A program made the translations under genes and the position numbers. 64,000 bases of DNA from positions 310,001 through 374,000 of the forward strand of contig NZ_AUFX01000006.1 of assembly GCF_000426725.1 (NCBI RefSeq), read 5' to 3'. The notes under the pieces were generated by a model, which was not told the origin of the DNA, ran no database searches, and saw only the letters and a list, made by a program, of their open reading frames with translations. This document shows positions 1 to 64,000 of the stretch, in pieces. This stretch comes from Sporocytophaga myxococcoides DSM 11118. Lineage in GTDB: Bacteria > Bacteroidota > Bacteroidia > Cytophagales > Cytophagaceae. Positions within the stretch are counted from its first letter, which is position 1; the number at the start of each line of letters is the position of its first letter.

Positions 1-153
1 ACAAGGCAATCGCCCGAGTATTTCCTTCCCGTGTAACCAATACAACCAATGCTATGAAAACGTCAAGGCAAGTGTCATCACAATACAGATTGGAATGCAA
101 GAACATTCAATGGGGTAGTTTTTGATGGGGATCGAAATAAGGTTAAAAAATCT
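1..153. other. Left-edge stretch without a supported gene
   Basis: Plus frames 2 and 3 are both open from the window edge, to stops near 118 and at 123-125. Either could be the last 38-40 codons of a gene that starts outside the window. The frame-3 tail ends in YRLECKNIQWGSF, which I cannot assign to a family. No hairpin terminator is visible before the convergent CPBP gene. Confidence 0.3.
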
Positions 154-912
154 TCAAGCACCAACCAGGCTCAAACCTACCATTGCCAAATGAGCAAAAG
201 CATGTGCAACAAAAGCACACTCCAGGCCTCTTTTCCAGTAAGCATAACCGAAAAACAAACCACCTAAACTGTTAGCTAAAATGATATAAGCATAAACAGG
301 AAAAGACACATCTGTAGTTAACTGAAACACCAGAGGCAAATGTCCTAAAGCAAATACAATAGCAGATAAAACAATTGCTATCCAATAAACTGCAGTATTA
401 AGTCTTCTGGAAATTTTAAATAATAACCATACGAATAAAGTCATCAAACCAAAGCGGCACAGCAGCTCTTCAGTAATACCACCATATAAGAGCTTTGTGA
501 TAAGACTTAACTTTACATTAGCATTGGATTCCAACAATACCTTAGGCAGAAAGGGTTTAAAGAAATATGCAACTCCTACTATTGCCACCCCTGCTAAGAC
601 TCCCAAGACGAAGCCTTGCAAAAGAATCCCTTTTGAGTCAAAAAAAGTTTTATCCCTTTTATCAAGTAGTTTTTGAAAAAGAGGGACGGATAGGTTTACC
701 TTATCATAAAGATTTGTTCCAATAGCTGTAGCAACTAACAATAATATCGTGGGGTTTATCAGTATAAGAAACCTCAAGGTCTCCAATGGGATTTTTTCCT
801 TTACCTCAGCAGGTAAATTAGCCAATGGCAAATCTGATAAAAGTAGCGATGCTACTCCGGTCAATCCTATAATTGCCAGGGTAAGCCAAAGTTTAAGCTT
901 AAAATTGGTCAT
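154..912 (-). CDS. CPBP-family intramembrane metalloprotease (CAAX protease-like)
   Basis: This 252-residue polytopic membrane protein carries the CPBP (Abi) signature: a glutamate pair with following arginine, EELLCR (E148, E149, R153), a second motif GHLP (H191), and a C-terminal HAFAH motif (H237, H241). These residues place the metal site within the membrane in the Rce1-like family. Hydrophobic segments lie near residues 8-26, 46-66, 98-118, 150-166, 172-190 and 205-225. The ATG at 912 is the natural start. It lies downstream of nrdA on the same strand but behind a terminator, so it is probably a separate unit. The substrate is unknown; bacterial members may process peptides or stress-response factors. 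A second CPBP gene occurs at 33908-34843. Confidence 0.85.
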   Translation of the reverse strand: MTNFKLKLWLTLAIIGLTGVASLLLSDLPLANLPAEVKEKIPLETLRFLILINPTILLLVATAIGTNLYDKVNLSVPLFQKLLDKRDKTFFDSKGILLQGFVLGVLAGVAIVGVAYFFKPFLPKVLLESNANVKLSLITKLLYGGITEELLCRFGLMTLFVWLLFKISRRLNTAVYWIAIVLSAIVFALGHLPLVFQLTTDVSFPVYAYIILANSLGGLFFGYAYWKRGLECAFVAHAFAHLAMVGLSLVGA

Positions 913-963
913 TAGCTAAAAAATTAAAAAAGATCTGCGCTAATGTAATTCTTTTCCAACAAA

Positions 964-995
964 AAAGCCGAAGGTTAAAAATCACCTCCGGCTTT
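964..995 (-). terminator. Intrinsic terminator of the nrdBA unit
   Basis: An 11-bp stem (AAAGCCGAAGG with CCTCCGGCTTT, one mismatch) is followed on the minus strand by six T residues. It lies 28 bases past the nrdA stop, where a terminator for nrdBA is expected. Confidence 0.85.
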
Positions 996-1022
996 GTACT
1001 TAAATTTAATAATGCCAACTGA

Positions 1023-3410
1023 TTAGCTTCCGCAAGCCTCACATCCTTCCGGGTTGTCAAGGGAACAAGCCATGTCGCTTGCTTTCTGTGCGTATGCTGC
1101 ATCTTGTGCTTCTTTGTTTACAACTGGCTCAAGAGCAACATCTGCCTGTTTCTCCACTGTAAACTTAATAGCATCTGCAGCAGCTTTTGTTCTAAGGTAA
1201 TAAAGACCTGTTTTAAGACCTTTTTTCCATGCATGGAAGTGCATTGAAGTAAGCTTTCCGAAATTCGGATCCTGCATGTGTACGTTAAAGCTCTGGCTTT
1301 GACAGATGTAAGCACCTCTGTCTGCTGCCATATCGATAAGCGTCTTTTGTTTAATCTCCCAAACAGTTTTGTAAAGATCTTTAACATGCTGAGGAATTTC
1401 TTTGATACCCTGAACAGATCCGTTTGCCTGGATAAGCTTGTTTTTCATCTTATCATTCCACAAACCTTGCTTGATAAGGTCTCTCATCAAATGCTTGTTC
1501 ACTACAACAAACTCACCTGAAAGGACTCTTCTTGTATAGATGTTTGAAGTATATGGCTCAAAGCACTCATTGTTTCCAAGTATCTGAGAAGTAGATGCTG
1601 TGGGCATCGGAGCAACAAGCAGAGAGTTTCTCACACCGTGTTGTTTTACTTCTTTCTTCAATGATTCCCAATCCCATCTGTTAGAAGCAGGAGTCACACC
1701 CCACATGTCAAACTGGAAAATCCCTTTAGATACAGGAGAACCTTTGAATGTTTCGTAAGGTCCGTTTTTCTTTGAAAGATCTTTAGATGCAGTCATCGCT
1801 GCGAAATAGATAGTTTCGAAGATATCAGTATTTAGAGCTTTTGCCTCTTCAGATTCGAATGGCATTCTCAACATGATGAACACATCGGCAAGACCTTGTA
1901 CACCTAATCCGATAGGTCTGTGTCTTAGGTTTGATTTTCTTGCTTCTTCTACCGGATAGTAGTTGATATCGATGATTCTGTTAAGGTTTTTCGTTGCTAC
2001 ATAAGTAACATCGTATAACTTCTGGTGATCGAATTTACCGTCAATAACGAATTTAGGTAAAGCCAGAGAAGCCAGGTTACAAACAGCAACTTCGTCAGCA
2101 GCTGTATATTCTATAATCTCAGTGCAAAGGTTGCTTGACTTTATAGTACCAAGGTTTTTCTGATTTGATTTCTTGTTAGCAGCATCTTTGTACAACATAT
2201 AAGGAGTACCAGTTTCTGTCTGCGACTCAAGAATTGCAAACCAAAGTTCCTGTGCTTTTACAGTCTTTCTTGCTCTTCCTTCTTTTTCGTATTTCTCGTA
2301 AAGTGTTTCGAATTCTTTTCCGTAGGTCTCGTCAAGGTTAGGAGCCTCGTTCGGACAGAACAATGACCACTCACCGTTTTCTTCCACACGTTTCATGAAA
2401 AGATCCGGAATCCAAAGAGCATAGAACAAATCTCTTGCTCTAAGTTCTTCTTTACCGTGATTTTTCTTCAGATCCAGGAATTCAAAAACGTCTGCATGCC
2501 AAGGCTCAAGATAAATCGCAAATGCACCTTTTCTCTTTCCACCACCCTGGTCAACATATCTTGCTGTGTCATTGAAAACACGAAGCATAGGAATGATACC
2601 GTTAGAAGTACCATTTGTACCTTTAATATAAGACCCTGTAGCTCTTACTCCATGTATACTCAACCCGATCCCCCCGGCAGATTGAGAAATTTTAGCGCAT
2701 TGCTTCAGAGTATCATAAATACCTTCGATGCTGTCATCCTTCATTGTTAACAGGAAGCATGAAGACAGCTGAGCCTTCGGTGTTCCAGCGTTGAATAATG
2801 TAGGAGTTGCGTGCGTAAACCATTTCTCAGAAAGTAGATTGTAGGTTTCTATCGCAGCATCGATATCGTTAGTATGAATACCAATAGCAACACGCATCAA
2901 CATGTGCTGAGGTCTTTCAACTATTTTTCCGTCTAATTTCAGAAGATACGATTTTTCAAGGGTTTTGAAACCGAAGTAATCGTAGTTATAGTCTCTGTCA
3001 TAGATGATGCTTGAATCCAGAACAGATGCATTTTTTCTGATTGCTTCATATACTTCTTTAGAAAGAAGAGAAGCATTTTCACCTGTTTTCGGATCTTCAT
3101 AAGTATAAAGTCTTTTCATTGTATTAGAGAAAGACTTACTTGTTACTTTATGAAGGTTAGAGATAGCAATTCTTGCAGCAAGAATGGCGTAATCAGGATG
3201 TTTTGTTGTCAGAGAAGCAGCTATTTCAGCAGCAAGATTATCCAACTCCACGGTTGTTACCCCGTCATAAATTCCATCAATTACTTTTTTTGCTACATCA
3301 ATCGGGTTGACATAATTCATGTCAAGACCATAGCACAGCTTCTCGATCCTCGCCGTGACTTTGTCAAATTTCACAGACTCTCGTCTGCCATCTCGTTTAA
3401 TTACTAGCAT
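1023..3410 (-). CDS. nrdA: Class Ia ribonucleoside-diphosphate reductase, alpha subunit
   Basis: This large subunit reduces ribonucleoside diphosphates to deoxyribonucleotides. An ATP-cone allosteric domain occupies about residues 1-95. The redox cysteine pair is C218 (SSCFLL) and C444 (VAVCNL). The catalytic N-x-C-x-E set is N427, C429 and E431 in NLCTE. The C-terminal swinging-arm cysteines are C790 and C793 in CEACGS. At 795 residues it is full length, and every expected active-site residue is present. It follows nrdB on the same strand after a 137-bp gap, so the order is nrdB-nrdA. The N-terminal cone implies dATP/ATP overall activity control. I found no convincing NrdR box pair upstream of the operon. 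Confidence 0.97.
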
Positions 3411-3547
3411 ATCAGGGGGTAAAGGTTATTAGTTTTTTGACTGAATTAAATTATGCATTTAAAATTTAATTCCAGCATTTTTTCGATCAATTTCTTTTTT
3501 TATTCAACAACTTTCAGCTTTTGTAATTTTAAGCAGAAATCTTACCT

Positions 3548-4522
3548 CTAAAAATCCTCGTCAAGTGAGAATTTGTGGTTATTGTCTTTCTCGTTCATTA
3601 CTCCAGCCTTTTGATATTCCGCAACCCTCTTTTCGAAGAAGTTGGTTTTACCCTGAAGAGAGATCATCTCCATAAAATCAAATGGGTTTGTCACATTATA
3701 AACTTTGCTGCAACCAAGTGCAACTAAAAGTCTGTCAGCAACAAACTCTATATATTGAGACATCAGTCTAGAATTCATTCCTATTAGATCTACAGGAAGT
3801 GCTTCAGTAATGAACTCCTGCTCGATTTTCACAGCATCAGTTATCAGAGCGACAACCTGTTCTTCAGGAAGTTTATTTACAATATATTTAGTATATAATA
3901 AACATGCGAAATCGCAGTGTAACCCTTCATCTCTTGAGATTAATTCATTAGAGAAGCTCAGACCTGGCATCAATCCCCTTTTCTTTAACCAGAAAATAGA
4001 GCAGAAACTACCGGAGAAGAAAATCCCTTCAACCGCTGCAAAAGCAAGTAATCTCTCCACGAAAGACCCCTGACTAATCCATCTCATTGCCCATTCAGCT
4101 TTTTTCGCAACGCATGGAACTGTCTCCAACGCATTGAAAAGCTTGGTTTTCTCTTTAGGATCTTTCACATAAGTATCAATCAACAAAGAGTATGTTTCCG
4201 AATGGATATTTTCCATCATGATCTGAAAACCATAGAAACACTTAGCTTCAGGATACTGAACCATTTCCAGAAAGCTTGTAGCCAGGTTTTCATTCACAAT
4301 ACCATCACTAGCTGCAAAAAAAGCAAGTACGTGAGTGATAAAGTGTTTTTCACCTTCATTAAGCTTCTCCCAATCTGCAAGATCAGGGGTAAGATCTATT
4401 TCCTCAGCTGTCCAGAAACTGGCTTCCTCTTGTTTATACATCTGCCAGATGTCGTCGTGAACGATAGGGAAAAGGACAAACCTGTTTTTATTTTCCTCTA
4501 GTAATGGTTCTTTTTTTTCCAT
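3548..4522 (-). CDS. nrdB: Ribonucleoside-diphosphate reductase, beta (R2) subunit
   Basis: This is the diiron/tyrosyl-radical partner of NrdA, 324 residues. Metal ligands are visible as D73 (SDGIVNEN), E104 and H107 (MENIHSETY), E165 (AAVEGIFF), E199 and H202 (RDEGLHCDF). Y111, just after E104/H107, is the expected radical tyrosine. The spacing and wording of these motifs resemble eukaryotic-type class Ia R2 proteins more than E. coli NrdB. The acidic C-terminal tail (SLDEDF) fits the R2 peptide that docks on the alpha subunit. It is first in the nrdBA unit, and the 450-bp divergent gap upstream also holds the rplU promoter. Confidence 0.96.
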
Positions 4523-4909
4523 ATTACTATATCTAATATCTTTTAATCAAAACATTTAGAGATTCATCCCTGTTCGTAATGGGGAAAATCTGACAAACTT
4601 TACTATCCCGCCCTGTATTATATAAGGAAAAAAATCCCCTGTTCCTGATTAATAAAAGAAAGGAACTCTCGGAAATGAAATAAGGATTTTGGAAAAGTTG
4701 TGTTACAAATATGATAAAAACGACTTGAAAAATCAAAGGGAAGAAGACCTGGACCGGAGATAGTAAAATCATGTTAGTAAATATAACAAAACCTATTAAA
4801 TTACAATAAAATACAGGTTATTTTTTGGTTCTATTTTGTACTTTTTTAATAGGCTTCAGGCATTATAATCCAGAAAAATAGTTTTCCACATAGATATTTT
4901 AAAAAATGA
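4523..4909. other. Divergent intergenic region nrdB/rplU
   Basis: This AT-rich spacer of about 390 bp separates nrdB (minus) from the rplU promoter (plus). A 79-codon minus frame within it is hydrophobic and low in complexity and looks non-coding. I found no TAnnTTTG element for nrdB and no clear regulatory palindrome. Confidence 0.5.
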
Positions 4910-4941
4910 TTTGTTTTTTCAATTTCCGGTACCTATATTTG
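4910..4941 (+). promoter_or_regulatory. rplU-rpmA promoter (Bacteroidota type)
   Basis: TTTG at 4910-4913 and TATATTTG at 4934-4941 are separated by 20 bp. This fits the Bacteroidota -33 TTTG and -7 TAnnTTTG consensus. Transcription should start near 4946, giving a leader of about 27 nt before the rplU ATG. Confidence 0.8.
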
Positions 4942-4972
4942 CAGTCCGTTTTTAAAAAGATATAATACTGTT

Positions 4973-5284
4973 ATGTACGCAATTGTCGATATAGCCGGAA
5001 AACAATATAAGGCAGAAGAAAATAAATTTATCTATACAGATAGATTAGAAGGAACTGAGGGTTCTAAAGTAGAATTTACACAAGTTCTTTTGGTTTCTGA
5101 CGGAGCAAATACTCAGGTTGGTCTTCCTGTAGTAAGTGGAGTTAAAATTTCCGGAAAAATCCTTTCTCAGGAAAAAGCAGACAAAGTGATCGTTTTCAAA
5201 AAGAAGAGAAGAAAAGGTTTCAGAAAGAGAAACGGCCACAGAGCTCAATTAACTAAAGTTTTAATCGAAAAAATTTCTAAATAA
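4973..5284 (+). CDS. rplU: 50S ribosomal protein L21
   Basis: This 103-residue ribosomal protein starts with MYAIVDIAGKQYKAEE, the typical L21 opening, and has the basic KKKRRKGFRKRNGHR stretch near residues 74-88 that contacts 23S rRNA. Length is standard for the family. It is followed after 9 bases by rpmA, the usual rplU-rpmA pair, with one promoter upstream and one terminator downstream. A roughly 27-nt leader is too short for a complex autoregulatory fold. Confidence 0.98.
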   Translation: MYAIVDIAGKQYKAEENKFIYTDRLEGTEGSKVEFTQVLLVSDGANTQVGLPVVSGVKISGKILSQEKADKVIVFKKKRRKGFRKRNGHRAQLTKVLIEKISK

Positions 5285-5293
5285 AGTAACACA

Positions 5294-5557
5294 ATGGCAC
5301 ACAAAAAAGGGGCCGGTAGTTCCAAAAACGGTCGTGAATCACATAGTAAGAGACTTGGCGTAAAAGTTTTTGGTGGCCAGGTTGCAATAGCAGGAAATAT
5401 CCTTGTTAGACAAAGAGGTACAGCTCACCACCCAGGTAAAAACGTGGGTATCGGTAAAGATCACACTCTTTTCGCTCTAACTGCAGGTACAGTAGTATTT
5501 AAAAAAGGTAGACTTAACAGATCTTACGTTTCTGTTGAGCCATTCCCTCAAGCTTAA
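5294..5557 (+). CDS. rpmA: 50S ribosomal protein L27
   Basis: This 87-residue protein begins [20 protein letters not shown] and contains the conserved central stretch [22 protein letters not shown]27 sits at the peptidyl-transferase centre, with its N-terminal tail reaching the A and P sites. The mature-type N-terminus is encoded directly, without the cleavable extension found in Firmicutes. It is the last gene of the rplU-rpmA unit. Confidence 0.98.
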
Positions 5558-5580
5558 TATTTCCTAAATAAAATATTATA

Positions 5581-5608
5581 AAAAAGCCTCTTCAAAAGAG
5601 GCTTTTTT
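5581..5608 (+). terminator. Intrinsic terminator after rpmA
   Basis: The stem AAAAAGCCTCTT pairs with AAGAGGCTTTTT across a 3-base loop and runs straight into a T tract. It lies 23 bases after the rpmA stop. Confidence 0.92.
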
Positions 5609-5902
5609 ATTTTTGTAAGTACAACAAAGCCATTCTCTTCTACTCAAGATAAATCCAACTCAGTGAATATTTGCCCCTTCACGCTAAACTTGTGAAGCAT
5701 CTGCACTTTCCAAAAGAATGAAAATTGTGCTTTCTGGAACTGTCGGTTTAAACTGCAAATTATTTTGTGACTATCAGATCCTTCGCAGGCTCAGGATGAC
5801 CAAGGAAATATCCCTGTTATTAAAATAATTTGTCAGATTTTGACATTTGGTTAGAAATGAACAAACGAATGGACTCCATTTTACCCAGCTTAAAAATTAA
5901 AA
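5609..5902. other. Intergenic spacer with a small palindromic motif
   Basis: About 290 bp lie between two convergent terminators and hold no open frame of note. At 5776-5801 there is a short imperfect hairpin, ATCCT(TCGCAGGCTC)AGGAT. It is the kind of GC-richer motif often dispersed through bacterial genomes. Nothing else is evident. Confidence 0.4.
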
Positions 5903-5933
5903 ATCCCATCACTGAAATTATCAGTAATGGGAT
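5903..5933 (-). terminator. Intrinsic terminator after the rhomboid gene
   Basis: ATCCCAT-C-ACTGA pairs with TCAGT-A-ATGGGAT (13 positions, one mismatch, loop AATTA). The minus strand continues into TTTTTAATTTTT. It lies 29 bases past the rhomboid stop and closes the long minus-strand run. Confidence 0.85.
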
Positions 5934-5962
5934 CTTAATATTCTAAGTATTTAAAACTTCTG

Positions 5963-6565
5963 TTAAAAGAATCCTCCCCAGTGACTAACCTGTTCAAAGA
6001 AATTCTGAAGAACATTACCATCTCCCGTCAATAATATGAATACAACACCAAATACAGCGCCATAAAAGTGTGCATCATGGTTAATGTAATCACCTTCTCT
6101 TTTCCCCATATAATAAGAATATATCAAAAACAGAATGGCGTAAATAAAACCTGGCATCCTCAAAATGAAGAATAAACTTATTGTATTTAACGGATCATAC
6201 AATATAGAGCCAAATATCACCGCGGATACTGCTCCCGAGGCTCCCAGCGAATTGTATCTTTGACTTTTCCTATGCTTTAAAAAGGATGGGATATCAGATA
6301 CTATGATTCCAAGCAGATATAATGCTATAAAATATAATGGAGACATTTCTCTCTCCAGATTTAATCCGAAAAAGAAAAATGAAAGCATGTTAAAAAACAG
6401 GTGCATCTGGTCTCCATGAATAAAACCAGAAGTGATGAACCGGTAATATTGATTTTTATTTGAGACCATGTATGGATTCAACATCCATCCTGAATATACC
6501 GAAGAGTTACTCCATGCATAAAAACTGCATCCCACGGTAATGAGTATTAATACTATAGTAATCAT
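5963..6565 (-). CDS. Rhomboid-family intramembrane serine protease
   Basis: This six-helix-type membrane protein of 200 residues has the rhomboid catalytic serine in GASG (S110) and the histidine in AHFYGA (H166), plus the H55/N59 oxyanion-side motif in HLFFNM. It is predicted to cleave transmembrane segments of unknown substrates. It is the last gene of the run, 2 bases after the polyprenyl synthase stop, and is followed by a strong terminator. The family is common in Bacteroidota, and no substrate can be read from the context. Confidence 0.92.
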   Translation of the reverse strand: MITIVLILITVGCSFYAWSNSSVYSGWMLNPYMVSNKNQYYRFITSGFIHGDQMHLFFNMLSFFFFGLNLEREMSPLYFIALYLLGIIVSDIPSFLKHRKSQRYNSLGASGAVSAVIFGSILYDPLNTISLFFILRMPGFIYAILFLIYSYYMGKREGDYINHDAHFYGAVFGVVFILLTGDGNVLQNFFEQVSHWGGFF

Positions 6566-6567
6566 AA

Positions 6568-7545
6568 TTAACTTTCTCTTTTCATAAGTCCGTTTGCAAA
6601 ACGGAGCAAATGCGATTTCCTTACTAATGGGGCTTCAACTTTTTCTAACTTTTGAATACCTGCATTATAGTACTCAGACATTTTAGCTTCAGTTAGTTCC
6701 TTTATTTTCAAAGAATCGTAAATTTCTTTTACTTTTTTTACTTTTTCCTCATCAGTCAGGGATTGATCTTCCAGCACGGAAATAAGCTTTTTCTTTCCAG
6801 CTTCCTTGCTGTTTTCAAGAGCAATTATTAAAAGGTAGGTTTTCTTTTTCGCTACAATATCTCCGCCTACTTTCTTGCCGAATTTTTCCTGCTCTGCATA
6901 AACGTCCAGAAGATCATCCATCAGCTGAAATGCCAGACCGATGTTTTCTCCAAATTCTTTAAGCAATTCAAGATCTTTTTCTTTTGCACCTCCTATAATT
7001 CCTCCAAGCTTAAGACTGAATCCTAGAAGGACTGCAGTTTTCTTACGAATCATGTCCAAATATGCCGGAATCGACACATCTTCCATGCTTTCGTAATTCA
7101 TATCCAGCTGCTGGCCTTCACAGACTTTAGATGCACAATCATTAAATGCCGTAATTATTTCCCTAAGTTTTGAATCTTCAGATTCCAGCAAAAGATCATA
7201 AGCTCTCACGAGCATCACATCTCCGGAAAGTATTGCAGTGTTAGTGTTCCATTTTTCATGAACGGTAGGCTTTCCTCTTCTCAGAGGTGCTTTATCCATA
7301 ATATCATCATGCATCAATGTGAAATTATGAAAATACTCTACTGCCATGGCTGGCTTAATAGCTTTATCCCACTCCTCAGAAAATAAATTTGCGGCCATAA
7401 GCGTAAGCAATGGCCGCAATCTTTTTCCTCCAAGGGAAATAATGTAGTTTATAGGTTCGTAAAGTTCAACGGGTGAATTACCCGGACTGTGTGCATTAAA
7501 TGCAGTGTCAAGCTTATTTAAAGCTCTTTCTTGACTGAAAATCAT
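6568..7545 (-). CDS. Trans-isoprenyl diphosphate synthase (FPP/GGPP-type)
   Basis: This 325-residue protein condenses isopentenyl diphosphate onto allylic diphosphates. The first aspartate-rich motif is DDIMD (D80, D81, D84), with RRGKPT just after it, and the second is DDLLD (D210, D211, D214). The GGKRLRP motif (39-45) binds diphosphate. Phe75, five residues before the first motif, is the aromatic position associated with shorter products such as FPP or GGPP, so long-chain quinone side-chain synthesis is less likely; this is an inference. The start overlaps the rnr stop by 4 bases, indicating coupled translation. Confidence 0.9.
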   Translation of the reverse strand: MIFSQERALNKLDTAFNAHSPGNSPVELYEPINYIISLGGKRLRPLLTLMAANLFSEEWDKAIKPAMAVEYFHNFTLMHDDIMDKAPLRRGKPTVHEKWNTNTAILSGDVMLVRAYDLLLESEDSKLREIITAFNDCASKVCEGQQLDMNYESMEDVSIPAYLDMIRKKTAVLLGFSLKLGGIIGGAKEKDLELLKEFGENIGLAFQLMDDLLDVYAEQEKFGKKVGGDIVAKKKTYLLIIALENSKEAGKKKLISVLEDQSLTDEEKVKKVKEIYDSLKIKELTEAKMSEYYNAGIQKLEKVEAPLVRKSHLLRFANGLMKRES

Positions 7546-9689
7546 TTTCCGGCAAAAGCAAGATCTATACTTCGTTTTTCAAGGTTGGTGTTCATCACCT
7601 TCACCTTTACATGATCTCCCAAAGTAAATATTTTTTTATTTCTTTTGCCTATTACTCTGTAATTTTCTGCGTCCAACTCATAAAAATCATCTTCTAGTTC
7701 GCTCAGACGGATCATTCCTTCGCATTTTGTTTCAACAAGCTCCACAAACATCCCAAATTCCACCACTCCGCTGATGATACCTTCAAACTCCTGACCAATC
7801 ATGGTCTCCATGAATTCTACCTGCTTATATTTAATAGAAGCTCTTTCCGCTTCTGCAGCCACTTTCTCCATATCAGAAGAGTGCTCGCAAAGATCTTCAT
7901 AATAAGTCTTGTTCTCAGACTTTCCTCCGTTGAGATAATGTTCCAACAAGCGATGTACCATCACATCTGGATATCTTCTGATCGGAGAAGTAAAATGAGT
8001 ATAATGTTTATATGCCAGTCCAAAGTGCTTTTCCGGGTCTGTCGTATATTTTGCTTTCGCCATAGATCTTATGGCTAAACTTTGTAACACGTTTTGCTCA
8101 GGTGTATTTTCGACGTCTGTTACCAGTTTATTTAATGCATTGGAAAGATCTTTATCCTTTAAATCCAGGTTATGACCGAATTTTCTTGCAAAAATGGCAA
8201 GTGAATTAAGCTTTTCAGGATCCGGATGGTCGTGAATACGATAAACAAAGGTATTTTTCTCATCTCCCTTTTTCATAAAATAGACATATTCGGCTACTTT
8301 ACGATTTGCAAGAAGCATCCAGTCTTCTATAAGTTTATGCGCATCTTTTCTAACCTTTGGAAATACTCCAAGCGGCTTGCCTTTTTCATCCAGCTTGAAT
8401 TTTACTTCTACTGTTTCAAAAGCAATTGCTCCCCTTCTGAAGCGGTCAGCCCTCATTATCTTCGCCAATTCATCCAGGGCAAAGATTTCATCTTTGAAAT
8501 CCCCATCTTTTCCTTCAAGTATTTCCTGCACTTCTTCATAGGCAAATCTTCTGTCAGAATGAATAATGGTTTTACCAAACCACTCATCCAGAATTTTACC
8601 CTGGTGATCCATCTCAAAGACTGCAGAGAAAGTCAACTTATCCTCATGAGGTCTTAAAGAACAAAGATTATTGGAAAGCTTTTCCGGCAACATCGGGACC
8701 ACACGATCCACCAGGTATACAGAAGTTGCTCTTTTATATGCTTCTTTTTCAAGTGGCGTACCTGGCCTTACATAGTGAGTCACATCAGCAATGTGTACTC
8801 CTACCTCCCAATTTCCGTTTTCCAGTCTTCTTATAGACAGAGCATCGTCAAAGTCTTTGGCATCAACGGGATCTATAGTAAAAGTCGTAATCGATCTGAA
8901 GTCTCGTCTTTTCTTTATTTCACTCTCAGCTATTTCAACTGGAATCCTATCCGCATCCCTTTCTACTGTTTCCGGGAATTCCCAAGGCAGGCCATATTCT
9001 GCCATAATAGAGTGCATCTCTACATCATTTTCACCTGCATTACCCAATACCTCTACTACTTCTCCTACAGGATTATGATTTTTATCTGGCCACTCAACAA
9101 TTCTGGCTACTACTTTTTGTCCTTCTTTGGCGTCTTTGATTTTATCTAAAGGAATAAAAATATCGTAGAAAATTTTCCTGCTGTTAGGAACAACGAATGC
9201 AAAACGTGGAGATAATTCTATTTTTCCGACAAAATCGGTTCTTTTTCTTTCAAGTATTTCTACTACTTCCCCTTCCGGACTGCGGCCTCTATCTCTTTTA
9301 CCCTTCAAAAGTACTTTTACGATATCTCCATCAAATGCAAACTTCAGATTATTTGCACTCACCCAGATATCTTCCTTGGAATCTTCTGAAATGACATAGG
9401 CAAATCGCTGATTGACATGGTCTACACGACCGACAATGTGATTCCCATCTGATTTATAATTGATTTTATAGGTACCGCTCTGGGTTCTTGCTACCTGGCC
9501 CGACCTGACTAGATTATCAAGTTCTGTGGCAAACTGGCCTTTTACTGCCTGATCTTTTAAGCCTACTTTTTTTATAATGTCTTTAAAAGAATATGCTTTT
9601 GATTTTGCTTTGCTGAGCAAATTCAAAAGCTTGTCTTTTATATTATTTTCATGTCCGGGCTTATCCTGTTTATTTCTGCTTTTTGTCAT
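7542..9689 (-). CDS. rnr: Ribonuclease R (RNB-family 3'-5' exoribonuclease)
   Basis: This 715-residue RNase II/R protein degrades structured RNA from the 3' end. It has an N-terminal winged-helix-like segment (about 15-75), cold-shock domains (about 80-215), and an RNB catalytic domain. The catalytic aspartates in TIDPVDAKDFDDA are D273, D279, D281 and D282. A C-terminal S1 domain (about 640-710) starts at EFEGIISGVVEFGMFVE. Compared with E. coli RNase R it lacks the long lysine-rich tail. It follows the ABC ATPase by 11 bases and overlaps the isoprenyl synthase by 4, so it belongs to the same transcript. Confidence 0.95.
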   Translation of the reverse strand: MTKSRNKQDKPGHENNIKDKLLNLLSKAKSKAYSFKDIIKKVGLKDQAVKGQFATELDNLVRSGQVARTQSGTYKINYKSDGNHIVGRVDHVNQRFAYVISEDSKEDIWVSANNLKFAFDGDIVKVLLKGKRDRGRSPEGEVVEILERKRTDFVGKIELSPRFAFVVPNSRKIFYDIFIPLDKIKDAKEGQKVVARIVEWPDKNHNPVGEVVEVLGNAGENDVEMHSIMAEYGLPWEFPETVERDADRIPVEIAESEIKKRRDFRSITTFTIDPVDAKDFDDALSIRRLENGNWEVGVHIADVTHYVRPGTPLEKEAYKRATSVYLVDRVVPMLPEKLSNNLCSLRPHEDKLTFSAVFEMDHQGKILDEWFGKTIIHSDRRFAYEEVQEILEGKDGDFKDEIFALDELAKIMRADRFRRGAIAFETVEVKFKLDEKGKPLGVFPKVRKDAHKLIEDWMLLANRKVAEYVYFMKKGDEKNTFVYRIHDHPDPEKLNSLAIFARKFGHNLDLKDKDLSNALNKLVTDVENTPEQNVLQSLAIRSMAKAKYTTDPEKHFGLAYKHYTHFTSPIRRYPDVMVHRLLEHYLNGGKSENKTYYEDLCEHSSDMEKVAAEAERASIKYKQVEFMETMIGQEFEGIISGVVEFGMFVELVETKCEGMIRLSELEDDFYELDAENYRVIGKRNKKIFTLGDHVKVKVMNTNLEKRSIDLAFAGK

Positions 9690-9700
9690 GACTCTTGAGG

Positions 9701-11530
9701 TTACCGACCCTGACTCCTCTTCAACATAGCATACCTGATGGCGGCAAGGTCTCCTTTTGGAATTGAATTTATCAATTTCTTTGTATATTCTGACTGAGGG
9801 TGATTATATATTTCTTCAGCGTATCCTATTTCTTCTATTTTCCCTTTGTTCATTACCAGAATTCTGTCTGACATGAACTTCACTACAGACAAGTCATGAG
9901 AGATAAAAATAGAGGTAAAGTTAAAATCTTCTTTAATCTTATTTAACAAGTTAAGTACCTGTGCCTGAACTGATACATCGAGTGCAGAAACAGACTCATC
10001 GCATATTATAAATTTAGGATTTAAAGCTAAAGCACGGGCAATACATATTCTTTGTCTTTGTCCACCCGAAAACTCGTGAGGATATCGCTCAAATTGCTTG
10101 GAACTTAAACTAACAGTTTCTAAAAGCTCTATCGCCCTTCTTTTCCTTTGGAAATCACTTTCCAGAACTCCATTTACACGCATCGGCTCTATGATAGCTT
10201 CACCGACAGTCATTCTTGGATTAAGGGAAGAATATGGATCCTGAAAAATGATCTGCATATCTTTACGCAACTTTCTCAGATCTTCCCCCTGAACATCTTT
10301 TATGCTCTTTCCCTCAAAATAAATATCTCCACCGGTTGGTTCAATTAGTCTTAAAATTGTCCTTCCAAGGGTTGTTTTCCCACAACCAGATTCACCTACT
10401 AAGCCTAATGTTTCGCCAGGATATACATCAAATGAAACATTATCTACTGCTTTTACATAATCCGTAACTTTTCCGAATAGTCCTTTGGAGATAGGGAAAT
10501 AAGTTTGCAGATCTTTAACTCTTAGGTGCGGCTCTTTTTTCTTCAGATCATCCTGACGATCTTTGATTTCATCTTCCGAAACAAAGTTGTAAAGTAAGGC
10601 ATGCCCTACAGAAGAAAATTTATGATCCTTTTTTTCTACAATATTGCCTGACTCATCCTTTTCCATAAAATCTGAAACCACAGGTAAAACCCGTAATTTC
10701 ATGTCCAGTCTCGGGCGACAAGCAAGGAGCCCTTTTGTATAAGGATGTTGAGGATTGTTAAATATGTCGTAAGTGGTACCAGACTCTACTACCTTTCCGT
10801 GGTACATCACCATTACTCTATCGGCAATTTCTGCAATTACACCAAGATCGTGTGTAATGAAAATAATAGACATATTATTTTCATCTCTGAGCTGGCTCAT
10901 GAGTTCCAGGATTCTAGACTGCACCGTAACATCTAAAGCTGTAGTAGGTTCATCTGCTATAAGCACGGATGGATTACAGCTCATAGCCATGGCAATCATT
11001 ACCCTCTGCTTTTGTCCACCTGAAATCTGATGAGGGTATGCGTCAAAAATATCGTTTGGTCTTGGGAGTTTTGCTTTTTCAAAAAGCTCTATAGTCTTTT
11101 GCTTGGCTTCTTTTTTGGAAAGCTTTTGGTGTAAGAGAATGGCCTCCATCACCTGATCTCCACAGGTATATACCGGGTTGAGAGATGTCATTGGCTCCTG
11201 AAAGATCATGGAGATCTCATTGCCTCTTTCATGCTGCATTTCCCGTTCGGAAATCTTAGTAAGATCTATAATTCCTTTATCTGGAGAATTAAAAAGAATA
11301 CTGCCACCAACAATCTGACCAATCGGATTAGGAACAAGCTTCATAATAGAAAGCGCTGTTACAGACTTTCCGGAGCCGGATTCTCCAACGATGCCAAGAG
11401 TTTCTCCCCTTTTGAGTTGAAAACTAACATCATCTACAGCTTTGACAATATTATCTTCAGATTTAAAGTATGTCTTTAAATTTCGAACATCTAGCAAAAA
11501 CTCATCTTTTTTCCCGCCGTTAGCAGACAT
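9701..11530 (-). CDS. Fused Opp/Dpp-type peptide ABC transporter ATPase
   Basis: Two complete nucleotide-binding domains are joined in 609 residues. NBD1 has Walker A GESGSGKS, signature ISGGQKQR and Walker [12 protein letters not shown]2 has [16 protein letters not shown] and FIICDES. Each domain is followed by an oligopeptide-type C-terminal extension, as in the DppD-DppF pair, with QHPYTKGL after NBD1. It would power uptake of di- or oligopeptides. No permease or substrate-binding protein gene lies in the window, so its membrane partners must be elsewhere. The gene lies between a nuclease and rnr, 11 bases before rnr. Confidence 0.93.
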
Positions 11531-11583
11531 CTGTGTAATATTCTGATCTCAAATAAATTAACCGAAACAAAAGAAATTATTCA

Positions 11584-12300
11584 TCAATTGCAAAACAAAA
11601 TATTTTTTTCCCCAACCTGTTCAAGACAATGCAGCTTTAGAAAAACCTGAGCGGTGACGAGTACATCTTTCTCACAGTAAGTCCTGATTGCATCAAGTCC
11701 ATCTTCCAGGTAGTAAGACACATTGACGTAACTTCCGTCCATCTGATCTTTACTTGTAGGGATATCGAATACGGTGGCCAAAGTTTCCAGGGAAGTATAA
11801 TTTTTCCTATCCCCGAACTTCCACATTTCCAGCGTATCATAGTGAAGGATTTCCCAAGGCTTTTTTCCTGAGACGTTTAAAGCTTCAGGAATTGGGATTG
11901 CGTTTATAAGCATTCTGCGACATAGATAAGGGAAATCAAATTCCTTCCCATTGTGTGCGCAGAGTCTTAATTTTCTTGGATCAAATTTTTCAATCAGTCG
12001 TTTAAAATCTTCTAAGAGCTCTTTCTCATTATGCCCCCAGAAAGATTTTATTTTAAGGGATAATTCCCCCTGCTGAAAAAAGAAATAACCTACTGAAATG
12101 GTGATTACTTTTCCGAACTCCGAAAATATAGCCCCTTTTTCAAAATAAAGTTCATCGGGTTCTTTTTGATCATCAATCATCCCTGATTTTTTTGTCCAGA
12201 GATGCTGCAGCCTGTCACTAAGCTCATGATACGAGGCCGTACCGGTGACAGTTTCAATATCCAGGAATAAAATGTCCCCGGCATTCTTTAGTATGTCCAT
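11584..12300 (-). CDS. Predicted DEDDy 3'-5' exonuclease (PolB-like, RNase H fold)
   Basis: This 238-residue protein has the exonuclease motif I FLDIET (D14, E16), a motif II region CAHNGKEFDFPYL, and motif III Y-x3-D within TYCEKDVLVT. These fit the DEDDy group of 3'-5' exonucleases related to the proofreading domain of family-B polymerases. It is a stand-alone domain without a polymerase. A role in DNA repair or RNA trimming is possible but not shown. It precedes the ABC ATPase by 53 bases in the same direction. Confidence 0.82.
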   Translation of the reverse strand: MDILKNAGDILFLDIETVTGTASYHELSDRLQHLWTKKSGMIDDQKEPDELYFEKGAIFSEFGKVITISVGYFFFQQGELSLKIKSFWGHNEKELLEDFKRLIEKFDPRKLRLCAHNGKEFDFPYLCRRMLINAIPIPEALNVSGKKPWEILHYDTLEMWKFGDRKNYTSLETLATVFDIPTSKDQMDGSYVNVSYYLEDGLDAIRTYCEKDVLVTAQVFLKLHCLEQVGEKNILFCN

Positions 12301-12374
12301 TCTAAAAAGCTGATTGTTTCCCTAAATTTTAGGGATAAAAATCCTTTTTCCAAATATCTTCTGTAAATCAGGCA

Positions 12375-12776
12375 TCAAGTATGCAATATTCCCTGAAGTT
12401 CCAATTGCGGAATAAAGACCAGATTTTTTTCAATGATACTTTCAGGCACGAAAATAAATTTTTTATCAAAAATCTGATTATTGACATAATAACTGATCCA
12501 ATATTCATTATACAAATGAAATACTGCCGGATCTATGGGTTCAATTTTAAGTGTGCTCTGAGATGAAAGTAACTGAATATGATGCCTTAATGTAGATGTC
12601 ATCTGTTGATCGCCTTCCTTAGGACCATATCCTTTAGAACGGATTGTAATGTCTTTTAAATCAAATTTATTTTCATTAATCATGAAAACATTCCAACTGT
12701 ATTCTCCCGCATCGCCTTCTCTGACAATTGCTACGGAAACACCTTCAACCTGAGGGAATAAAATATCCTTTTTCAT
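12375..12776 (-). CDS. Hypothetical protein, soluble, beta-rich
   Basis: I do not recognise a named family. The 133-residue product has no signal peptide or membrane segment. It shows alternating hydrophobic positions typical of a beta-sandwich and ends near PQLELQGILHT. It lies 12 bases downstream of lipB and upstream of the exonuclease, all on the minus strand, so it is most likely co-transcribed. Between it and the exonuclease, CCCTAAATTTTAGGG at 12320-12334 forms a near-perfect palindrome. No function is proposed. Confidence 0.7.
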   Translation of the reverse strand: MKKDILFPQVEGVSVAIVREGDAGEYSWNVFMINENKFDLKDITIRSKGYGPKEGDQQMTSTLRHHIQLLSSQSTLKIEPIDPAVFHLYNEYWISYYVNNQIFDKKFIFVPESIIEKNLVFIPQLELQGILHT

Positions 12777-12788
12777 TGATTTCGAAAT

Positions 12789-13511
12789 TTACTTTTGAAC
12801 AATGATCATTTCAAATAAGCCTGCCAGTTTTTCTTTCAAAATGGCTTCCACCTCTTCCATATTTACTTTTTTGCCCACCTCCGCCTCAATTGAAGTGACA
12901 GCTTTATCTGATATGCCACAGGGTACTATATTATTAAAATAATTTAAGTCAGCATTCACATTCAATGCAAATCCATGCATGGCTACCCATCTGCTGGTCT
13001 TTACACCCAGAGCACAAATTTTTCGTCCTTTTTCCGGTGTTTCTGAATTAATCCATACGCCGGTAAGTCCTTCAATTCTTCCTCCTTTTATACCATATTC
13101 AGCAATAGTCTGAATCACTCCTTCTTCCAGTAATCTCAAGTATTTATGAATATCGGTAAAAAAATTTTCCATGTCAATAACCGGATAGCCAACCAGTTGC
13201 CCCGGTCCATGATAGGTGATATCTCCGCCTCTGTTTATATGGTAAAATTCAATTCCTTCTTTTTTAAGCTGATCTTCCTGCAAAAGCAAATGGCCGGCAT
13301 CCCCGCTTTTTCCCAAAGTATAAACATGAGGATGCTGACAAAACAGAAGGTAATTTGGTGTGGGCTTTTGATCTTCAGCAGGTAGGCCTCTGTTTGAAAG
13401 TTTAACAGCTACTATTTCATCAAAAAGCTTAGTTTGATAATCCCAGGCTTCTTTATAACTGATGAGACCAAGATTTTCAAAAAAGACTTTTTTATTAATT
13501 ACTTCATTCAC
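12789..13511 (-). CDS. lipB: Octanoyl-[ACP]:protein N-octanoyltransferase
   Basis: LipB moves octanoate from acyl carrier protein to lipoyl domains, the first step of lipoate synthesis. The 240-residue protein has the signature RGGDITYHGPGQLVGYP (94-110), the catalytic cysteine C198 in VPCGI, and the partner lysine K164 in RKICALG. Length is normal. lipA is not in this window. It appears to be first in the run continuing to the rhomboid gene, and is divergent from yraN across 71 bp. Confidence 0.95.
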   Translation of the reverse strand: MNEVINKKVFFENLGLISYKEAWDYQTKLFDEIVAVKLSNRGLPAEDQKPTPNYLLFCQHPHVYTLGKSGDAGHLLLQEDQLKKEGIEFYHINRGGDITYHGPGQLVGYPVIDMENFFTDIHKYLRLLEEGVIQTIAEYGIKGGRIEGLTGVWINSETPEKGRKICALGVKTSRWVAMHGFALNVNADLNYFNNIVPCGISDKAVTSIEAEVGKKVNMEEVEAILKEKLAGLFEMIIVQK

Positions 13512-13582
13512 AACTTTATAGCTTTACACCTGAATTTCAGGGTACCAAGATACTTCATTAATGCATCAACGACAAAAAGCTA

Positions 13583-13924
13583 ATGGGAAACAATGTTATT
13601 TCGGGGAAAAATGGAGAGGACATCGCTGGAAATTTTCTGGAGACAAAAGGCTATTCTGTGCTCTTTCGGAACTATCGCTATAAAAAACTTGAAATCGATA
13701 TTATAGTCCGCAAAGAAAATTTGTTGGTCTTTGTAGAAGTCAAAAAAAGAAAGAATTCAAAGTTTGGCTTTCCTGAAGCTGCCGTCTCCGACAGGAAAGC
13801 TTCACTGGTTATGACCGCCGCTGAAAACTTTATTTTTGAAAATGACTGGAAAGGTCCTATCAGATTTGATATTGTTGCGATTACCGGACAGGAGATCGTC
13901 CACTTTGAGGACGCTTTTCACTAA
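13583..13924 (+). CDS. YraN-family (UPF0102) endonuclease-like protein
   Basis: This 113-residue protein has the UPF0102 pattern: G-x-x-GE (GKNGEDIAGNFLE), then the nuclease-fold residues in LEIDII and VEVKKR (D, then E-x-K). This matches the PD-(D/E)xK-like core. Family members resemble Holliday-junction resolvases, but the substrate is uncertain. It is the only plus-strand gene between 5.6 and 21 kb and ends 5 bases before a convergent gene, with no terminator between. Confidence 0.88.
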   Translation: MGNNVISGKNGEDIAGNFLETKGYSVLFRNYRYKKLEIDIIVRKENLLVFVEVKKRKNSKFGFPEAAVSDRKASLVMTAAENFIFENDWKGPIRFDIVAITGQEIVHFEDAFH

Positions 13925-13929
13925 ATAGT

Positions 13930-14850
13930 TTACTGTTTCCTATTTCTGTTGCTGTTAGGAGGTCTTTGAGCCTGCTTTTTTCCTGAAGGATCTTTACCTC
14001 CGGTTTTGGTAACTGGTACGGCCTTTCCATTCTGGACAATCAAATTCCCCTCTTCATCCCATTCAGTAAGTACATAAGGTTCAAACTGCTCGTCTTTATA
14101 AGGACTTGCAGGATGCTGAATTTCTTTCCTCCGCTTATTTTTTTCTGTAAAATATTCCACCCAGATGCCTACCTTGATGTTATCGATATATTTTCCATGA
14201 ACTAAGGTCCAGCCTTTTTCATTAAACAGACAATAAGTACCATTGAGCTGCTTATTAACAAGTGGTTTTACTTCTTTAACTTTTGTTCTTTCGTTATCAA
14301 AGTAGGTAATTTCTGATTCTTTCGGCCATCCTTTATAAAATTTGACTTTATCAACCAATATATTGTTCTTTCCATACCGCTCCCATCTGCCATGTTTTGT
14401 GCCTACATAAAAAATTCCTGACTCAACGACCTCTCCACCTACAGTTTTTTTATAGGGGCCATGCAGTATTCTATAATTGATCAATTCCTTTTTATCAATG
14501 GAGGTAACTTTTAAAACCTTCCTTTTGCGGACATCAAAAACATAATATTCTCCTACATATGGGTTAGGTTCTTTGTAGGTTTTCAGCAAGTGAAAAGTTT
14601 CAATGGTAACCTGTTTTCCTCTTCCTATTTTGGTGAATCCTTTGCGAGATTTTATACCGTAGAAAACGTTTTTCTTCCTTTTCTTTTTCTTGGCTTTATT
14701 CGGAATACTATCAGCTGCTACCAATATATCCGGAATAGAATCAGTAGCAAACGAGTCTGACGAACCTTCATTTTGTGCGAATGAAGGAGAGGCTATTCCC
14801 ATTAATATAAAAAGCCATAAAGCAAGTTTGCGGAAGTTAAAAAAAGCCAT
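13930..14850 (-). CDS. Secreted MORN/YwqK-like repeat protein
   Basis: An ATG at 14850 preceded by GGA is a better start than the TTG nine codons upstream. From it the product is 306 residues with a clear signal peptide (MAFFNFRKLALWLFILMG, ending SFAQ). The body has repeats of the form G-x-Y/F-x-x-G-x-x-x-G-x-W-x-x-Y, for example GIFYVGTKHGRWERY, as in MORN and YwqK-type antitoxin-like proteins. The tail is rich in N, R, K and Q. Location is probably periplasmic or surface. In Bacteroidota such repeats occur in many secreted proteins without a toxin partner, and none is seen here. Confidence 0.75.
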   Translation of the reverse strand: MAFFNFRKLALWLFILMGIASPSFAQNEGSSDSFATDSIPDILVAADSIPNKAKKKKRKKNVFYGIKSRKGFTKIGRGKQVTIETFHLLKTYKEPNPYVGEYYVFDVRKRKVLKVTSIDKKELINYRILHGPYKKTVGGEVVESGIFYVGTKHGRWERYGKNNILVDKVKFYKGWPKESEITYFDNERTKVKEVKPLVNKQLNGTYCLFNEKGWTLVHGKYIDNIKVGIWVEYFTEKNKRRKEIQHPASPYKDEQFEPYVLTEWDEEGNLIVQNGKAVPVTKTGGKDPSGKKQAQRPPNSNRNRKQ

Positions 14851-14964
14851 TCCAGTTTGTTTTCTACCCGTTATCAACGTTTGATGCGCAAAAATAATAT
14901 ATCAAAGCAAAAATTCATTCTGCAGATTCAATCTTCCTGATGAAATAACATTTTGTTTAGCTAA

Positions 14965-15648
14965 TCAATTATTATCCTTCAGGTCTTTGATGAGTTCCTG
15001 TTCTTCAAATTTGTGAGGAATAGTTACATCAAAATAGATCTTTTCGAGTTTTTGTTTATTTTTCCCAAGTATCCAGACGTCATAAAAGCGATTATCTTTT
15101 AGGATAGTTTGTCTTTCTACAATCTTAAGCCCAAGAGCACTTAGAACCTCTATTTCATCCCCAAAGAAAATAACCAGATAGGCTGTCTCTGGTGATTTAC
15201 CATCGCCCGAAGCAAGCACAGCTTTAAGTAAGACATTGTATTTGCTTCTGGCAATGACTTCTTCTTTTTTAGCCAAAGACCTTAAAGCATAAGATTTTTC
15301 AAAAAGAACTGTCAAATCGGTGGGAACCAAGTGATCTATGCTATCTGCAAGATCTATTACATCTTCAAACCTTTTTGCATAATTGAGCTCTTTCAACCTT
15401 TTTTCAAGGTCATCCATTTCAAAAGGAATGTAATCTTCCCGGAATGCAAAACCATAATAAAGATGCTTAAAATCCTCCTTCTTTAAGGTTGTATCAAGAG
15501 AATTAAACCTTTTGAGCAAGGCAGGATAGAAAAATTTGCTTTCAGGATTTTTAACAGCCTGCTCAATTTCTTTCACATCAATTTGCTGCCCCTGGGTGGA
15601 TAATACACCAAACAATAGAAACAAACCAACGATAAGCCTTAATTTCAT
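14965..15648 (-). CDS. Secreted DUF4919-like protein
   Basis: The 227-residue product starts with a signal peptide (MKLRLIVGLFLLFGVLSTQG, cleavage near TQGQ). Its body, with HLYYGFAFREDYIPF and a helical repeat-like middle, resembles DUF4919 proteins of Bacteroidota; I make this assignment by eye. It starts 3 bases after the gldH stop and is likely translated with it. A role linked to gliding or the cell envelope is only suggested by position. Confidence 0.7.
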   Translation of the reverse strand: MKLRLIVGLFLLFGVLSTQGQQIDVKEIEQAVKNPESKFFYPALLKRFNSLDTTLKKEDFKHLYYGFAFREDYIPFEMDDLEKRLKELNYAKRFEDVIDLADSIDHLVPTDLTVLFEKSYALRSLAKKEEVIARSKYNVLLKAVLASGDGKSPETAYLVIFFGDEIEVLSALGLKIVERQTILKDNRFYDVWILGKNKQKLEKIYFDVTIPHKFEEQELIKDLKDNN

Positions 15649-15651
15649 GTA

Positions 15652-16131
15652 CTAAGCACCGGCTTTTTCTAATCTTAATCCGAATGAATATATCTGAGGG
15701 AGCGGATTTTGTCTCATATACTGCCTTACTTTGATTTTATATTTTCCTGAATAAGGAAAAATATAACCAGGTAATGCTAAGATTCTGTAATCATAAACTC
15801 CACTTACCCCTTTACCAAAAGGCTTTCCGGTTTTAGAATCCATCAGATCCATTCCCTGAAGTTTTTGATTAATCTCTCTGCCTGCAGAATCCAACAAATT
15901 GTATTTTATATAGAGGTTATAAAAAGGATAATCGACAGAGTACCTCACATTATACAATACATTATACATTTGTCTGTGATCTGGAACCTCAAATTCGAAT
16001 GTCAGCTCCTTATTCTCTTCCCACTTATTATCAGGAAAATCGAAATTTTGTTCGTATATCCTCGATTTATCACAAGAGCTTAAAATAAATAAAATCAGGA
16101 CTAGAATAGTCGAAATTCTGTTTTTCGTCAT
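15652..16131 (-). CDS. gldH: Gliding motility lipoprotein GldH
   Basis: This is a 159-residue lipoprotein with lipobox LSSC (C20). After it come EQNFDFPDNKW and a beta-rich body containing NVRYSVDYPFYNLYI and a GVYDYRI-like strand, as in GldH. In Flavobacterium johnsoniae GldH is required for gliding and functions with the type IX machinery at the outer membrane. The gene overlaps the ricT stop by 4 bases (ATGA). The ricT-gldH pairing is common in Bacteroidota and supports the call. Confidence 0.9.
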   Translation of the reverse strand: MTKNRISTILVLILFILSSCDKSRIYEQNFDFPDNKWEENKELTFEFEVPDHRQMYNVLYNVRYSVDYPFYNLYIKYNLLDSAGREINQKLQGMDLMDSKTGKPFGKGVSGVYDYRILALPGYIFPYSGKYKIKVRQYMRQNPLPQIYSFGLRLEKAGA

Positions 16132-17693
16132 ATTTGTTTGTCCGGGGTAGAATTGGGATTATTATTTGTATTTTTTTGGTCAGGTCCCTGTTTATTAGGA
16201 TTACCTCCTCCTTTAGGAGGATTAGGACCTTTCAACTGATTAGGGTTCCCCTTAGGATTGTTAGGATTACCTTTATGCTGTTGATTAGGGTTTCCTTTCG
16301 GCCTGTTTTGATTTTCCCTCGGAACATTTTGACCACCTCTATTCTGATTTTCTCTAGGGGCATTCTGATGCTCTCTCTGTGGCTGCTTTTCCCTTTGATT
16401 ATTTTGAGGAGAAGGCCCTTTTTCCCTGTTAGGATGACTGTTTTTCTCTCTATTCTCCTTATTTGGATGCTGATGTTGTTTCTGAGCCTGAGGTCTTCTT
16501 TCCTGCTGCGATTTCTTTTCTTGACCAGGAACAGAAGTTTCACCCTCTACGCTTCCTGAAGCATTCACCGTATTAGGACCTTTTGGTTTCTTCTTCTTCT
16601 TTTTCTTCTTCTTATATTTCTCATCCAGACGCTTCAATTCATTCAAATCATCTTCCGCCTTTTCCTTTTCATCCTGGAGTGAAGTATCGTGTTCATCCAA
16701 AGAAGCCGGAGAAACACCTTTTTTATTCAATTCAAGAATTGCATTGACCCTGTCAACAGAAAGTGGGTACCAAGTGGTATCCTCTCTGTATCCGAACCAC
16801 ATGATTTTCTTGAAGATATCAGTTTTCTGCAAATATGCTTCACCTCTTTCAGTAAGAAGCGGATCTTCGACAGTAGGAATATCCTTTAATGCATCTACAT
16901 AAGTATCAAGCTCATAATTGAGGCAACACTTCAATCTTCCGCATTGACCGGAAAGTTTACTTGGATTCAAAGAAAGATTCTGATACCTGGCAGCAGAAGT
17001 TGAAACACTTTTAAAATCAGAAAGCCAAGTTGAACAGCAAAGCTCCCTTCCACAAGAACCTATTCCTCCAAGACGACCGGCTTCCTGTCTAAGACTGATC
17101 TGCCTCATTTCTACCCTGATTTTAAACTCAGTGGCAAGGCATTTGATCAGTTCCCGAAAATCAACTCTGTCGTCAGCAGAATAATAAAAAGTAGCTTTAG
17201 TATTATCGGCTTGGTACTCAACATCTGTTAGCTTCATATCAAGCTTCAGCTCGTTGATTATTTCACGGGTACGAAAAAGTGTAGGAAGCTCTCTTTTTTG
17301 AGTATTGTCAAACTTCTCAATATCTTTTGCATTGGCAATTCGATAGATATCACGAATTTGATCATCTTCAACGATGTTCTTCTTTTTCATCTGAAGACGC
17401 ACCAATTCCCCCTGCAGAGAGACAAAACCCAGGTGATGCCCATTTGGGACATTAACTATGACCGGATCTCCATTATTAAGTTCAATGTCATTGACATTTC
17501 TGAAATATTCTTTTCTTCCGCCCTTAAAACGTATTTCTGCTATTTTAAATGAATATGCTCTGGTAGGCTCCATGTTTCCGAGCCAATCGAATGTATTCAT
17601 TTTATTGCATCCGCCAGACGAGCATCCTCCGCTTTTTCCGCAACCACCTGTTGTGCTGCACCCGCCTCCGGAACTACAAGAACTGCATCCCAT
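16128..17693 (-). CDS. PSP1/RicT-family protein with Cys/Gly-rich head and Asn/Pro/Gln-rich tail
   Basis: The 521-residue protein has a cysteine/glycine-rich N-terminus (residues 1-31, about nine Cys). A PSP1 core follows with the diagnostic cysteine motifs CGRELCC and CGRLKCC near residues 213-250. In Bacillus, RicT (YaaT) forms the Fe-S RicAFT complex that modulates RNase Y. From about residue 345 the chain becomes a KKKK-rich linker and then about 150 residues of N, P, Q, R, G and K, predicted disordered. The partners RicA and RicF are not in the window. It is first in the ricT-gldH-DUF4919-like operon. Confidence 0.9.
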   Translation of the reverse strand: MGCSSCSSGGGCSTTGGCGKSGGCSSGGCNKMNTFDWLGNMEPTRAYSFKIAEIRFKGGRKEYFRNVNDIELNNGDPVIVNVPNGHHLGFVSLQGELVRLQMKKKNIVEDDQIRDIYRIANAKDIEKFDNTQKRELPTLFRTREIINELKLDMKLTDVEYQADNTKATFYYSADDRVDFRELIKCLATEFKIRVEMRQISLRQEAGRLGGIGSCGRELCCSTWLSDFKSVSTSAARYQNLSLNPSKLSGQCGRLKCCLNYELDTYVDALKDIPTVEDPLLTERGEAYLQKTDIFKKIMWFGYREDTTWYPLSVDRVNAILELNKKGVSPASLDEHDTSLQDEKEKAEDDLNELKRLDEKYKKKKKKKKKPKGPNTVNASGSVEGETSVPGQEKKSQQERRPQAQKQHQHPNKENREKNSHPNREKGPSPQNNQREKQPQREHQNAPRENQNRGGQNVPRENQNRPKGNPNQQHKGNPNNPKGNPNQLKGPNPPKGGGNPNKQGPDQKNTNNNPNSTPDKQI

Positions 17694-17756
17694 CTCCTAT
17701 ATATTTATTTTATATGTATGTAAAATTTATAAATCATTCATTAAAATGATGATTTA

Positions 17757-17790
17757 CAAATATATTCTTTATTTTTCAATTAAAGCCAAA
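17757..17790 (-). promoter_or_regulatory. Candidate promoter of the ricT-gldH operon
   Basis: On the minus strand, TTTG (17790-17787) is followed after 22 bp by TATATTTG (17764-17757), matching the Bacteroidota -7 consensus exactly. The spacing is slightly long. Transcription would start near 17752, giving a leader of about 60 nt. The element lies across the 3' end of purD. Confidence 0.5.
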
Positions 17791-19058
17791 AGGTCGAGAC
17801 CGATGTCTCTTCTGTAGTACCTTTTCTCCCAAATCACATTTTCAGCTGCTTTATTTGATTTCGTAAGAGCGCCCTGAATATCCGGCCCTAATCCTGTAAG
17901 TGCGATAACCCTTCCTCCATTTGTAACCATCTTATCATCCTTCAAAGCAGTACCTGCATGAAAGGCCAATACTTCACCTACATTTTCCAGCCCGGATATA
18001 ACTTTCCCTTTTTCGTAATCCTCAGGATATCCTCCTGCTACCAGCATCACCGTAGTTGCTGTCTGATCGGATACTTCAAGGTTAACTTCGTCAAGCTTTT
18101 TGTTCGCTACTTTAACTAATACCTCTAAAAAGTCATTTTTGATTCGGGGAATTACAACTTCAGTTTCGGGGTCTCCCATACGGGCATTGTATTCAATAAC
18201 GTATGGCTCCCCTTTAACATTCATTAATCCGAAAAAAATAAATCCTACGTAATCAATTCCTTCTGTCTTCAAACCATTTATTGTAGGTATAATTACCTTC
18301 TTCTCCACCTTATCCATAAAGGTCTTATTGGCAAATGGAACCGGAGAGACAGCTCCCATTCCTCCTGTATTTAACCCTTTATCTTTTTCACCGATTCTCT
18401 TGTAATCTTTAGCTTCAGGAAGAATTTTGTATGTAGATCCGTCAGAAATAGTAAATACTGATAACTCAATGCCGTCAAGATATTGTTCTATCACTACTTT
18501 CGCACTTGCTTCACCGAATTTCTTATCCTCCAGCATCTCTCTTAATGCTGTTTTTGCTTCATCTTTTGATTGGGCAATGATAACACCTTTTCCGGCAGCC
18601 AGGCCATCTGCTTTCAATACTATAGGCAGACTCTGAGTTTCAATATATTCAAGCCCTTGATTCAGCTCACTTGCGGTAAATGTTTTAGATGCAGCAGTGG
18701 GAATTCCATACTTCACCATAAAGTTTTTGGAGAAATCCTTACTACCTTCCAACATAGCACCATCTTTAGAAGGGCCTATTACAGGTATTTTTTTTAAAGA
18801 GTCTGTACTTTTGAAATAATCAACGATTCCCTCTACTAGAGGTACTTCAGGTCCAACAAGCACCAGGTCAATCTGATTTTCAACACTATATTTGCCTAGT
18901 TTTTCAAACTCCGTTACCTGAACAGGTACATTTGTTGCAATTCCCTCTGTTCCTCCATTTCCTGGAGCTACAAAAAGTTTTTTACAAAGCGGACTTTGTT
19001 TTATTTTCCAAGCGAAGGTATGTTCTCTTCCTCCCGACCCAACAATTAGAATATTCAT
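17769..19058 (-). CDS. purD: Phosphoribosylamine--glycine ligase
   Basis: PurD makes glycinamide ribonucleotide, the second step of purine synthesis. The 429-residue protein opens with MNILIVGSGGREHTFAWKI and has the ATP-grasp glycine-rich loop LKADGLAAGKGV. The ATP-grasp metal-site region MGDPETEVV and the family motif GGMGAVSP are also present. Length is normal. It lies 41 bases after recQ and 75 before ricT. No other pur gene is adjacent, which is common outside proteobacterial clusters. Confidence 0.97.
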   Translation of the reverse strand: MNILIVGSGGREHTFAWKIKQSPLCKKLFVAPGNGGTEGIATNVPVQVTEFEKLGKYSVENQIDLVLVGPEVPLVEGIVDYFKSTDSLKKIPVIGPSKDGAMLEGSKDFSKNFMVKYGIPTAASKTFTASELNQGLEYIETQSLPIVLKADGLAAGKGVIIAQSKDEAKTALREMLEDKKFGEASAKVVIEQYLDGIELSVFTISDGSTYKILPEAKDYKRIGEKDKGLNTGGMGAVSPVPFANKTFMDKVEKKVIIPTINGLKTEGIDYVGFIFFGLMNVKGEPYVIEYNARMGDPETEVVIPRIKNDFLEVLVKVANKKLDEVNLEVSDQTATTVMLVAGGYPEDYEKGKVISGLENVGEVLAFHAGTALKDDKMVTNGGRVIALTGLGPDIQGALTKSNKAAENVIWEKRYYRRDIGLDLLALIEK

Positions 19059-19094
19059 TTAAATTTTAATGCGTAAAATTTTCTATATGTGTTA

Positions 19095-19102
19095 CAAATT
19101 TA
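19095..19102 (-). promoter_or_regulatory. Possible -7 element for purD
   Basis: TAAATTTG on the minus strand fits TAnnTTTG and lies at the recQ stop, 37 bases before the purD ATG. No matching TTTG was found 20 bp upstream, so this is tentative. Confidence 0.3.
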
Positions 19103-21298
19103 GTTTGCCAGTTCTGATAAGAACTTAATTCTCATCAGTCTAATTTCATCCTCTGAATAGTCTCCCCCCAGTTCTCTCATTGCAAGTGCAATGTTATCAT
19201 TTTCAGCGCTCATGAAATAATCATAGATCTCATCTTGCTTATCACCATCCATAATCTGATCGATATAATAATCCAGGGTTAGTTTAGTACCTGAATAGCA
19301 AATATGTTCTATTTCCTCTGTCAGTTCTGCGAGGCTCAAACCTTTAGCTTCAGCTATTTCATCCAGGTCAATTTTCCTATCAATCTGCTGGATAATAAAA
19401 ATTTTGATTTTGGATTTATTTACAGAAGATTTTACTACGACATCTGAAGCTGTCTCAATGTCATTCTCCTCAACATATTTCTTAATCAGTTCAATAAATG
19501 GCCTACCAAACTTTTGGACCTTTCCCATTCCCACACCATTGATATGACTAAGTTCATCATTAGTTGTAGGGAAAGTGGTAGCCATTTCTTCCAGAGATGG
19601 ATCCTGAAAGATTACGTATGGAGGTAAACCTTTGTCTTTGGCTATTTTCTTTCTTAAGGCTTTTAAAGAATCAAAAAGTGCAGGATCATAAGATTTAGCA
19701 GTGGATGCCTGTTTTTCAATTTCCTCTTCCGAAGTTTCGCCTGAGAAATCGTGATCTTTGCTGAAAGATAATGGAACAGGTTTTTCCAGGTAAGCAAGAC
19801 CTTTATCTGTAGTTTTAAGAATCCCGAAATTATCTATGTCTTTCTCGAGTAATTCTTGCAGTACAATTTGTCTGTATAGAGAGTTCCAGTACTCAATAGT
19901 CTGATCTTTTCCTTTACCAAAAACCTCCAACTCATTATGATTGTAGCTTTTGACATAATCATTTTCCATTCCGGCAAGAACAAGACTTAAATGACTGGCA
20001 TCAAACCTTTCTTCCGTCTGCATCACTGCTTTAACAGCTAGCACGACTTCATCTTGAGCTTCAAATTTCTCCTTCGGTTTAATACAGTTATCGCAAAAAC
20101 CGCAATCTTTTTCTACAGTTTCACCGAAGTAATGTAATAACTGCTTTCTTCTACAAACTGAAGATTCAGCATACGCCGCCATCTCTTGAAGCAGGTGCTT
20201 TGCATTATCACGCTCAGTTACAGATTTATCTTTGTTAAACTTCTCAAGTTTTAGTATATCCTCGAAGGTATAAAACATGATACAGTTTCCTTCAAGTCCA
20301 TCCCTGCCTGCTCTCCCTGTTTCCTGATAATATCCTTCAAGGGACTTGGGCGCATCATAATGAATGACATATCGAACATCTGGTTTGTCGATTCCCATTC
20401 CAAATGCAATGGTAGCAACAATTACGTCTGCATCTTCATTCAGGAAGGCATCCTGATTGTTCATCCTTATACTTGCATCAAGCCCAGCATGGTATGGCAA
20501 TGCCTTAATACCGTTAACTTTAAGTAGTTCAGCAATTTCTTCTACCTTCTTTCTGCTCAGACAATAGACAATACCAGACTTACCTTTATTGTCAAGCACG
20601 TACTTGATGAGTTGCTTTTTGGTGTTGTGCTTTTTGCGGACTTCATAGTAAAGATTTTTTCTATTAAATGAAGACTTAAATAAAGCTGCTTCCTCCATAT
20701 GGAGGTTCTTCTGAATATCTATCTGAACTTTAGGAGTTGCAGTGGCTGTAAGCGCTATGATTGGTAAACCTGGCCCAAGCTGGTCTATAATACTCTTTAT
20801 TTTCCTGTATTCCGGCCTAAAGTCATGGCCCCATTCGGAGATACAGTGTGCTTCATCTATAGCGACAAAGGATATATTTCCCTTTTTAAGAAAATCAATA
20901 TTTTCTTCTTTAGTCAGAGACTCCGGAGCTACATAGAGTAGCTTTATGTCGCCACTAAGAGTTTCTTTTTTTACTTTGTTAATCTCGACTTTTGTCAGTG
21001 TTGAATTTAAAAATTGTGCATTGACTCCCAGTGCATTTAACTGGTCAACCTGATTTTTCATCAAAGCGATAAGAGGGGAGATAACAATGGCCGTACCTTT
21101 TGTCATGATGGCGGGCAACTGATAGCAAAGAGATTTACCGGCCCCAGTAGGCATTATAACGAATGTGTTTTTTCCGGCTAAAACATTGCTAATGATTTCC
21201 TCCTGATATCCTCTAAATTGATTGTAACCAAATACAGCCTTAAGCTGACCGATTACCTCAACTTCATTTTCGACTAACATTTTCTCATCTAACATCAT
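19100..21298 (-). CDS. recQ: ATP-dependent DNA helicase RecQ
   Basis: This 732-residue SF2 3'-5' helicase acts in recombination and fork repair. Visible motifs are Walker A PTGAGKSLCYQLPA, the DEAH box with aromatic loop DEAHCISEWGHDFRPEY, motif VI QETGRAGRDG, the RQC zinc cysteines (C..CGFCDNC), and an HRDC domain near residues 545-620. A C-terminal extension of about 90 residues follows the HRDC domain, ending in YFMSAENDN and RLMRIKFLSELAN. It diverges from kdsD across about 55 bp. Confidence 0.96.
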   Translation of the reverse strand: MMLDEKMLVENEVEVIGQLKAVFGYNQFRGYQEEIISNVLAGKNTFVIMPTGAGKSLCYQLPAIMTKGTAIVISPLIALMKNQVDQLNALGVNAQFLNSTLTKVEINKVKKETLSGDIKLLYVAPESLTKEENIDFLKKGNISFVAIDEAHCISEWGHDFRPEYRKIKSIIDQLGPGLPIIALTATATPKVQIDIQKNLHMEEAALFKSSFNRKNLYYEVRKKHNTKKQLIKYVLDNKGKSGIVYCLSRKKVEEIAELLKVNGIKALPYHAGLDASIRMNNQDAFLNEDADVIVATIAFGMGIDKPDVRYVIHYDAPKSLEGYYQETGRAGRDGLEGNCIMFYTFEDILKLEKFNKDKSVTERDNAKHLLQEMAAYAESSVCRRKQLLHYFGETVEKDCGFCDNCIKPKEKFEAQDEVVLAVKAVMQTEERFDASHLSLVLAGMENDYVKSYNHNELEVFGKGKDQTIEYWNSLYRQIVLQELLEKDIDNFGILKTTDKGLAYLEKPVPLSFSKDHDFSGETSEEEIEKQASTAKSYDPALFDSLKALRKKIAKDKGLPPYVIFQDPSLEEMATTFPTTNDELSHINGVGMGKVQKFGRPFIELIKKYVEENDIETASDVVVKSSVNKSKIKIFIIQQIDRKIDLDEIAEAKGLSLAELTEEIEHICYSGTKLTLDYYIDQIMDGDKQDEIYDYFMSAENDNIALAMRELGGDYSEDEIRLMRIKFLSELAN

Positions 21299-21316
21299 TA
21301 AATCTTAAAACCTTTA

Positions 21317-21324
21317 TATATTTG
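21317..21324 (+). promoter_or_regulatory. Candidate -7 element for kdsD-manC
   Basis: TATATTTG is identical to the rplU -7 element and lies 29 bases before the TTG start of kdsD. No TTTG is present 20 bp upstream. The predicted leader is about 25 nt. Confidence 0.5.
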
Positions 21325-21353
21325 TCAGGTAAACAATTGAATGATTCCTTACC

Positions 21354-22322
21354 TTGAAATTAGTAAAAAATATTAGAAATACAGCAATAAATGTTTTATT
21401 GAATGAAGCTGATGCAATAAAAAAGCTTGTAGACTTCATCAATGAAGACTTTGAGAAAACTGTAGAAGCAATACTTCGCATCAAGGGTAGAGTTGTTGTA
21501 ACAGGTATTGGAAAAAGTGCAATTATAGGAAGTAAGATTGTTGCAACGCTTAACTCTACAGGCACGCCAGCTGTGTTCATGCATGCTGCCGATGCCATCC
21601 ATGGCGATCTTGGAATGATACAAAAGGATGACATAGTTATTTGTCTTTCCAAAAGCGGTAATACACCGGAAATCAAGGTACTTGTACCTCTCATCAAAAG
21701 AACTGGCTGTCAAATGATTGCGCTTGTAGGCAACACAGAATCATTTCTTGCTCAGGAAGCAGATTTTATTTTGAATGCTACTGTAGAAAAAGAAGCTTGC
21801 CCAAACAACCTTGCTCCAACGACAAGTACAACAGCTACACTAGCGATTGGTGATGCATTGGCAGTTTGCCTATTGGAAATGAAAAATTTCTCCAGCAGTG
21901 ATTTTGCATTATATCATCCTGGAGGTTCTCTGGGGAAAAGATTATATTTAAGAGTGGGGGATATATTTCCTCACAACAGCAGACCGGCAGTAAAAGCGAA
22001 TGCAGGAATAAAAGAAGTTATATTCGAAATTTCGTCGAAAAGGCTTGGAGCTACTGCTGTTCTCAATGAAAATGATGAACTTATCGGTATCGTTACTGAT
22101 GGGGATATACGAAGAATGCTTGATAAATTTGGGACGATAGAAGGAATCAAAGCAATTGATATCATGAGCCCAAATCCTAAAACAATAGATAGCGAGGAGT
22201 ATGCTGTAAATGCATTAAATATCATGCAGCAAAATAACATAACCCAACTAGTAGTTGTTAACGGGAAAAAAGTAGAAGGTTTTATACATCTTCACGATTT
22301 ATTAAAAGAAGGGCTTGTTTAA
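21354..22322 (+). CDS. kdsD: Arabinose-5-phosphate isomerase (KpsF/GutQ family)
   Basis: The enzyme converts ribulose 5-phosphate to arabinose 5-phosphate for Kdo synthesis. An N-terminal SIS domain (residues about 30-180) contains GIGKSAIIGSKI, the catalytic-site stretch HAADAIHGDLG and SKSGNTPE. Two CBS domains follow (about 200-322), with GIVTDGDIRR. The only in-frame start is TTG at 21354, since a stop lies four codons upstream; a nearby ATG at 21341 is in another frame. It is followed after 34 bases by manC, and the pair supplies surface-sugar precursors. Confidence 0.93.
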   Translation: MKLVKNIRNTAINVLLNEADAIKKLVDFINEDFEKTVEAILRIKGRVVVTGIGKSAIIGSKIVATLNSTGTPAVFMHAADAIHGDLGMIQKDDIVICLSKSGNTPEIKVLVPLIKRTGCQMIALVGNTESFLAQEADFILNATVEKEACPNNLAPTTSTTATLAIGDALAVCLLEMKNFSSSDFALYHPGGSLGKRLYLRVGDIFPHNSRPAVKANAGIKEVIFEISSKRLGATAVLNENDELIGIVTDGDIRRMLDKFGTIEGIKAIDIMSPNPKTIDSEEYAVNALNIMQQNNITQLVVVNGKKVEGFIHLHDLLKEGLV

Positions 22323-22356
22323 TCTTAATTAAGATCAATTTTTAAATTTAAACATA

Positions 22357-23433
22357 ATGAATAAAGACTATTATGTGGTGATAATGGCCGGTGGGATCGG
22401 AAGCAGATTTTGGCCTTTCAGCAGAGAGAAATTCCCAAAACAGTTTCACGATGTATTAGGTACCGGAAAATCTCTTTTACAACAAACTGCAGAGAGATAT
22501 TTTAATATTCTTCCAAAAGAGAATATACTGGTTGTGACAAACAAGATATATGCTGACCTCGTGAAGCAACAGTTGCCATTCATGAAAGATGATCAGATAT
22601 TGAGCGAGCCTATAGCCAGAAATACTGCACCGTGTGTTGCATACGCATGTTATAAAATAAAACAAAGCAATCCTAATGCAACTATGGTAGTTGCACCTTC
22701 AGACCATGTTATTCTTAAAGAAAATGAGTTTGAATCTACCATAAAAATCGCAATGGATGCCGCTGCGAAAAGTGATAAACTTATCACTTTGGGTATTAAA
22801 CCAAGCAGACCTGATACAGGATATGGATACATTCAATATCTTGAAGAAAATCCTGACAGAATAAAAAAAGTAAAAACCTTCACAGAAAAACCGCAGCTTG
22901 AATTAGCTCAGAAATTTCTGGAAAGCGGTGACTTTGTCTGGAATGCAGGAATTTTTATCTGGAATGTTAATGCCATTATAAAGAACTTCCAAAAGCATTT
23001 GCCTGAAATGGCTGAAATCTTTGAAGAAGGTAGCGGCAAATATTGGTCTAAAGATGAAGAAGGCTTTATTGGAACAGCTTATTCTCAATGCAAAAATGTC
23101 TCTATAGATATTGGGATCATGGAGAAAGCAGAAGAAGTATTCGTGATGCTAAGCGACTTCGGCTGGAGTGATCTTGGTACGTGGAAATCACTCTATGAAC
23201 TTTCTAATAAAGACGAGAACAGCAATGTGATTGAAGGAAACACCATGTTATATGATGTTAAAAATTGCATTGTCAAAGTACCTAAAGAAAAATTAGTAGT
23301 AGTAGAAGGGCTTGAAGACTTTATCATTGCAGAGTTCAACGATGTATTGATGATCTGCAAGAAAGATCATGAGCAAAGAGTTAAAGATTTTGTTTCAGAC
23401 ACCAAGAATAAGAAAGACTCAAAATTCATCTAA
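22357..23433 (+). CDS. manC: Mannose-1-phosphate guanylyltransferase
   Basis: The 358-residue GT-A-fold enzyme makes GDP-mannose from GTP and mannose 1-phosphate. It has the nucleotidyltransferase signature MAGGIGSRFWPFSREKFPKQF at residues 10-30, a PSDHVI motif, and GWSDLGTW near residue 268. It is a stand-alone pyrophosphorylase, lacking the fused phosphomannose isomerase domain of many ManC/AlgA enzymes. It shares the kdsD transcript and ends at a strong terminator. GDP-mannose could feed polysaccharide or protein glycosylation. Confidence 0.94.
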   Translation: MNKDYYVVIMAGGIGSRFWPFSREKFPKQFHDVLGTGKSLLQQTAERYFNILPKENILVVTNKIYADLVKQQLPFMKDDQILSEPIARNTAPCVAYACYKIKQSNPNATMVVAPSDHVILKENEFESTIKIAMDAAAKSDKLITLGIKPSRPDTGYGYIQYLEENPDRIKKVKTFTEKPQLELAQKFLESGDFVWNAGIFIWNVNAIIKNFQKHLPEMAEIFEEGSGKYWSKDEEGFIGTAYSQCKNVSIDIGIMEKAEEVFVMLSDFGWSDLGTWKSLYELSNKDENSNVIEGNTMLYDVKNCIVKVPKEKLVVVEGLEDFIIAEFNDVLMICKKDHEQRVKDFVSDTKNKKDSKFI

Positions 23434-23437
23434 TATA

Positions 23438-23466
23438 AAAGCCCCGAACTTCGGGGCTTTCTTTTT
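23438..23466 (+). terminator. Intrinsic terminator after manC
   Basis: AAAGCCCCGA pairs with TCGGGGCTTT over a 3-base loop and is followed by CTTTTTT. On the minus strand the same stem has a weaker T tract, so it may also end the convergent rlmB transcript. Confidence 0.9.
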
Positions 23467-23478
23467 TAATTAATTTAT

Positions 23479-24231
23479 TTATCCTCTTTGACGAATAGCT
23501 TCATATAATATCATACCTGCTGCTACGGATACATTTAGAGATCCTATCTTTCCTACCATTGGTATCCTTACAATTTCGTCTGCTTTTTTAATGATCTCAT
23601 CTGAAATACCATCTTCCTCTGAGCCCACTATGATTGCAACTGGGTCATTATAAACTGCTTCGGCAATAGTTTTTTGAGCCTTTTCTGTGCAAGCGACTAC
23701 AGACAAACCACTTTCTTTAAGATATTTTATTGTTTTTATCAGGCTTTCTTCTCTGCAGACAGGAATGTGATTCAATGCTCCTGCAGAGGTTTTAACAGCA
23801 TCACTGTTAATCTGAGCAGCACCCTTTGCAGGGATAACAATAGCGTGAACACCCATACACTCTGCAGTTCTTGCGATAGCTCCAAAGTTTCTGACATCAG
23901 TGATTCTATCCAGCACCAAAATCATTGGGACCGCACCGGACTGAAAACAGTCAGAAATTACATTATCCAAAGAAGCATAAACAATAGAAGACATGAAGCA
24001 AATAGCGCCCTGATGAATCTTCTTTGTTATCCGATTCAATTTTTCCACCGGCACTCTTTGAACCGGCACTTTATGAATAGAAGCAGCCTGCAACAATTCA
24101 TTCATTAAAGGTGAAGATTGTTCTTTCTGAATAAGAATTTTATCAATCTCTTTACCTGCTTCAATCGCTTCTATAATCGGTCTTATACCGAAAAGTAATT
24201 CTGATTTATTTTGCGGGGAATTTCTCTCCAT
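23479..24231 (-). CDS. rlmB: 23S rRNA 2'-O-methyltransferase, SpoU/TrmH family (RlmB-like)
   Basis: This SPOUT methyltransferase carries an N-terminal substrate-binding domain (SELLFGIRPIIEAI...). It has the three SpoU motifs: NFGAIARTAECMG, IIVGSEEDGIS and IPMVGKIGSLNVSVAAG. By family it should methylate G2251-type sites in 23S rRNA. The longest frame begins at 24273, inside a hairpin. The ATG at 24231 (MERNSPQNK, 250 residues) fits the family N-terminus better and is chosen. It follows the DUF2723 gene on the same strand. Confidence 0.9.
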   Translation of the reverse strand: MERNSPQNKSELLFGIRPIIEAIEAGKEIDKILIQKEQSSPLMNELLQAASIHKVPVQRVPVEKLNRITKKIHQGAICFMSSIVYASLDNVISDCFQSGAVPMILVLDRITDVRNFGAIARTAECMGVHAIVIPAKGAAQINSDAVKTSAGALNHIPVCREESLIKTIKYLKESGLSVVACTEKAQKTIAEAVYNDPVAIIVGSEEDGISDEIIKKADEIVRIPMVGKIGSLNVSVAAGMILYEAIRQRG

Positions 24232-24252
24232 TGGGTATTCGTTTAAATCACA

Positions 24253-24273
24253 ATGCCAGGACAAGCCTGGCAT
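24253..24273 (-). repeat. Short perfect hairpin upstream of rlmB
   Basis: ATGCCAGG and CCTGGCAT form an 8-bp perfect stem around a 5-base loop. It is GC-rich compared with the surrounding DNA and has no T tract. It may be a dispersed palindrome or an mRNA structure in the rlmB leader. Confidence 0.5.
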
Positions 24274-24305
24274 CGGGATGATATCATTTATTTTAAATTA
24301 TTTTT

Positions 24306-27272
24306 TTATTGGTTAAATAGGTATGAATATGACATCAATACCTCTTCAAACTTCGCTGCCTCTTTGGCTTTTCCACCTTCTTTCAAAGCTCTGATGATAG
24401 AATCAAGAATATAGAAATTCAACTCATAGTCTCTGCCATATGGCATCTTTACTCTCTTATAATATTCCAGATTTTCAATAGCCCTGTTACCCATTTTATT
24501 CGCTATATCCATTGCCATTTTTTCATTTCCTGTTTTAAAGAAAATCTGAATGAAAGGAGGTGTTGCGATATCATAAGTAATAGGATCATCCGGCATTACT
24601 TTGAAGCAATGCTCTGCTACTTGTTTGGCCTTTTCAGTTTCACCATTGTTATACAAAGTTGAAGCTAGACGATAAAACTGAGATCTTGAGTTTACTGTCA
24701 TTCTGAAATAATTTTCATCATAGTAAACCTTAGGATTATCAAGTTCTCTCCAGAAGAAGTTCTTCATCATGTTATCATACATCACCTTATCATAAACAAA
24801 GCCTTGAGAAGCATTTGGATATTTTATTGGCATTAATCTGTGAGCCAAACCTTCTAACTGAGTATAATCTTTAAGATTAAGGAAATTAGATCCAGACAAT
24901 GTAGTAGAGAAATAAATCGGCCTCTTCCAATTATTAGTAACGATCATATCAAGAATAATAAGATCCTTCTTCTCTAAAGTATTTGTTCCGATATTCCAAG
25001 CTAGTCTGTCCAGAATCTGTCCTTTAAGAGTATCAGGAACTGCTCCGGTAGCAAGTACTGCATTTTTATCTATGTTCAGGTAAAGATTTTTTGAGGGAAG
25101 TGTTGTATAATAATCTCCTCTTCCGCTTTCCTGTCTGATTTCCGGATTATCTGTTTTTACAAGCTGAATATACCCCGCAAGGTTAATTCCATTTTTGAAC
25201 TGAGGCTTTTCTACAAAATAAATCTGATCATTTTTTCCTTGTATGTAATTTTCAAAGTTCAAGGATATTGGCAATGGAGCTGATTCATAAGCTTGCTGCT
25301 TCATCTGCTTGATATACCAATCTGTATTTAAAAGACTCAAATTACACACACGCACATCAGTACGGAAACCTTCTACTTCCTGAACATACCAAAGAGGGAA
25401 TGTATCATTATCGCCGCCAGTGAATAAGATCGCATTAGGAGCACAAGAATTCAAAAGGTTCTTCGCTGAATCTACAGAATAGAATCTATTTGATCTGTCA
25501 TGATCATCCCATCCTTGTTGTCCCATAATTGCAGGTACAGAGAGACATAGTATAAAGGATATAACAGAACGTGTTGACTCACTTTTTACTATTCTTTCCA
25601 TCAGGTCAGCGATAAAGAACACACCTAATCCAATCCAGATAGCAAATGCATAGAAAGATCCGGCAAAGGTATAATCCCTTTCTCTAGGCTCAACCGGTGG
25701 CTGATTCAGGTATACAACTATTGCAAGGCCAGTAAAGATAAACAACAAAGAAACTACTATCCCATCATTTCTTTTTTTGCTAAACAGATACACAAAACCT
25801 ACAACACCCAATATAAATGGCAATAAGAAAAAGTTGTTTCTTGCTTTATTATTTTTCAAGTATTCCGGCAGATCCTTTTTGAAATAATCCCATGGCCATA
25901 ACACGTCACTGTCCTGAATATCACTTTCTCTTCCGATAAAGTTCCAGCCAAGGTAACGCATATACATATGACCAATCTGATAACTGAACATATAACCTTT
26001 ATCCTGCCAGAAAGATGGTTTTTTCCCTTCTCTCAGGTTCATCATACTTTGATACGCTTCCACATGGTGAGGCTGAGTACTGTAAGCCCTAGGAAATAAT
26101 GTTACATGCTTAGGATCATAGATATAATCCATCTTGTAATCAAAAACAACATACTGACCAGTAACAGTGTCTTTTCTATAAAGAGGGGCGCCTTTTTCTA
26201 CGTCAATAGGATAACCTGCTGTAAACAATGGGCCTTTAAAAATTGGTCGGTCACCATATTGCTCACGTTTCAAATAAGAAACAAAGCTAATTACGTTTTC
26301 AGGATCATTTTCGTCAATCGGAGGATCAAAGTTTGATCTGACAAGGATAATACCATAAGATGCATATCCTATAAGAATGAAAGTCAATCCTAAAAGACAA
26401 AGATTTAAAAGATACTTTTGATTTTTAATAGAATAAATTATTCCAAATAGTAAAGCACTTAGGAAAAGGATACCGAAAAATATAATACCTGAATTGAAAG
26501 GAAGACCCAGATTATTAACGAAGAATATTTCAAAGGTTCCAGCAAGAGAAGGTAAGCCAGGAATAATTCCTGACAATACAACTACAATGATTACACCACT
26601 CAAAAGGAAGGTTGCTATTACACCACCTTTTGTGATATTGTATTTTTTAAAATAGTAAACAAAGGCTAGAGCTGGTATTGCAAGTAAATTCAACAAGTGA
26701 ACTCCAATGGAAAGACCGATGGTATAAGCTATAAGAAGCAACCATTTGTCAGCTCCGATTTCTTCAGCTTTGGTTTCCCATTTTAAAATTGCCCAAAATA
26801 CAAATGCTGTAAAGAATTGAGACATCGCATATACCTCCGCCTCAACAGCAGAAAACCAGAATGAATCTGAGAATGTAAATGCAAGGCTACCTACTACACC
26901 GCTACCAAATATTGCAATTTTCTCACCAAGGGTCGGATTGGCATAATCCTTTGCAAATTTCCTTGCAATGAGTGTAATGGTCCAAAAGAGGAATAATACG
27001 GAGAAACTACTGGATAAAGCTGATACCATATTGATCCAGAATGCCACTTGGGTAACATCAGAAGCCAGTAAAGAAAATATTCTTCCTATTAATAAAAAGA
27101 ATGGGGCTCCCGGAGGGTGAGGAACTTGTAATTTGTAGGAGCAAGCGATAAACTCACCACAGTCCCAAAAGCTTGCAGTAGGCTCAATGGTGAGCACATA
27201 AACAGCCGTTGCAAAAATGAAAACCAACCAACCCAAGAGGTTATTTAGTTTTGAGTAATTTGAATTATACAT
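24306..27272 (-). CDS. DUF2723 GT-C-type membrane glycosyltransferase-like protein
   Basis: This large membrane protein (988 residues from the ATG at 27272, three codons inside the TTG-started frame) has about a dozen hydrophobic segments in residues 15-580. The first periplasmic loop carries SFWDCGEFIACSY and PHPPGAP, conserved in DUF2723; its acidic pair sits where GT-C enzymes place the catalytic residue. A soluble C-terminal part of about 400 residues includes TPR-like helices. DUF2723 is shared with TMEM260, a eukaryotic protein O-mannosyltransferase. Transfer of sugar to secreted proteins is therefore plausible but inferred. Confidence 0.85.
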   Translation of the reverse strand: MYNSNYSKLNNLLGWLVFIFATAVYVLTIEPTASFWDCGEFIACSYKLQVPHPPGAPFFLLIGRIFSLLASDVTQVAFWINMVSALSSSFSVLFLFWTITLIARKFAKDYANPTLGEKIAIFGSGVVGSLAFTFSDSFWFSAVEAEVYAMSQFFTAFVFWAILKWETKAEEIGADKWLLLIAYTIGLSIGVHLLNLLAIPALAFVYYFKKYNITKGGVIATFLLSGVIIVVVLSGIIPGLPSLAGTFEIFFVNNLGLPFNSGIIFFGILFLSALLFGIIYSIKNQKYLLNLCLLGLTFILIGYASYGIILVRSNFDPPIDENDPENVISFVSYLKREQYGDRPIFKGPLFTAGYPIDVEKGAPLYRKDTVTGQYVVFDYKMDYIYDPKHVTLFPRAYSTQPHHVEAYQSMMNLREGKKPSFWQDKGYMFSYQIGHMYMRYLGWNFIGRESDIQDSDVLWPWDYFKKDLPEYLKNNKARNNFFLLPFILGVVGFVYLFSKKRNDGIVVSLLFIFTGLAIVVYLNQPPVEPRERDYTFAGSFYAFAIWIGLGVFFIADLMERIVKSESTRSVISFILCLSVPAIMGQQGWDDHDRSNRFYSVDSAKNLLNSCAPNAILFTGGDNDTFPLWYVQEVEGFRTDVRVCNLSLLNTDWYIKQMKQQAYESAPLPISLNFENYIQGKNDQIYFVEKPQFKNGINLAGYIQLVKTDNPEIRQESGRGDYYTTLPSKNLYLNIDKNAVLATGAVPDTLKGQILDRLAWNIGTNTLEKKDLIILDMIVTNNWKRPIYFSTTLSGSNFLNLKDYTQLEGLAHRLMPIKYPNASQGFVYDKVMYDNMMKNFFWRELDNPKVYYDENYFRMTVNSRSQFYRLASTLYNNGETEKAKQVAEHCFKVMPDDPITYDIATPPFIQIFFKTGNEKMAMDIANKMGNRAIENLEYYKRVKMPYGRDYELNFYILDSIIRALKEGGKAKEAAKFEEVLMSYSYLFNQ

Positions 27273-27411
27273 CTTTACCAATTAAAAATTTATGGAAGGC
27301 GAAATTAGCAAAATTCTATCAATTGACTATTAATTACCCTTCCTTTATTGAACGTTCAAAAATACAACGAAAAAAATATATGCTATACTGTCCTTTTCTG
27401 TGGTATAAAAC

Positions 27412-27442
27412 AAAAAAGAGATCCCTTTGGAATCTCTTTTTT
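27412..27442 (-). terminator. Intrinsic terminator after the T9SS cupredoxin gene
   Basis: AAAAAAGAGAT pairs with ATCTCTTTTTT around CCCTTTGGA. The minus strand ends in six T residues. It lies 27 bases beyond the stop, and its symmetric A/T flanks could also work on the plus strand. Confidence 0.85.
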
Positions 27443-27468
27443 AATATTTTCAGAAACAAATTGAAGAT

Positions 27469-28095
27469 TTAAGACCTGTTCCTCAAAATCTTTCTAGTTT
27501 CGATAATACCCTTATCTGAATACACATTACAGAAATAAAGTCCTGGTCTTAGATTGGAAAAGTCTACTTTATATGCTGAAGGACCAACCTTGCTGCTTAA
27601 ATCTATGGAGGCAACCTCTTTTCCTATGATATCAAAAATCTTAATAAATTTGACATTTTTATTTCCAGGGAAAATAGTCAGATTTAATTCATCTTCAAAC
27701 GGATTGGGAGTAACCTGAAACTCATATTTAGATTCTTTAAGATCTGCAAGACTAGCTGCTAAAGAAACATTTATAGTTCCCTGCATTGAGTTGTGAGCTG
27801 TGCAGAAATATGGATTATTACTTCCGGGAGACAGGTTTTTAGCTAATACTTTAAATGATGTTAATCCAGGAGTAGAAGCGAATGAATTATCATTTGCTTT
27901 TACAGGATGAAAACTTGAAGAATTTCCATTTCCTGGCCAGACAAATTCTATAGTATCATTTGGACCTACATTCAACACTTCCGGATCAAAACGGAAACTA
28001 ACAACAGCAACTTGGTGCGTCTGGGCTACTGAAACCGCCAGGCCCCAGATTACCATAAAGACTATAAAAAACAATTTTTGTATATGTTTCTTCAT
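27469..28095 (-). CDS. Secreted cupredoxin with type IX sorting domain
   Basis: This 208-residue protein has a signal peptide (1-25, ending SVAQ) and a plastocyanin-like domain (about 26-115) with a full type-1 copper ligand set: H63 in SFHPV, then C98, H101 and M104 in YFCTAHNSMQG. A C-terminal type A T9SS domain follows (about 125-208), with VTPNPFEDELNL and LRPGLYFCNVYS. It should be exported by the type IX system and anchored or released at the surface, where it may carry electrons or bind copper. It is monocistronic, bounded by a terminator. Confidence 0.87.
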   Translation of the reverse strand: MKKHIQKLFFIVFMVIWGLAVSVAQTHQVAVVSFRFDPEVLNVGPNDTIEFVWPGNGNSSSFHPVKANDNSFASTPGLTSFKVLAKNLSPGSNNPYFCTAHNSMQGTINVSLAASLADLKESKYEFQVTPNPFEDELNLTIFPGNKNVKFIKIFDIIGKEVASIDLSSKVGPSAYKVDFSNLRPGLYFCNVYSDKGIIETRKILRNRS

Positions 28096-28174
28096 ATTGC
28101 TGAATATTAGATGTAAAGTTACTTAATTTTAGGATAAAAACCATGCCAGATATTATGGAAATTATTGTAATTAA

Positions 28175-28199
28175 AGGAGAAACATTTGGTATTTCTCCT
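28175..28199 (-). terminator. Possible terminator after yifB
   Basis: AGGAGAAA and TTTCTCCT form an 8-bp stem around a 9-base loop, 53 bases past the yifB stop. The minus-strand tail is only TTTAATT, so it is weaker than the other terminators here. Confidence 0.45.
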
Positions 28200-28251
28200 A
28201 AAAAGATAATTTAATAAGAATAAATAAAGTTCCTGAAACGAAATAAAAAGT

Positions 28252-29802
28252 TTAACCAGCCCATCCGTCTCTGTCCAGACTTCTATATTGAATAGCCTCG
28301 GCCAGATGCTCAACTTTAATTTCTTCGCTTTCAGCAAGATCCGCAATAGTCCTTGAAACTCTAAGAATCCTATCATAAGCCCTGGCAGAGAGTCCTAATT
28401 TCTCCATGGCATTCTTTAGCAGATTTTTTCCTGGTTCTGAAATAATACAGATTTCTTTGACCATTTGAGAAGGCATCATTGAGTTGGAATGTATTGGATT
28501 TTCACCAGTAGGCAATTCTTCAAATCTTTTTTGCTGAATTTCTCTCGCTTTGATAACGCGCTCTCGAATTTCTCCACTGCTTTCTGTTTTCCGGATTGAA
28601 GACATTTCATCAAATCCAACAGGAGTCACTTCTACATGAAGATCTATCCGGTCCAGCAAGGGGCCACTTACTTTATTGAGATATTTCTGCACAACGCCAG
28701 GTCCACAGACACATTCTTTTTCAGGATGGTTGTAATACCCACAGGGACATGGATTCATACTTGCAATCAGCATAAAATTAGAAGGAAACTCCACTGAAAT
28801 CTTTGCTCTGGAAATGCACACCTTTCTCTCTTCAAGTGGTTGTCGCATTACCTCAAGTACAGTCCTTTTAAATTCAGGCAATTCATCTAAGAAAAGAACT
28901 CCATTGTGAGCAAGGGAAATTTCACCTGGCTGAGGATGACCACCTCCTCCTACCAGAGCCACATCACTAACCGTATGATGGGGGGATCTAAATGGACGAG
29001 TAGATATCAATGCTCCTGCACCTTTCAATTTACCGGCAACTGAGTGTATCTTAGTTGTTTCAAGCGCTTCATTTAAAGTAAGAGGTGGCAAAATAGTGGG
29101 AAGCCTTTTAGCAAGCATCGTCTTTCCCGCCCCCGGAGGGCCAATCATAATTACATTATGACCTCCTGCAGCAGCTATTTCCAGCGCTCTTTTAATGTTT
29201 TCCTGTCCCTGTACATGAGCAAAATCAGCATCATAGTTGTTAATCTGATTAAAGAAAATTGATCTCGTATCAACTCTTAATGGTCTTAACTGAACCTTTC
29301 CTTCAAAAAAGTCAATGGCTTCTTGAAGATCCGAAATGCCGTATATGTCAAGATTATTAACTATTGCTGCCTCTGTTTCATTTTCCTTAGGAAGTAAAAA
29401 TCCTTTGAACCCCTGTTTTCTTGCTTCAATTGCAATTGGAAGCACTCCTTTAATGGGTCTCAGTTTCCCATCTAAAGACAGCTCACCCATAATCACATAT
29501 TGGTCGAAATCCTCAGCGATAATCTGGTCAGATGCTAATAGTGTCCCCAAAGCAATTGGCAGATCATAAGCAGACCCTTCTTTTTTGATATCAGCAGGAG
29601 CAAGATTTACAACCACCTTTTGCCGAGGCATTGCATAACCAAGATTCTTAATTGCTGATTCCACTCGATGCTCACTTTCCTTGACAGCACTGTCAGGAAG
29701 ACCGACGATAAAAAATTTAGTACCTTGACCTATATTTACTTCAATAGTAACAGTATAGGCGTTCACGCCATAAACGGCGCTTCCAAAAGTTTTGGCAACC
29801 AT
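28252..29802 (-). CDS. YifB/ComM-family Mg-chelatase-like AAA+ ATPase
   Basis: The 516-residue protein has an N-terminal Lon-protease-like/ChlI domain (about 1-165), then an AAA+ core with Walker A GPPGAGKTMLAK and Walker B VLFLDELPEF. The cysteine cluster CPCGYYNHPEKECVC follows, and a C-terminal Mg_chelatase_C domain carries LSARAYDRILRVSRTIADL. In naturally transformable bacteria ComM is a hexameric branch-migration helicase aiding DNA integration. Here no other competence genes are nearby. It lies 38 bases after gmhA, but a terminator precedes it. Confidence 0.92.
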   Translation of the reverse strand: MVAKTFGSAVYGVNAYTVTIEVNIGQGTKFFIVGLPDSAVKESEHRVESAIKNLGYAMPRQKVVVNLAPADIKKEGSAYDLPIALGTLLASDQIIAEDFDQYVIMGELSLDGKLRPIKGVLPIAIEARKQGFKGFLLPKENETEAAIVNNLDIYGISDLQEAIDFFEGKVQLRPLRVDTRSIFFNQINNYDADFAHVQGQENIKRALEIAAAGGHNVIMIGPPGAGKTMLAKRLPTILPPLTLNEALETTKIHSVAGKLKGAGALISTRPFRSPHHTVSDVALVGGGGHPQPGEISLAHNGVLFLDELPEFKRTVLEVMRQPLEERKVCISRAKISVEFPSNFMLIASMNPCPCGYYNHPEKECVCGPGVVQKYLNKVSGPLLDRIDLHVEVTPVGFDEMSSIRKTESSGEIRERVIKAREIQQKRFEELPTGENPIHSNSMMPSQMVKEICIISEPGKNLLKNAMEKLGLSARAYDRILRVSRTIADLAESEEIKVEHLAEAIQYRSLDRDGWAG

Positions 29803-29831
29803 AGCTTAGCAAGTTGAAAGTTGAAAGAATT

Positions 29832-29860
29832 AAAAAGGGCTTACTTAGCCAGCCCTTTTT
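29832..29860 (-). terminator. Terminator built into the 3' end of gmhA
   Basis: AAAAAGGGCT and AGCCCTTTTT form a 10-bp stem with a 9-base loop containing the gmhA stop. The 5' arm encodes the last residues (KKGL-type codons). The minus strand ends in TTTTTAATT. It should separate gmhA from yifB. Confidence 0.8.
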
Positions 29861-30419
29861 CGATTAGTAATATTAATATATGAATAATTTTAATGTGAAC
29901 TTCCTGAATTCTGTCTGCATATCCCTGATGACTTACATTAACAACAATATCCGCAAGACCGGCAAGCTTCCCTCCATTTTTGCCAGTCAGCCCAACCACC
30001 TTCATTCCTTTAACTTTTGCTTCTTCTGCAGCTTTTAAAACATTTTCTGAATTGCCACTGGTACTAATTGCAAGCAGTACATCTCCCGACCGCCCTAATG
30101 CGCCGACATATCTTGAAAAAACAAATGCATAGCCATAGTCATTTGCAGTACATGTAATATGACTGGGATCAGAAATAGATATTGCAGCAATAGGCTCTCT
30201 GTTTTCTCTGTATCTGCCAGTAAGCTCTTCTGCAAAATGCATAGCATCGCAGGAAGAACCACCATTACCACAGCTGATGATTTTACCGCCATTCTTCAGC
30301 GAGTTTATCATTAACTCCGCAGCAGATTCTATAGCTTGTATATTTTGCTCTGAATTTATAAAATTATTCAAAACTTCTGCTGCACTCTTTAATTCTGCAA
30401 GGATTGTATTGCTATTCAT
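29841..30419 (-). CDS. gmhA: Phosphoheptose isomerase (SIS domain)
   Basis: GmhA converts sedoheptulose 7-phosphate to D-glycero-D-manno-heptose 7-phosphate for LPS core or S-layer glycans. The 192-residue SIS protein has [21 protein letters not shown] and the late conserved helix [14 protein letters not shown], whose H and E contribute to the metal/active site in GmhA enzymes. Length is standard. No hldE/gmhB gene is nearby. The coding end doubles as a terminator arm. Confidence 0.92.
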
Positions 30420-30472
30420 TTTAACTTCCTTTGTTTAGAGAAATGTAAAGGAAATAAAAAGTCAATAAATAT

Positions 30473-30497
30473 AAAAGCCCCGAAGGTCGGGGCTTTT
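30473..30497 (-). terminator. Intrinsic terminator after the acidic-protein gene
   Basis: AAAAGCCCCGA and TCGGGGCTTTT form an 11-bp stem with a 3-base loop, 23 bases past the stop. It is almost identical to the manC terminator stem at 23438-23460. Confidence 0.88.
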
Positions 30498-30520
30498 ATT
30501 CTTATAAAAATATTTTCCTA

Positions 30521-30856
30521 TTAATATCTATCGTCCCATCCGCCCCCGCTGCTACCAGCGTCTTCGTCGTCCCAGCTTCCTTCTTCATCAAAATTCTCTT
30601 CTTTCCAATTAGAGTCGTCATCAAAGTCAGCATCATCACTATCGGTACTATCTTCCCACTCATCTTTGAAATCATACTCATCTTCCTCTTCCAATGTCTT
30701 CTCTTCATCCTCCAAGTCTTTAACAATCTGTGCTGTCAGACCTGTTCTGGAAAGGGCTTGATCCTTTGAAAGTCCGGCATCCAGTAATGCTTTGTAAGCT
30801 TCAAAACTTGCATAAAGCTCATCGTCGCTTAGGTCGTCAAGATTATTGTTTTTCAT
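30521..30856 (-). CDS. Small highly acidic hypothetical protein
   Basis: The 111-residue protein has a helical N-terminal half (DDELYASFEAYKALLDAGLSK and a helix-turn-helix-like QALSRTGLTAQIVKDL). Its C-terminal half is made mostly of D, E, W, S and G and ends GGGWDDRY. I do not recognise the family. A start near psd, its own terminator and non-repetitive codons argue that it is a real gene. Possible roles include nucleic-acid mimicry or chaperoning of a basic partner; both are speculation. Confidence 0.72.
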   Translation of the reverse strand: MKNNNLDDLSDDELYASFEAYKALLDAGLSKDQALSRTGLTAQIVKDLEDEEKTLEEEDEYDFKDEWEDSTDSDDADFDDDSNWKEENFDEEGSWDDEDAGSSGGGWDDRY

Positions 30857-30965
30857 AAGCTCAAATTAATTCCTTTTTAAAATTTTAGATTCTAATAACG
30901 AAGTTAAATATGAATAGTTTGTTGCTCCAAGAATTTTAATAAAAAAATTTTCTTAAGCTTTTAAA

Positions 30966-31625
30966 CTACTTAAACTCGGCAATTACGGTCGATCCACCTT
31001 TCACTTTTTCGCCTATGGTTACATTAACTTTAGCATCCAATGGAAGAAAAACATCTACTCTTGATCCGAACTTTATAAAGCCCAATTCCTCTCCTTGTTT
31101 TACTTCCTCCCCGGCCTGCAGATACCATACAATTCTTTTAGCCAGAGCTCCTGCAATTTGTCTTAGCAATATGCTTGTTCCGTTTTTAGCAGTTACAACA
31201 ATTGTCGTCCTTTCATTTTCTGTACTGGACTTAGGATGCCATGCAACAAGATATTTACCTGGATGGTATTTAAAATAAGTTACCATTCCAGAAATGGGAT
31301 TTCTATTAATATGCACGTTAACAGGTGACATAAAAATTGATACCTGTTTTCTTTTCTCATTAAAAAACTCAGGTTCTTCAACCTCTTCTATCACAACCAC
31401 TTTTCCATCTGCTGGAGCTATTACGTGATTGTCATTTGTCATAATTAATCTGCGGGGGCTTCTGAAAAACTGCAGGATCATTATATAAATAAATGCAGAT
31501 ATTCCCCAAACTGTCCAGCGGATAGTCACGCTTTCTGGCAATAAATAATATACTGCTAGGTTAACAATCAAAAGAACAACAAAAAGATACGTAAGGATTT
31601 TATATCCTTCTTTATGAATTACCAT
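30966..31625 (-). CDS. psd: Phosphatidylserine decarboxylase proenzyme-related protein
   Basis: The enzyme decarboxylates phosphatidylserine to phosphatidylethanolamine at the membrane. The 219-residue form is the short PSD-A type, with two N-terminal hydrophobic segments (about 10-30 and 36-52). The ligand stretch HINRNPISG and the self-cleavage region FGSRVD, where processing at the G-S bond creates the pyruvoyl group, are visible. It lies 37 bases after glutamate dehydrogenase and has a -7-like element of its own. cdsA is two genes upstream, but pssA, the gene for the intermediate step, is missing from the cluster. Confidence 0.92.
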   Translation of the reverse strand: MVIHKEGYKILTYLFVVLLIVNLAVYYLLPESVTIRWTVWGISAFIYIMILQFFRSPRRLIMTNDNHVIAPADGKVVVIEEVEEPEFFNEKRKQVSIFMSPVNVHINRNPISGMVTYFKYHPGKYLVAWHPKSSTENERTTIVVTAKNGTSILLRQIAGALAKRIVWYLQAGEEVKQGEELGFIKFGSRVDVFLPLDAKVNVTIGEKVKGGSTVIAEFK

Positions 31626-31646
31626 ATTTTAAATTAAATGAAGCAG

Positions 31647-31654
31647 CAAATATA
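31647..31654 (-). promoter_or_regulatory. Candidate -7 element for psd
   Basis: TATATTTG on the minus strand lies 22 bases before the psd ATG, in the gap after glutamate dehydrogenase. It matches the -7 consensus exactly, but no TTTG lies 20 bp upstream. Confidence 0.4.
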
Positions 31655-31662
31655 ATAAAAGA

Positions 31663-32940
31663 TTAAAATCCTCCTCTGAATTTGTATGTTTTTGCTACTT
31701 TATCTATGGCAACAATGTAGGCGGCAATTCTCATCGGCACATTAAACTCTAGCGAAGTGCTGTAAACTTTTTCAAATGCTTCTTTCATAATCCTGTCACA
31801 CCTTCTGTTTACTCTTTCCAATGGCCATCTGAGTCCAAGACGATTTTGCACCCATTCGAAATAAGAAACGGTAACTCCGCCGGCATTTGCAAGAATATCT
31901 GGTACAACCATAATCCCCTTTTCATTGATTATGTCATCCGCATTGGCGCTCGTTGGCCCGTTAGCACCTTCAACAATAAGTCTCGCTTTTATATTAGGTG
32001 CGTTGTAAATATTGATTACATCCTCTTTGGCAGCAGGCACCAAAAGGTCAACCTGGCAGGTAATGATTCCTTCCGGATCATCCATTCTTTCTGCATTAGG
32101 ATACCCTTCCAGCATACCATTATTTTTATCTCTGTATTTCAATGCATCCTGAATATCAATCCCTTTATCACTCCAGAAGGCTCCACTTACATCGCTTAGT
32201 GCTTTAATTTTAACTCCTCTTTCCTCCAGAAGTCTTGCGGTATTTGAACCCACATTGCCAAATCCCTGGATCGCGCAACTTGTCTGGCTTGGGTTCATCT
32301 TTAATCTTTGCATAGCGGCCAGGGCACTAACCATCACTCCTCTCCCGGTTGCTTCCACCCGGCCTAATGACCCTCCAAGAACCAACGGTTTGCCTGTAAC
32401 TACTGCATTTACCGTCATTCCTTTTGCTTTGGAATATTCATCCATAAGCCATGCCATTTCCTGCTGACTAGTACCCATATCAGGAGCAGGAATATCTTTA
32501 TCGGGTCCAAAAACATCCATCATTGATAAAGTATAAGCCCGGGTGAGACGTTCAATTTCACCTTTTGACATAGCTCTAGGATTGCACATAATCCCACCCT
32601 TTGCTCCTCCGTAAGGAATATCAACAACAGCACATTTCCATGTCATCCAGGCTGCAAGAGCTTTCACCTCATCCAAAGTAACTCCCATATCATACCTTAT
32701 TCCTCCTTTTGAAGGACCAAGTATGGTATTATGAATAACCCTGTATCCGGAAAATACTTTAATCCTGCCATCATCCATAGTAATCGGCAAAGAGACAATT
32801 ACCTGTTTGTCAGGATTTTTCAAAACATTATAAGTTTCATTGTCTAGTCCTAACTTCTGTGCTGCCAGATCAAATCTGGACATCATAGATTCTAAAGGGT
32901 TGTCTTTATCCTTAATTGGTGCTGGTTCTATATATGACAT
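31663..32940 (-). CDS. Glu/Leu/Phe/Val-family dehydrogenase (glutamate dehydrogenase-like)
   Basis: The 425-residue enzyme oxidatively deaminates an amino acid, most likely glutamate. It has the substrate site GPSKGGIRYD, the catalytic-lysine region VDIPYGGAKGGI, and a Rossmann NAD(P) motif in IQGFGNVGSNTARLL. Length and motifs fit the hexameric small-subunit GDH type. By sequence alone Glu cannot be separated from Leu/Val specificity with certainty. It is flanked by lipid genes cdsA and psd, a grouping without obvious logic. Confidence 0.9.
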   Translation of the reverse strand: MSYIEPAPIKDKDNPLESMMSRFDLAAQKLGLDNETYNVLKNPDKQVIVSLPITMDDGRIKVFSGYRVIHNTILGPSKGGIRYDMGVTLDEVKALAAWMTWKCAVVDIPYGGAKGGIMCNPRAMSKGEIERLTRAYTLSMMDVFGPDKDIPAPDMGTSQQEMAWLMDEYSKAKGMTVNAVVTGKPLVLGGSLGRVEATGRGVMVSALAAMQRLKMNPSQTSCAIQGFGNVGSNTARLLEERGVKIKALSDVSGAFWSDKGIDIQDALKYRDKNNGMLEGYPNAERMDDPEGIITCQVDLLVPAAKEDVINIYNAPNIKARLIVEGANGPTSANADDIINEKGIMVVPDILANAGGVTVSYFEWVQNRLGLRWPLERVNRRCDRIMKEAFEKVYSTSLEFNVPMRIAAYIVAIDKVAKTYKFRGGF

Positions 32941-32993
32941 ATCCGCTTTTTCTTTGTTTTGTCGAAACGTTTACGGAGAAGAAGCCTTATTGT

Positions 32994-33830
32994 TTATGAA
33001 AAAATCTTTAAAAAGGCTGCTATAAAAGGTGACGAAAGCAATAGCCCGTCAAACCGATCCAGAAAACCTCCGTGCCCAGGAATTGTTTGTGCAGAATCTT
33101 TAATAGCAAGGCTTCTTTTTAACAATGATTCAACAAGGTCTCCATAGCTGCCAACAACAACTATAATAGCAGCCATAATCAGCCAGTGAAGGGTGTCGAG
33201 CTCTTTCCAGAAAAGTGACAGTGTAAATCCGATTGCAAGTGCAAATAATCCACCACCGATACTTCCTTCCCAGGTCTTTTTAGGAGAAATCCTGAAAAAC
33301 AGTTTGGTTTTCCCTAATGCCATGCCTGCAACATATCCTCCTATATCATTTGCCCAAAGAATGAGAAGAATACCGAGTATGATATGGAAGTTATATTCCT
33401 GAAGATAAAAAGCACAAACATTGAGCAAGCCAAATGGAAGAGCAATGTAGATATTTCCTAAGAATGTAAAGGCTATGTTAAAAAATGGTTTATCGTTTTT
33501 CCTGAAGAGCTCCATCAAAAAGAGGAGAAACAGAAATGGAAACAAAAGAAAATAACAATCAAAAGTGAGTACTTGCTTTTCTATCAAAAAAAAGAGAGTA
33601 AAAATCATCATTCCGGAAACCACTCCGAATATCTTATTGGGTTTAATTTCTGCAACTTCTATCAAATTGTAGAATTCGATCAAAGACAACAAACAAATTG
33701 TAAACACCAAAGCGAAATAGCTCCATTCGTTAAAACAAATTGCAGAGACCATAATAAATGCTCCGGCCAGACCGGCAATAATCCGCTGGGTGAGGTTACC
33801 CATGTTACGGATTTTAGTAACTAATTTCAT
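32994..33830 (-). CDS. cdsA: Phosphatidate cytidylyltransferase
   Basis: CdsA makes CDP-diacylglycerol, the precursor of all phospholipids. The 278-residue polytopic protein has about seven or eight hydrophobic segments. It ends with the CDP-DAG synthase signature, from SLAIKDSAQTIPGHGG to LDRFDG, containing the conserved D residues. Length is normal. It is followed by glutamate dehydrogenase after 53 bases and then psd, so two phospholipid steps sit in one run. Confidence 0.95.
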   Translation of the reverse strand: MKLVTKIRNMGNLTQRIIAGLAGAFIMVSAICFNEWSYFALVFTICLLSLIEFYNLIEVAEIKPNKIFGVVSGMMIFTLFFLIEKQVLTFDCYFLLFPFLFLLFLMELFRKNDKPFFNIAFTFLGNIYIALPFGLLNVCAFYLQEYNFHIILGILLILWANDIGGYVAGMALGKTKLFFRISPKKTWEGSIGGGLFALAIGFTLSLFWKELDTLHWLIMAAIIVVVGSYGDLVESLLKRSLAIKDSAQTIPGHGGFLDRFDGLLLSSPFIAAFLKIFS

Positions 33831-33907
33831 TTCCCTTAATTTATGATTATTAAAAACCTGGCGGTTTTCAATTCAAGTTTAGCAAAAAAAAGGGTATAAA
33901 TCTGAAA

Positions 33908-34843
33908 TTATTTTGTTATTCCTGTCTCTTTCGAATTCCTTTGGTACAAATAGATAAAAAAAGAGAAGGCAATAACCGAGATCACAACAGAATATAAAGG
34001 TATAGACTCTGATGAATCCGGATTGAAGCTGATATCTTTTTGCTTATACATATTTGCAAGAATAAGCGTCAATGCATTGTTCATAAAGTGAACAAACATA
34101 GACACATATATATTTCCCGACCAATAATATAAATACCCAAAAAGTACCCCTAAAAACATCCTTGGGAAAAAGCCAAAAAACTGAAAATGAATAAAACTGA
34201 ACAAAAATCCTGTAATCCAGATGGCCAATGTGGGAGATTTGAGAATATCTTTTAACTCATTCTGAACAACACCTCTGAAAACCAACTCCTCTCCAATCCC
34301 AGGAATCAGGGCTACCACCAAAAGTGTTACAAAAAATGATGTACTGTCTTTATAATAAATAATAGTTTCAGTAAGTACTTTCGCCAGATTTTCACTATTC
34401 TCCATCCAATCCTGAAGTGGCTTGAGACTTGAGGGCAATTTCATATCCTTGTTCCAATCCACCAGATACGCAAGAAGGGGCATTCCCGTAAAAAATATAA
34501 TAATTGCCAAAATCAGAAAAACAGGAAGTCTTTTAGTGATAGGATTAAATTTCTTGAAATATGACTGTCTGAATATTGCTATATATAAAATAGGTATAAG
34601 TAAAAAAGTGATAATCGCATTAACTGCCTGACTTTTTAAAATCAATGCCTTAGGATCAGGGGAACTTTTTATGAGATTTAGCAATTCAGTTTCAGAATTA
34701 AAACTGATACCAAACATCTCTTTAAGAAGAATGTGACCTAATCCACTGCCAACTAGCATACTTCCTATAACTACTAAGAATACAATCAAGACACCAAGTG
34801 TTTTTTCCAGTATTCTGCTTCCTGAACTATTAATATTTTCCAT
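33908..34843 (-). CDS. CPBP-family intramembrane metalloprotease
   Basis: The second CPBP protease of the window has a canonical GEELVFRG motif, the H-containing segment FIHFQFFGF, and HFMNNALTL. The longest frame begins at 34909, but MENINSSG at 34843 puts the first hydrophobic helix near the N-terminus and leaves an 82-bp divergent promoter region with dusB. I therefore use 34843 (311 residues). It has about eight hydrophobic segments. The gene precedes cdsA. Its substrate is unknown. Confidence 0.88.
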   Translation of the reverse strand: MENINSSGSRILEKTLGVLIVFLVVIGSMLVGSGLGHILLKEMFGISFNSETELLNLIKSSPDPKALILKSQAVNAIITFLLIPILYIAIFRQSYFKKFNPITKRLPVFLILAIIIFFTGMPLLAYLVDWNKDMKLPSSLKPLQDWMENSENLAKVLTETIIYYKDSTSFFVTLLVVALIPGIGEELVFRGVVQNELKDILKSPTLAIWITGFLFSFIHFQFFGFFPRMFLGVLFGYLYYWSGNIYVSMFVHFMNNALTLILANMYKQKDISFNPDSSESIPLYSVVISVIAFSFFIYLYQRNSKETGITK

Positions 34844-34925
34844 AAAAGTTGGTAAATTTACTTTATTGCCCCGACATATTCGGAAAAAAGATATAATTGC
34901 TCCTAACAATTAAAATAATAAGACT

Positions 34926-35924
34926 TTGGTTAAAATTGGTCAGATAGAACTTGGGGAATTCCCCCTTTTACTTGCACCCATGGAGGACGTTAGTGACCCG
35001 CCCTTCAGAGCAGTATGCAAGGAAAATGGTGCGGATATGATGTACACCGAGTTCATAGCAGCAGATGGTTTGATCCGTGATGCTGAAAAAAGTCTGCAAA
35101 AACTAGACATCTACGACTATGAACGCCCTATCGGCATTCAAATCTTTGGGGACAAAATTGAAGCTATGCGAGAAGCTGCAGCTATCGCGGAAGCAGCCGG
35201 ACCAGAGTTAGTCGATATTAACTACGGTTGCCCTGTTAACAAAGTAGCTTGCAAGGGAGCAGGAGCAGGAATTTTACTTGACCTTCCCAAAATGCAGAAA
35301 ATGTCTGAAGAGATTGTCAAGAGATGCAAAGTACCAGTTACTGTGAAAACCAGACTCGGATGGGATGAAAAAAACATCAAAATCCTTGAAGTAGCACAAA
35401 GACTTCAGGATGTTGGCGTTCAGGCATTAACTATTCACGCACGCACGAGGTATCAGATGTACAAAGGAGAAGCGGATTGGAGCTGGATTTCTAAAGTTAA
35501 AGAAATGCAAAGCATTCATATTCCTATTTTCGGAAATGGAGATATCGACTCACCGGAAAAAGCCCTGGATTATAAAAACAGATTTGGTCCGGACGGAATA
35601 ATGATCGGAAGAGCAGCCATAGGTAATCCCTGGATCTTCAATCAGATCAAACATTATTTCAAAACCGGAGAAAAGTTAGCCGAGCCAGATATTGCTGAAA
35701 GAATAAGAGTATGCAAGCAACATCTGATAAGATCGGTAGAATGGAAAGGACCCCAAACCGGAATTTTCGAAATGAGACCTCATTATACAAATTATTTCAG
35801 AGGCTTCCCTAACTTTAAACCATTCAGACAAAGAATAGTGACAGCAGCTAGTGTTGAAGAAGTATCTGATATTCTGGATGAAGTTGAAAAGGCTTATAGT
35901 GCGGGAATCGACGTACTAAATTAA
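34926..35924 (+). CDS. dusB: tRNA-dihydrouridine synthase, DusB-like
   Basis: This FMN enzyme reduces uridine to dihydrouridine in tRNA D-loops. The 332-residue protein begins with the TIM-barrel strand LLLAPMEDVSDPPFR, carries the catalytic cysteine C102 in NYGCPVNKV, and has IHARTRYQMYKG plus the FMN phosphate loops GNGDI and GIMIGRAAIGNPW. The start codon is TTG at 34926, and no better start exists in frame. It diverges from the CPBP gene and ends at a terminator. Confidence 0.93.
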   Translation: MVKIGQIELGEFPLLLAPMEDVSDPPFRAVCKENGADMMYTEFIAADGLIRDAEKSLQKLDIYDYERPIGIQIFGDKIEAMREAAAIAEAAGPELVDINYGCPVNKVACKGAGAGILLDLPKMQKMSEEIVKRCKVPVTVKTRLGWDEKNIKILEVAQRLQDVGVQALTIHARTRYQMYKGEADWSWISKVKEMQSIHIPIFGNGDIDSPEKALDYKNRFGPDGIMIGRAAIGNPWIFNQIKHYFKTGEKLAEPDIAERIRVCKQHLIRSVEWKGPQTGIFEMRPHYTNYFRGFPNFKPFRQRIVTAASVEEVSDILDEVEKAYSAGIDVLN

Positions 35925-36025
35925 TTTACAAAAAAAAGAGAAAACGATACAACGTTTTGAAGTATCACAAAGTCTTACGTTTGATTAATTATCGGGAAAA
36001 AGTTAATCAATTAGGGAAATTTTAT

Positions 36026-36065
36026 AAGCTCTGGAAGTTAAACACCAGAGCTTATTTTATTTTTG
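36026..36065 (+). terminator. Intrinsic terminator after dusB
   Basis: AAGCTCTGG and CCAGAGCTT form a 9-bp stem with a 10-base loop, followed by ATTTTATTTTT. It lies about 100 bases beyond the dusB stop. The leading stretch also has a small AAAACG/CGTTTT hairpin at 35941-35958. Confidence 0.82.
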
Positions 36066-36079
36066 ACAATCAAATAAAA

Positions 36080-36099
36080 AAGAGCCCTGTTTGGAGCTC
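36080..36099 (-). terminator. Intrinsic terminator after the Nfu-type gene
   Basis: Read on the minus strand, AGAGC-T-CC pairs with GG-GCTCT (one bulged base) around AAACA, followed by TTTTTTATTTG. It lies 33 bases past the stop, back to back with the dusB terminator. Confidence 0.7.
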
Positions 36100-36132
36100 T
36101 CCTTTATTTAAAACACTAATAAAATAATTCTT

Positions 36133-36711
36133 TTAAGCATTTTCTGCAACAACTTCCTGCACTTCAGGAATCATCTTTTTGAGAAGATTTTCAATACCAG
36201 CCTTTAATGTGATTGTTGAAGAAGGACAACCACTGCAAGAACCTTGTAAAATTACTTTAACCACACCATCATTAAATGAGCTAAAAGTAATGGCACCACC
36301 GTCCTGCTCAACTGCCGGTCTGATGTATTCATCAAGAATTACCTTTATTTTCCCTACGATTTCAGAATCTCCAGCAGTTGGAGATAAATTTTCAGGAACA
36401 AATTTTTCATTGAAAAGAGGTTTTCCTTCCTCCAGATACCCCTTAATCAGAGATTTAATCATCGGAGAAACTTCTATCCAGTCGATATCATCTGATTTTG
36501 TGATGGTGATAAAATTAGAAGAGAAAAATACTCTCTTCACAAAGCTAAAACGGAAAAGATCCTGGGCCAGCGGACAATTTGCGGTGCTTACAGGGCTAGG
36601 AAAATCAATGCTTTCCGATACTAAAAGAAAATCCGTAACGAATTTCAGAGAATTCGGATTTGGATTCGATTCTGTATAAATATTTATAACTCTTTTTTCT
36701 GTAGACTCCAT
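36133..36711 (-). CDS. NifU/Nfu-type iron-sulfur cluster scaffold/carrier
   Basis: The 192-residue protein has an Nfu N-terminal domain (about 8-95, with TESNPNPNSLKFV) and a C-terminal NifU-like domain (about 115-185). The Fe-S cysteines are C159 and C162 in GSCSGCPSS. It should carry Fe-S clusters to target enzymes; the queG reductase 5 kb away is one possible client. The domain order fits the mitochondrial/bacterial Nfu type rather than nitrogenase NifU. It is monocistronic with a terminator behind it. Confidence 0.92.
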   Translation of the reverse strand: MESTEKRVINIYTESNPNPNSLKFVTDFLLVSESIDFPSPVSTANCPLAQDLFRFSFVKRVFFSSNFITITKSDDIDWIEVSPMIKSLIKGYLEEGKPLFNEKFVPENLSPTAGDSEIVGKIKVILDEYIRPAVEQDGGAITFSSFNDGVVKVILQGSCSGCPSSTITLKAGIENLLKKMIPEVQEVVAENA

Positions 36712-36846
36712 GATTTTGAATGGTAAAATGGAAGAACAATTTTGGACTTAACTTAATTCATTTGAGTAAAACAAACTCATTTCCAATTGTATTCAACACA
36801 AAGGGATAAAATGTTTGTTGCAACGAATCAAATTTACGAAATTATA

Positions 36847-38145
36847 TTAAGAATTTCCCTCTGATTTTTCAGATCCGGCAACAACGACAGCAGCCATGGC
36901 ATCACCTGCAACATTCACTACTGTGCGACACATATCCAGGATTCTATCCGGGGCAAGTATCAAGGCAATCCCCTCGACAGGTATATCTGTACTCTTTAGA
37001 ACTGCAATCAAGGTAATCATTCCCGCTCCGGGAATTCCTGCTGCTCCCACTGCTGCTAATGTAGCTGTAAAGACTATTGTAATTTGCTGAAAAAAAGTAA
37101 GATCCAGACCAAATGCCTGAGCTATAAATACGGCTGCAATACTTTGATAAAGAGCGGTACCATCCATATTTACAGTTGTTCCAAATGGTAAAACAAAACC
37201 TGTAATTTCTGCAGGCACTTTCAGGTGATGCTCCACCCTTTCCATTGTTACAGGAAGTGTTGCATTGCTTGAACTTGATGTAAACGCAAGCAAAAATGCT
37301 GGCCGCATCCCTTTGAAAAACTGACCGTATTTAACCCTGGAAAAAAAGGTAAATATGGCAGGATAAAGTATAAACAGAATAACAGCCAAACCTAGCAATA
37401 CTGAAATAGCATACCAAAGAAGAGAATATAAAAGCTGAACCATCTGACTTCCGTTTTTTGCCAGTTCAACAAGGACAGAAGCCATTAAGGCAAATACACC
37501 TAAAGGAGCTACAGCCATGATCATCATAACCATTTTTAAAAGGGCTTCATTTACAGCTTCTAGAAAGCCAACTACTGTAGCAGATTTTTCAGAGGATATT
37601 CGAGTAAGGGCTATTCCAAAAAGCAACCCGAAAAAAACCACCTGCAGCATGCGAGCATTGTCTGATGCCGCACCGAAGAAGTTGGAAGGGACCATTTCTA
37701 CTAATGGAGTAAGAGGACTTTCCTCAACTTGTGCATATGCAGAAATACTTTTCGCAGTTGCATCCTGGTATTTAGCAATCATCTGATTTCTGGTTTCTTC
37801 GGAAATTACTTTTCCAGGCTTGATAAAACCGGCAAGAGTCACTCCAAGAAACGTAGCGCAAATTGCTGTACAAAAAAATAAAAGGATCGTTTTACCTCCG
37901 ATCCTTCCGACTTTAGCAAAGTCTTTTAAGTTTGCAATTCCTGAAATCAAAGATGTGAGAATTAAAGGAATTGCAACCATTTGAAGCAGCCTAAGGAAAA
38001 TTGTTCCGAATGGCTTAATGTAATCTATTGTAAACTTTGTTCCATCTGGAAATTTAGGTGCATAAATTCCCCAAAGGATTCCAGCGATCATTCCAAGAAG
38101 GATCTGAAGATAAAGAGGAAAGCTTTTCTTCTTCCTTACTTCCAT
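36847..38145 (-). CDS. Dicarboxylate/amino acid:cation symporter (DAACS, GltP-like)
   Basis: The 432-residue membrane transporter of the glutamate/aspartate family uses Na+ or H+ to import acidic amino acids or dicarboxylates. Family hallmarks are the serine-rich hairpin FTSSSSNATLPVTM, the cation-site motif TTVNMDGTA, and GIPGAGMITL. Eight or more membrane segments are visible. Its ATG overlaps the aroC stop by one base (TAATG), indicating translational coupling, and it is the last gene of batD-aroC-symporter. I see no strong terminator behind it. Confidence 0.92.
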   Translation of the reverse strand: MEVRKKKSFPLYLQILLGMIAGILWGIYAPKFPDGTKFTIDYIKPFGTIFLRLLQMVAIPLILTSLISGIANLKDFAKVGRIGGKTILLFFCTAICATFLGVTLAGFIKPGKVISEETRNQMIAKYQDATAKSISAYAQVEESPLTPLVEMVPSNFFGAASDNARMLQVVFFGLLFGIALTRISSEKSATVVGFLEAVNEALLKMVMMIMAVAPLGVFALMASVLVELAKNGSQMVQLLYSLLWYAISVLLGLAVILFILYPAIFTFFSRVKYGQFFKGMRPAFLLAFTSSSSNATLPVTMERVEHHLKVPAEITGFVLPFGTTVNMDGTALYQSIAAVFIAQAFGLDLTFFQQITIVFTATLAAVGAAGIPGAGMITLIAVLKSTDIPVEGIALILAPDRILDMCRTVVNVAGDAMAAVVVAGSEKSEGNS

Positions 38146-39221
38146 TATAGTTTTATTACTTTATTTCTTAAAAGTAAATCTGCAAGCACTAGTGCTGCCA
38201 TAGCTTCCACAATAGGCACGGCTCTTGGCACCACACATGGATCATGTCTACCTTTACCAGAGACAGTCACAGGATCACCTTCCTGATTAATACTTTCCTG
38301 GTCTTTCATCAAAGTAGCAACTGGCTTGAATGCTACCCTGAAATAAATATCTTCTCCGTTAGAAATTCCTCCTTGAATACCACCCGAATGATTAGTCTTT
38401 GTCCTCACTCTGTCTCCTTCAAGATAGAAAGCATCATTATGCTGAGAACCCAACATTTTCACGCCTTCAAAACCACTGCCATATTCAAATCCTTTTACAG
38501 CATTGATACCAAGCATAGCTTTTCCAAGCTCTGCATGTAATTTATCAAAAACCGGTTCGCCAAGACCTACAGGAGTTCCCTGCACAACGCATGACACGAC
38601 ACCACCAATTGTATCGCAGTCTTTTCTTACGTTATCGATAAGAGTGATCATCTCTTCTGCCATTGCAGGATCCGGGCAACGTACTATGTTATTTTCAGTT
38701 TCCTCAAGATTCAGTTCTTTATAACTCTTTTGAAGAGTAAGACCACCTACCTGAGAGACATAAGCATTGATTTTAATACCATACTTAGCAAGGAATAATT
38801 TAGCGATTGCGCCAGCAGCAACTCTTGCAAGAGTTTCTCTTGCTGAACTTCTGCCACCACCTCTGTAATCACGAACGCCATACTTTTCCTGATAAGTAAA
38901 ATCAGCATGAGAAGGTCTGTATCTGTCTGCAATATGCGAGTAGTCCTTACTTCTTGCATCGGCATTCCAGACAAGCATAGCAATAGGCGTTCCGGTAGAT
39001 TTTCCTTCAAATATTCCCGAAACGATTTCTATCTTATCTTCTTCTTTTCTTTGTGTTGTAATTTTTGATTGTCCAGGCTTTCTTCTGTCCAGTTCATTTT
39101 GAATGAATTCAAGATCCAGATCAAGACCTGCAGGACACCCGTCAAGCACTACCCCAACAGCACGGCCATGAGACTCACCGAATGTACTGATTTTAAATAA
39201 TTTTCCGTAACTATTACTCAT
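38145..39221 (-). CDS. aroC: Chorismate synthase
   Basis: AroC makes chorismate from EPSP, the last shikimate step, using reduced FMN. The 358-residue protein shows all three signatures: [19 protein letters not shown] (14-32), [18 protein letters not shown] and [16 protein letters not shown]. Length is normal. Its start overlaps the batD stop by 4 bases (ATGA), and its stop overlaps the transporter start by one base. Other aro genes are not in the window. Confidence 0.97.
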
Positions 39222-40600
39222 CGTTTGATAATTAAAATAATGGTGGTTACCAGCATAAAAAGGATGATGATATTGGTTAAAATCTTTGTAAGATCATCCC
39301 TTTCTCCTTGTCTGAGCTTGTTGCTTGACTTGTCGATGAGCTGGTAAAACCCTTCTTCGTGACTTGAAATATACTCACTTTTTCTTTCTCCTTTTACATA
39401 AATCGTAAATTTTGGAGTCAGTGTATCATATGTTTTGCTCGATGTATTGAAATATATTAGAGAGAAACAATCTGCTAATTTATAATTTCCTGAATTTTTA
39501 GGGAGAAATTCATAGTTGAAAACTTTAGTAAACTGAACGCCCCCACCCTTTTCTTCCTTTTTAACTTCTTCCTTTTCGGGATAAATTTCATAATCAGGAG
39601 ATTCTTTAACATTCATTTCAGCTATTGATGGATTAAACATGCCTGTAAGCTTCAATGAAACTTTCAGTGGCTCATTCACTTCCAGGACTTTTTTCCAAAT
39701 ATTTGTCTGCAATTCAGCTATACCTACAGCAACGGAATCCTGCAAGGGATGATCCGGAAGTGGAGAAACGTGAACCGCAATTTCACCTGACTTGAATGTT
39801 TTAAATTCATCTTTTCTATCAATGCTATTTTTCGTCCTTAAAGTCTCATAAGTCAAAACCTTAAAAGTAGTCGATGGAATTGTAATTGTCCCAGCGCCTA
39901 GAGGAAACAAACACACCTTGTATAAGCGAAATCTGTTGTAAATTTTATTGTGTAATTTAACACTATCCTTTTTAAGTTCACCTGGAGATGTGATTTCCTC
40001 AATCCAACAGTCAGCGGGCTTAAGGTCTTGAATGATAGCTGTTACTTGTTTGTTAAGATCGACGAAATTATATTCGGAAGGATTATCTTTTGCTACCAAA
40101 AAACTGGCTGAAAGTACAAAACCTTCATTGACAAAAACTGATTTTTCACTGCTTTCTACCAGAAACATTGCATCCAATTCAGAAGGTGAGAATTCTTCCT
40201 TTTTACCAGCTTTATCCTCAGTTTTTTGTTCAGGAGATTTTTTCCCGGGTTCTACTGTAATTTTAGTACCATTAAATCGATACGTTTGACCATTTACTGA
40301 AATTGTAAAAGTAGGAAGTGTAAAAACTCCAGGTTTAGAAGGCAGATACTCCTGTTCTGCGATAAAAATATCTTCTTTTCTCTCCTTGTTAAAAGTTGTT
40401 CTCTTTTTAGAAAAATCCTCGATTTCCGGAAAAGGGCTGATCTCCTTTACTTTTTTAGTAGGAACTGTAAGGGTAATTGTAAAAATTTCCCCTTCACGTA
40501 TGGAACGGTCGGAAAATTTAATTTTCAAATCCTGGGCTGAAAGATTACATGTCAGAAAAACAAGACTGCAGCAAATACATAAAAGTAATTTTTCAACCAT
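39218..40600 (-). CDS. batD: BatD-family membrane-anchored protein
   Basis: The 460-residue protein has a signal peptide (about 1-23, ending LSAQ), tandem Ig-like beta domains, and one C-terminal membrane helix (about 440-458, [15 protein letters not shown]). The opening strand pattern [17 protein letters not shown] and [20 protein letters not shown] match BatD proteins of the Bacteroides aerotolerance operon. The usual partners batA/batB are absent here, and a moxR gene is 19 kb away. It is first in an operon with aroC. Confidence 0.85.
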
Positions 40601-40643
40601 TTTTAAAACACATTTCAGATGATTTTCCTTCCCACCACATTTC

Positions 40644-40651
40644 CAAATTTA
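40644..40651 (-). promoter_or_regulatory. Candidate -7 element for batD-aroC
   Basis: TAAATTTG on the minus strand lies 44 bases before the batD ATG in a 212-bp divergent gap. No TTTG was found at the -33 distance, so support is partial. Confidence 0.35.
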
Positions 40652-40738
40652 TAACTCTAAGGGATAAAATTAGAGAAATGTGAAAAAACTTAAAACATTT
40701 TACAACATTAAGGCGTTAATATGGTTAGTAAAGTAAGT

Positions 40739-40758
40739 CAAATCTAATGTAAGATTTG
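40739..40758. promoter_or_regulatory. Operator-like palindrome before the 58-aa gene
   Basis: CAAATCT and AGATTTG form a 7-bp inverted repeat with a 6-base spacer in the batD/58-aa gene divergent gap. It could be a dimeric regulator site. It has no T tract and is unlikely to be a terminator. Confidence 0.35.
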
Positions 40759-40812
40759 GTTTCAAATTAATAACCTTAAAAAAACCTAACAACCAAAAAC
40801 TATTTAAATCAA

Positions 40813-40989
40813 ATGCTTGAATACGTAAAATTAATTCTTGAGAAAGTAAGTTTTGATCAACAACTTTTTGAGAAAGAATTAAAAAAAAGTATCAGAGATT
40901 TAATTGAAGAAGAGTTAATTGATCTGAAAAAGTGGTGCTACGAAAATTTTTCCAAAGAGCACGAAATTCTTAACAGATGCTTTGTTTAA
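40813..40989 (+). CDS. Small 58-residue helical protein, probably conserved
   Basis: The ATG at 40813 opens 58 codons encoding an amphipathic, mostly helical protein: MLEYVKLILEKVSFD, then FEKELKKSIRDLIEEELIDLKKW, ending EILNRCFV. Charged and hydrophobic residues alternate in a heptad-like way, and the frame is followed at once by a strong hairpin, both signs of a real gene. It has no signal peptide. I recall similar short proteins in Cytophagales but cannot name a family. It stands alone between batD and queG. Confidence 0.7.
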   Translation: MLEYVKLILEKVSFDQQLFEKELKKSIRDLIEEELIDLKKWCYENFSKEHEILNRCFV

Positions 40990-40998
40990 CCTATTTAA

Positions 40999-41037
40999 AG
41001 CCTGATTTTCAATAATGTTATTATTGGGAATCAGGCT
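40999..41037. terminator. Shared hairpin between the 58-aa gene and queG
   Basis: AGCCTGATT-T-TCAATAA pairs with TTATTG-G-GAATCAGGCT over a short loop, a stem of about 16 bp. The plus-strand tail is AAAAATTTTAT. The hairpin overlaps the last codons and stop of queG, so one structure probably ends both convergent transcripts. Confidence 0.7.
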
Positions 41038-41945
41038 AAAAATTTTATATTCCTCTGCAGCCCCTCAAATTTTGTTCGCTTTATAGCTGTTTTTTTAAAT
41101 ACCTCATCAAATAACTCTGACGTCAACTCCGTCCATTCTTTAAGGTTTTTAAATTCTTCACTAGGTAAAAACTGAGGTTCGTTATGCGCTTTGGAGAATC
41201 GATTCCAGGGACACACATCCTGACAGACATCGCAGCCGAATATCCAGTTATCCATCTTCCCTTTAAAATCTGAAGGAATATTATTTTTCAGCTCTATTGT
41301 GAGATAGGAAATACATTTACTTCCATCCACTACATATGCTTGAGAAATAGCATCTGTCGGGCATGCATCGATGCATTTAGTGCAAGTACCGCAGTAATCT
41401 TTCATCGGACCGTCATACTCCAGATCCAGGTCTGTAATGAGTTCTGCAATAAAAAAGAAACTTCCCGCTTTAGGATTGATGAGGTTACTATTCTTCCCTC
41501 TCCAGCCTAAACCACCCTTCTCAGCCCAGGCTTTGTCCATTACGGGAGCTGAATCTACGAATGCCCTGCCACTAAAGTCTCCGATTTCCTGCTTCATATA
41601 TAACATTAATTCTTTGAGCTTATCCTTTATAACAGTGTGATAATCTTTCCCATAGGCATACTTGGAAATCTTTAACGGATGATTAACGGGCTCTTCGGGA
41701 AAATAATTCAGAAGGAAAGAGATCACAGACTTCGAGCCTTCCACAAGCTTGCGGGGATCCAGTCGCTTATCGAAGTGGTTTTCCATCCACTTCATTTCAC
41801 CATGATTATTATTCTTCAACCAGTTTTCAAGTCTTGGAGCTTCTTCTTCCAAAAAATCTGCTCTGGATATGCCGCAGTAATCAAAGCCCAGTTCTTTTGC
41901 TTTATTCTTAATCAGCTGGGTGTGTTTGGATTTTGACAAAAACAT
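41031..41945 (-). CDS. queG: Epoxyqueuosine reductase
   Basis: QueG reduces epoxyqueuosine to queuosine in the tRNA wobble position, using cobalamin and two 4Fe-4S clusters. The 304-residue protein has ferredoxin-like motifs [16 protein letters not shown] and [11 protein letters not shown], and the core stretch [19 protein letters not shown]. It is shorter than E. coli QueG, lacking the C-terminal HEAT-like repeats, as in many Bacteroidota. It follows ruvB by 8 bases. No other que gene is in the window. Confidence 0.93.
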
Positions 41946-41953
41946 AAAGCTTA

Positions 41954-42988
41954 CTAATCCAGATCAAACAGTGTTCCTGTGCGGTTGTTTGGTTTTATTT
42001 TCAAGTGTTTATAAGCTAACTCTGTAGCTTCACGACCTCTGGAAGTCCTTTTAATATATCCTTCCTGAATCAGGAAAGGTTCGTACACTTCCTCTATGGT
42101 TTCTGCCTCTTCCCCTACCGCTGTAGCAATAGTGGATATACCAACAGGACCGCCCTTGAATTTTTCTATGATGGTCATTAAAATTCTGTTGTCCATTTCA
42201 TCCAGACCATTCTGATCTACATTCAAAGCTGTCAGAGCCATTCTTGCTATTTCAATAGTGACCCTTCCCTTTCCTTTTATCTGTGCAAAATCACGTGTTC
42301 TTCTTAGTAAATTATTAGAAATACGAGGTGTTCCACGGCTTCTTCTTGCAATTTCATAAGCTGCTACCTCATCTATGGGTGTATTAATAATTCCTGCAGA
42401 ACGCTCAACAATGCTTGTAAGTAATTTTGCATCATAGTACTCAAGACGTGCATTGATACCAAATCTTGCTCTGAGCGGTGAAGTAAGAAGACCTGCTCTC
42501 GTAGTTGCTCCAATGAGCGTAAAAGGATTTAATCCAATCTGGACTGTACGAGCATTCGGCCCGGAATCAAGCATTATATCTATTCTGTAATCCTCCATGG
42601 CTGAATAGAGATATTCTTCCACTACAGGATTCAGACGATGTATTTCATCTATAAACAGAACATCATTGGCTTCCAGATTAGTTAAAAGTCCGGCGAGGTC
42701 ACCTGGTTTTTCAAGGACAGGTCCGGAAGTGATTTTAATTCCGGAGCCTAATTCATTTGCTATAATATTTGAAAGCGTGGTTTTCCCCAAGCCCGGAGGG
42801 CCATGAAGCAATACGTGATCCAAGGCCTCTTCTCTTTGCTTTGCAGCTTCAACAAATATTCGAAGATTTTCAACAATTTTATCCTGCCCGGTAAAATCCT
42901 CAAAGCTTAGCGGACGCAAGGCTTTTTCGAATTCCCTTTCCCCAGAATTAAAATTCTGGTTATCACCTTTTAAATAGTCTTCGCGCAT
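41954..42988 (-). CDS. ruvB: Holliday junction branch migration helicase RuvB
   Basis: RuvB is the hexameric AAA+ motor that drives branch migration with RuvA. The 344-residue protein opens with a RuvB N-terminus ([18 protein letters not shown]), then Walker [11 protein letters not shown], Walker [11 protein letters not shown], the sensor region [19 protein letters not shown] (arginine finger), and a C-terminal winged helix ending [16 protein letters not shown]. ruvA and ruvC are not adjacent. It leads the ruvB-queG pair. Confidence 0.97.
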
Positions 42989-43207
42989 TTCAAATAGAAT
43001 ACTTTAACACAATTTTCTTCTAATTTACGATATTTTAACTGACCAGCACCAGACGCAAAATGAATTTTGCGAATATTTTTAGCAAAACCTGAAACATTGA
43101 TTATCAATAACCTTTACATGTACTAAAATATAATACATTGATATAAAGCAGGTGTCATTATTTTCCAGCCAGATAAAAAAGCTAGGGCTCACTACTGAAT
43201 TTTAATG

Positions 43208-43215
43208 TAGATTTG
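43208..43215 (+). promoter_or_regulatory. Possible -7 element for the methyltransferase gene
   Basis: TAGATTTG matches TAnnTTTG and ends 13 bases before the ATG at 43229, predicting a leader under 10 nt. No -33 TTTG is seen. The rest of the 42989-43228 gap is AT-rich and shows nothing else clear. Confidence 0.35.
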
Positions 43216-43228
43216 CAGATTCAATTTT

Positions 43229-43969
43229 ATGACACTAGCAAAAAAAGAGTGGTTTAGTGAATGGTTTAACTCTCCTTACTACCATATTTTATATAAACAC
43301 AGAGATTTCGAGGAAGCGGAAAACTTTATAGATAATCTTCAGGAAACACTCAAGTTTGTTGAAGGCCAAACAGCCCTGGATCTTGGTTGCGGAAGAGGAA
43401 GACATGCCTTTTATATGCATAAAAAAGGGCTGAATGTTACCGGGATTGATTTATCAGAAGAAAACATTGCTTTTGCATCAAAATCGGAAGATGAAACATT
43501 GCATTTCTTTGTACATGATATGCGCAATGTATTTGCTGAAAATCAATTTGACTATATCTTCAATTTATTTACCAGCTTTGGATATTTTGATGAGGAGAAG
43601 GATAATATTCAGGCAATAAAAGCTGCGTCAACTGCGCTTCGCAAAAAGGGGCGAATGGTGCTAGATTTTTTCAACACCGAAAAAGTAATCCGCAATCTTC
43701 AGCAAAAAAACGAAGATACCATTGATGGTATTAACTTCGAGATTAGCAGAATGGTAGAGGAGGGCTGGATTATAAAAGACATAAAAATACAAGATGGCTC
43801 TTCAGAATTACATTTTCAGGAAAGAGTAAAGGGTGTAAAGCGAGAAGAATTCGAAAACTATTTTAAATTTGCGGGCCTCAAAGTCCTGAATTTATATGGA
43901 AACTACCAACTTCAGCCTTTTGAGTCAGAAAGTGACCGGATGATCTTTTTTCTGGAGAAAGAAAATTAA
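43229..43969 (+). CDS. Class I SAM-dependent methyltransferase
   Basis: The 246-residue Rossmann-fold protein has the SAM-binding motif I ALDLGCGRGRHAFYM, the acidic end of strand two GIDLSEENIAFA, and a motif IV-like DYIFNLFTSFGYF. The substrate cannot be read from the sequence; such single-domain enzymes modify small molecules, lipids or proteins. It is followed after 9 bases by the ZIP transporter and shares its terminator. Confidence 0.88.
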   Translation: MTLAKKEWFSEWFNSPYYHILYKHRDFEEAENFIDNLQETLKFVEGQTALDLGCGRGRHAFYMHKKGLNVTGIDLSEENIAFASKSEDETLHFFVHDMRNVFAENQFDYIFNLFTSFGYFDEEKDNIQAIKAASTALRKKGRMVLDFFNTEKVIRNLQQKNEDTIDGINFEISRMVEEGWIIKDIKIQDGSSELHFQERVKGVKREEFENYFKFAGLKVLNLYGNYQLQPFESESDRMIFFLEKEN

Positions 43970-43978
43970 AATTAAAGA

Positions 43979-44713
43979 ATGGTAACATCACTCCTGCTCT
44001 TATTTAGTTCGGCTTTGCTGGCAGGCTTAGCTGTGTTTTTCATTCCAAATCTTAATATCCAAAGATTCAAAGTTGTACTGTCTTTTAGTGGTGCTTACTT
44101 ATTCAGTATAACTGTGATGCATATACTTCCGGAACTCTTTCTGGAATCAGGTGATATACGATTTGCGGGGATAGCGGTACTTACAGGATTCTTTTTTCAA
44201 ATGGTACTTGAATACTTCTCTTCCGGAGTAGAGCATGGACATATTCACATACATGAACATGAGCATTCTCAAATTCCATATTCGCTTTTAATCTCGATAT
44301 GTATCCATGCCTTTCTGGAAGGTACGCTTGTTGCTCATCCTTCACACAGCCATAGTCATGGAGAATCACATACCTTGTTGTACGGACTGATATTGCATAA
44401 AATCCCGGAGGCATTTGCACTCATGTCTGTGCTTGTATTCTCTATGAGGAGCAGGGTTGTTGCAATATTATTATTAGTTCTTTTTGCGCTGGCCTCTCCA
44501 ATGGGCTTATTGCTTAGTCATTGGGCCTTTGATCGTGAATTCTTCGCGCTGAACTGGTTTATCTTCTTATTTGGAGTAATTGCTGGAAACTTCCTTTATA
44601 TTTCCACTACAATCTTTTTTGAGACGAGTCCTAACCACAAATTCAAGGCGAACAGGCTTATTGTATCTATGCTTGGAGCGGTATCAGCAATCATTGCAGA
44701 ATACCTTTTGTAA
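43979..44713 (+). CDS. ZIP-family divalent metal transporter
   Basis: The 244-residue membrane protein has about seven or eight hydrophobic segments. ZIP hallmarks are HAFLEGTLVAH and HKIPEAFAL, which form the intramembrane metal site. Two histidine-rich loops, HGHIHIHEHEHSQ and HPSHSHSHGESH, lie between helices, with over a dozen His in about 60 residues. They should bind Zn or another divalent metal during uptake or sensing. The gene follows the methyltransferase and ends at a long-armed terminator. Confidence 0.92.
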   Translation: MVTSLLLLFSSALLAGLAVFFIPNLNIQRFKVVLSFSGAYLFSITVMHILPELFLESGDIRFAGIAVLTGFFFQMVLEYFSSGVEHGHIHIHEHEHSQIPYSLLISICIHAFLEGTLVAHPSHSHSHGESHTLLYGLILHKIPEAFALMSVLVFSMRSRVVAILLLVLFALASPMGLLLSHWAFDREFFALNWFIFLFGVIAGNFLYISTTIFFETSPNHKFKANRLIVSMLGAVSAIIAEYLL

Positions 44714-44720
44714 GCCAGAG

Positions 44721-44798
44721 ATGAGCAACAGCAAGAGGACTTAACTATATATTAAAACTATGAATTCTTGCTCTTGCTCAAACTGTTGCTCATTTTTT
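44721..44798 (+). terminator. Long-armed terminator after the ZIP gene
   Basis: ATGAGCAACAG (44721-44731) pairs perfectly with CTGTTGCTCAT (44783-44793). An inner CAAGAG/CTCTTG pair shortens the large loop, and TTTTTT follows. Its T tract overlaps the stop of the convergent gene. Confidence 0.75.
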
Positions 44799-45267
44799 AC
44801 TGAATATCAATTTCCAGGTTTCCGCTCATCAGATCTTCATCTTTTCCATTTACACTAGCGGGCAATTCTTTAGCCAGCTCATCATCCAATTCCTGATCAG
44901 AGGGTTTTGCACTTGTCATTTGTTGTTCTTCTGAAGTAAAAGAAGCATCCATTGGTGCTTTGGCCTTGTTTTCTGCTATTACTTCATTGGCGAGAACACG
45001 CGCTCTGGAAGAGTGATACAACGACTTCTCCAATTGACCTTCATTGTAGTATTTCTTAGCCAGTCGCTCATGAGATACTGACTTATTCAGCTTACCATTA
45101 AACAATTTGGTCTTTTTCACCACCATATGTGCAAAGCCAATGGTGCGATTAGTCTTTAACAGAAAGTTTTTAACTTTCACTTTATCAGCAGTAGGATTTG
45201 CAAGCACTGAAGCCAGTGTGAACAATGATAAAATTAGGCTAAGATATAGTTGTCTGAATCGGATCAT
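44797..45267 (-). CDS. Secreted hypothetical protein
   Basis: The 156-residue product has a signal peptide (MIRFRQLYLSLILSLFTLASVLA, cleavage near LANPT). The body has helices rich in K, A and R with KKYYNEGQLEKSLYHSSRARVLA, resembling a tetratricopeptide-like helix pair. The acidic C-terminus (DQELDDELAKELP, NGKDEDLMSGNLEIDIQ) lacks homology I can name. It appears monocistronic. Confidence 0.7.
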   Translation of the reverse strand: MIRFRQLYLSLILSLFTLASVLANPTADKVKVKNFLLKTNRTIGFAHMVVKKTKLFNGKLNKSVSHERLAKKYYNEGQLEKSLYHSSRARVLANEVIAENKAKAPMDASFTSEEQQMTSAKPSDQELDDELAKELPASVNGKDEDLMSGNLEIDIQ

Positions 45268-45705
45268 GTGGTTTTTATTTTGTTTGGGAGATTAATACGA
45301 AAAAATAATTGAGTAGATACAAAAGTTTTCCTGAATGAAATTAAATATAACCAACTGACAATAAGACCAATACATCAGAAGTAAAAGTTTTTTTTATTTT
45401 GAAACCTATTCAGCTTCACTTCCAAGATCCTGAAGATCTGTCAAGTATCTTTAAAATATGAGTCTTCAAAAAGATTAGGCCCTAAATATCAACTATTTCC
45501 AGACCTCTCAATGAGTGGAACTCTCCACAGCAAAAACCGGTTTAAGTACTATATGCAATTCCACAAATTTTTCATAGAGCTATTAGACCACTAAAGTCCC
45601 AGATAAGACGGGACCAGGAAATTGCATTTTCCACCTTTACAAAACTCCCGAACATTAATTTCAATGATAATAAAATCAATTATGAGCTTGTCTCAAGGTG
45701 ATTCT
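45268..45705. other. Long intergenic region before the SMR gene
   Basis: About 440 bp contain no credible gene. Short stem-forming motifs occur, for example GTCCC...GGGAC and GAGTGGA...TCCAC, in AT-rich DNA. It could be decayed accessory sequence. I see no riboswitch fold, and specifically no paired ACGR-loop hairpins of the guanidine-II type often found before SMR genes. Confidence 0.4.
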
Positions 45706-45771
45706 ATTGCCTGATGAGTAAGTGAAACTTGATTCAATTTCTATTCTCCTTTCACTTATTCATCAGACAAT
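45706..45771. repeat. 22-bp inverted repeat upstream of the SMR gene
   Basis: ATTGCCTGATGAGTAAGTGA.. (45706-45727) is almost exactly reversed at 45750-45771, with two mismatches in 22 positions and a 22-base loop. It lies 43 bases before the SMR ATG and lacks a T tract. It may be an operator, an mRNA structure or a remnant of mobile DNA. Confidence 0.65.
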
Positions 45772-45814
45772 AACTAACTATTGAGGCTGCTTCCACCTCT
45801 AAATATATATTGTT

Positions 45815-46144
45815 ATGAACTGGATATATCTTTCTCTCGCAATCGTGACAGAAGTTGTAGGCACAGTGATGATCCGATTTTCGAATAGTTTTTCGAAGAT
45901 CATACCTACTATTTTAATGATAGCTTTTTATATCGTAAGTTATTATTTCTTTAACCTGTCCATTAAAAAAATTGAGCTTGGTACTGCTTATGCTGTATGG
46001 TCAGGCGTTGGCACTGCATTACTTACAGCAGTTGGGATGCTTGTTTTTAATGAAAGTATTTCTCTAAGCAGAGTTATAGCCATCACTCTTATTCTTATTG
46101 GAGTACTAATACTCAACTTATCAGGATCATCTTCACAGGCATAA
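45815..46144 (+). CDS. SMR-family small multidrug/guanidinium exporter
   Basis: The 109-residue protein has four membrane helices and the SMR signature: the essential glutamate E13 in IVTEVVGT (E14 of EmrE), then YAVWSGVGTALLTAVG and a final helix ALTLILIGVL-like. It should export cationic compounds or guanidinium in exchange for protons. Paired SMR genes are common, but only one is present. It lies behind a large inverted repeat and ahead of a strong terminator. Confidence 0.93.
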   Translation: MNWIYLSLAIVTEVVGTVMIRFSNSFSKIIPTILMIAFYIVSYYFFNLSIKKIELGTAYAVWSGVGTALLTAVGMLVFNESISLSRVIAITLILIGVLILNLSGSSSQA

Positions 46145-46165
46145 AAAATGATGGCATATAAATAA

Positions 46166-46204
46166 AGAGAGGTTGTTCAAAAGATGCAGCCTCTCTTTTT
46201 TTAT
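46166..46204 (+). terminator. Intrinsic terminator after the SMR gene
   Basis: AGAGAGGTTG pairs with CAGCCTCTCT (one G-T pair) across 11 bases, followed by seven T residues. It is the first element of a repeat-rich spacer. Confidence 0.88.
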
Positions 46205-46210
46205 TTCCGG

Positions 46211-46230
46211 TGGTGTCGGGTCTTTCGACC
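46211..46230 (+). repeat. Palindromic repeat copy 1 (TGTCGGGTC-TTTC-GACC type)
   Basis: TGGTGTCGGGTCTTTCGACC is the first of four related copies in 700 bp (46211, 46580, 46825 and 46870). It pairs in opposite orientation with the copy at 46580-46600, so the two bracket about 350 bp of hairpin-rich DNA. Confidence 0.6.
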
Positions 46231-46409
46231 ATAGCTATCAATTTAACAGATTTGATTGATGCCATAACCTAAAGCGATGGCAGAATTATTAAGTTCATGC
46301 CTTTGCTTGAGCCTGAATCAACTGGCATTTTTTAAATTTTATGTATTGAGTTCAAATAACATGGTTTAGTTATTTTTCAGTTTATTAAGAATTTTTTGAG
46401 GAAAGTGCA

Positions 46410-46525
46410 GACCTCGGAGAGGTCATATGTTTATAGTTACTACCTGAAAAATAGCATACGACCCCATTGGGGTCGCATCAATACTACATTCGCTTTTCTA
46501 TAAATATTCAATCCCTTCAGGATTG
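46410..46525. repeat. Three-hairpin repeat block with CTATAAA-type boxes
   Basis: Three short perfect hairpins lie close together: GACCTC/GAGGTC (46410-46424), CGACCCC/GGGGTCG (46459-46475) and CAATCC/GGATTG (46509-46525). The first and last are each preceded, on opposite strands, by CTATAAACATAT or CTATAAATATTC. This gives a head-to-head layout. Blocks like this are scattered through Bacteroidota genomes in my recollection. No frame is coding. Confidence 0.6.
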
Positions 46526-46579
46526 TAAATAAATGAATAAAGCGATTGTTAAAATTATAAAACAGTTAAGCTGACACAT

Positions 46580-46600
46580 GGTCTTTCGACCCGACATCAC
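46580..46600 (-). repeat. Palindromic repeat copy 2, inverted
   Basis: GGTCTTTCGACCCGACATCAC, read on the minus strand, matches copy 1 over TGTCGGGTC and differs mainly in the central TTTC/GAAA, which is self-complementary in orientation. Confidence 0.55.
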
Positions 46601-46625
46601 TGAAATACCCAATCCGCTAAATCAG

Positions 46626-46660
46626 AAAGGGCTGTCTTCTTAATAAAGACAGCCCTTTTA
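46626..46660. terminator. Orphan terminator-like hairpin
   Basis: AAAGGGCTGTCTT and AAGACAGCCCTTT form a perfect 13-bp stem with a 7-base loop, followed by TATTTATGG. No gene ends just before it on either strand, so it may be a relic, a transcript boundary of an unseen RNA, or a back-up for the SMR terminator. Confidence 0.6.
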
Positions 46661-46743
46661 TTTATGGTACAACTTCGAAGATTAGAAAGCCAAACTTCGA
46701 GCAAAAACCTTAAGCAATAGAACTTTTACCTGACATTTTGCTA

Positions 46744-46823
46744 GTAAAAGCTGACGTGACGGAGCTTTTTGTTAACATTTGTAAGGTAAAAGCTCACATG
46801 ACGGAGGTTTTTGCTGACATTTC
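46744..46823 (+). repeat. Two tandem copies of a 42-bp unit (TGACGGAG repeat)
   Basis: Units at 46744-46785 and 46786-46823 share GTAAAAGCT-x-AC-x-TGACGGAG-x-TTTTTG-x-T-x-ACATTT. A partial copy of the start/end (TTTTACCTGACATTTTGC) precedes them. Differences are few. There is no open frame and no spacer structure like CRISPR. Confidence 0.6.
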
Positions 46824-46824
46824 C

Positions 46825-46897
46825 TGTGGTGTCGGGGTCTTTCGACCCGAAACATTTAAGAGATAGTGTGTCAGGTCGGAAAGACCTGACACCACAA
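46825..46897. repeat. REPIN-like inverted pair of palindromic repeats
   Basis: TGTGGTGTCGGGGTCTTTCG.. (from 46825) and its near reverse complement ending ACCTGACACCACA (46870-46897) face each other across about 20 bp. The right arm can itself fold as TGTCAGGTC-GGAAA-GACCTGACA. Length about 73 bp and layout fit a REPIN: two REP-type palindromes in inverted orientation. Confidence 0.6.
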
Positions 46898-46917
46898 ATT
46901 AGACGAAGTATAAAAAA

Positions 46918-46944
46918 AGAGACTGCCCGATTAGACAGCCTCTT
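46918..46944 (-). terminator. Intrinsic terminator after pheS
   Basis: On the minus strand AGAGGCTG pairs with CAGTCTCT (one mismatch/wobble) around TCTAATCGGG and is followed by seven T residues. It lies 32 bases past the pheS stop. Confidence 0.8.
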
Positions 46945-46976
46945 TTATATTTTCCTTAGTGAATAGATTTGTTTAA

Positions 46977-48002
46977 TTACCCAAGAAAGGTAAACTGCTT
47001 CAGGAATCTCACGTCATTCTCTGTGAACAAGCGAAGATCTTTGATCTGGTATTTAAGCATGGTAATTCTTTCAATACCCATACCGAAAGCATAACCTGAA
47101 TATTTCTTAGAATCAATCTTTGAGTTTTCAAGTACGTTAGGATCAACCATTCCTGAACCACCGATTTCAACCCATCCTGAATGTTTACAGATATTGCAGC
47201 CCTCACCCTTACAGATCAGACAGCTGATATCAATTTCCGCACTGGGCTCAGTAAAAGGGAAAAATGAAGGTCTGAATCTAAGTTTAGTATCTTTTCCAAA
47301 CATCTCTTTCACAAAGTGGTAAAGTGTCTGCTTAAGATCTGCAAAGCTTACATTTTCATCTATGTACAAACCTTCTACCTGATGAAACACGCAATGTGCT
47401 CTGGCAGATATCGCTTCATTTCTATAAACTCTTCCTGGAGATAAAGTCCTGATGGGAGGCTTCTGATTTTCCATCACCCTCACTTGCACAGAAGAAGTAT
47501 GCGTTCTTAATGCAATGTCAGGATTTTTCTCAATGAAAAATGTATCCTGCATTTCTCTTGCCGGATGGTTCAGTGGGAAGTTCAGGGCAGTAAAGTTATG
47601 CCAGTCATCTTCAATCTCAGGCCCTTCGGAAAGGTTGAATCCCATGCGCTCGAATATCTGGGTAATTTCTTCACGCACCATAGAAAGAGGATGACGTGTA
47701 CCATTCTGATCAGGAATTCCAGGGAGCGTCAGATCTTTTCCTGAAGAAGCATTTTGTGAAGCCGCCTGTTCAAACACTTCTGTAAAGTGGAGAAGCTTAG
47801 CCTGTGCTGCATTTTTAAGAACATTCAGCTCTGCACCCATTGCTCTCTTTTCTTCATTGGGTACTTGCTTCAGTAGGTCGAATAATTCAGTAACCTTACC
47901 TTTTTTGCTTACAAACGTTAGTCTGAATTTCTCAAGACTATCTTTAGTATCTATCTGAAATTGCTCTATTTCTTCCGAAATGCCTTTTATCTTATCTAAC
48001 AT
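46977..48002 (-). CDS. pheS: Phenylalanine--tRNA ligase, alpha subunit
   Basis: PheS is the catalytic subunit of the alpha2-beta2 enzyme that charges tRNA-Phe. The 341-residue class II synthetase has an N-terminal coiled-coil (about 1-85), motif 2 around RTLSPGRVYRNEAISARAHC, the stretch HCVFHQVEGLY, and motif 3 GYAFGMGIERITMLKY. Length is normal. pheT is not in the window, as is usual in Bacteroidota. Its promoter ends almost at the ATG, which predicts a leaderless mRNA. Confidence 0.97.
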   Translation of the reverse strand: MLDKIKGISEEIEQFQIDTKDSLEKFRLTFVSKKGKVTELFDLLKQVPNEEKRAMGAELNVLKNAAQAKLLHFTEVFEQAASQNASSGKDLTLPGIPDQNGTRHPLSMVREEITQIFERMGFNLSEGPEIEDDWHNFTALNFPLNHPAREMQDTFFIEKNPDIALRTHTSSVQVRVMENQKPPIRTLSPGRVYRNEAISARAHCVFHQVEGLYIDENVSFADLKQTLYHFVKEMFGKDTKLRFRPSFFPFTEPSAEIDISCLICKGEGCNICKHSGWVEIGGSGMVDPNVLENSKIDSKKYSGYAFGMGIERITMLKYQIKDLRLFTENDVRFLKQFTFLG

Positions 48003-48006
48003 GCTA

Positions 48007-48037
48007 CAAAGATATAAATAAACTTAAGGTTCAACAA
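48007..48037 (-). promoter_or_regulatory. pheS promoter, predicted leaderless start
   Basis: On the minus strand TTG (48037-48035), a 20-bp spacer and TATCTTTG (48014-48007) reproduce the rplU promoter layout. The ATG at 48002 is 4 bases past the -7 element, where transcription should begin, so the mRNA would have little or no leader. Confidence 0.6.
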
Positions 48038-48154
48038 TTCTGTAATTTTAAGATGAACATAAGGAAATGATAATTAAGTCCCATTTTTTGTTAAAAATAA
48101 AATTTTATATATTCCATTAAACTAAATTAACTGATATTCAAATTTATCATTAGG

Positions 48155-49282
48155 ATGAATATAAAAATAATAGCGCCATTAAGAAATTTTCTGTTTAAAA
48201 AAGCTGACACCAGGCTCAAAATGAATGGGTTCATAGCAACAAATCGACAACGTGAAATTCAAGAATTTATTCTTTTAAGCCCGCCTTTCTCTTTAGCAGT
48301 TGGAGGAATTAATTTTAGGACTCTTTCAGATAATGTTTGTATATATTACTCTGGAAACTTGCGTTCCTTAAATGTGATATATGATGATCGAAACTTAGTA
48401 GCTGTTGGTAGGTCCTTACTTGTTCTATTCCAATCCTATTTATTTGCCATGTGGTTAATCAAGGATAACTCTGTAAATATATTTGAAGGATTTCTTAGCT
48501 CCTTAGATGAAACCAATGTACGCGAATATCGTCATGATGTCAATTCAAATTCTGCTGGCTCATATGAAGACGTTTATTTTGATGACGATGAATTTAACCG
48601 AATATGCCGTATCCAGGAGGTATTACTACCTATTTTTCTTGTGAATGACAATTCTGATCCAACTCCAAATTTTGGCACCAACCCTTCTGTTTATAATAAG
48701 ATTTTGTATAATAATCACAATAGAATACGACGAGCTTTGGACTTTTTATGTAGAGCCAGATATGAATCATTCTTACCTTCAAAAATTTCCATGTACATGG
48801 CTGTACTGGAATCTTTATTTAATACTTCAAAGTCAGATGTAGATAAAACCGTCCGAAAAAGAACAGCTTTATTCTTAGGGGGAAATGAAAATATCCAAAC
48901 ATTAAATAGCGAAATCATTAAGAAAGCCTACAATGTGAGATCTAATTACATTCATGGGCAAATTTTAGGAAAAGCTGAAAATAGCAGGAATTTAATTGAT
49001 CTATCTCAGAAAGTAGATAATTTAATTAGGCAGGTATTAACTAAAGCTATTGACGAACCATCATTCCAAATGAAAGAAAAAGATGCAATAAAGTGGATTG
49101 ATAATACTTTTAAATTATCATTAAGAAACACCTTTACTTTCAAAGATTTCACCGAAGTTAATACAGCTGGTTCAAACTTTAAAATTTACACTCATGAACC
49201 ACCTTGCAATAAGTCATTCATTTCTGAACATCCGCTAAAATTATGTCCCTTCTGCAAAGGTGCGGCTGAAATTATTACATAA
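48155..49282 (+). CDS. HEPN-domain protein (ApeA-HEPN-like), candidate RNase effector
   Basis: This 375-residue accessory protein has an unrecognised N-terminal region (1-180) and an all-helical domain (about 205-300). That domain contains ISMYMAVLESLFNT, KTVRKRTALFL and AYNVRSNYIHG. R262-x4-H267 is the HEPN catalytic motif, and the layout resembles the Apea-like HEPN family. HEPN proteins often cut RNA in defence or toxin systems. A short C-terminal CPFC (C364, C367) may be half a zinc site. The gene stands alone beside the repeat-rich pheS region. Its target is unknown, and a non-nuclease role is possible. Confidence 0.72.
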   Translation: MNIKIIAPLRNFLFKKADTRLKMNGFIATNRQREIQEFILLSPPFSLAVGGINFRTLSDNVCIYYSGNLRSLNVIYDDRNLVAVGRSLLVLFQSYLFAMWLIKDNSVNIFEGFLSSLDETNVREYRHDVNSNSAGSYEDVYFDDDEFNRICRIQEVLLPIFLVNDNSDPTPNFGTNPSVYNKILYNNHNRIRRALDFLCRARYESFLPSKISMYMAVLESLFNTSKSDVDKTVRKRTALFLGGNENIQTLNSEIIKKAYNVRSNYIHGQILGKAENSRNLIDLSQKVDNLIRQVLTKAIDEPSFQMKEKDAIKWIDNTFKLSLRNTFTFKDFTEVNTAGSNFKIYTHEPPCNKSFISEHPLKLCPFCKGAAEIIT

Positions 49283-49293
49283 TCACCTAAAAT

Positions 49294-49331
49294 AAAGAGT
49301 AGCTTTTTGCCATACCCAAAAACTACTCTTT
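49294..49331. terminator. Shared terminator between the HEPN gene and the ABC-F gene
   Basis: AAAGAGTAG pairs with CTACTCTTT, and inside it TTTTTG pairs with CAAAAA after one mismatch. It lies 12 bases after the HEPN stop and 10 bases from the convergent ABC-F stop, so it can serve both strands. Confidence 0.72.
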
Positions 49332-49340
49332 AAATAGTTG

Positions 49341-50981
49341 TTATTTCGCCTTCCTTTCAATCTCTCTCAGATTCTCCATTTTCTTATTTCTTAAGAACCC
49401 ATTGATATCTTCGAAATGCTCTTTCACTCTTTTGTTTCCGAACTCAAAAACCTTTGTAGCCAGGCCACTTAGGAAATCTCTGTCGTGAGAAACAAGAATG
49501 ATGGTACCATCGAACGCTAGCAGCGCTTCTTTAAGGATATCTTTGGTTTTCATATCCAGGTGGTTAGTAGGCTCATCGAGGATCAGAAGGTTTACCGGTT
49601 CTAAAAGCAATTTAATCATTGCAAGCCTTGTTTTTTCTCCTCCTGATAATACCTTCACTTTCTTAGCAGAAGCATCACCACCAAACATGAAGGCACCTAA
49701 AATATCTCTGATTTTTGTCCTGATATCACCGACAGCAATATTGTCGATAGTCTGGAACACTGTTAGTTCTTCATCAAGTAAAGATGCCTGGTTCTGGGCA
49801 AAATAGCCTATCATAGCGTTATGCCCAACTTCCAGCTTTCCATCAAAATCAATTTCTCCCATGATAGCCTTTATCATGGTTGATTTACCCTCACCGTTTT
49901 TCCCGACAAATGCTAACTTTTGGCCTCTTTCAATAGTAAAAGAAGCATCTTTGAAAACAACATGATCTCCATAAGTCTTTCCTAATTGATTGGCAATTAC
50001 TGGATAATTACCTGAACGAGGGGCTGGAGGGAATTTAAGATTCAGAGATGAAGTATCTACCTCATCCACCTCAATAGGCTCAAGCTTCTCTAGCATTTTA
50101 ACACGAGACTGTACTTGAAGCGTTTTTGAATATGTACCTTTAAAGCGATCTATGAACTCAGTAGTGTCTGCAATAAAGCGCTGCTGTTCGTCAAACGCCT
50201 TCTGCTGGTGCTGACGACGCTCTTCTCTTAATTGCAGGTAATGAGAATAGTTGGTTTTGTAATCATAAATGCGACCCATTGTTACTTCAATGGTGCGGTT
50301 TGTAATATTGTCAACAAAAGCTCTGTCGTGGGAAATTACAATTACAGCTTTTGCACTGTTTACCAGAAAATCCTCCAGCCATTGGATAGATTCTATATCC
50401 AGGTGGTTAGTAGGCTCATCGAGAAGGATAAGATCAGGAGTTTGCAATAGTATCTTTGCAAGCTCAATACGCATGCGCCATCCACCGCTGAATTCGCTTG
50501 TAGGTCTTGAGAAGTTTTCTCTCACAAATCCCAATCCTAGCAAAGTCTTTTCAACTTCAGCGTCAAAATTGATTTCTTCAATAGAATAATACTGCTCACT
50601 GACTTCAGAGACACGTTCAATAATTTTATAGTACTCATCAGATTCATAGTCAGTTCTGGTTTCAAGCTCCTTGTTCAGTGCATCAATTTCCTTTTTCATA
50701 TTAAGGATAGAAGCAAATGCCTTTGAAGTTTCTTCAAAAACAGTGCTATCATCATCCAGCAGCAGGTGCTGAGGCAGATAAGCAATGACAGCTCCGTTGG
50801 GCGCAGTAATTTTTCCTTTTGTGGGTTTATCAACGCCAGCAATAATTTTTAGCATGGTAGATTTACCGGCACCGTTTTTACCCATAAGGGCTATTCTGTC
50901 ATTATCATTGATATTGAAAGTAACATCGCTGAAAAGTGTTCTGCCGCCAAAAGCTACAGTAAGTCCGTCAACTGAAATCAT
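49341..50981 (-). CDS. ABC-F family ATPase
   Basis: This cytosolic protein of 546 residues has two ABC domains and no membrane segments. NBD1 carries GKNGAGKST, signature EFSGGW and LILLDEPTNHLD; NBD2 carries GKNGEGKST, VLSGGEK and LLILDEPTNHLD. Between them is a basic/helical linker (EERRQHQQKAFDEQQRFI) that in ABC-F proteins contacts the ribosomal P-site tRNA. It is most like the YbiT/EttA-type housekeeping group that tunes translation, but antibiotic resistance cannot be ruled out. It is probably monocistronic. Confidence 0.9.
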   Translation of the reverse strand: MISVDGLTVAFGGRTLFSDVTFNINDNDRIALMGKNGAGKSTMLKIIAGVDKPTKGKITAPNGAVIAYLPQHLLLDDDSTVFEETSKAFASILNMKKEIDALNKELETRTDYESDEYYKIIERVSEVSEQYYSIEEINFDAEVEKTLLGLGFVRENFSRPTSEFSGGWRMRIELAKILLQTPDLILLDEPTNHLDIESIQWLEDFLVNSAKAVIVISHDRAFVDNITNRTIEVTMGRIYDYKTNYSHYLQLREERRQHQQKAFDEQQRFIADTTEFIDRFKGTYSKTLQVQSRVKMLEKLEPIEVDEVDTSSLNLKFPPAPRSGNYPVIANQLGKTYGDHVVFKDASFTIERGQKLAFVGKNGEGKSTMIKAIMGEIDFDGKLEVGHNAMIGYFAQNQASLLDEELTVFQTIDNIAVGDIRTKIRDILGAFMFGGDASAKKVKVLSGGEKTRLAMIKLLLEPVNLLILDEPTNHLDMKTKDILKEALLAFDGTIILVSHDRDFLSGLATKVFEFGNKRVKEHFEDINGFLRNKKMENLREIERKAK

Positions 50982-51251
50982 GGAGATTTAAAATAAAATT
51001 AAGGGTGTAAAGATACGTATTTTTCAACGATACCCGGGAATGAAAAATTCCGAAATTAGCCTATAAGGGAAGATTTTAAGCAGATTATTCCCAATAGACA
51101 GGATATAGAGAAAATCATTTACCCTGAAAAATAAGGATTTAAAAAAGTAAATGCGAAATTAAAGTAAAATTCACCTGTTTCTGGCAAAGTAAATTTGCCT
51201 ATTAATCCCGCATAAAATTCTAATAATTTAATGATAAGCTGAAACTCCAGC
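50982..51251. other. Intergenic spacer between ABC-F and the zinc-ribbon gene
   Basis: About 270 bp of AT-rich DNA. A TATCTTTA on the minus strand (51015-51008) is a near match to a -7 element for the ABC-F gene, but no -33 partner fits. No gene or clear hairpin is visible. Confidence 0.35.
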
Positions 51252-52415
51252 CTATTTAAATACCTTAAAAAGCAATAATAAAAAGATTGCTAAAGCCACA
51301 ATTCCAGTGGTAATATCAAGTCCAAAACAGCATATTGTGATAATTCCAGAGATCACAGTACCTGCAATTTTCATCCAGCTGTATGGCCTGTCTCCTTTAG
51401 TTTCACCCGTACGGGCATTGATCAAAAACCTGAAGGATTTCCCCCTGTATCTGAATGAGCTGATCCACAATGGCAATAGAGTATGCTTAAAGGTGGTATT
51501 ACTGTATGTCGTATCAGATGAGTGAATCCTTTGCCTGTCTCCTCCAATATCACTGCGAATGCTTGAATCGATTGTTCCTTTGATCTTATTTTTGGCTAAT
51601 TCAAAACTATCTTTTAACCCAACCTGGTAGCTTTCACTTCTAAATCCCGCAAGGTAATTTTCGTTAAATGGAACAAGACCTTCAAGATCCCATGGTTCGA
51701 GAACATCCACATAATCTCTGGGAAGAGAATGTGATGCATTTACAAGCACATCGTCAAAAGAATTTCCAACGCTCCCTGCTGCATAATACCAATCCGTCAC
51801 CACCCTGGTCCTTGTCTTGGTAACTGTCTGTCCATTTTCAACGGTAGTATAGTGCTCTGTTTCATGTCTGTCTATCCCTTGCTCCCCTGTATAGTCAGTC
51901 AGAGTATTCGTATCAAATGTCCAGTAAGGCAGATATATTCCATTCAGCTTTTCAGATACTGCATACTTTTTCAGATCATTTGGAGCAAACCATAAAGATC
52001 CAAGCCATTTACCAAAAGATGAGTAAGCCTCTTTCTTATCGATTTTAAAGGGCAAAACAGATTTGGGTTTAATGACTGTTTTGATATGAGCATTTTTCAG
52101 AACGAGGGCAGTGCCACAAAAGGCGCATTCATCAGCAGTAACGTTAGGTTTAAGTGTTGATTCAGCTCCGCAGCTTGTACACTTTACGCTCGAAACCTCG
52201 TGGCTTTCACCATCATTATTCTTATCAAGATCAGTATGAGCATTAAAATCCAGTTCCGAGACTTTTTCTACATCATTAGGTGTAACAATTTCATTTACAG
52301 TTCCACAATATTCACATTGAAGTGAATTTGTACCTGGAGCGTACTTTAATATCGCTCCACAACTCTTACATCCGGTGGTATTCCCCAGATCACTTATAAT
52401 TGGATTTTGCTCCAT
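51252..52415 (-). CDS. Zinc-ribbon membrane protein, YdjG-like
   Basis: The 387-residue protein has two N-terminal zinc ribbons: CKSCGAILKY with CEYCG, and CTSCGAESTL with CAFCG. A long middle domain contains the YLPYWTFDT-type strand and RTRVVTDWYYAAGSVG. Two C-terminal hydrophobic helices span about 348-386. Bacillus YdjG (TFIIB zinc-ribbon) has this plan and acts with the SPFH protein YdjI and a PspA homologue in membrane stress. Here the SPFH gene lies directly upstream (82-bp gap), supporting the pairing. No PspA gene is in the window. Confidence 0.8.
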   Translation of the reverse strand: MEQNPIISDLGNTTGCKSCGAILKYAPGTNSLQCEYCGTVNEIVTPNDVEKVSELDFNAHTDLDKNNDGESHEVSSVKCTSCGAESTLKPNVTADECAFCGTALVLKNAHIKTVIKPKSVLPFKIDKKEAYSSFGKWLGSLWFAPNDLKKYAVSEKLNGIYLPYWTFDTNTLTDYTGEQGIDRHETEHYTTVENGQTVTKTRTRVVTDWYYAAGSVGNSFDDVLVNASHSLPRDYVDVLEPWDLEGLVPFNENYLAGFRSESYQVGLKDSFELAKNKIKGTIDSSIRSDIGGDRQRIHSSDTTYSNTTFKHTLLPLWISSFRYRGKSFRFLINARTGETKGDRPYSWMKIAGTVISGIITICCFGLDITTGIVALAIFLLLLFKVFK

Positions 52416-52458
52416 TTATCAAAAGATCAACTTTAACATGTAAAAAATAAAAGGTATG

Positions 52459-52490
52459 CTTCTGATCCTGAAAAATTTCAGGACCAGAAG
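52459..52490 (-). terminator. Hairpin between the SPFH and zinc-ribbon genes
   Basis: CTTCTG-A-TCCTGAAA and TTTCAGGA-C-CAGAAG form a stem of about 15 bp with a 2-base loop. The minus-strand T-rich run starts 6 bases later. It may be a leaky terminator or an mRNA stabiliser that sets different levels of the two proteins. Confidence 0.5.
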
Positions 52491-52497
52491 TATTAAA

Positions 52498-53610
52498 TTA
52501 TGATTGAGGAATCGGAGGGGGAATCGGAGGAGGCGTATTATTAAATATTGCTGATAACTCCGGAATTTGTTCAGCCAAGGCCCAGGCTGGCATACCGCTC
52601 TTCCAAACCATAGACTTAGCAGTGAACTGCCCTTGAGCAGCAAACTGAGATAATTGATTTACATCAAAAGGCCCTGTCTGTTGGCCGTTTACAGCAACGA
52701 AATATGCTGCCACCGGCAAAGGAGGAGGCATACTGCCTTTATTCATCTGCTGAGGGTTATTGTTCTGATTCATCATGTTCATCCCCATCATCATTCCAAG
52801 CATATCTACACCAGGATTTCCACCACCCTGTTTTGCGGAGATTTTCATGGAATCCAACAGATCCTGCTGCACGAAAGTACTGCTATCACCCAATGCCATT
52901 TTTTCACTTATCATCTTCAGCCTGCGCTTATCTTCTTCAGTAAGTGAAATGCTTTCAACCAGGAAAGTAGGAAGCGTGAGGCCATATTTTGCCTCAATAC
53001 TCGCATTGATCATCGGATGCAGAATATCAGACAACTCTTTGAGATTTCCAGCCAGTTTATTTGCAGGGATTCCTGATTCATTCAGTTTATCTGTAAACTC
53101 CATCACCAGGATACTTCTTAACTGTCCGGTAATGTAGTCTGTAGGATAAACTCCATTTGTTGCAGAAAACCTTTCAAGAAACATTTTCGGATCTTTGAAC
53201 TTAAAGCTGTAAGTCCCAAACGCTCTTGCCTCTATATCAATACCAAAGCGTGGATCTGTATAATATACAGGTTCTTTCACTCCCCATTTCATATCGACAA
53301 ATTCCTTCATATTGAAGAAATACACCTCAGCTTTGAAAGGGCTGTTAAAACCATACTTCCAGCTGTTTAGTGTCGTCATGATAGGCATATTACTGGTAGT
53401 CAGTTCGTGCCTGCCAGGGTTAAAGAGGTCAGCCACAAGATTTCCTTCATTTACCAAAACTGCTACCTGGCCTGGCCTCACAGTAAGTTGTGCACCATGC
53501 TTTAACTCGTTGTTGTACCGCTCAAAACGGTAAACCATAGTATCCTGAGTATTATCAAGCCATTCAACGACATCGATAAACTCACCTTTAAATTTGTCAA
53601 ATAATCCCAT
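52498..53610 (-). CDS. SPFH (YdjI-like) protein with C-terminal GYF_2-like domain
   Basis: The 370-residue protein starts MGLFDKFKGEFIDVVEWLDN, typical of YdjI-like SPFH proteins, and its SPFH domain spans about 20-235. There is no signal peptide. A linker rich in N, M, G and Q (about 265-295) precedes a domain with YFVAVNGQQTGPFDVNQL and SMVWKSGMPAWALA, as in GYF_2 (DUF4339). The tail is PPPIPPPIPQS. In the YdjFGHI set such proteins form membrane-bound assemblies. The GYF_2-like end, which may bind proline-rich peptides including its own tail, replaces the zinc ribbon usual in YdjI. The gene precedes the zinc-ribbon partner. Confidence 0.8.
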   Translation of the reverse strand: MGLFDKFKGEFIDVVEWLDNTQDTMVYRFERYNNELKHGAQLTVRPGQVAVLVNEGNLVADLFNPGRHELTTSNMPIMTTLNSWKYGFNSPFKAEVYFFNMKEFVDMKWGVKEPVYYTDPRFGIDIEARAFGTYSFKFKDPKMFLERFSATNGVYPTDYITGQLRSILVMEFTDKLNESGIPANKLAGNLKELSDILHPMINASIEAKYGLTLPTFLVESISLTEEDKRRLKMISEKMALGDSSTFVQQDLLDSMKISAKQGGGNPGVDMLGMMMGMNMMNQNNNPQQMNKGSMPPPLPVAAYFVAVNGQQTGPFDVNQLSQFAAQGQFTAKSMVWKSGMPAWALAEQIPELSAIFNNTPPPIPPPIPQS

Positions 53611-53914
53611 TAAATTTTGTCGGATAGAAAAATGTGAAATTTAGACTTTAAATAAGACTCCTGAATTTGTTTGTATTTAATACGTAATATAATCTCCAAA
53701 AATCTCATAGCTTGTTTACAAATATTATTCCTAATATACTGAATTTATGAAATTTCATCCAATAAACTTTTAGTTATATACTCTTCTGTTACAGCCGAAA
53801 CTAAGCAAATTCGATTATTCCTATTTATTCATTCTGGAACAATGGAACTGCACTGAAAATTGCCATTCTCAGAATCATCGTTTAACTTGTAGAACGGATA
53901 GGCTGAATTAGAAT
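53611..53914. other. Divergent intergenic region SPFH/ribD
   Basis: About 300 AT-rich bases separate the SPFH gene (minus) from ribD (plus). A perfect 12-bp palindrome ATGAAATTTCAT at 53747-53758 could be an operator. No TAnnTTTG promoter, riboswitch or ORF was recognised; in particular, no FMN-riboswitch core was seen before ribD. Confidence 0.4.
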
Positions 53915-54934
53915 ATGGAAGAGATATTTATGCGACGTGCTTTCGACCTGGCAGCAAATGGCCGAGGAAAGGTTAGTCCAAATCCGATGGTAGGATGTGT
54001 TATTATAAAAGACGGAATTGTGATCGGAGAAGGCTGGCATATGGCTTACGGAGGACCACATGCTGAGGTAAATGCCATTGCATCTGTTGCTGATAAAACC
54101 TTGCTAAACGGAGCTGACATTTATGTAACTCTTGAGCCTTGTGCACACTACGGCAAAACTCCTCCTTGTGCAGAATTGCTGATAAAATACCCTTTTAGAA
54201 AAGTCATTATTGCTAATACAGATCCAAACCCTTTAGTTGCCGGAAAAGGGATTCAATTGCTGAAGGATTATGGTTTGGAAGTGATTACGGGAATTTTAAG
54301 CGAATACGGAGATAGACTCAATGCTCGGTTCTTTACATTTATTCAGAAAAAAAGACCTTATGTAATCCTGAAGTGGGCGGAAACCTCTGATGGTTTCGTT
54401 GCGCATAGCGATTATTCATCCAAATGGATCAGCGGAAGGATTTCAAGGAAACTTGTACACAAATGGAGAACAGAAGAAGATGCTATTGCAGTTGGAAAAA
54501 ATACTGCTTTATATGACAATCCTCAATTGAACACTCGTGACTGGCCTGGCAAAAATCCGATAAGAGTTATTATTGACCGCAACCTGGAACTGCCTTCTAA
54601 TCTTAATCTTTTCGATGGTTCTCAAAAAACTTTCTGCTATAACCTTCTAAAGGATGAAGAAAGCAATAATGTCATTTATGTAAAGGTTCCTGAAGACAAC
54701 TTCATACAAACTTTGCTTGATGATCTATACAAGCGGAAAGTACAATCTGTCATTATTGAAGGGGGATCTGTCCTTTTAAATCTTTTCATTTCGGAAGGAC
54801 TTTATGATGAAGTAAGAATATTTAAGGCTCCACATACGTTTGAGAATGGTATACCTGCTCCAGGTATGAGAGGCAAACCCGAAGAAATAATTAAGGTTGA
54901 AGAGGATGAACTTTGGGTTTATTACAAAAAATAA
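53915..54934 (+). CDS. ribD: Bifunctional diaminohydroxyphosphoribosylaminopyrimidine deaminase / reductase
   Basis: RibD catalyses the deamination and reduction steps of riboflavin synthesis. The 339-residue protein has the zinc deaminase domain (1-145) with HAEVNAI and the PCAHYGKTPPC cysteine site. The reductase domain (about 146-339) includes ILKWAETSDGF, KWISG and the NADPH-side stretch IIEGGSVLLNLF. Both activities look intact. It is 11 bases upstream of the large helicase gene in the same direction, an unusual partner. Other rib genes are absent. Confidence 0.95.
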   Translation: MEEIFMRRAFDLAANGRGKVSPNPMVGCVIIKDGIVIGEGWHMAYGGPHAEVNAIASVADKTLLNGADIYVTLEPCAHYGKTPPCAELLIKYPFRKVIIANTDPNPLVAGKGIQLLKDYGLEVITGILSEYGDRLNARFFTFIQKKRPYVILKWAETSDGFVAHSDYSSKWISGRISRKLVHKWRTEEDAIAVGKNTALYDNPQLNTRDWPGKNPIRVIIDRNLELPSNLNLFDGSQKTFCYNLLKDEESNNVIYVKVPEDNFIQTLLDDLYKRKVQSVIIEGGSVLLNLFISEGLYDEVRIFKAPHTFENGIPAPGMRGKPEEIIKVEEDELWVYYKK

Positions 54935-54945
54935 CGGCCTGAAGT

Positions 54946-57900
54946 ATGCAGCAAGTTTTAAAATCATATCTTAAAAAATTAACAAACCTTACCGGTCAGA
55001 ACAAGTCATTGCTGATGCTGAGGCTTACAGCCTCTGACCTGGATTTGCATGACCTGGACTTTGTAAATCAAAAGCCTTCTTTCGATATTTTAAGCCAGCT
55101 TATTGCAGGTAAGACAGAAATAAATCTTTGTGAAATTGCCGACAGCCGCAATGAAAAAATAAACGAGGCCAGCTCAAGACTTAAAAAGATACAAAGACAG
55201 GATGCTCTTGTTTTTGAAGAGCGCGGTGCGAAGGATCTGTATATTGGATATCCTTTTGTAAAAGGTAAATTACAGGATGGCACATTGGTCAGATGTCCAT
55301 TGCTTTTTTTTCCTGTAAATATCTTTCATAATGGGTTTACCTGGAAGCTTGAATTCAGGAAGGATCTGAACATATCCTTTAACAAAAGTCTGCTGCTTGC
55401 ATACATACACTTCAATAAAATAGCGCTTAGTGATGAGTTAATAGAAGAAGATTTTGATGATTTCAGCAAAGATCCATTAGCCTTTAGAACGGCTTTATAT
55501 GAGTTGATTAAAGATAGTCCCATCTCTTTAAACTTCAACCAGGATTTGATGGCTGATAAACTCTCCGCATTCAAAGAGTACACAAGAGAGGATTTTGAAG
55601 AAAATCATTTTAATGGTGAATTAAAACTATATCCGGAAGCTGTATTGGGGATGTTCCCACAGGCAGGGTCTTACCTTGTCCCTGACTATGAATGCATCAT
55701 AGAAAGAGATGAGTTCAAAGATGTCAGTACATTCTTTGATACAAGATCCAATGCTTCAGATGAAACTCTGATTTCAACTAGTACTAAAATAAAAGAAGAA
55801 CAAACCTTCACTCCTTTCTCCCTTGACGGTTCACAAGAAAATGCTATCAAGGCTGTAAAGTCAGGTAAGTCTGTTGTAGTGCAAGGACCTCCCGGAACAG
55901 GTAAATCACAATTTATCTGTAACCTCATTTGTGACTTTGTAGCAAGGAGAAAAAGAGTATTACTTGTCTCTCAGAAGCGTGCAGCGCTTGATGTTGTGTA
56001 TGAAAGGATCCGTCAAACAGGAGCAGATGCCTTTCTCTGTCTTGTTCAAGATTTCAAAAATGACAGAAAGGAAATTTATTCTAAAATAGAATCGCAGATA
56101 GACCGTCTTGATGAATATAAAACAGAGAACAGCAGTCTTGATGCAATGTCTCTTGAGCGTAGCTTTCTGCAAATAAGCAGAAGGATAGATCAGCTTACAG
56201 AAGAACTGGAAAACTACAAACAAGGTTTGTTTGATGAAAAGGAATTCGGCATTTCTGCTAAGCAACTGTACCTCACAAGTAATCCTGAAAAAGAGATAAT
56301 AGACTTAAAGGATGAATACAAATACTTTTCACAGCAATCCCTTGCTCCATTTGCTACGACCTTAAAATTTTATTATCAATACAATCCTTTCAGGCAGAAT
56401 GATTATGTATGGAAGGATAGAATATCGTTTGCCAACCTGACAAATGCGGATCAGAGAGAGATAAAAAAACTTACTGACACTATTCCGGTCTATGTCACAG
56501 ATTTGCTTAAAGAGACTTTAACGCTCACAGGACAGTCGCTGACCCTCTCTGATGTAGATGCAGTTTCAGATAAGCAGAAGGATATAGCCAAACTTCTGGA
56601 ATTATTAGAAGACGATGACATTTTTGATTCTTTTATATTCTTACAGAATAAAAAAACAGACAAAAATTGGCTGAGACAAAAAGAGCAGGAAATTGAAAAT
56701 TGTTTATCCCAAGCTGAAATAGAAACCAGTATTTCAGATCAAAGACTTCATGCTATTCTTCCAATTATAGATAAAGCTATAAAAGCACAACAGAACATCT
56801 TTACAAAAATAATCTGGTCTGTTTTTTCTAAAGACAAAACAGAGGTTGTAAAAATTCTTACAAGCAACAGATTAAAGCTTGATAGTATTGGACTGGAAGA
56901 ACTATCCAAAAGAATTCATAATAGAATCCTATATAATAATATCACCAGCGAACTTAAGGAATGTCCATGGATTGCAAATGTGCCGGAATCTATCAACATT
57001 ACGTCTTTTAGAAATTGGTTTAGTAATCATCATCAAGCTATCGAAGCCAAGGACATATTTAATAAATCAGGATTAAAAAAATACATCTCTGTCAATTCTT
57101 CTCATGGCGACTTTATCAATAAATGGGAAAAGCTGATAGCTTTAGCCAATGCATATCAGAAAGAACGGAAGTTATGGTTGAATTACCTGACTTTATCTCA
57201 AACAGAAAAAATCATTCAAGACAAGAATTTTGCTGAGGCTCTTCAATCAGGCTTAAAGAAAGATTTTGATTTTCTTAAAGAAATGGATGAGCTTGAAAAC
57301 ACGCTTGCTTCTTATGAAAGATCTACTCTTCAAAAGCTTTTATTGCAGGAACCTGAGAATGCGGATAAAGCACTTGAATTATGTAAGAATAGCCTTTATC
57401 TGCAATGGATAGATCATATAGAAAATAAATATCCGGTATTAAAGACTGCTGGTACTTTTAAGCTGGAACAATTGGAAGAAGAACTTATAAGCTCCATTGA
57501 AGCCAAGTTAAAAATAAGCAAGGACATACTGCTGCTCAGAGCAAAAGAAAGAACATATAATGCAGTTCAGTACAACAGACTAAGCAACAGAATAACCTAT
57601 AGAGAACTTAAACACCAGGTAAGCAAGAAGAAGAAGATTTGGCCATTGCGAAAACTGATTCAGGAATTCCATGAAGAATTGTTTGAGCTGATCCCATGCT
57701 GGATGGCCTCCCCTGAGTCTGTTTCAAGCATATTCCCACTTGATCCATTATTTGATGTGGTCATCTTCGATGAAGCGTCTCAATGCTTTGCAGAGCGAGG
57801 CATACCTGCGATGTATAGAGGTAAACAGATTGTAATTGCAGGAGATGAAAAGCAGCTTAAACCTGCGGATCTTTATCAGATCAGGTTTGATGACGATACG

Positions 57901-58914
57901 GAAGACCATCCTGATATAGAAGCAGAATCCCTTTTGCACCTTGGCCAGAACTATCTGATGCAGGTATATCTTCAAGGACATTATAGAAGTAAAACCAATG
58001 CATTGATTGAATTCTCCAACAATCATTTTTATAAAGGCAGGCTAAAAATGATTCCTGATAAAAATGATCTTAATAATAATGATACTGCAATTAAATTTAT
58101 TAAGATCGACGGGATGTGGGAGAAACGCGCTAACCATGAAGAAGCATCTTATATTGTAATGCTTGTTCAGAAGTTGCTGAAAGAAAATAAAAGCATAGGT
58201 GTAGTTACATTCAATTATACTCAAGCCTCGTTAATTCAGGACTTATTCGATGAGCAAACAGCATCAGGCGCAATAACATTGCCAGATGATTTCTTTGTTA
58301 AGAACATAGAAAATGTGCAGGGAGATGAAAGAGATATTATTATCTTTTCCATCGGTTATGCCAAAGATCTGAAAGGAAGACTGGCAATGCAATTTGGCGC
58401 ACTGAATATGGACGGAGGGGCCAACCGATTGAATGTAGCTATTACCAGGGCAAAAGAAAAGATATACATTATTTCAAGTATACTGCCTTCAGAAATGGAT
58501 GTAACCAGTGCAAAACACGAAGGACCCAAGTTACTAAAAGCATATCTTCAATATGCCTATGCTATCTCGGAAGGAAAAGCGAAACAGGATATCACACAAG
58601 TTGGTAAAAATTCAGAAGCCCATCTTTCAACTATAGTAAAGAATCTGGCGGAGGAAGATCTTAAGGGGAAAACGATGACAAATGAATTTACTTTTTCCGA
58701 TCTTTCAATTGCAGAAAACAATCAATATCATTCATTGGTATTAACAGACGATAATTTATATTTTCAATCTGTTTCCATAAAAGACTTTCATGCCTATCTG
58801 CCGATGACTTTGAAGAAGAAAAACTGGAATTATCTTAAGCTCAACAGCCGTCAATACTGGTCGGACAGAAATCAATTCAAAGACAAAATAGTAACATATA
58901 TTAAACATGCTTAA
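54946..58914 (+). CDS. Large UPF1-like superfamily 1 helicase
   Basis: The 1322-residue protein has an N-terminal region (1-290) like that of DUF4011-type helicases (DLYIGYPFVKGKL, then CPLLFFPVNI). A Q-motif follows at about 292 (SLDGSQENAI), Walker A GPPGTGKS (314-321), a coiled insert of about 550 residues, Walker B VVIFDEASQC near 937, and motif VI RLNVAITRAKEKIYI near 1160. No nuclease domain is evident; the tail after 1190 is of unknown fold. Such helicases include chromosomal and defence-associated members. Its start is 11 bases after ribD, and it overlaps the next gene by 8. Confidence 0.88.
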   Translation: MQQVLKSYLKKLTNLTGQNKSLLMLRLTASDLDLHDLDFVNQKPSFDILSQLIAGKTEINLCEIADSRNEKINEASSRLKKIQRQDALVFEERGAKDLYIGYPFVKGKLQDGTLVRCPLLFFPVNIFHNGFTWKLEFRKDLNISFNKSLLLAYIHFNKIALSDELIEEDFDDFSKDPLAFRTALYELIKDSPISLNFNQDLMADKLSAFKEYTREDFEENHFNGELKLYPEAVLGMFPQAGSYLVPDYECIIERDEFKDVSTFFDTRSNASDETLISTSTKIKEEQTFTPFSLDGSQENAIKAVKSGKSVVVQGPPGTGKSQFICNLICDFVARRKRVLLVSQKRAALDVVYERIRQTGADAFLCLVQDFKNDRKEIYSKIESQIDRLDEYKTENSSLDAMSLERSFLQISRRIDQLTEELENYKQGLFDEKEFGISAKQLYLTSNPEKEIIDLKDEYKYFSQQSLAPFATTLKFYYQYNPFRQNDYVWKDRISFANLTNADQREIKKLTDTIPVYVTDLLKETLTLTGQSLTLSDVDAVSDKQKDIAKLLELLEDDDIFDSFIFLQNKKTDKNWLRQKEQEIENCLSQAEIETSISDQRLHAILPIIDKAIKAQQNIFTKIIWSVFSKDKTEVVKILTSNRLKLDSIGLEELSKRIHNRILYNNITSELKECPWIANVPESINITSFRNWFSNHHQAIEAKDIFNKSGLKKYISVNSSHGDFINKWEKLIALANAYQKERKLWLNYLTLSQTEKIIQDKNFAEALQSGLKKDFDFLKEMDELENTLASYERSTLQKLLLQEPENADKALELCKNSLYLQWIDHIENKYPVLKTAGTFKLEQLEEELISSIEAKLKISKDILLLRAKERTYNAVQYNRLSNRITYRELKHQVSKKKKIWPLRKLIQEFHEELFELIPCWMASPESVSSIFPLDPLFDVVIFDEASQCFAERGIPAMYRGKQIVIAGDEKQLKPADLYQIRFDDDTEDHPDIEAESLLHLGQNYLMQVYLQGHYRSKTNALIEFSNNHFYKGRLKMIPDKNDLNNNDTAIKFIKIDGMWEKRANHEEASYIVMLVQKLLKENKSIGVVTFNYTQASLIQDLFDEQTASGAITLPDDFFVKNIENVQGDERDIIIFSIGYAKDLKGRLAMQFGALNMDGGANRLNVAITRAKEKIYIISSILPSEMDVTSAKHEGPKLLKAYLQYAYAISEGKAKQDITQVGKNSEAHLSTIVKNLAEEDLKGKTMTNEFTFSDLSIAENNQYHSLVLTDDNLYFQSVSIKDFHAYLPMTLKKKNWNYLKLNSRQYWSDRNQFKDKIVTYIKHA

Positions 58915-59794
58915 AATAAGTATCATTGCTGCTCTGGCAACTATGACCAGCTTGCTCAGTCCTGTAGAAAAAGACTGCACAGGTTTTGGATTTCAGGAAG
59001 TTGTTTATACCTTCAAACAAACCGGCACCATGCCAAAGCAGGTGAATGAAAGCTCCAGCCTTACTCATGGCTCCGCAAAAGACTTATTTTATACCAATAA
59101 TGATTCAGGAGGAAAACCTGTCGTATATGAAATAAATAAAAAGGGTGCACTGAAAGACTCTATAATAATCCCTGATGCAAACAATGTAGACTGGGAAGAC
59201 CTGACACGGGACGGGGCTGGCAATATATGTATAGGAGATTTTGGTAACAACAACAATAAGCGAAAGAATCTGAGAATTTACAAATACAACCCTGTTTCCA
59301 AATCAACTGAGATAGTATTTTTCGCTTATGAAGATCAGGAAAGTTTCCCTCCTCTCAAAAGTGAAAAGGACTTTGACTGTGAAGCTTTTGTATGGTATAA
59401 AAACAACTTTTACTTATTTTCCAAAAACAGAAGTACCAATCCAGTAAAGGTTTATATGATTCCAGATCAGCCAGGAGAACAGATTGCAAAGAAAATTGCT
59501 GAAATACCGCTGGAAGGAATGATTACAAGTGCTGCGATTAACAAAGACAACAATCAGCTTGCGTTATTATCTTATGGGAGAATTTTTATCTTCAAATCGG
59601 ATAATCAAAAGGATCAACTAAGTCTTACTCCCCTATACTGTACACCATTTGCGATCGGAATTCAATCGGAAGGCATAGAATACTTAGACGGCAACAAACT
59701 GATCATTTCTAACGAGCAGGGAGATATTATTGAGGCTGAGCTAAGCAAGTCTAAGAATACAGAAAAAGCAAAAACAGGAAGTCAAAAGAAATAA
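58907..59794 (+). CDS. Secreted protein, probable beta-propeller
   Basis: The 295-residue product has a signal peptide-like N-terminus (about 1-18) and a beta-rich body. Repeated strands such as YTNNDSGGKPVVYEIN and VDWEDLTRDGAGNICIGDFG suggest a propeller of the SdiA-regulated/YVTN kind; this is a by-eye call. No lipobox is seen. The ATG lies inside the end of the helicase frame, an 8-base overlap, so translation is coupled although the products act in different compartments. A terminator follows, on the convergent side. Confidence 0.72.
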   Translation: MLKISIIAALATMTSLLSPVEKDCTGFGFQEVVYTFKQTGTMPKQVNESSSLTHGSAKDLFYTNNDSGGKPVVYEINKKGALKDSIIIPDANNVDWEDLTRDGAGNICIGDFGNNNNKRKNLRIYKYNPVSKSTEIVFFAYEDQESFPPLKSEKDFDCEAFVWYKNNFYLFSKNRSTNPVKVYMIPDQPGEQIAKKIAEIPLEGMITSAAINKDNNQLALLSYGRIFIFKSDNQKDQLSLTPLYCTPFAIGIQSEGIEYLDGNKLIISNEQGDIIEAELSKSKNTEKAKTGSQKK

Positions 59795-59801
59795 AAAATC
59801 A

Positions 59802-59840
59802 GGGTTAATAAATAAACAGGAAAGTTCGATTTATTAACCC
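59802..59840 (-). terminator. Terminator of the moxR operon
   Basis: GGGTTAATAAAT and ATTTATTAACCC form a perfect 12-bp stem around 15 bases. The minus strand continues TGATTTTTTATTTC. It lies 32 bases past the moxR stop and 8 bases after the convergent propeller gene, which may use it too. Confidence 0.75.
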
Positions 59841-59871
59841 AAATATAAAAGTCTTAGAAGACTCGAATAAA

Positions 59872-60837
59872 TTACAATAACTTAGAGATAATATCGTCAA
59901 CCGAAACTCCGTCGGCTTCTGCTTTAAAGTTTCTGACTATCCTATGTCTCAGAACAGATAGGGCGACAGCTTTAACATCTTCTATGTCCGGAGAATATTT
60001 TTTATTCATCAGAGCATTACATTTAGCCGCAATTACAAGATATTGAGATGCTCTTGGACCTGCTCCCCACTCAAGATATTTTTTGCTTATCTCAGGTGCA
60101 TGCTCGCTTTTTGATCTTGTCTTGTGAACCAGTTTTACAGCATATTCTATCACGTTATCAGGTACAGGCACTTTTCTTACAAGCTCCTGATAAGCTAAAA
60201 TTTGATTTCTATCCAGAATCTTATTAGCAATCGGACGATGAGCTGTTGTTGTATTCTTAACAATTGAAAGCTCTGACTGATAAGAAGGATAATCCAGAAA
60301 CAGGTTAAACATAAACCTGTCCAGCTGCGCTTCAGGCAGAGGATAAGTTCCCTCCTGCTCTATCGGGTTTTGCGTGGCAAGCACGAAAAACGGTTTCTCC
60401 AGATTATAAATATTACCTGAAACTGTTACAGAGAACTCCTGCATAGACTCAAGCAATGCTGACTGAGTTTTAGGAGGAGTACGGTTTATTTCATCTGCCA
60501 GGATGATGTTGGCAAAAATAGGTCCTTTTACAAACTTAAAATTTCTATTATTGTCAAGGGTTTCAGAGCCCACAATATCAGACGGCATCAGATCGGGAGT
60601 AAACTGAATACGTTTAAAATTCAGGTCTAATACCGAAGCAATGGTATTGATAAGCAAAGTCTTTGCGAGTCCTGGCACACCTACTAGCAGACAGTGTCCC
60701 TGACAAAAAATTGCTGTGAGAACAAGATTTACAACATCCTCCTGACCTATAATTACTTTAGAGATTTCAGCTTTAAGCTTTTTACTCGTGTCAAAAAATT
60801 CATCTGCCAGAGCCACTTCAGATTTTTGCGCTTCCAT
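59872..60837 (-). CDS. MoxR-family AAA+ ATPase
   Basis: The 321-residue MoxR protein has Walker A GVPGLAKT (63-70), Walker B IILADEINRTPPKTQ, sensor 1 VLATQNPIEQEGTYPLPEAQLDRF, and a C-terminal lid with EWGAGPRASQYL and LRHRIVRNF. MoxR ATPases act as chaperones that mature metal- or VWA-containing partner proteins. Its usual DUF58/Bat partners are not adjacent; instead it is 10 bases after a SurA-like gene and ends the operon. The batD gene is 19 kb away in this window. Confidence 0.94.
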   Translation of the reverse strand: MEAQKSEVALADEFFDTSKKLKAEISKVIIGQEDVVNLVLTAIFCQGHCLLVGVPGLAKTLLINTIASVLDLNFKRIQFTPDLMPSDIVGSETLDNNRNFKFVKGPIFANIILADEINRTPPKTQSALLESMQEFSVTVSGNIYNLEKPFFVLATQNPIEQEGTYPLPEAQLDRFMFNLFLDYPSYQSELSIVKNTTTAHRPIANKILDRNQILAYQELVRKVPVPDNVIEYAVKLVHKTRSKSEHAPEISKKYLEWGAGPRASQYLVIAAKCNALMNKKYSPDIEDVKAVALSVLRHRIVRNFKAEADGVSVDDIISKLL

Positions 60838-60847
60838 GTTTATCTTT

Positions 60848-62206
60848 TTACTGGGTTATCATCAATTCACAGTCCTTAAACTCTTCATCAATATCAATAA
60901 ATACTTCTCCTTTATTTTTATCAAACCATTTATTGACGGCATTATTTTTTTTCTCCGCAAGAGTTGCTTTCTGGATTTTCTGATAATCGTCAGTAAGATT
61001 TGCCTGATGAGGAGGTGTTTTGCTCTTATAATAAACTATTTTCACAGCTTCTGTTCCGTCTTCCATTTTAAATGGAATAGGCTGTGTAATTGTCCCAGCC
61101 TTCATGGTATCAATAAGGAAGAAAACCACAGGATCAAGTTTTTCCATTGGAATGTGGGTACTTCCGGTTTCCTGATCAATAAAGAGCCCTCCTGATGAGT
61201 TGGTACCTTTATCTTCGGAGAATTTCTTTGCGGCTTTTTCAAAGCTAATGCTATCGTTTAAGATTGCAGTCCTTAGGCTATCAAGAAAGTTTATTGACGT
61301 ATTCATATCCTGAGAAGACGAAGTAGGCTTGATAAGAATATGTCTTGAATTAAATTCATTTCCCCTTCTTGCAATCATTTGAATAAGGTGAAATCCATAT
61401 TCAGATTCAACAATTCCTGAAAGCTCTCCTGCCTTAAGTTTCAGAGCAGCTCCTTCGTACTCAGGAACCAGCTCTCCTCTTTTAAAGAAACCTAACTCTC
61501 CGCAGTTTTTAGCAGATCCTGGATCTTCAGAGAAAATTTCAGCCATCTTACAGAAGTCTCCACCTTCCTGAAGTTTGGCTTTGATCCGCTCTAATTGCTC
61601 TTTGGTCTCATTCTTTTTCTCTTTACTTATTTTGGGGATCACTACAATCTGACCAACTTCCGCTTCAGTTGAAAAATAAGGCAAACTATCTTTTGGTATT
61701 TCATTAAAGAACTTTTTCACTTCACCCGGAGTAACTTTTAAATCTTTGGTGATGTTATCCTGCATCTTCTGAATAATCAGCTGTTCTTTTACCTGAGCAC
61801 GCAGTTCCTTTTTCAAATCTTCAATGCTTTTGTTATACATTGCAACAAGCTTTTCCTCAGATCCGATCTGACTGATAAAGTATGCCATTCTTCTGTCAAG
61901 TTGTTCATCAACCTGAGCCTTTTCAACTGTAACAGAATCTATCTCAGCTTTCGCAACCAGCAGTTTATTAATGATCAGAGTTTCTAATACCTGACACTTA
62001 AGCTTTGTAGCATCGTTTACATTTTCCTGATTAGCCAAAACCTGAAGATAATTCATCTCAAGCTCGGATTTCATGATAATTTCATTATCAACTTTTACTA
62101 TTATTTTATCCAGTACCTGAGCGGCACTGTATTCAGATGTCAGAGTTAAAAGTATAAAAGTAAAAAATACTAAAAGTTTTATAGTGTTACTTGATTTTGA
62201 TTTCAT
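60848..62206 (-). CDS. surA: Periplasmic peptidyl-prolyl isomerase, SurA-like, two parvulin domains
   Basis: The ATG at 62206 (AAAGGAAAACA upstream) gives a clean signal peptide ending near EYSAAQ and 452 residues. The longer frame to 62242 would overlap the upstream gene by 56 bases. A SurA N-terminal chaperone domain (about 28-165) is followed by two parvulin domains, containing FSEDPGSAKNCGELGFFKRG and YGFHLIQMI, then FNSRHILIK and KKFSEDKGTNSSGGLF. It should fold or escort outer-membrane proteins. It overlaps the upstream lipoprotein gene by 20 bases. Confidence 0.9.
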   Translation of the reverse strand: MKSKSSNTIKLLVFFTFILLTLTSEYSAAQVLDKIIVKVDNEIIMKSELEMNYLQVLANQENVNDATKLKCQVLETLIINKLLVAKAEIDSVTVEKAQVDEQLDRRMAYFISQIGSEEKLVAMYNKSIEDLKKELRAQVKEQLIIQKMQDNITKDLKVTPGEVKKFFNEIPKDSLPYFSTEAEVGQIVVIPKISKEKKNETKEQLERIKAKLQEGGDFCKMAEIFSEDPGSAKNCGELGFFKRGELVPEYEGAALKLKAGELSGIVESEYGFHLIQMIARRGNEFNSRHILIKPTSSSQDMNTSINFLDSLRTAILNDSISFEKAAKKFSEDKGTNSSGGLFIDQETGSTHIPMEKLDPVVFFLIDTMKAGTITQPIPFKMEDGTEAVKIVYYKSKTPPHQANLTDDYQKIQKATLAEKKNNAVNKWFDKNKGEVFIDIDEEFKDCELMITQ

Positions 62207-63056
62207 TGTTTTCCTTTGCCTGCTTATATAAATTTTCTTCAAGCGATTTAATAAGATTTATTTTTCTTTGATTCAGCAATGTTTCTCTGATTTGATTTCT
62301 GGCAAATTCATATGGAGAAATCTGCTCGCTGCTTTTATAATCCTTAATTTTAATGAGATATAAATTGCTATTGTCCGCCCGCTCTCCTAAAACTGTTTTT
62401 TCCAGAAATTGTCTTTTTCCGGAGATTTCATCAAAGGGCGTATTTTTTATCGTCTCGTCAAAATTATGCCATAGAGAATCTTCCACAATATAAAAAGAAG
62501 CCAGACGAAGGCAAAGCAATCTTAGCTCTGTTTTATCTTTTTCGTTATTGGATGCCAGTAAAGATTTGATTTTATCAATTTTGGGAGCATCCTTAGGTAT
62601 TTTAATAAAAGTGCCTTTAAAAATATTTTCCCTCAGTTCGAACGACTTGATATTCTTTTCATAGAAATCCTGGATTTCTTTTTCGGAAATCATAGTATCC
62701 AACTTCTCACGAACATAGTGTTCCTTAAAAGTATGAATGAATAAGGCCTCTTTGTAATCCTGTAATTTTTGGTTAATTTCTTCATTGCTTTCGTCTATAA
62801 TTGACTCAGCATGACTTAAAAGTATTTTTTGAGTTGTCCATTTCTGTATATAGGCATCCGCAATTGCAGCACTATCGGCTCCGTGCAAGCCAGATATAAC
62901 GGATTCCAGTTCTGAAGGGTAAAGTGCGTAATTATAAACGCGTGCAAGAGGCTTGTCTTCAAAGCTGTCAGCATCCTGGTTTTTCGTAACGAAGAGCTGA
63001 CAACTTTGAGTGACAAATAATATTACTATTAAAAAGATTTTGAAGGGTATTCTCAA
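62187..63056 (-). CDS. SurA/PrsA-like lipoprotein chaperone, degenerate PPIase
   Basis: The start is TTG at 63056, overlapping the upstream stop in TTGA, because no other start precedes the signal sequence. The 289-residue product has a lipobox TQSC (C19). A SurA-like helical domain follows (LARVYNYALYPSELESVI, LDTMISEKEIQDFYEK), but I see no intact parvulin active site. It probably binds unfolded outer-membrane proteins without isomerase activity. It is the middle of three folding factors. Confidence 0.78.
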   Translation of the reverse strand: MRIPFKIFLIVILFVTQSCQLFVTKNQDADSFEDKPLARVYNYALYPSELESVISGLHGADSAAIADAYIQKWTTQKILLSHAESIIDESNEEINQKLQDYKEALFIHTFKEHYVREKLDTMISEKEIQDFYEKNIKSFELRENIFKGTFIKIPKDAPKIDKIKSLLASNNEKDKTELRLLCLRLASFYIVEDSLWHNFDETIKNTPFDEISGKRQFLEKTVLGERADNSNLYLIKIKDYKSSEQISPYEFARNQIRETLLNQRKINLIKSLEENLYKQAKENNEIKIK

Positions 63057-64000
63057 TTCTTTGTTTTTACTAGTTTCTGAATCTCAGGTTCGTTAATGGA
63101 TACCGGATATTTTTTCTTCATATCTTTAATCCACTCTTGCTCAAGGTAAGTTTGATAGTCAGAGATAGCCAGACCTCTTGATTCTTCGAAAGTTTTCGCT
63201 CTTGGCTCTTCTACTTTATTAATTTTGATAAAGTAGATTCTTCCGTCTTTTTCAATTTGCGAAGTTCCTTCTTTCCACTCTATAGAATTAAGAACTTCGT
63301 TATCGCCTTTCTGGAATTTACCTTCAGTTACCTGAAGAGTTAACGGAGCATTTTGATTGAAAGTATTTTCAAGAGATTTCTTTGATGTAGAGTAAACAAC
63401 AAGCCCTACTTTTCTGTCAGCATTTTTCTCTGCTTCTGTTTTCTTAGGAGTACCTTTTCCTAAATCTTTGATGATGATACGTGTTGAGTCTACACCTTTA
63501 GATTTGATATAGTTATAAACAGATGCACCTCTCATGAGAGATAGTGTAGCTGGTTCTTTCGCTTCAGCTGAAGCAGAAAGCTCTAGCACCAAATGCTTAT
63601 CTTTCTGTAACTGACTTACTACTTTATCAAGATCTTTTTTATATGATTCTTCAATATCCGAGGTATTCGCTTTATAGTTAATTGCTGATAACTTCTGATC
63701 TTTTACTTCAAATTTACCTTTAGCAAGTTCAGCCTTCAATTTATCAAGAGTAGCCTTATCTTTCACATTAAAGATAACAGCATCAGCTCTTCGGTCCCAT
63801 TTGAATTTATCTCTGTTCTGATTGAAATAACCTTTTAGTCCAGTAGTATCTTCAATTGCTTTTGACCATACCTTTTCATCCATTAACTGGAATAATAGAA
63901 TACCGTCTCTGTATTCTTTAACAAGCATTTTGTAATCTACATATTTGTCAGCAAGGTGAGACTCTTCATAACCTAGCAATTGCTGATCTGCATACTCTTT
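63053..64000 (-). CDS. Peptidyl-prolyl isomerase-like protein with OmpA-like insertion (partial)
   Basis: The frame is open to the window edge, so the N-terminus lies outside; 315 codons are visible. The first part (LADKYVDYKMLVKEYRDGILLF) is SurA-like. The segment about 130 to 210 residues into the visible part, HLVLELSASAEAKEP through LSLMRGASVYNYIKSKGVD to RIIIKDLGKGTP and NADRKVGLVVYST, resembles an OmpA-like peptidoglycan-associated domain inserted in the chain. A PPIase-like tail follows (GRIYFIKINKVEEPR). It is first of the visible operon. Confidence 0.75.
   Translation of the reverse strand, partial: KEYADQQLLGYEESHLADKYVDYKMLVKEYRDGILLFQLMDEKVWSKAIEDTTGLKGYFNQNRDKFKWDRRADAVIFNVKDKATLDKLKAELAKGKFEVKDQKLSAINYKANTSDIEESYKKDLDKVVSQLQKDKHLVLELSASAEAKEPATLSLMRGASVYNYIKSKGVDSTRIIIKDLGKGTPKKTEAEKNADRKVGLVVYSTSKKSLENTFNQNAPLTLQVTEGKFQKGDNEVLNSIEWKEGTSQIEKDGRIYFIKINKVEEPRAKTFEESRGLAISDYQTYLEQEWIKDMKKKYPVSINEPEIQKLVKTKN

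Follow-up and report, generated by a model that had tools for sequence, protein, structure and literature searches.

Elements with IS231-type ends at the centres of REP hairpins in Sporocytophaga myxococcoides and other Bacteroidota

Elements with IS231-type ends are located at hairpin centres far above chance in Bacteroidota, in several unrelated families of REP palindromes, and one of them, a 351-bp MITE, is found in the window, that is, the whole 64,000-nucleotide stretch of the Sporocytophaga myxococcoides DSM 11118 genome that was analysed. The REPs of this locus were very probably spread by a RAYT, after which the IS4/IS231-type MITE was inserted in trans at a palindrome centre by cuts 3 bp outside the loop. 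The broader reading, in which a DDE (IS4/IS231-like) transposase lineage spread through the Bacteroidota would target the centre of almost any REP palindrome, with the loop setting the duplication (3+L+3) and symmetry or a hairpin being read and not a sequence, is about evenly poised between right and wrong; mobile elements of a second class would then live in the REPs that RAYTs have spread.

The convergent genes for an SMR transporter and PheS flank a cluster of four palindromes, which the sequence-only reading had described as two inverted pairs; all four are present, about where it had placed them. Repeat finding gives inverted arms at 46205–46232/46578–46605 for the outer pair (28 nt, 75%) and at 46825–46854/46867–46896 for the inner pair (30 nt, 77%). 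The features of the interval are as follows.

45815–46144, plus strand: left-hand neighbour, encoding a 109-aa small multidrug resistance transporter of the SMR family (Pfam Multi_Drug_Res, 103.5 bits)
46158–46204, plus strand: terminator-like hairpin with T-run, 3' of the SMR gene (inverted repeat I3 then T-run; conserved in G017)
46210–46229, no strand: interrupted REP, left half, which takes in the loop plus 3 bp from the opposite arm (from sequence; restored palindrome 12/13 pairs)
46220–46229, no strand: target duplication, copy 1, GTCTTTCGAC (3+4+3; direct repeat)
46230–46580, no strand: 351-bp MITE whose IS231-type ends are decayed, CATAGCTATCAATTTAAC ... (reverse complement) CATGTGTCAGCTTAAC (copies elsewhere in the genome, with 89.6% and 88.5% identity)
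46410–46525, no strand: block of three small hairpins inside the MITE, GACCTCGGAGAGGTC, GACCCCATTGGGGTC and AATCCCTTCAGGATT (BLAST matches outside the MITE)
46581–46590, no strand: target duplication, copy 2, GTCTTTCGAC (direct repeat)
46581–46600, no strand: interrupted REP, right half (restored palindrome)
46626–46658, no strand: terminator-like hairpin AAAGGGCTGTCTT/AAGACAGCCCTTT, then T-rich sequence (inverted repeat I5)
46825–46896, no strand: REPIN, two REPs in inverted orientation with loops TTTC and GGAAA and a shortened spacer (inverted repeat I1; aligned with G017 REPINs)
46977–48002, minus strand: right-hand neighbour pheS, for the 341-aa alpha subunit of phenylalanine-tRNA ligase (TIGR00468, 320 bits, cut-off 237)

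Only the inner pair held up as an inverted pair; judged by its sequence, the outer one (46211/46580) is a single REP cut at its loop by the 351-bp MITE, and no REPIN. The left half reads GTGGTGTCGG-GTCTTTCGAC and the right half GTCTTTCGAC-CCGACATCAC, with the loop TTTC in the same direction in both, and the 10-bp GTCTTTCGAC is an exact direct repeat (46220–46229 and 46581–46590). The halves have an exact 12-bp direct repeat, GGTCTTTCGACC, in common, 10 bp of which are the target duplication. Removal of one GTCTTTCGAC copy and the intervening 351 bp gives a palindrome with 12 of 13 stem pairs and the loop TTTC. The common loop direction and the direct repeat thus indicate one palindrome opened by an insertion. 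It has to be weighed against this that both pairs can be drawn as inverted repeats and that the genome has RAYT-like genes, as expected if a RAYT in trans had mobilised both as whole REPINs, of which the outer would be a long one; but loop direction and target duplication rule this out for the outer pair, the segment between its halves recurs in other palindromes without these halves, and the RAYTs of this genome are outside the cognate clade (see below), so that we regard the explanation as highly unlikely. Apparent long REPINs may accordingly be single REPs that another element opened, which calls for caution. The inner pair, called REPIN-like in the earlier reading, is by its alignment a shortened REPIN: 46825–46896 aligns with heterodimers of one GTCGGG-type and one GTCAGG-type REP in the congener G017 but has its own, shortened spacer, and RAYT genes flanked by the same palindrome are found in relatives.

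The MITE has terminal inverted repeats, a target duplication and several copies, with ends that have drifted in the window copy, and it contains no transposase and no ORF of 80 aa or more. Its copies in the genome, 89.6% and 88.5% identical, are at C12:61253–61636, inside another REP of the same family with the duplication GTCTTCCGAC, and on contig C21 (L189), in a different palindrome with TCCTTCAGGA on one side and TCCTGAAGGA on the other. Since copies lie in other palindromes, the REP halves are the target and not part of the element. The window and C12 copies both end in halves of this REP family, as they would if the outer unit of about 395 bp were one mobile element with the REP halves in its terminal inverted repeats, but the third copy of the same 351 bp and related MITEs are in unrelated palindromes and the boundaries are CATAG/CTATG in every case, which makes this explanation highly unlikely. 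Contig C9 (158 kb) has both ends inside one MITE copy with the flanks of the C12 copy, and may be circular or joined to C12; as the C12 copy also spans both C9 ends with the same flanks, one site has possibly been counted twice. The hairpin block at 46410–46525 has BLAST matches outside the window MITE, in L107, L046 and the otherwise unlike MITEs L203 and L204. The combination GACCTC..GAGGTC-ATATGTTTATAG and GACCCC..GGGGTC of this block is common to otherwise unlike 350-bp MITEs, and is also found in an array flanking an IS200-like tnpA (L046 857–2971, G016:C3).

The end of the MITE family, CATAGCCGTCAACTTAA, fits the signature CAT-------AA--TAA of the IS231 subgroup; in the window copy the left end fits, and the right end has drifted from the consensus and does not. 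Members of this subgroup have such ends, make duplications of 10–12 bp, and were almost only found in Firmicutes in the survey that described them (PMC2266710). We regard the MITE family as probably IS231-like on account of its ends, a label that does not extend to subgroup membership of a transposase. The searches of this genome brought up no transposase whose ends match, and the only IS4-type gene that a profile found there has ends CATTACTGTCCGGTAAAAAA. The mover would be an IS231-like transposase such as that of an IS in G017, which has ends CATAGCCGTCAGGTTAAG with AGG where the MITEs have AAC, and encodes an IS4-family DDE transposase with YRYRWQIELVFKTWK, the YREK motif Y(2)R(3)E(6)K; a search for this transposase in six other genomes gave no match. 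The G017 element (G017:C9:138074–139534; L097 1275–2735) is an IS4-type IS of 1461 bp that truncates the cognate RAYT of this congener. Its two flanks match different hairpins, GGCGATTGTATCGCC on the left and CCTCGTTTGCAACGAGG on the right, as recombination between two sites might leave them, and its own duplication is therefore unreadable.

Target choice was surveyed by scanning named genomes for one exact 17-mer end, which gave at least 114 stretches, mostly from Bacteroidota, copies in related genomes being partly non-independent. An end was scored as located at a hairpin when it abuts a 3-bp stem, a loop of 3–5 nt and a second 3-bp stem (3+L+3). The Sporocytophaga loci and the named-genome stretches, pooled and made non-redundant, comprise 146 distinct ends among the matches listed, and 77 of these are at hairpin centres, whereas 200 rounds of flank shuffling gave 7.5 on average and never more than 18. 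For the loci of this genus the figure is 23 of 30 ends, against 1.5 at shifted positions, and for the named genomes, some of them from the same genus, 54 of 116 ends among the matches listed, against 5.7. In the wide survey roughly one end site in two, among the matches listed, is something other than a simple hairpin. Elements of G018 that are of IS4 type with other ends, taken as a contrast set, are located in AT-rich sites without long palindromes. The palindromes hit include the unrelated types GTC-TTTC-GAC, TCC-TTCA-GGA, GTG-CAGA-CAC and GTG-TGC-CAC. At sites that retain the two ends and an exact duplication, the 3+4+3 hairpins have a duplication of 10 bp, and the sites with a 3-nt loop, which come from few lineages, one of 9 bp (6/6 among the matches listed), indicating that the duplication follows the loop. 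Non-hairpin sites mostly have 10 bp. Compared with the IS231 range of 10–12 bp, the 10 bp at 4-nt loops and at most other sites is within it, and the 9 bp at 3-nt loops is below it.

Short symmetric target words are a known feature of IS231A and IS10, and targets of the present family are often GTG...CAC or GTC...GAC. It is therefore possible, if doubtful, that the MITE family prefers G/C-edged words of 9–10 bp that are common in REPs by chance, the palindrome or hairpin form playing no part. Against such a word preference, TCC...GGA, CCC...GGG, CTC...GAG and GTT...AAC are also used, the outer flanks pair too (at 5–6 of 6 positions in most hairpin cases), and the duplication length follows the loop length. 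In the preferred reading the enzyme would recognise both palindrome arms, either as two duplex half-sites whose spacing is elastic or as an extruded hairpin, and not one sequence.

The REPs themselves are a multi-copy family above chance and are not unique to this locus, as a genome-wide search of the kind proposed in the sequence-only reading makes clear: GTGTCRGGTCKWWMGACC with up to two mismatches has 26 strand matches in the 6.34-Mb genome (21 contigs), against 3 for the reversed-pattern control. With one mismatch, genomes of the same family have from none up to 72+72 strand matches, the highest number in G008 (control 0) and most of them in one sister genus, where adjacent copies are often 58–69 bp apart with opposite loops, which is the REPIN layout. 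The base of the hairpin, examined for a GTAG-type foot, has GTGG in the Sporocytophaga copies, but not in the sister genus. In the literature library searched, no paper on the exact repeat sequences came up, and the Sporocytophaga papers found do not bear on these repeats. A run of short ATCCCACAGAGATTCCGTGGGA-type repeats is located upstream of one REP copy (L006 1200–1290; G000:C6, about 123 kb).

Among the ORFs examined there is no RAYT gene in the window, in agreement with the earlier reading, which supposed that an enzyme encoded elsewhere acts in trans. RAYT-like genes do exist elsewhere in this genome (G000), six in number, at C1:293155, C5:323720, C6:307655, C7:62311, C11:79105 and C21:27391, but those inspected adjoin other palindromes, and in the tree none of the six (0/6) belongs to the cognate clade. 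Beside most of the six there is a palindrome family proper to them, such as GTGGCCTGTC..GACAGGCCAC at C1 and C21 and CGCGTTTGTAACGCG at C11. Four Y1_Tnp genes considered as partners of the window REPs were rejected, three being located beside other REPs and one being IS200-like. A RAYT flanked by the same palindrome, the gene to look for according to that reading, was not found here and is present in relatives, a sister genus among them. In G008:C33 and G005:C30 a 178-aa protein is encoded between inward-facing copies of the window REP, and that of G008 matches the NCBIfam model for REP-associated tyrosine transposases (NF047646) with 104.9 bits at a cut-off of 80. G005:C371 has a RAYT with a loop variant of the REP, G016:C13 a degenerate RAYT between REPs of both types, and G017:C9 the RAYT copy truncated by the 1461-bp IS; these five form one well-supported clade. 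As no RAYT of this genome is in this clade, the window REPs look like relics of a RAYT since lost, and with the matching enzyme in relatives, action in trans would here be possible only through a mismatched RAYT.

The gene order SMR-pheS is conserved in 3/3 Sporocytophaga congeners, G016, G017 (Sporocytophaga sp. BIN9) and G018 (Sporocytophaga sp. 29_gen). The interval contains neither REP nor MITE in G016 and G018, and one REP only, near pheS, in G017, and the cluster looks like a gain within the genus. Its location between two convergent genes, beside terminator-like hairpins, might suggest that the palindromes are terminators or mRNA stabilisers for SMR and pheS kept by selection; this is unlikely, since two congeners with the same gene order lack them, there are only a few, degenerate copies here, and the interval contains separate terminator-like hairpins. 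Between the MITE and the REPIN, at 46724–46822, TAAAAGCTGACGTGACGGAGCTTTTTG and TAAAAGCTCACATGACGGAGGTTTTTG are segments that resemble each other, at a distance of about 84 bp. In G018 pheS is in two frames with one TGA (C9:969766–970789), perhaps a sequencing error in the MAG, and other repeats (CATAGGGCTCCACCCTATG) are present in the interval downstream of it.

In the history preferred here, the interval would first have gained REP/REPIN elements spread by a RAYT in this lineage, and a DDE transposase acting in trans would later have inserted an IS4/IS231-type MITE into one REP; we infer this order, REP gain before MITE insertion. With its cuts placed symmetrically about the centre of the palindrome, 3 bp beyond the loop on either side, this transposase would have duplicated the loop together with 3 bp to its left and 3 bp to its right.

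Like REPIN/RAYT systems (NF047646), the locus has intergenic palindromes that occur in many copies and as inverted pairs, and in relatives the same palindrome flanks a RAYT; in this genome, however, the cognate RAYT is missing, the few copies present are decayed, and a clear GTAG foot was not seen. The ends CAT-------AA--TAA, duplications of about 10 bp and the YREK motif in the related IS of G017 are shared with the IS231 subgroup and IS231-derived miniature elements, whereas the present elements are found in Bacteroidota and have REP hairpin centres as targets (PMC2266710). A handful of ISs are known to insert into REPs; ISPsy8 and, in the IS4 family, ISRm22 do so at the symmetry axis, and hybrid flanks in these cases were put down to recombination between copies (PMC1525189). 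Mismatched flanks occur here too. Each of these two precedents, the closest ones, uses a single REP type and a duplication of constant length, 6 bp for ISRm22 and 3 bp for ISPsy8 (PMC1525189), whereas what appears to be new here is that one family enters many unrelated palindromes and that its duplication length varies with the loop, a combination that points to target choice by symmetry.
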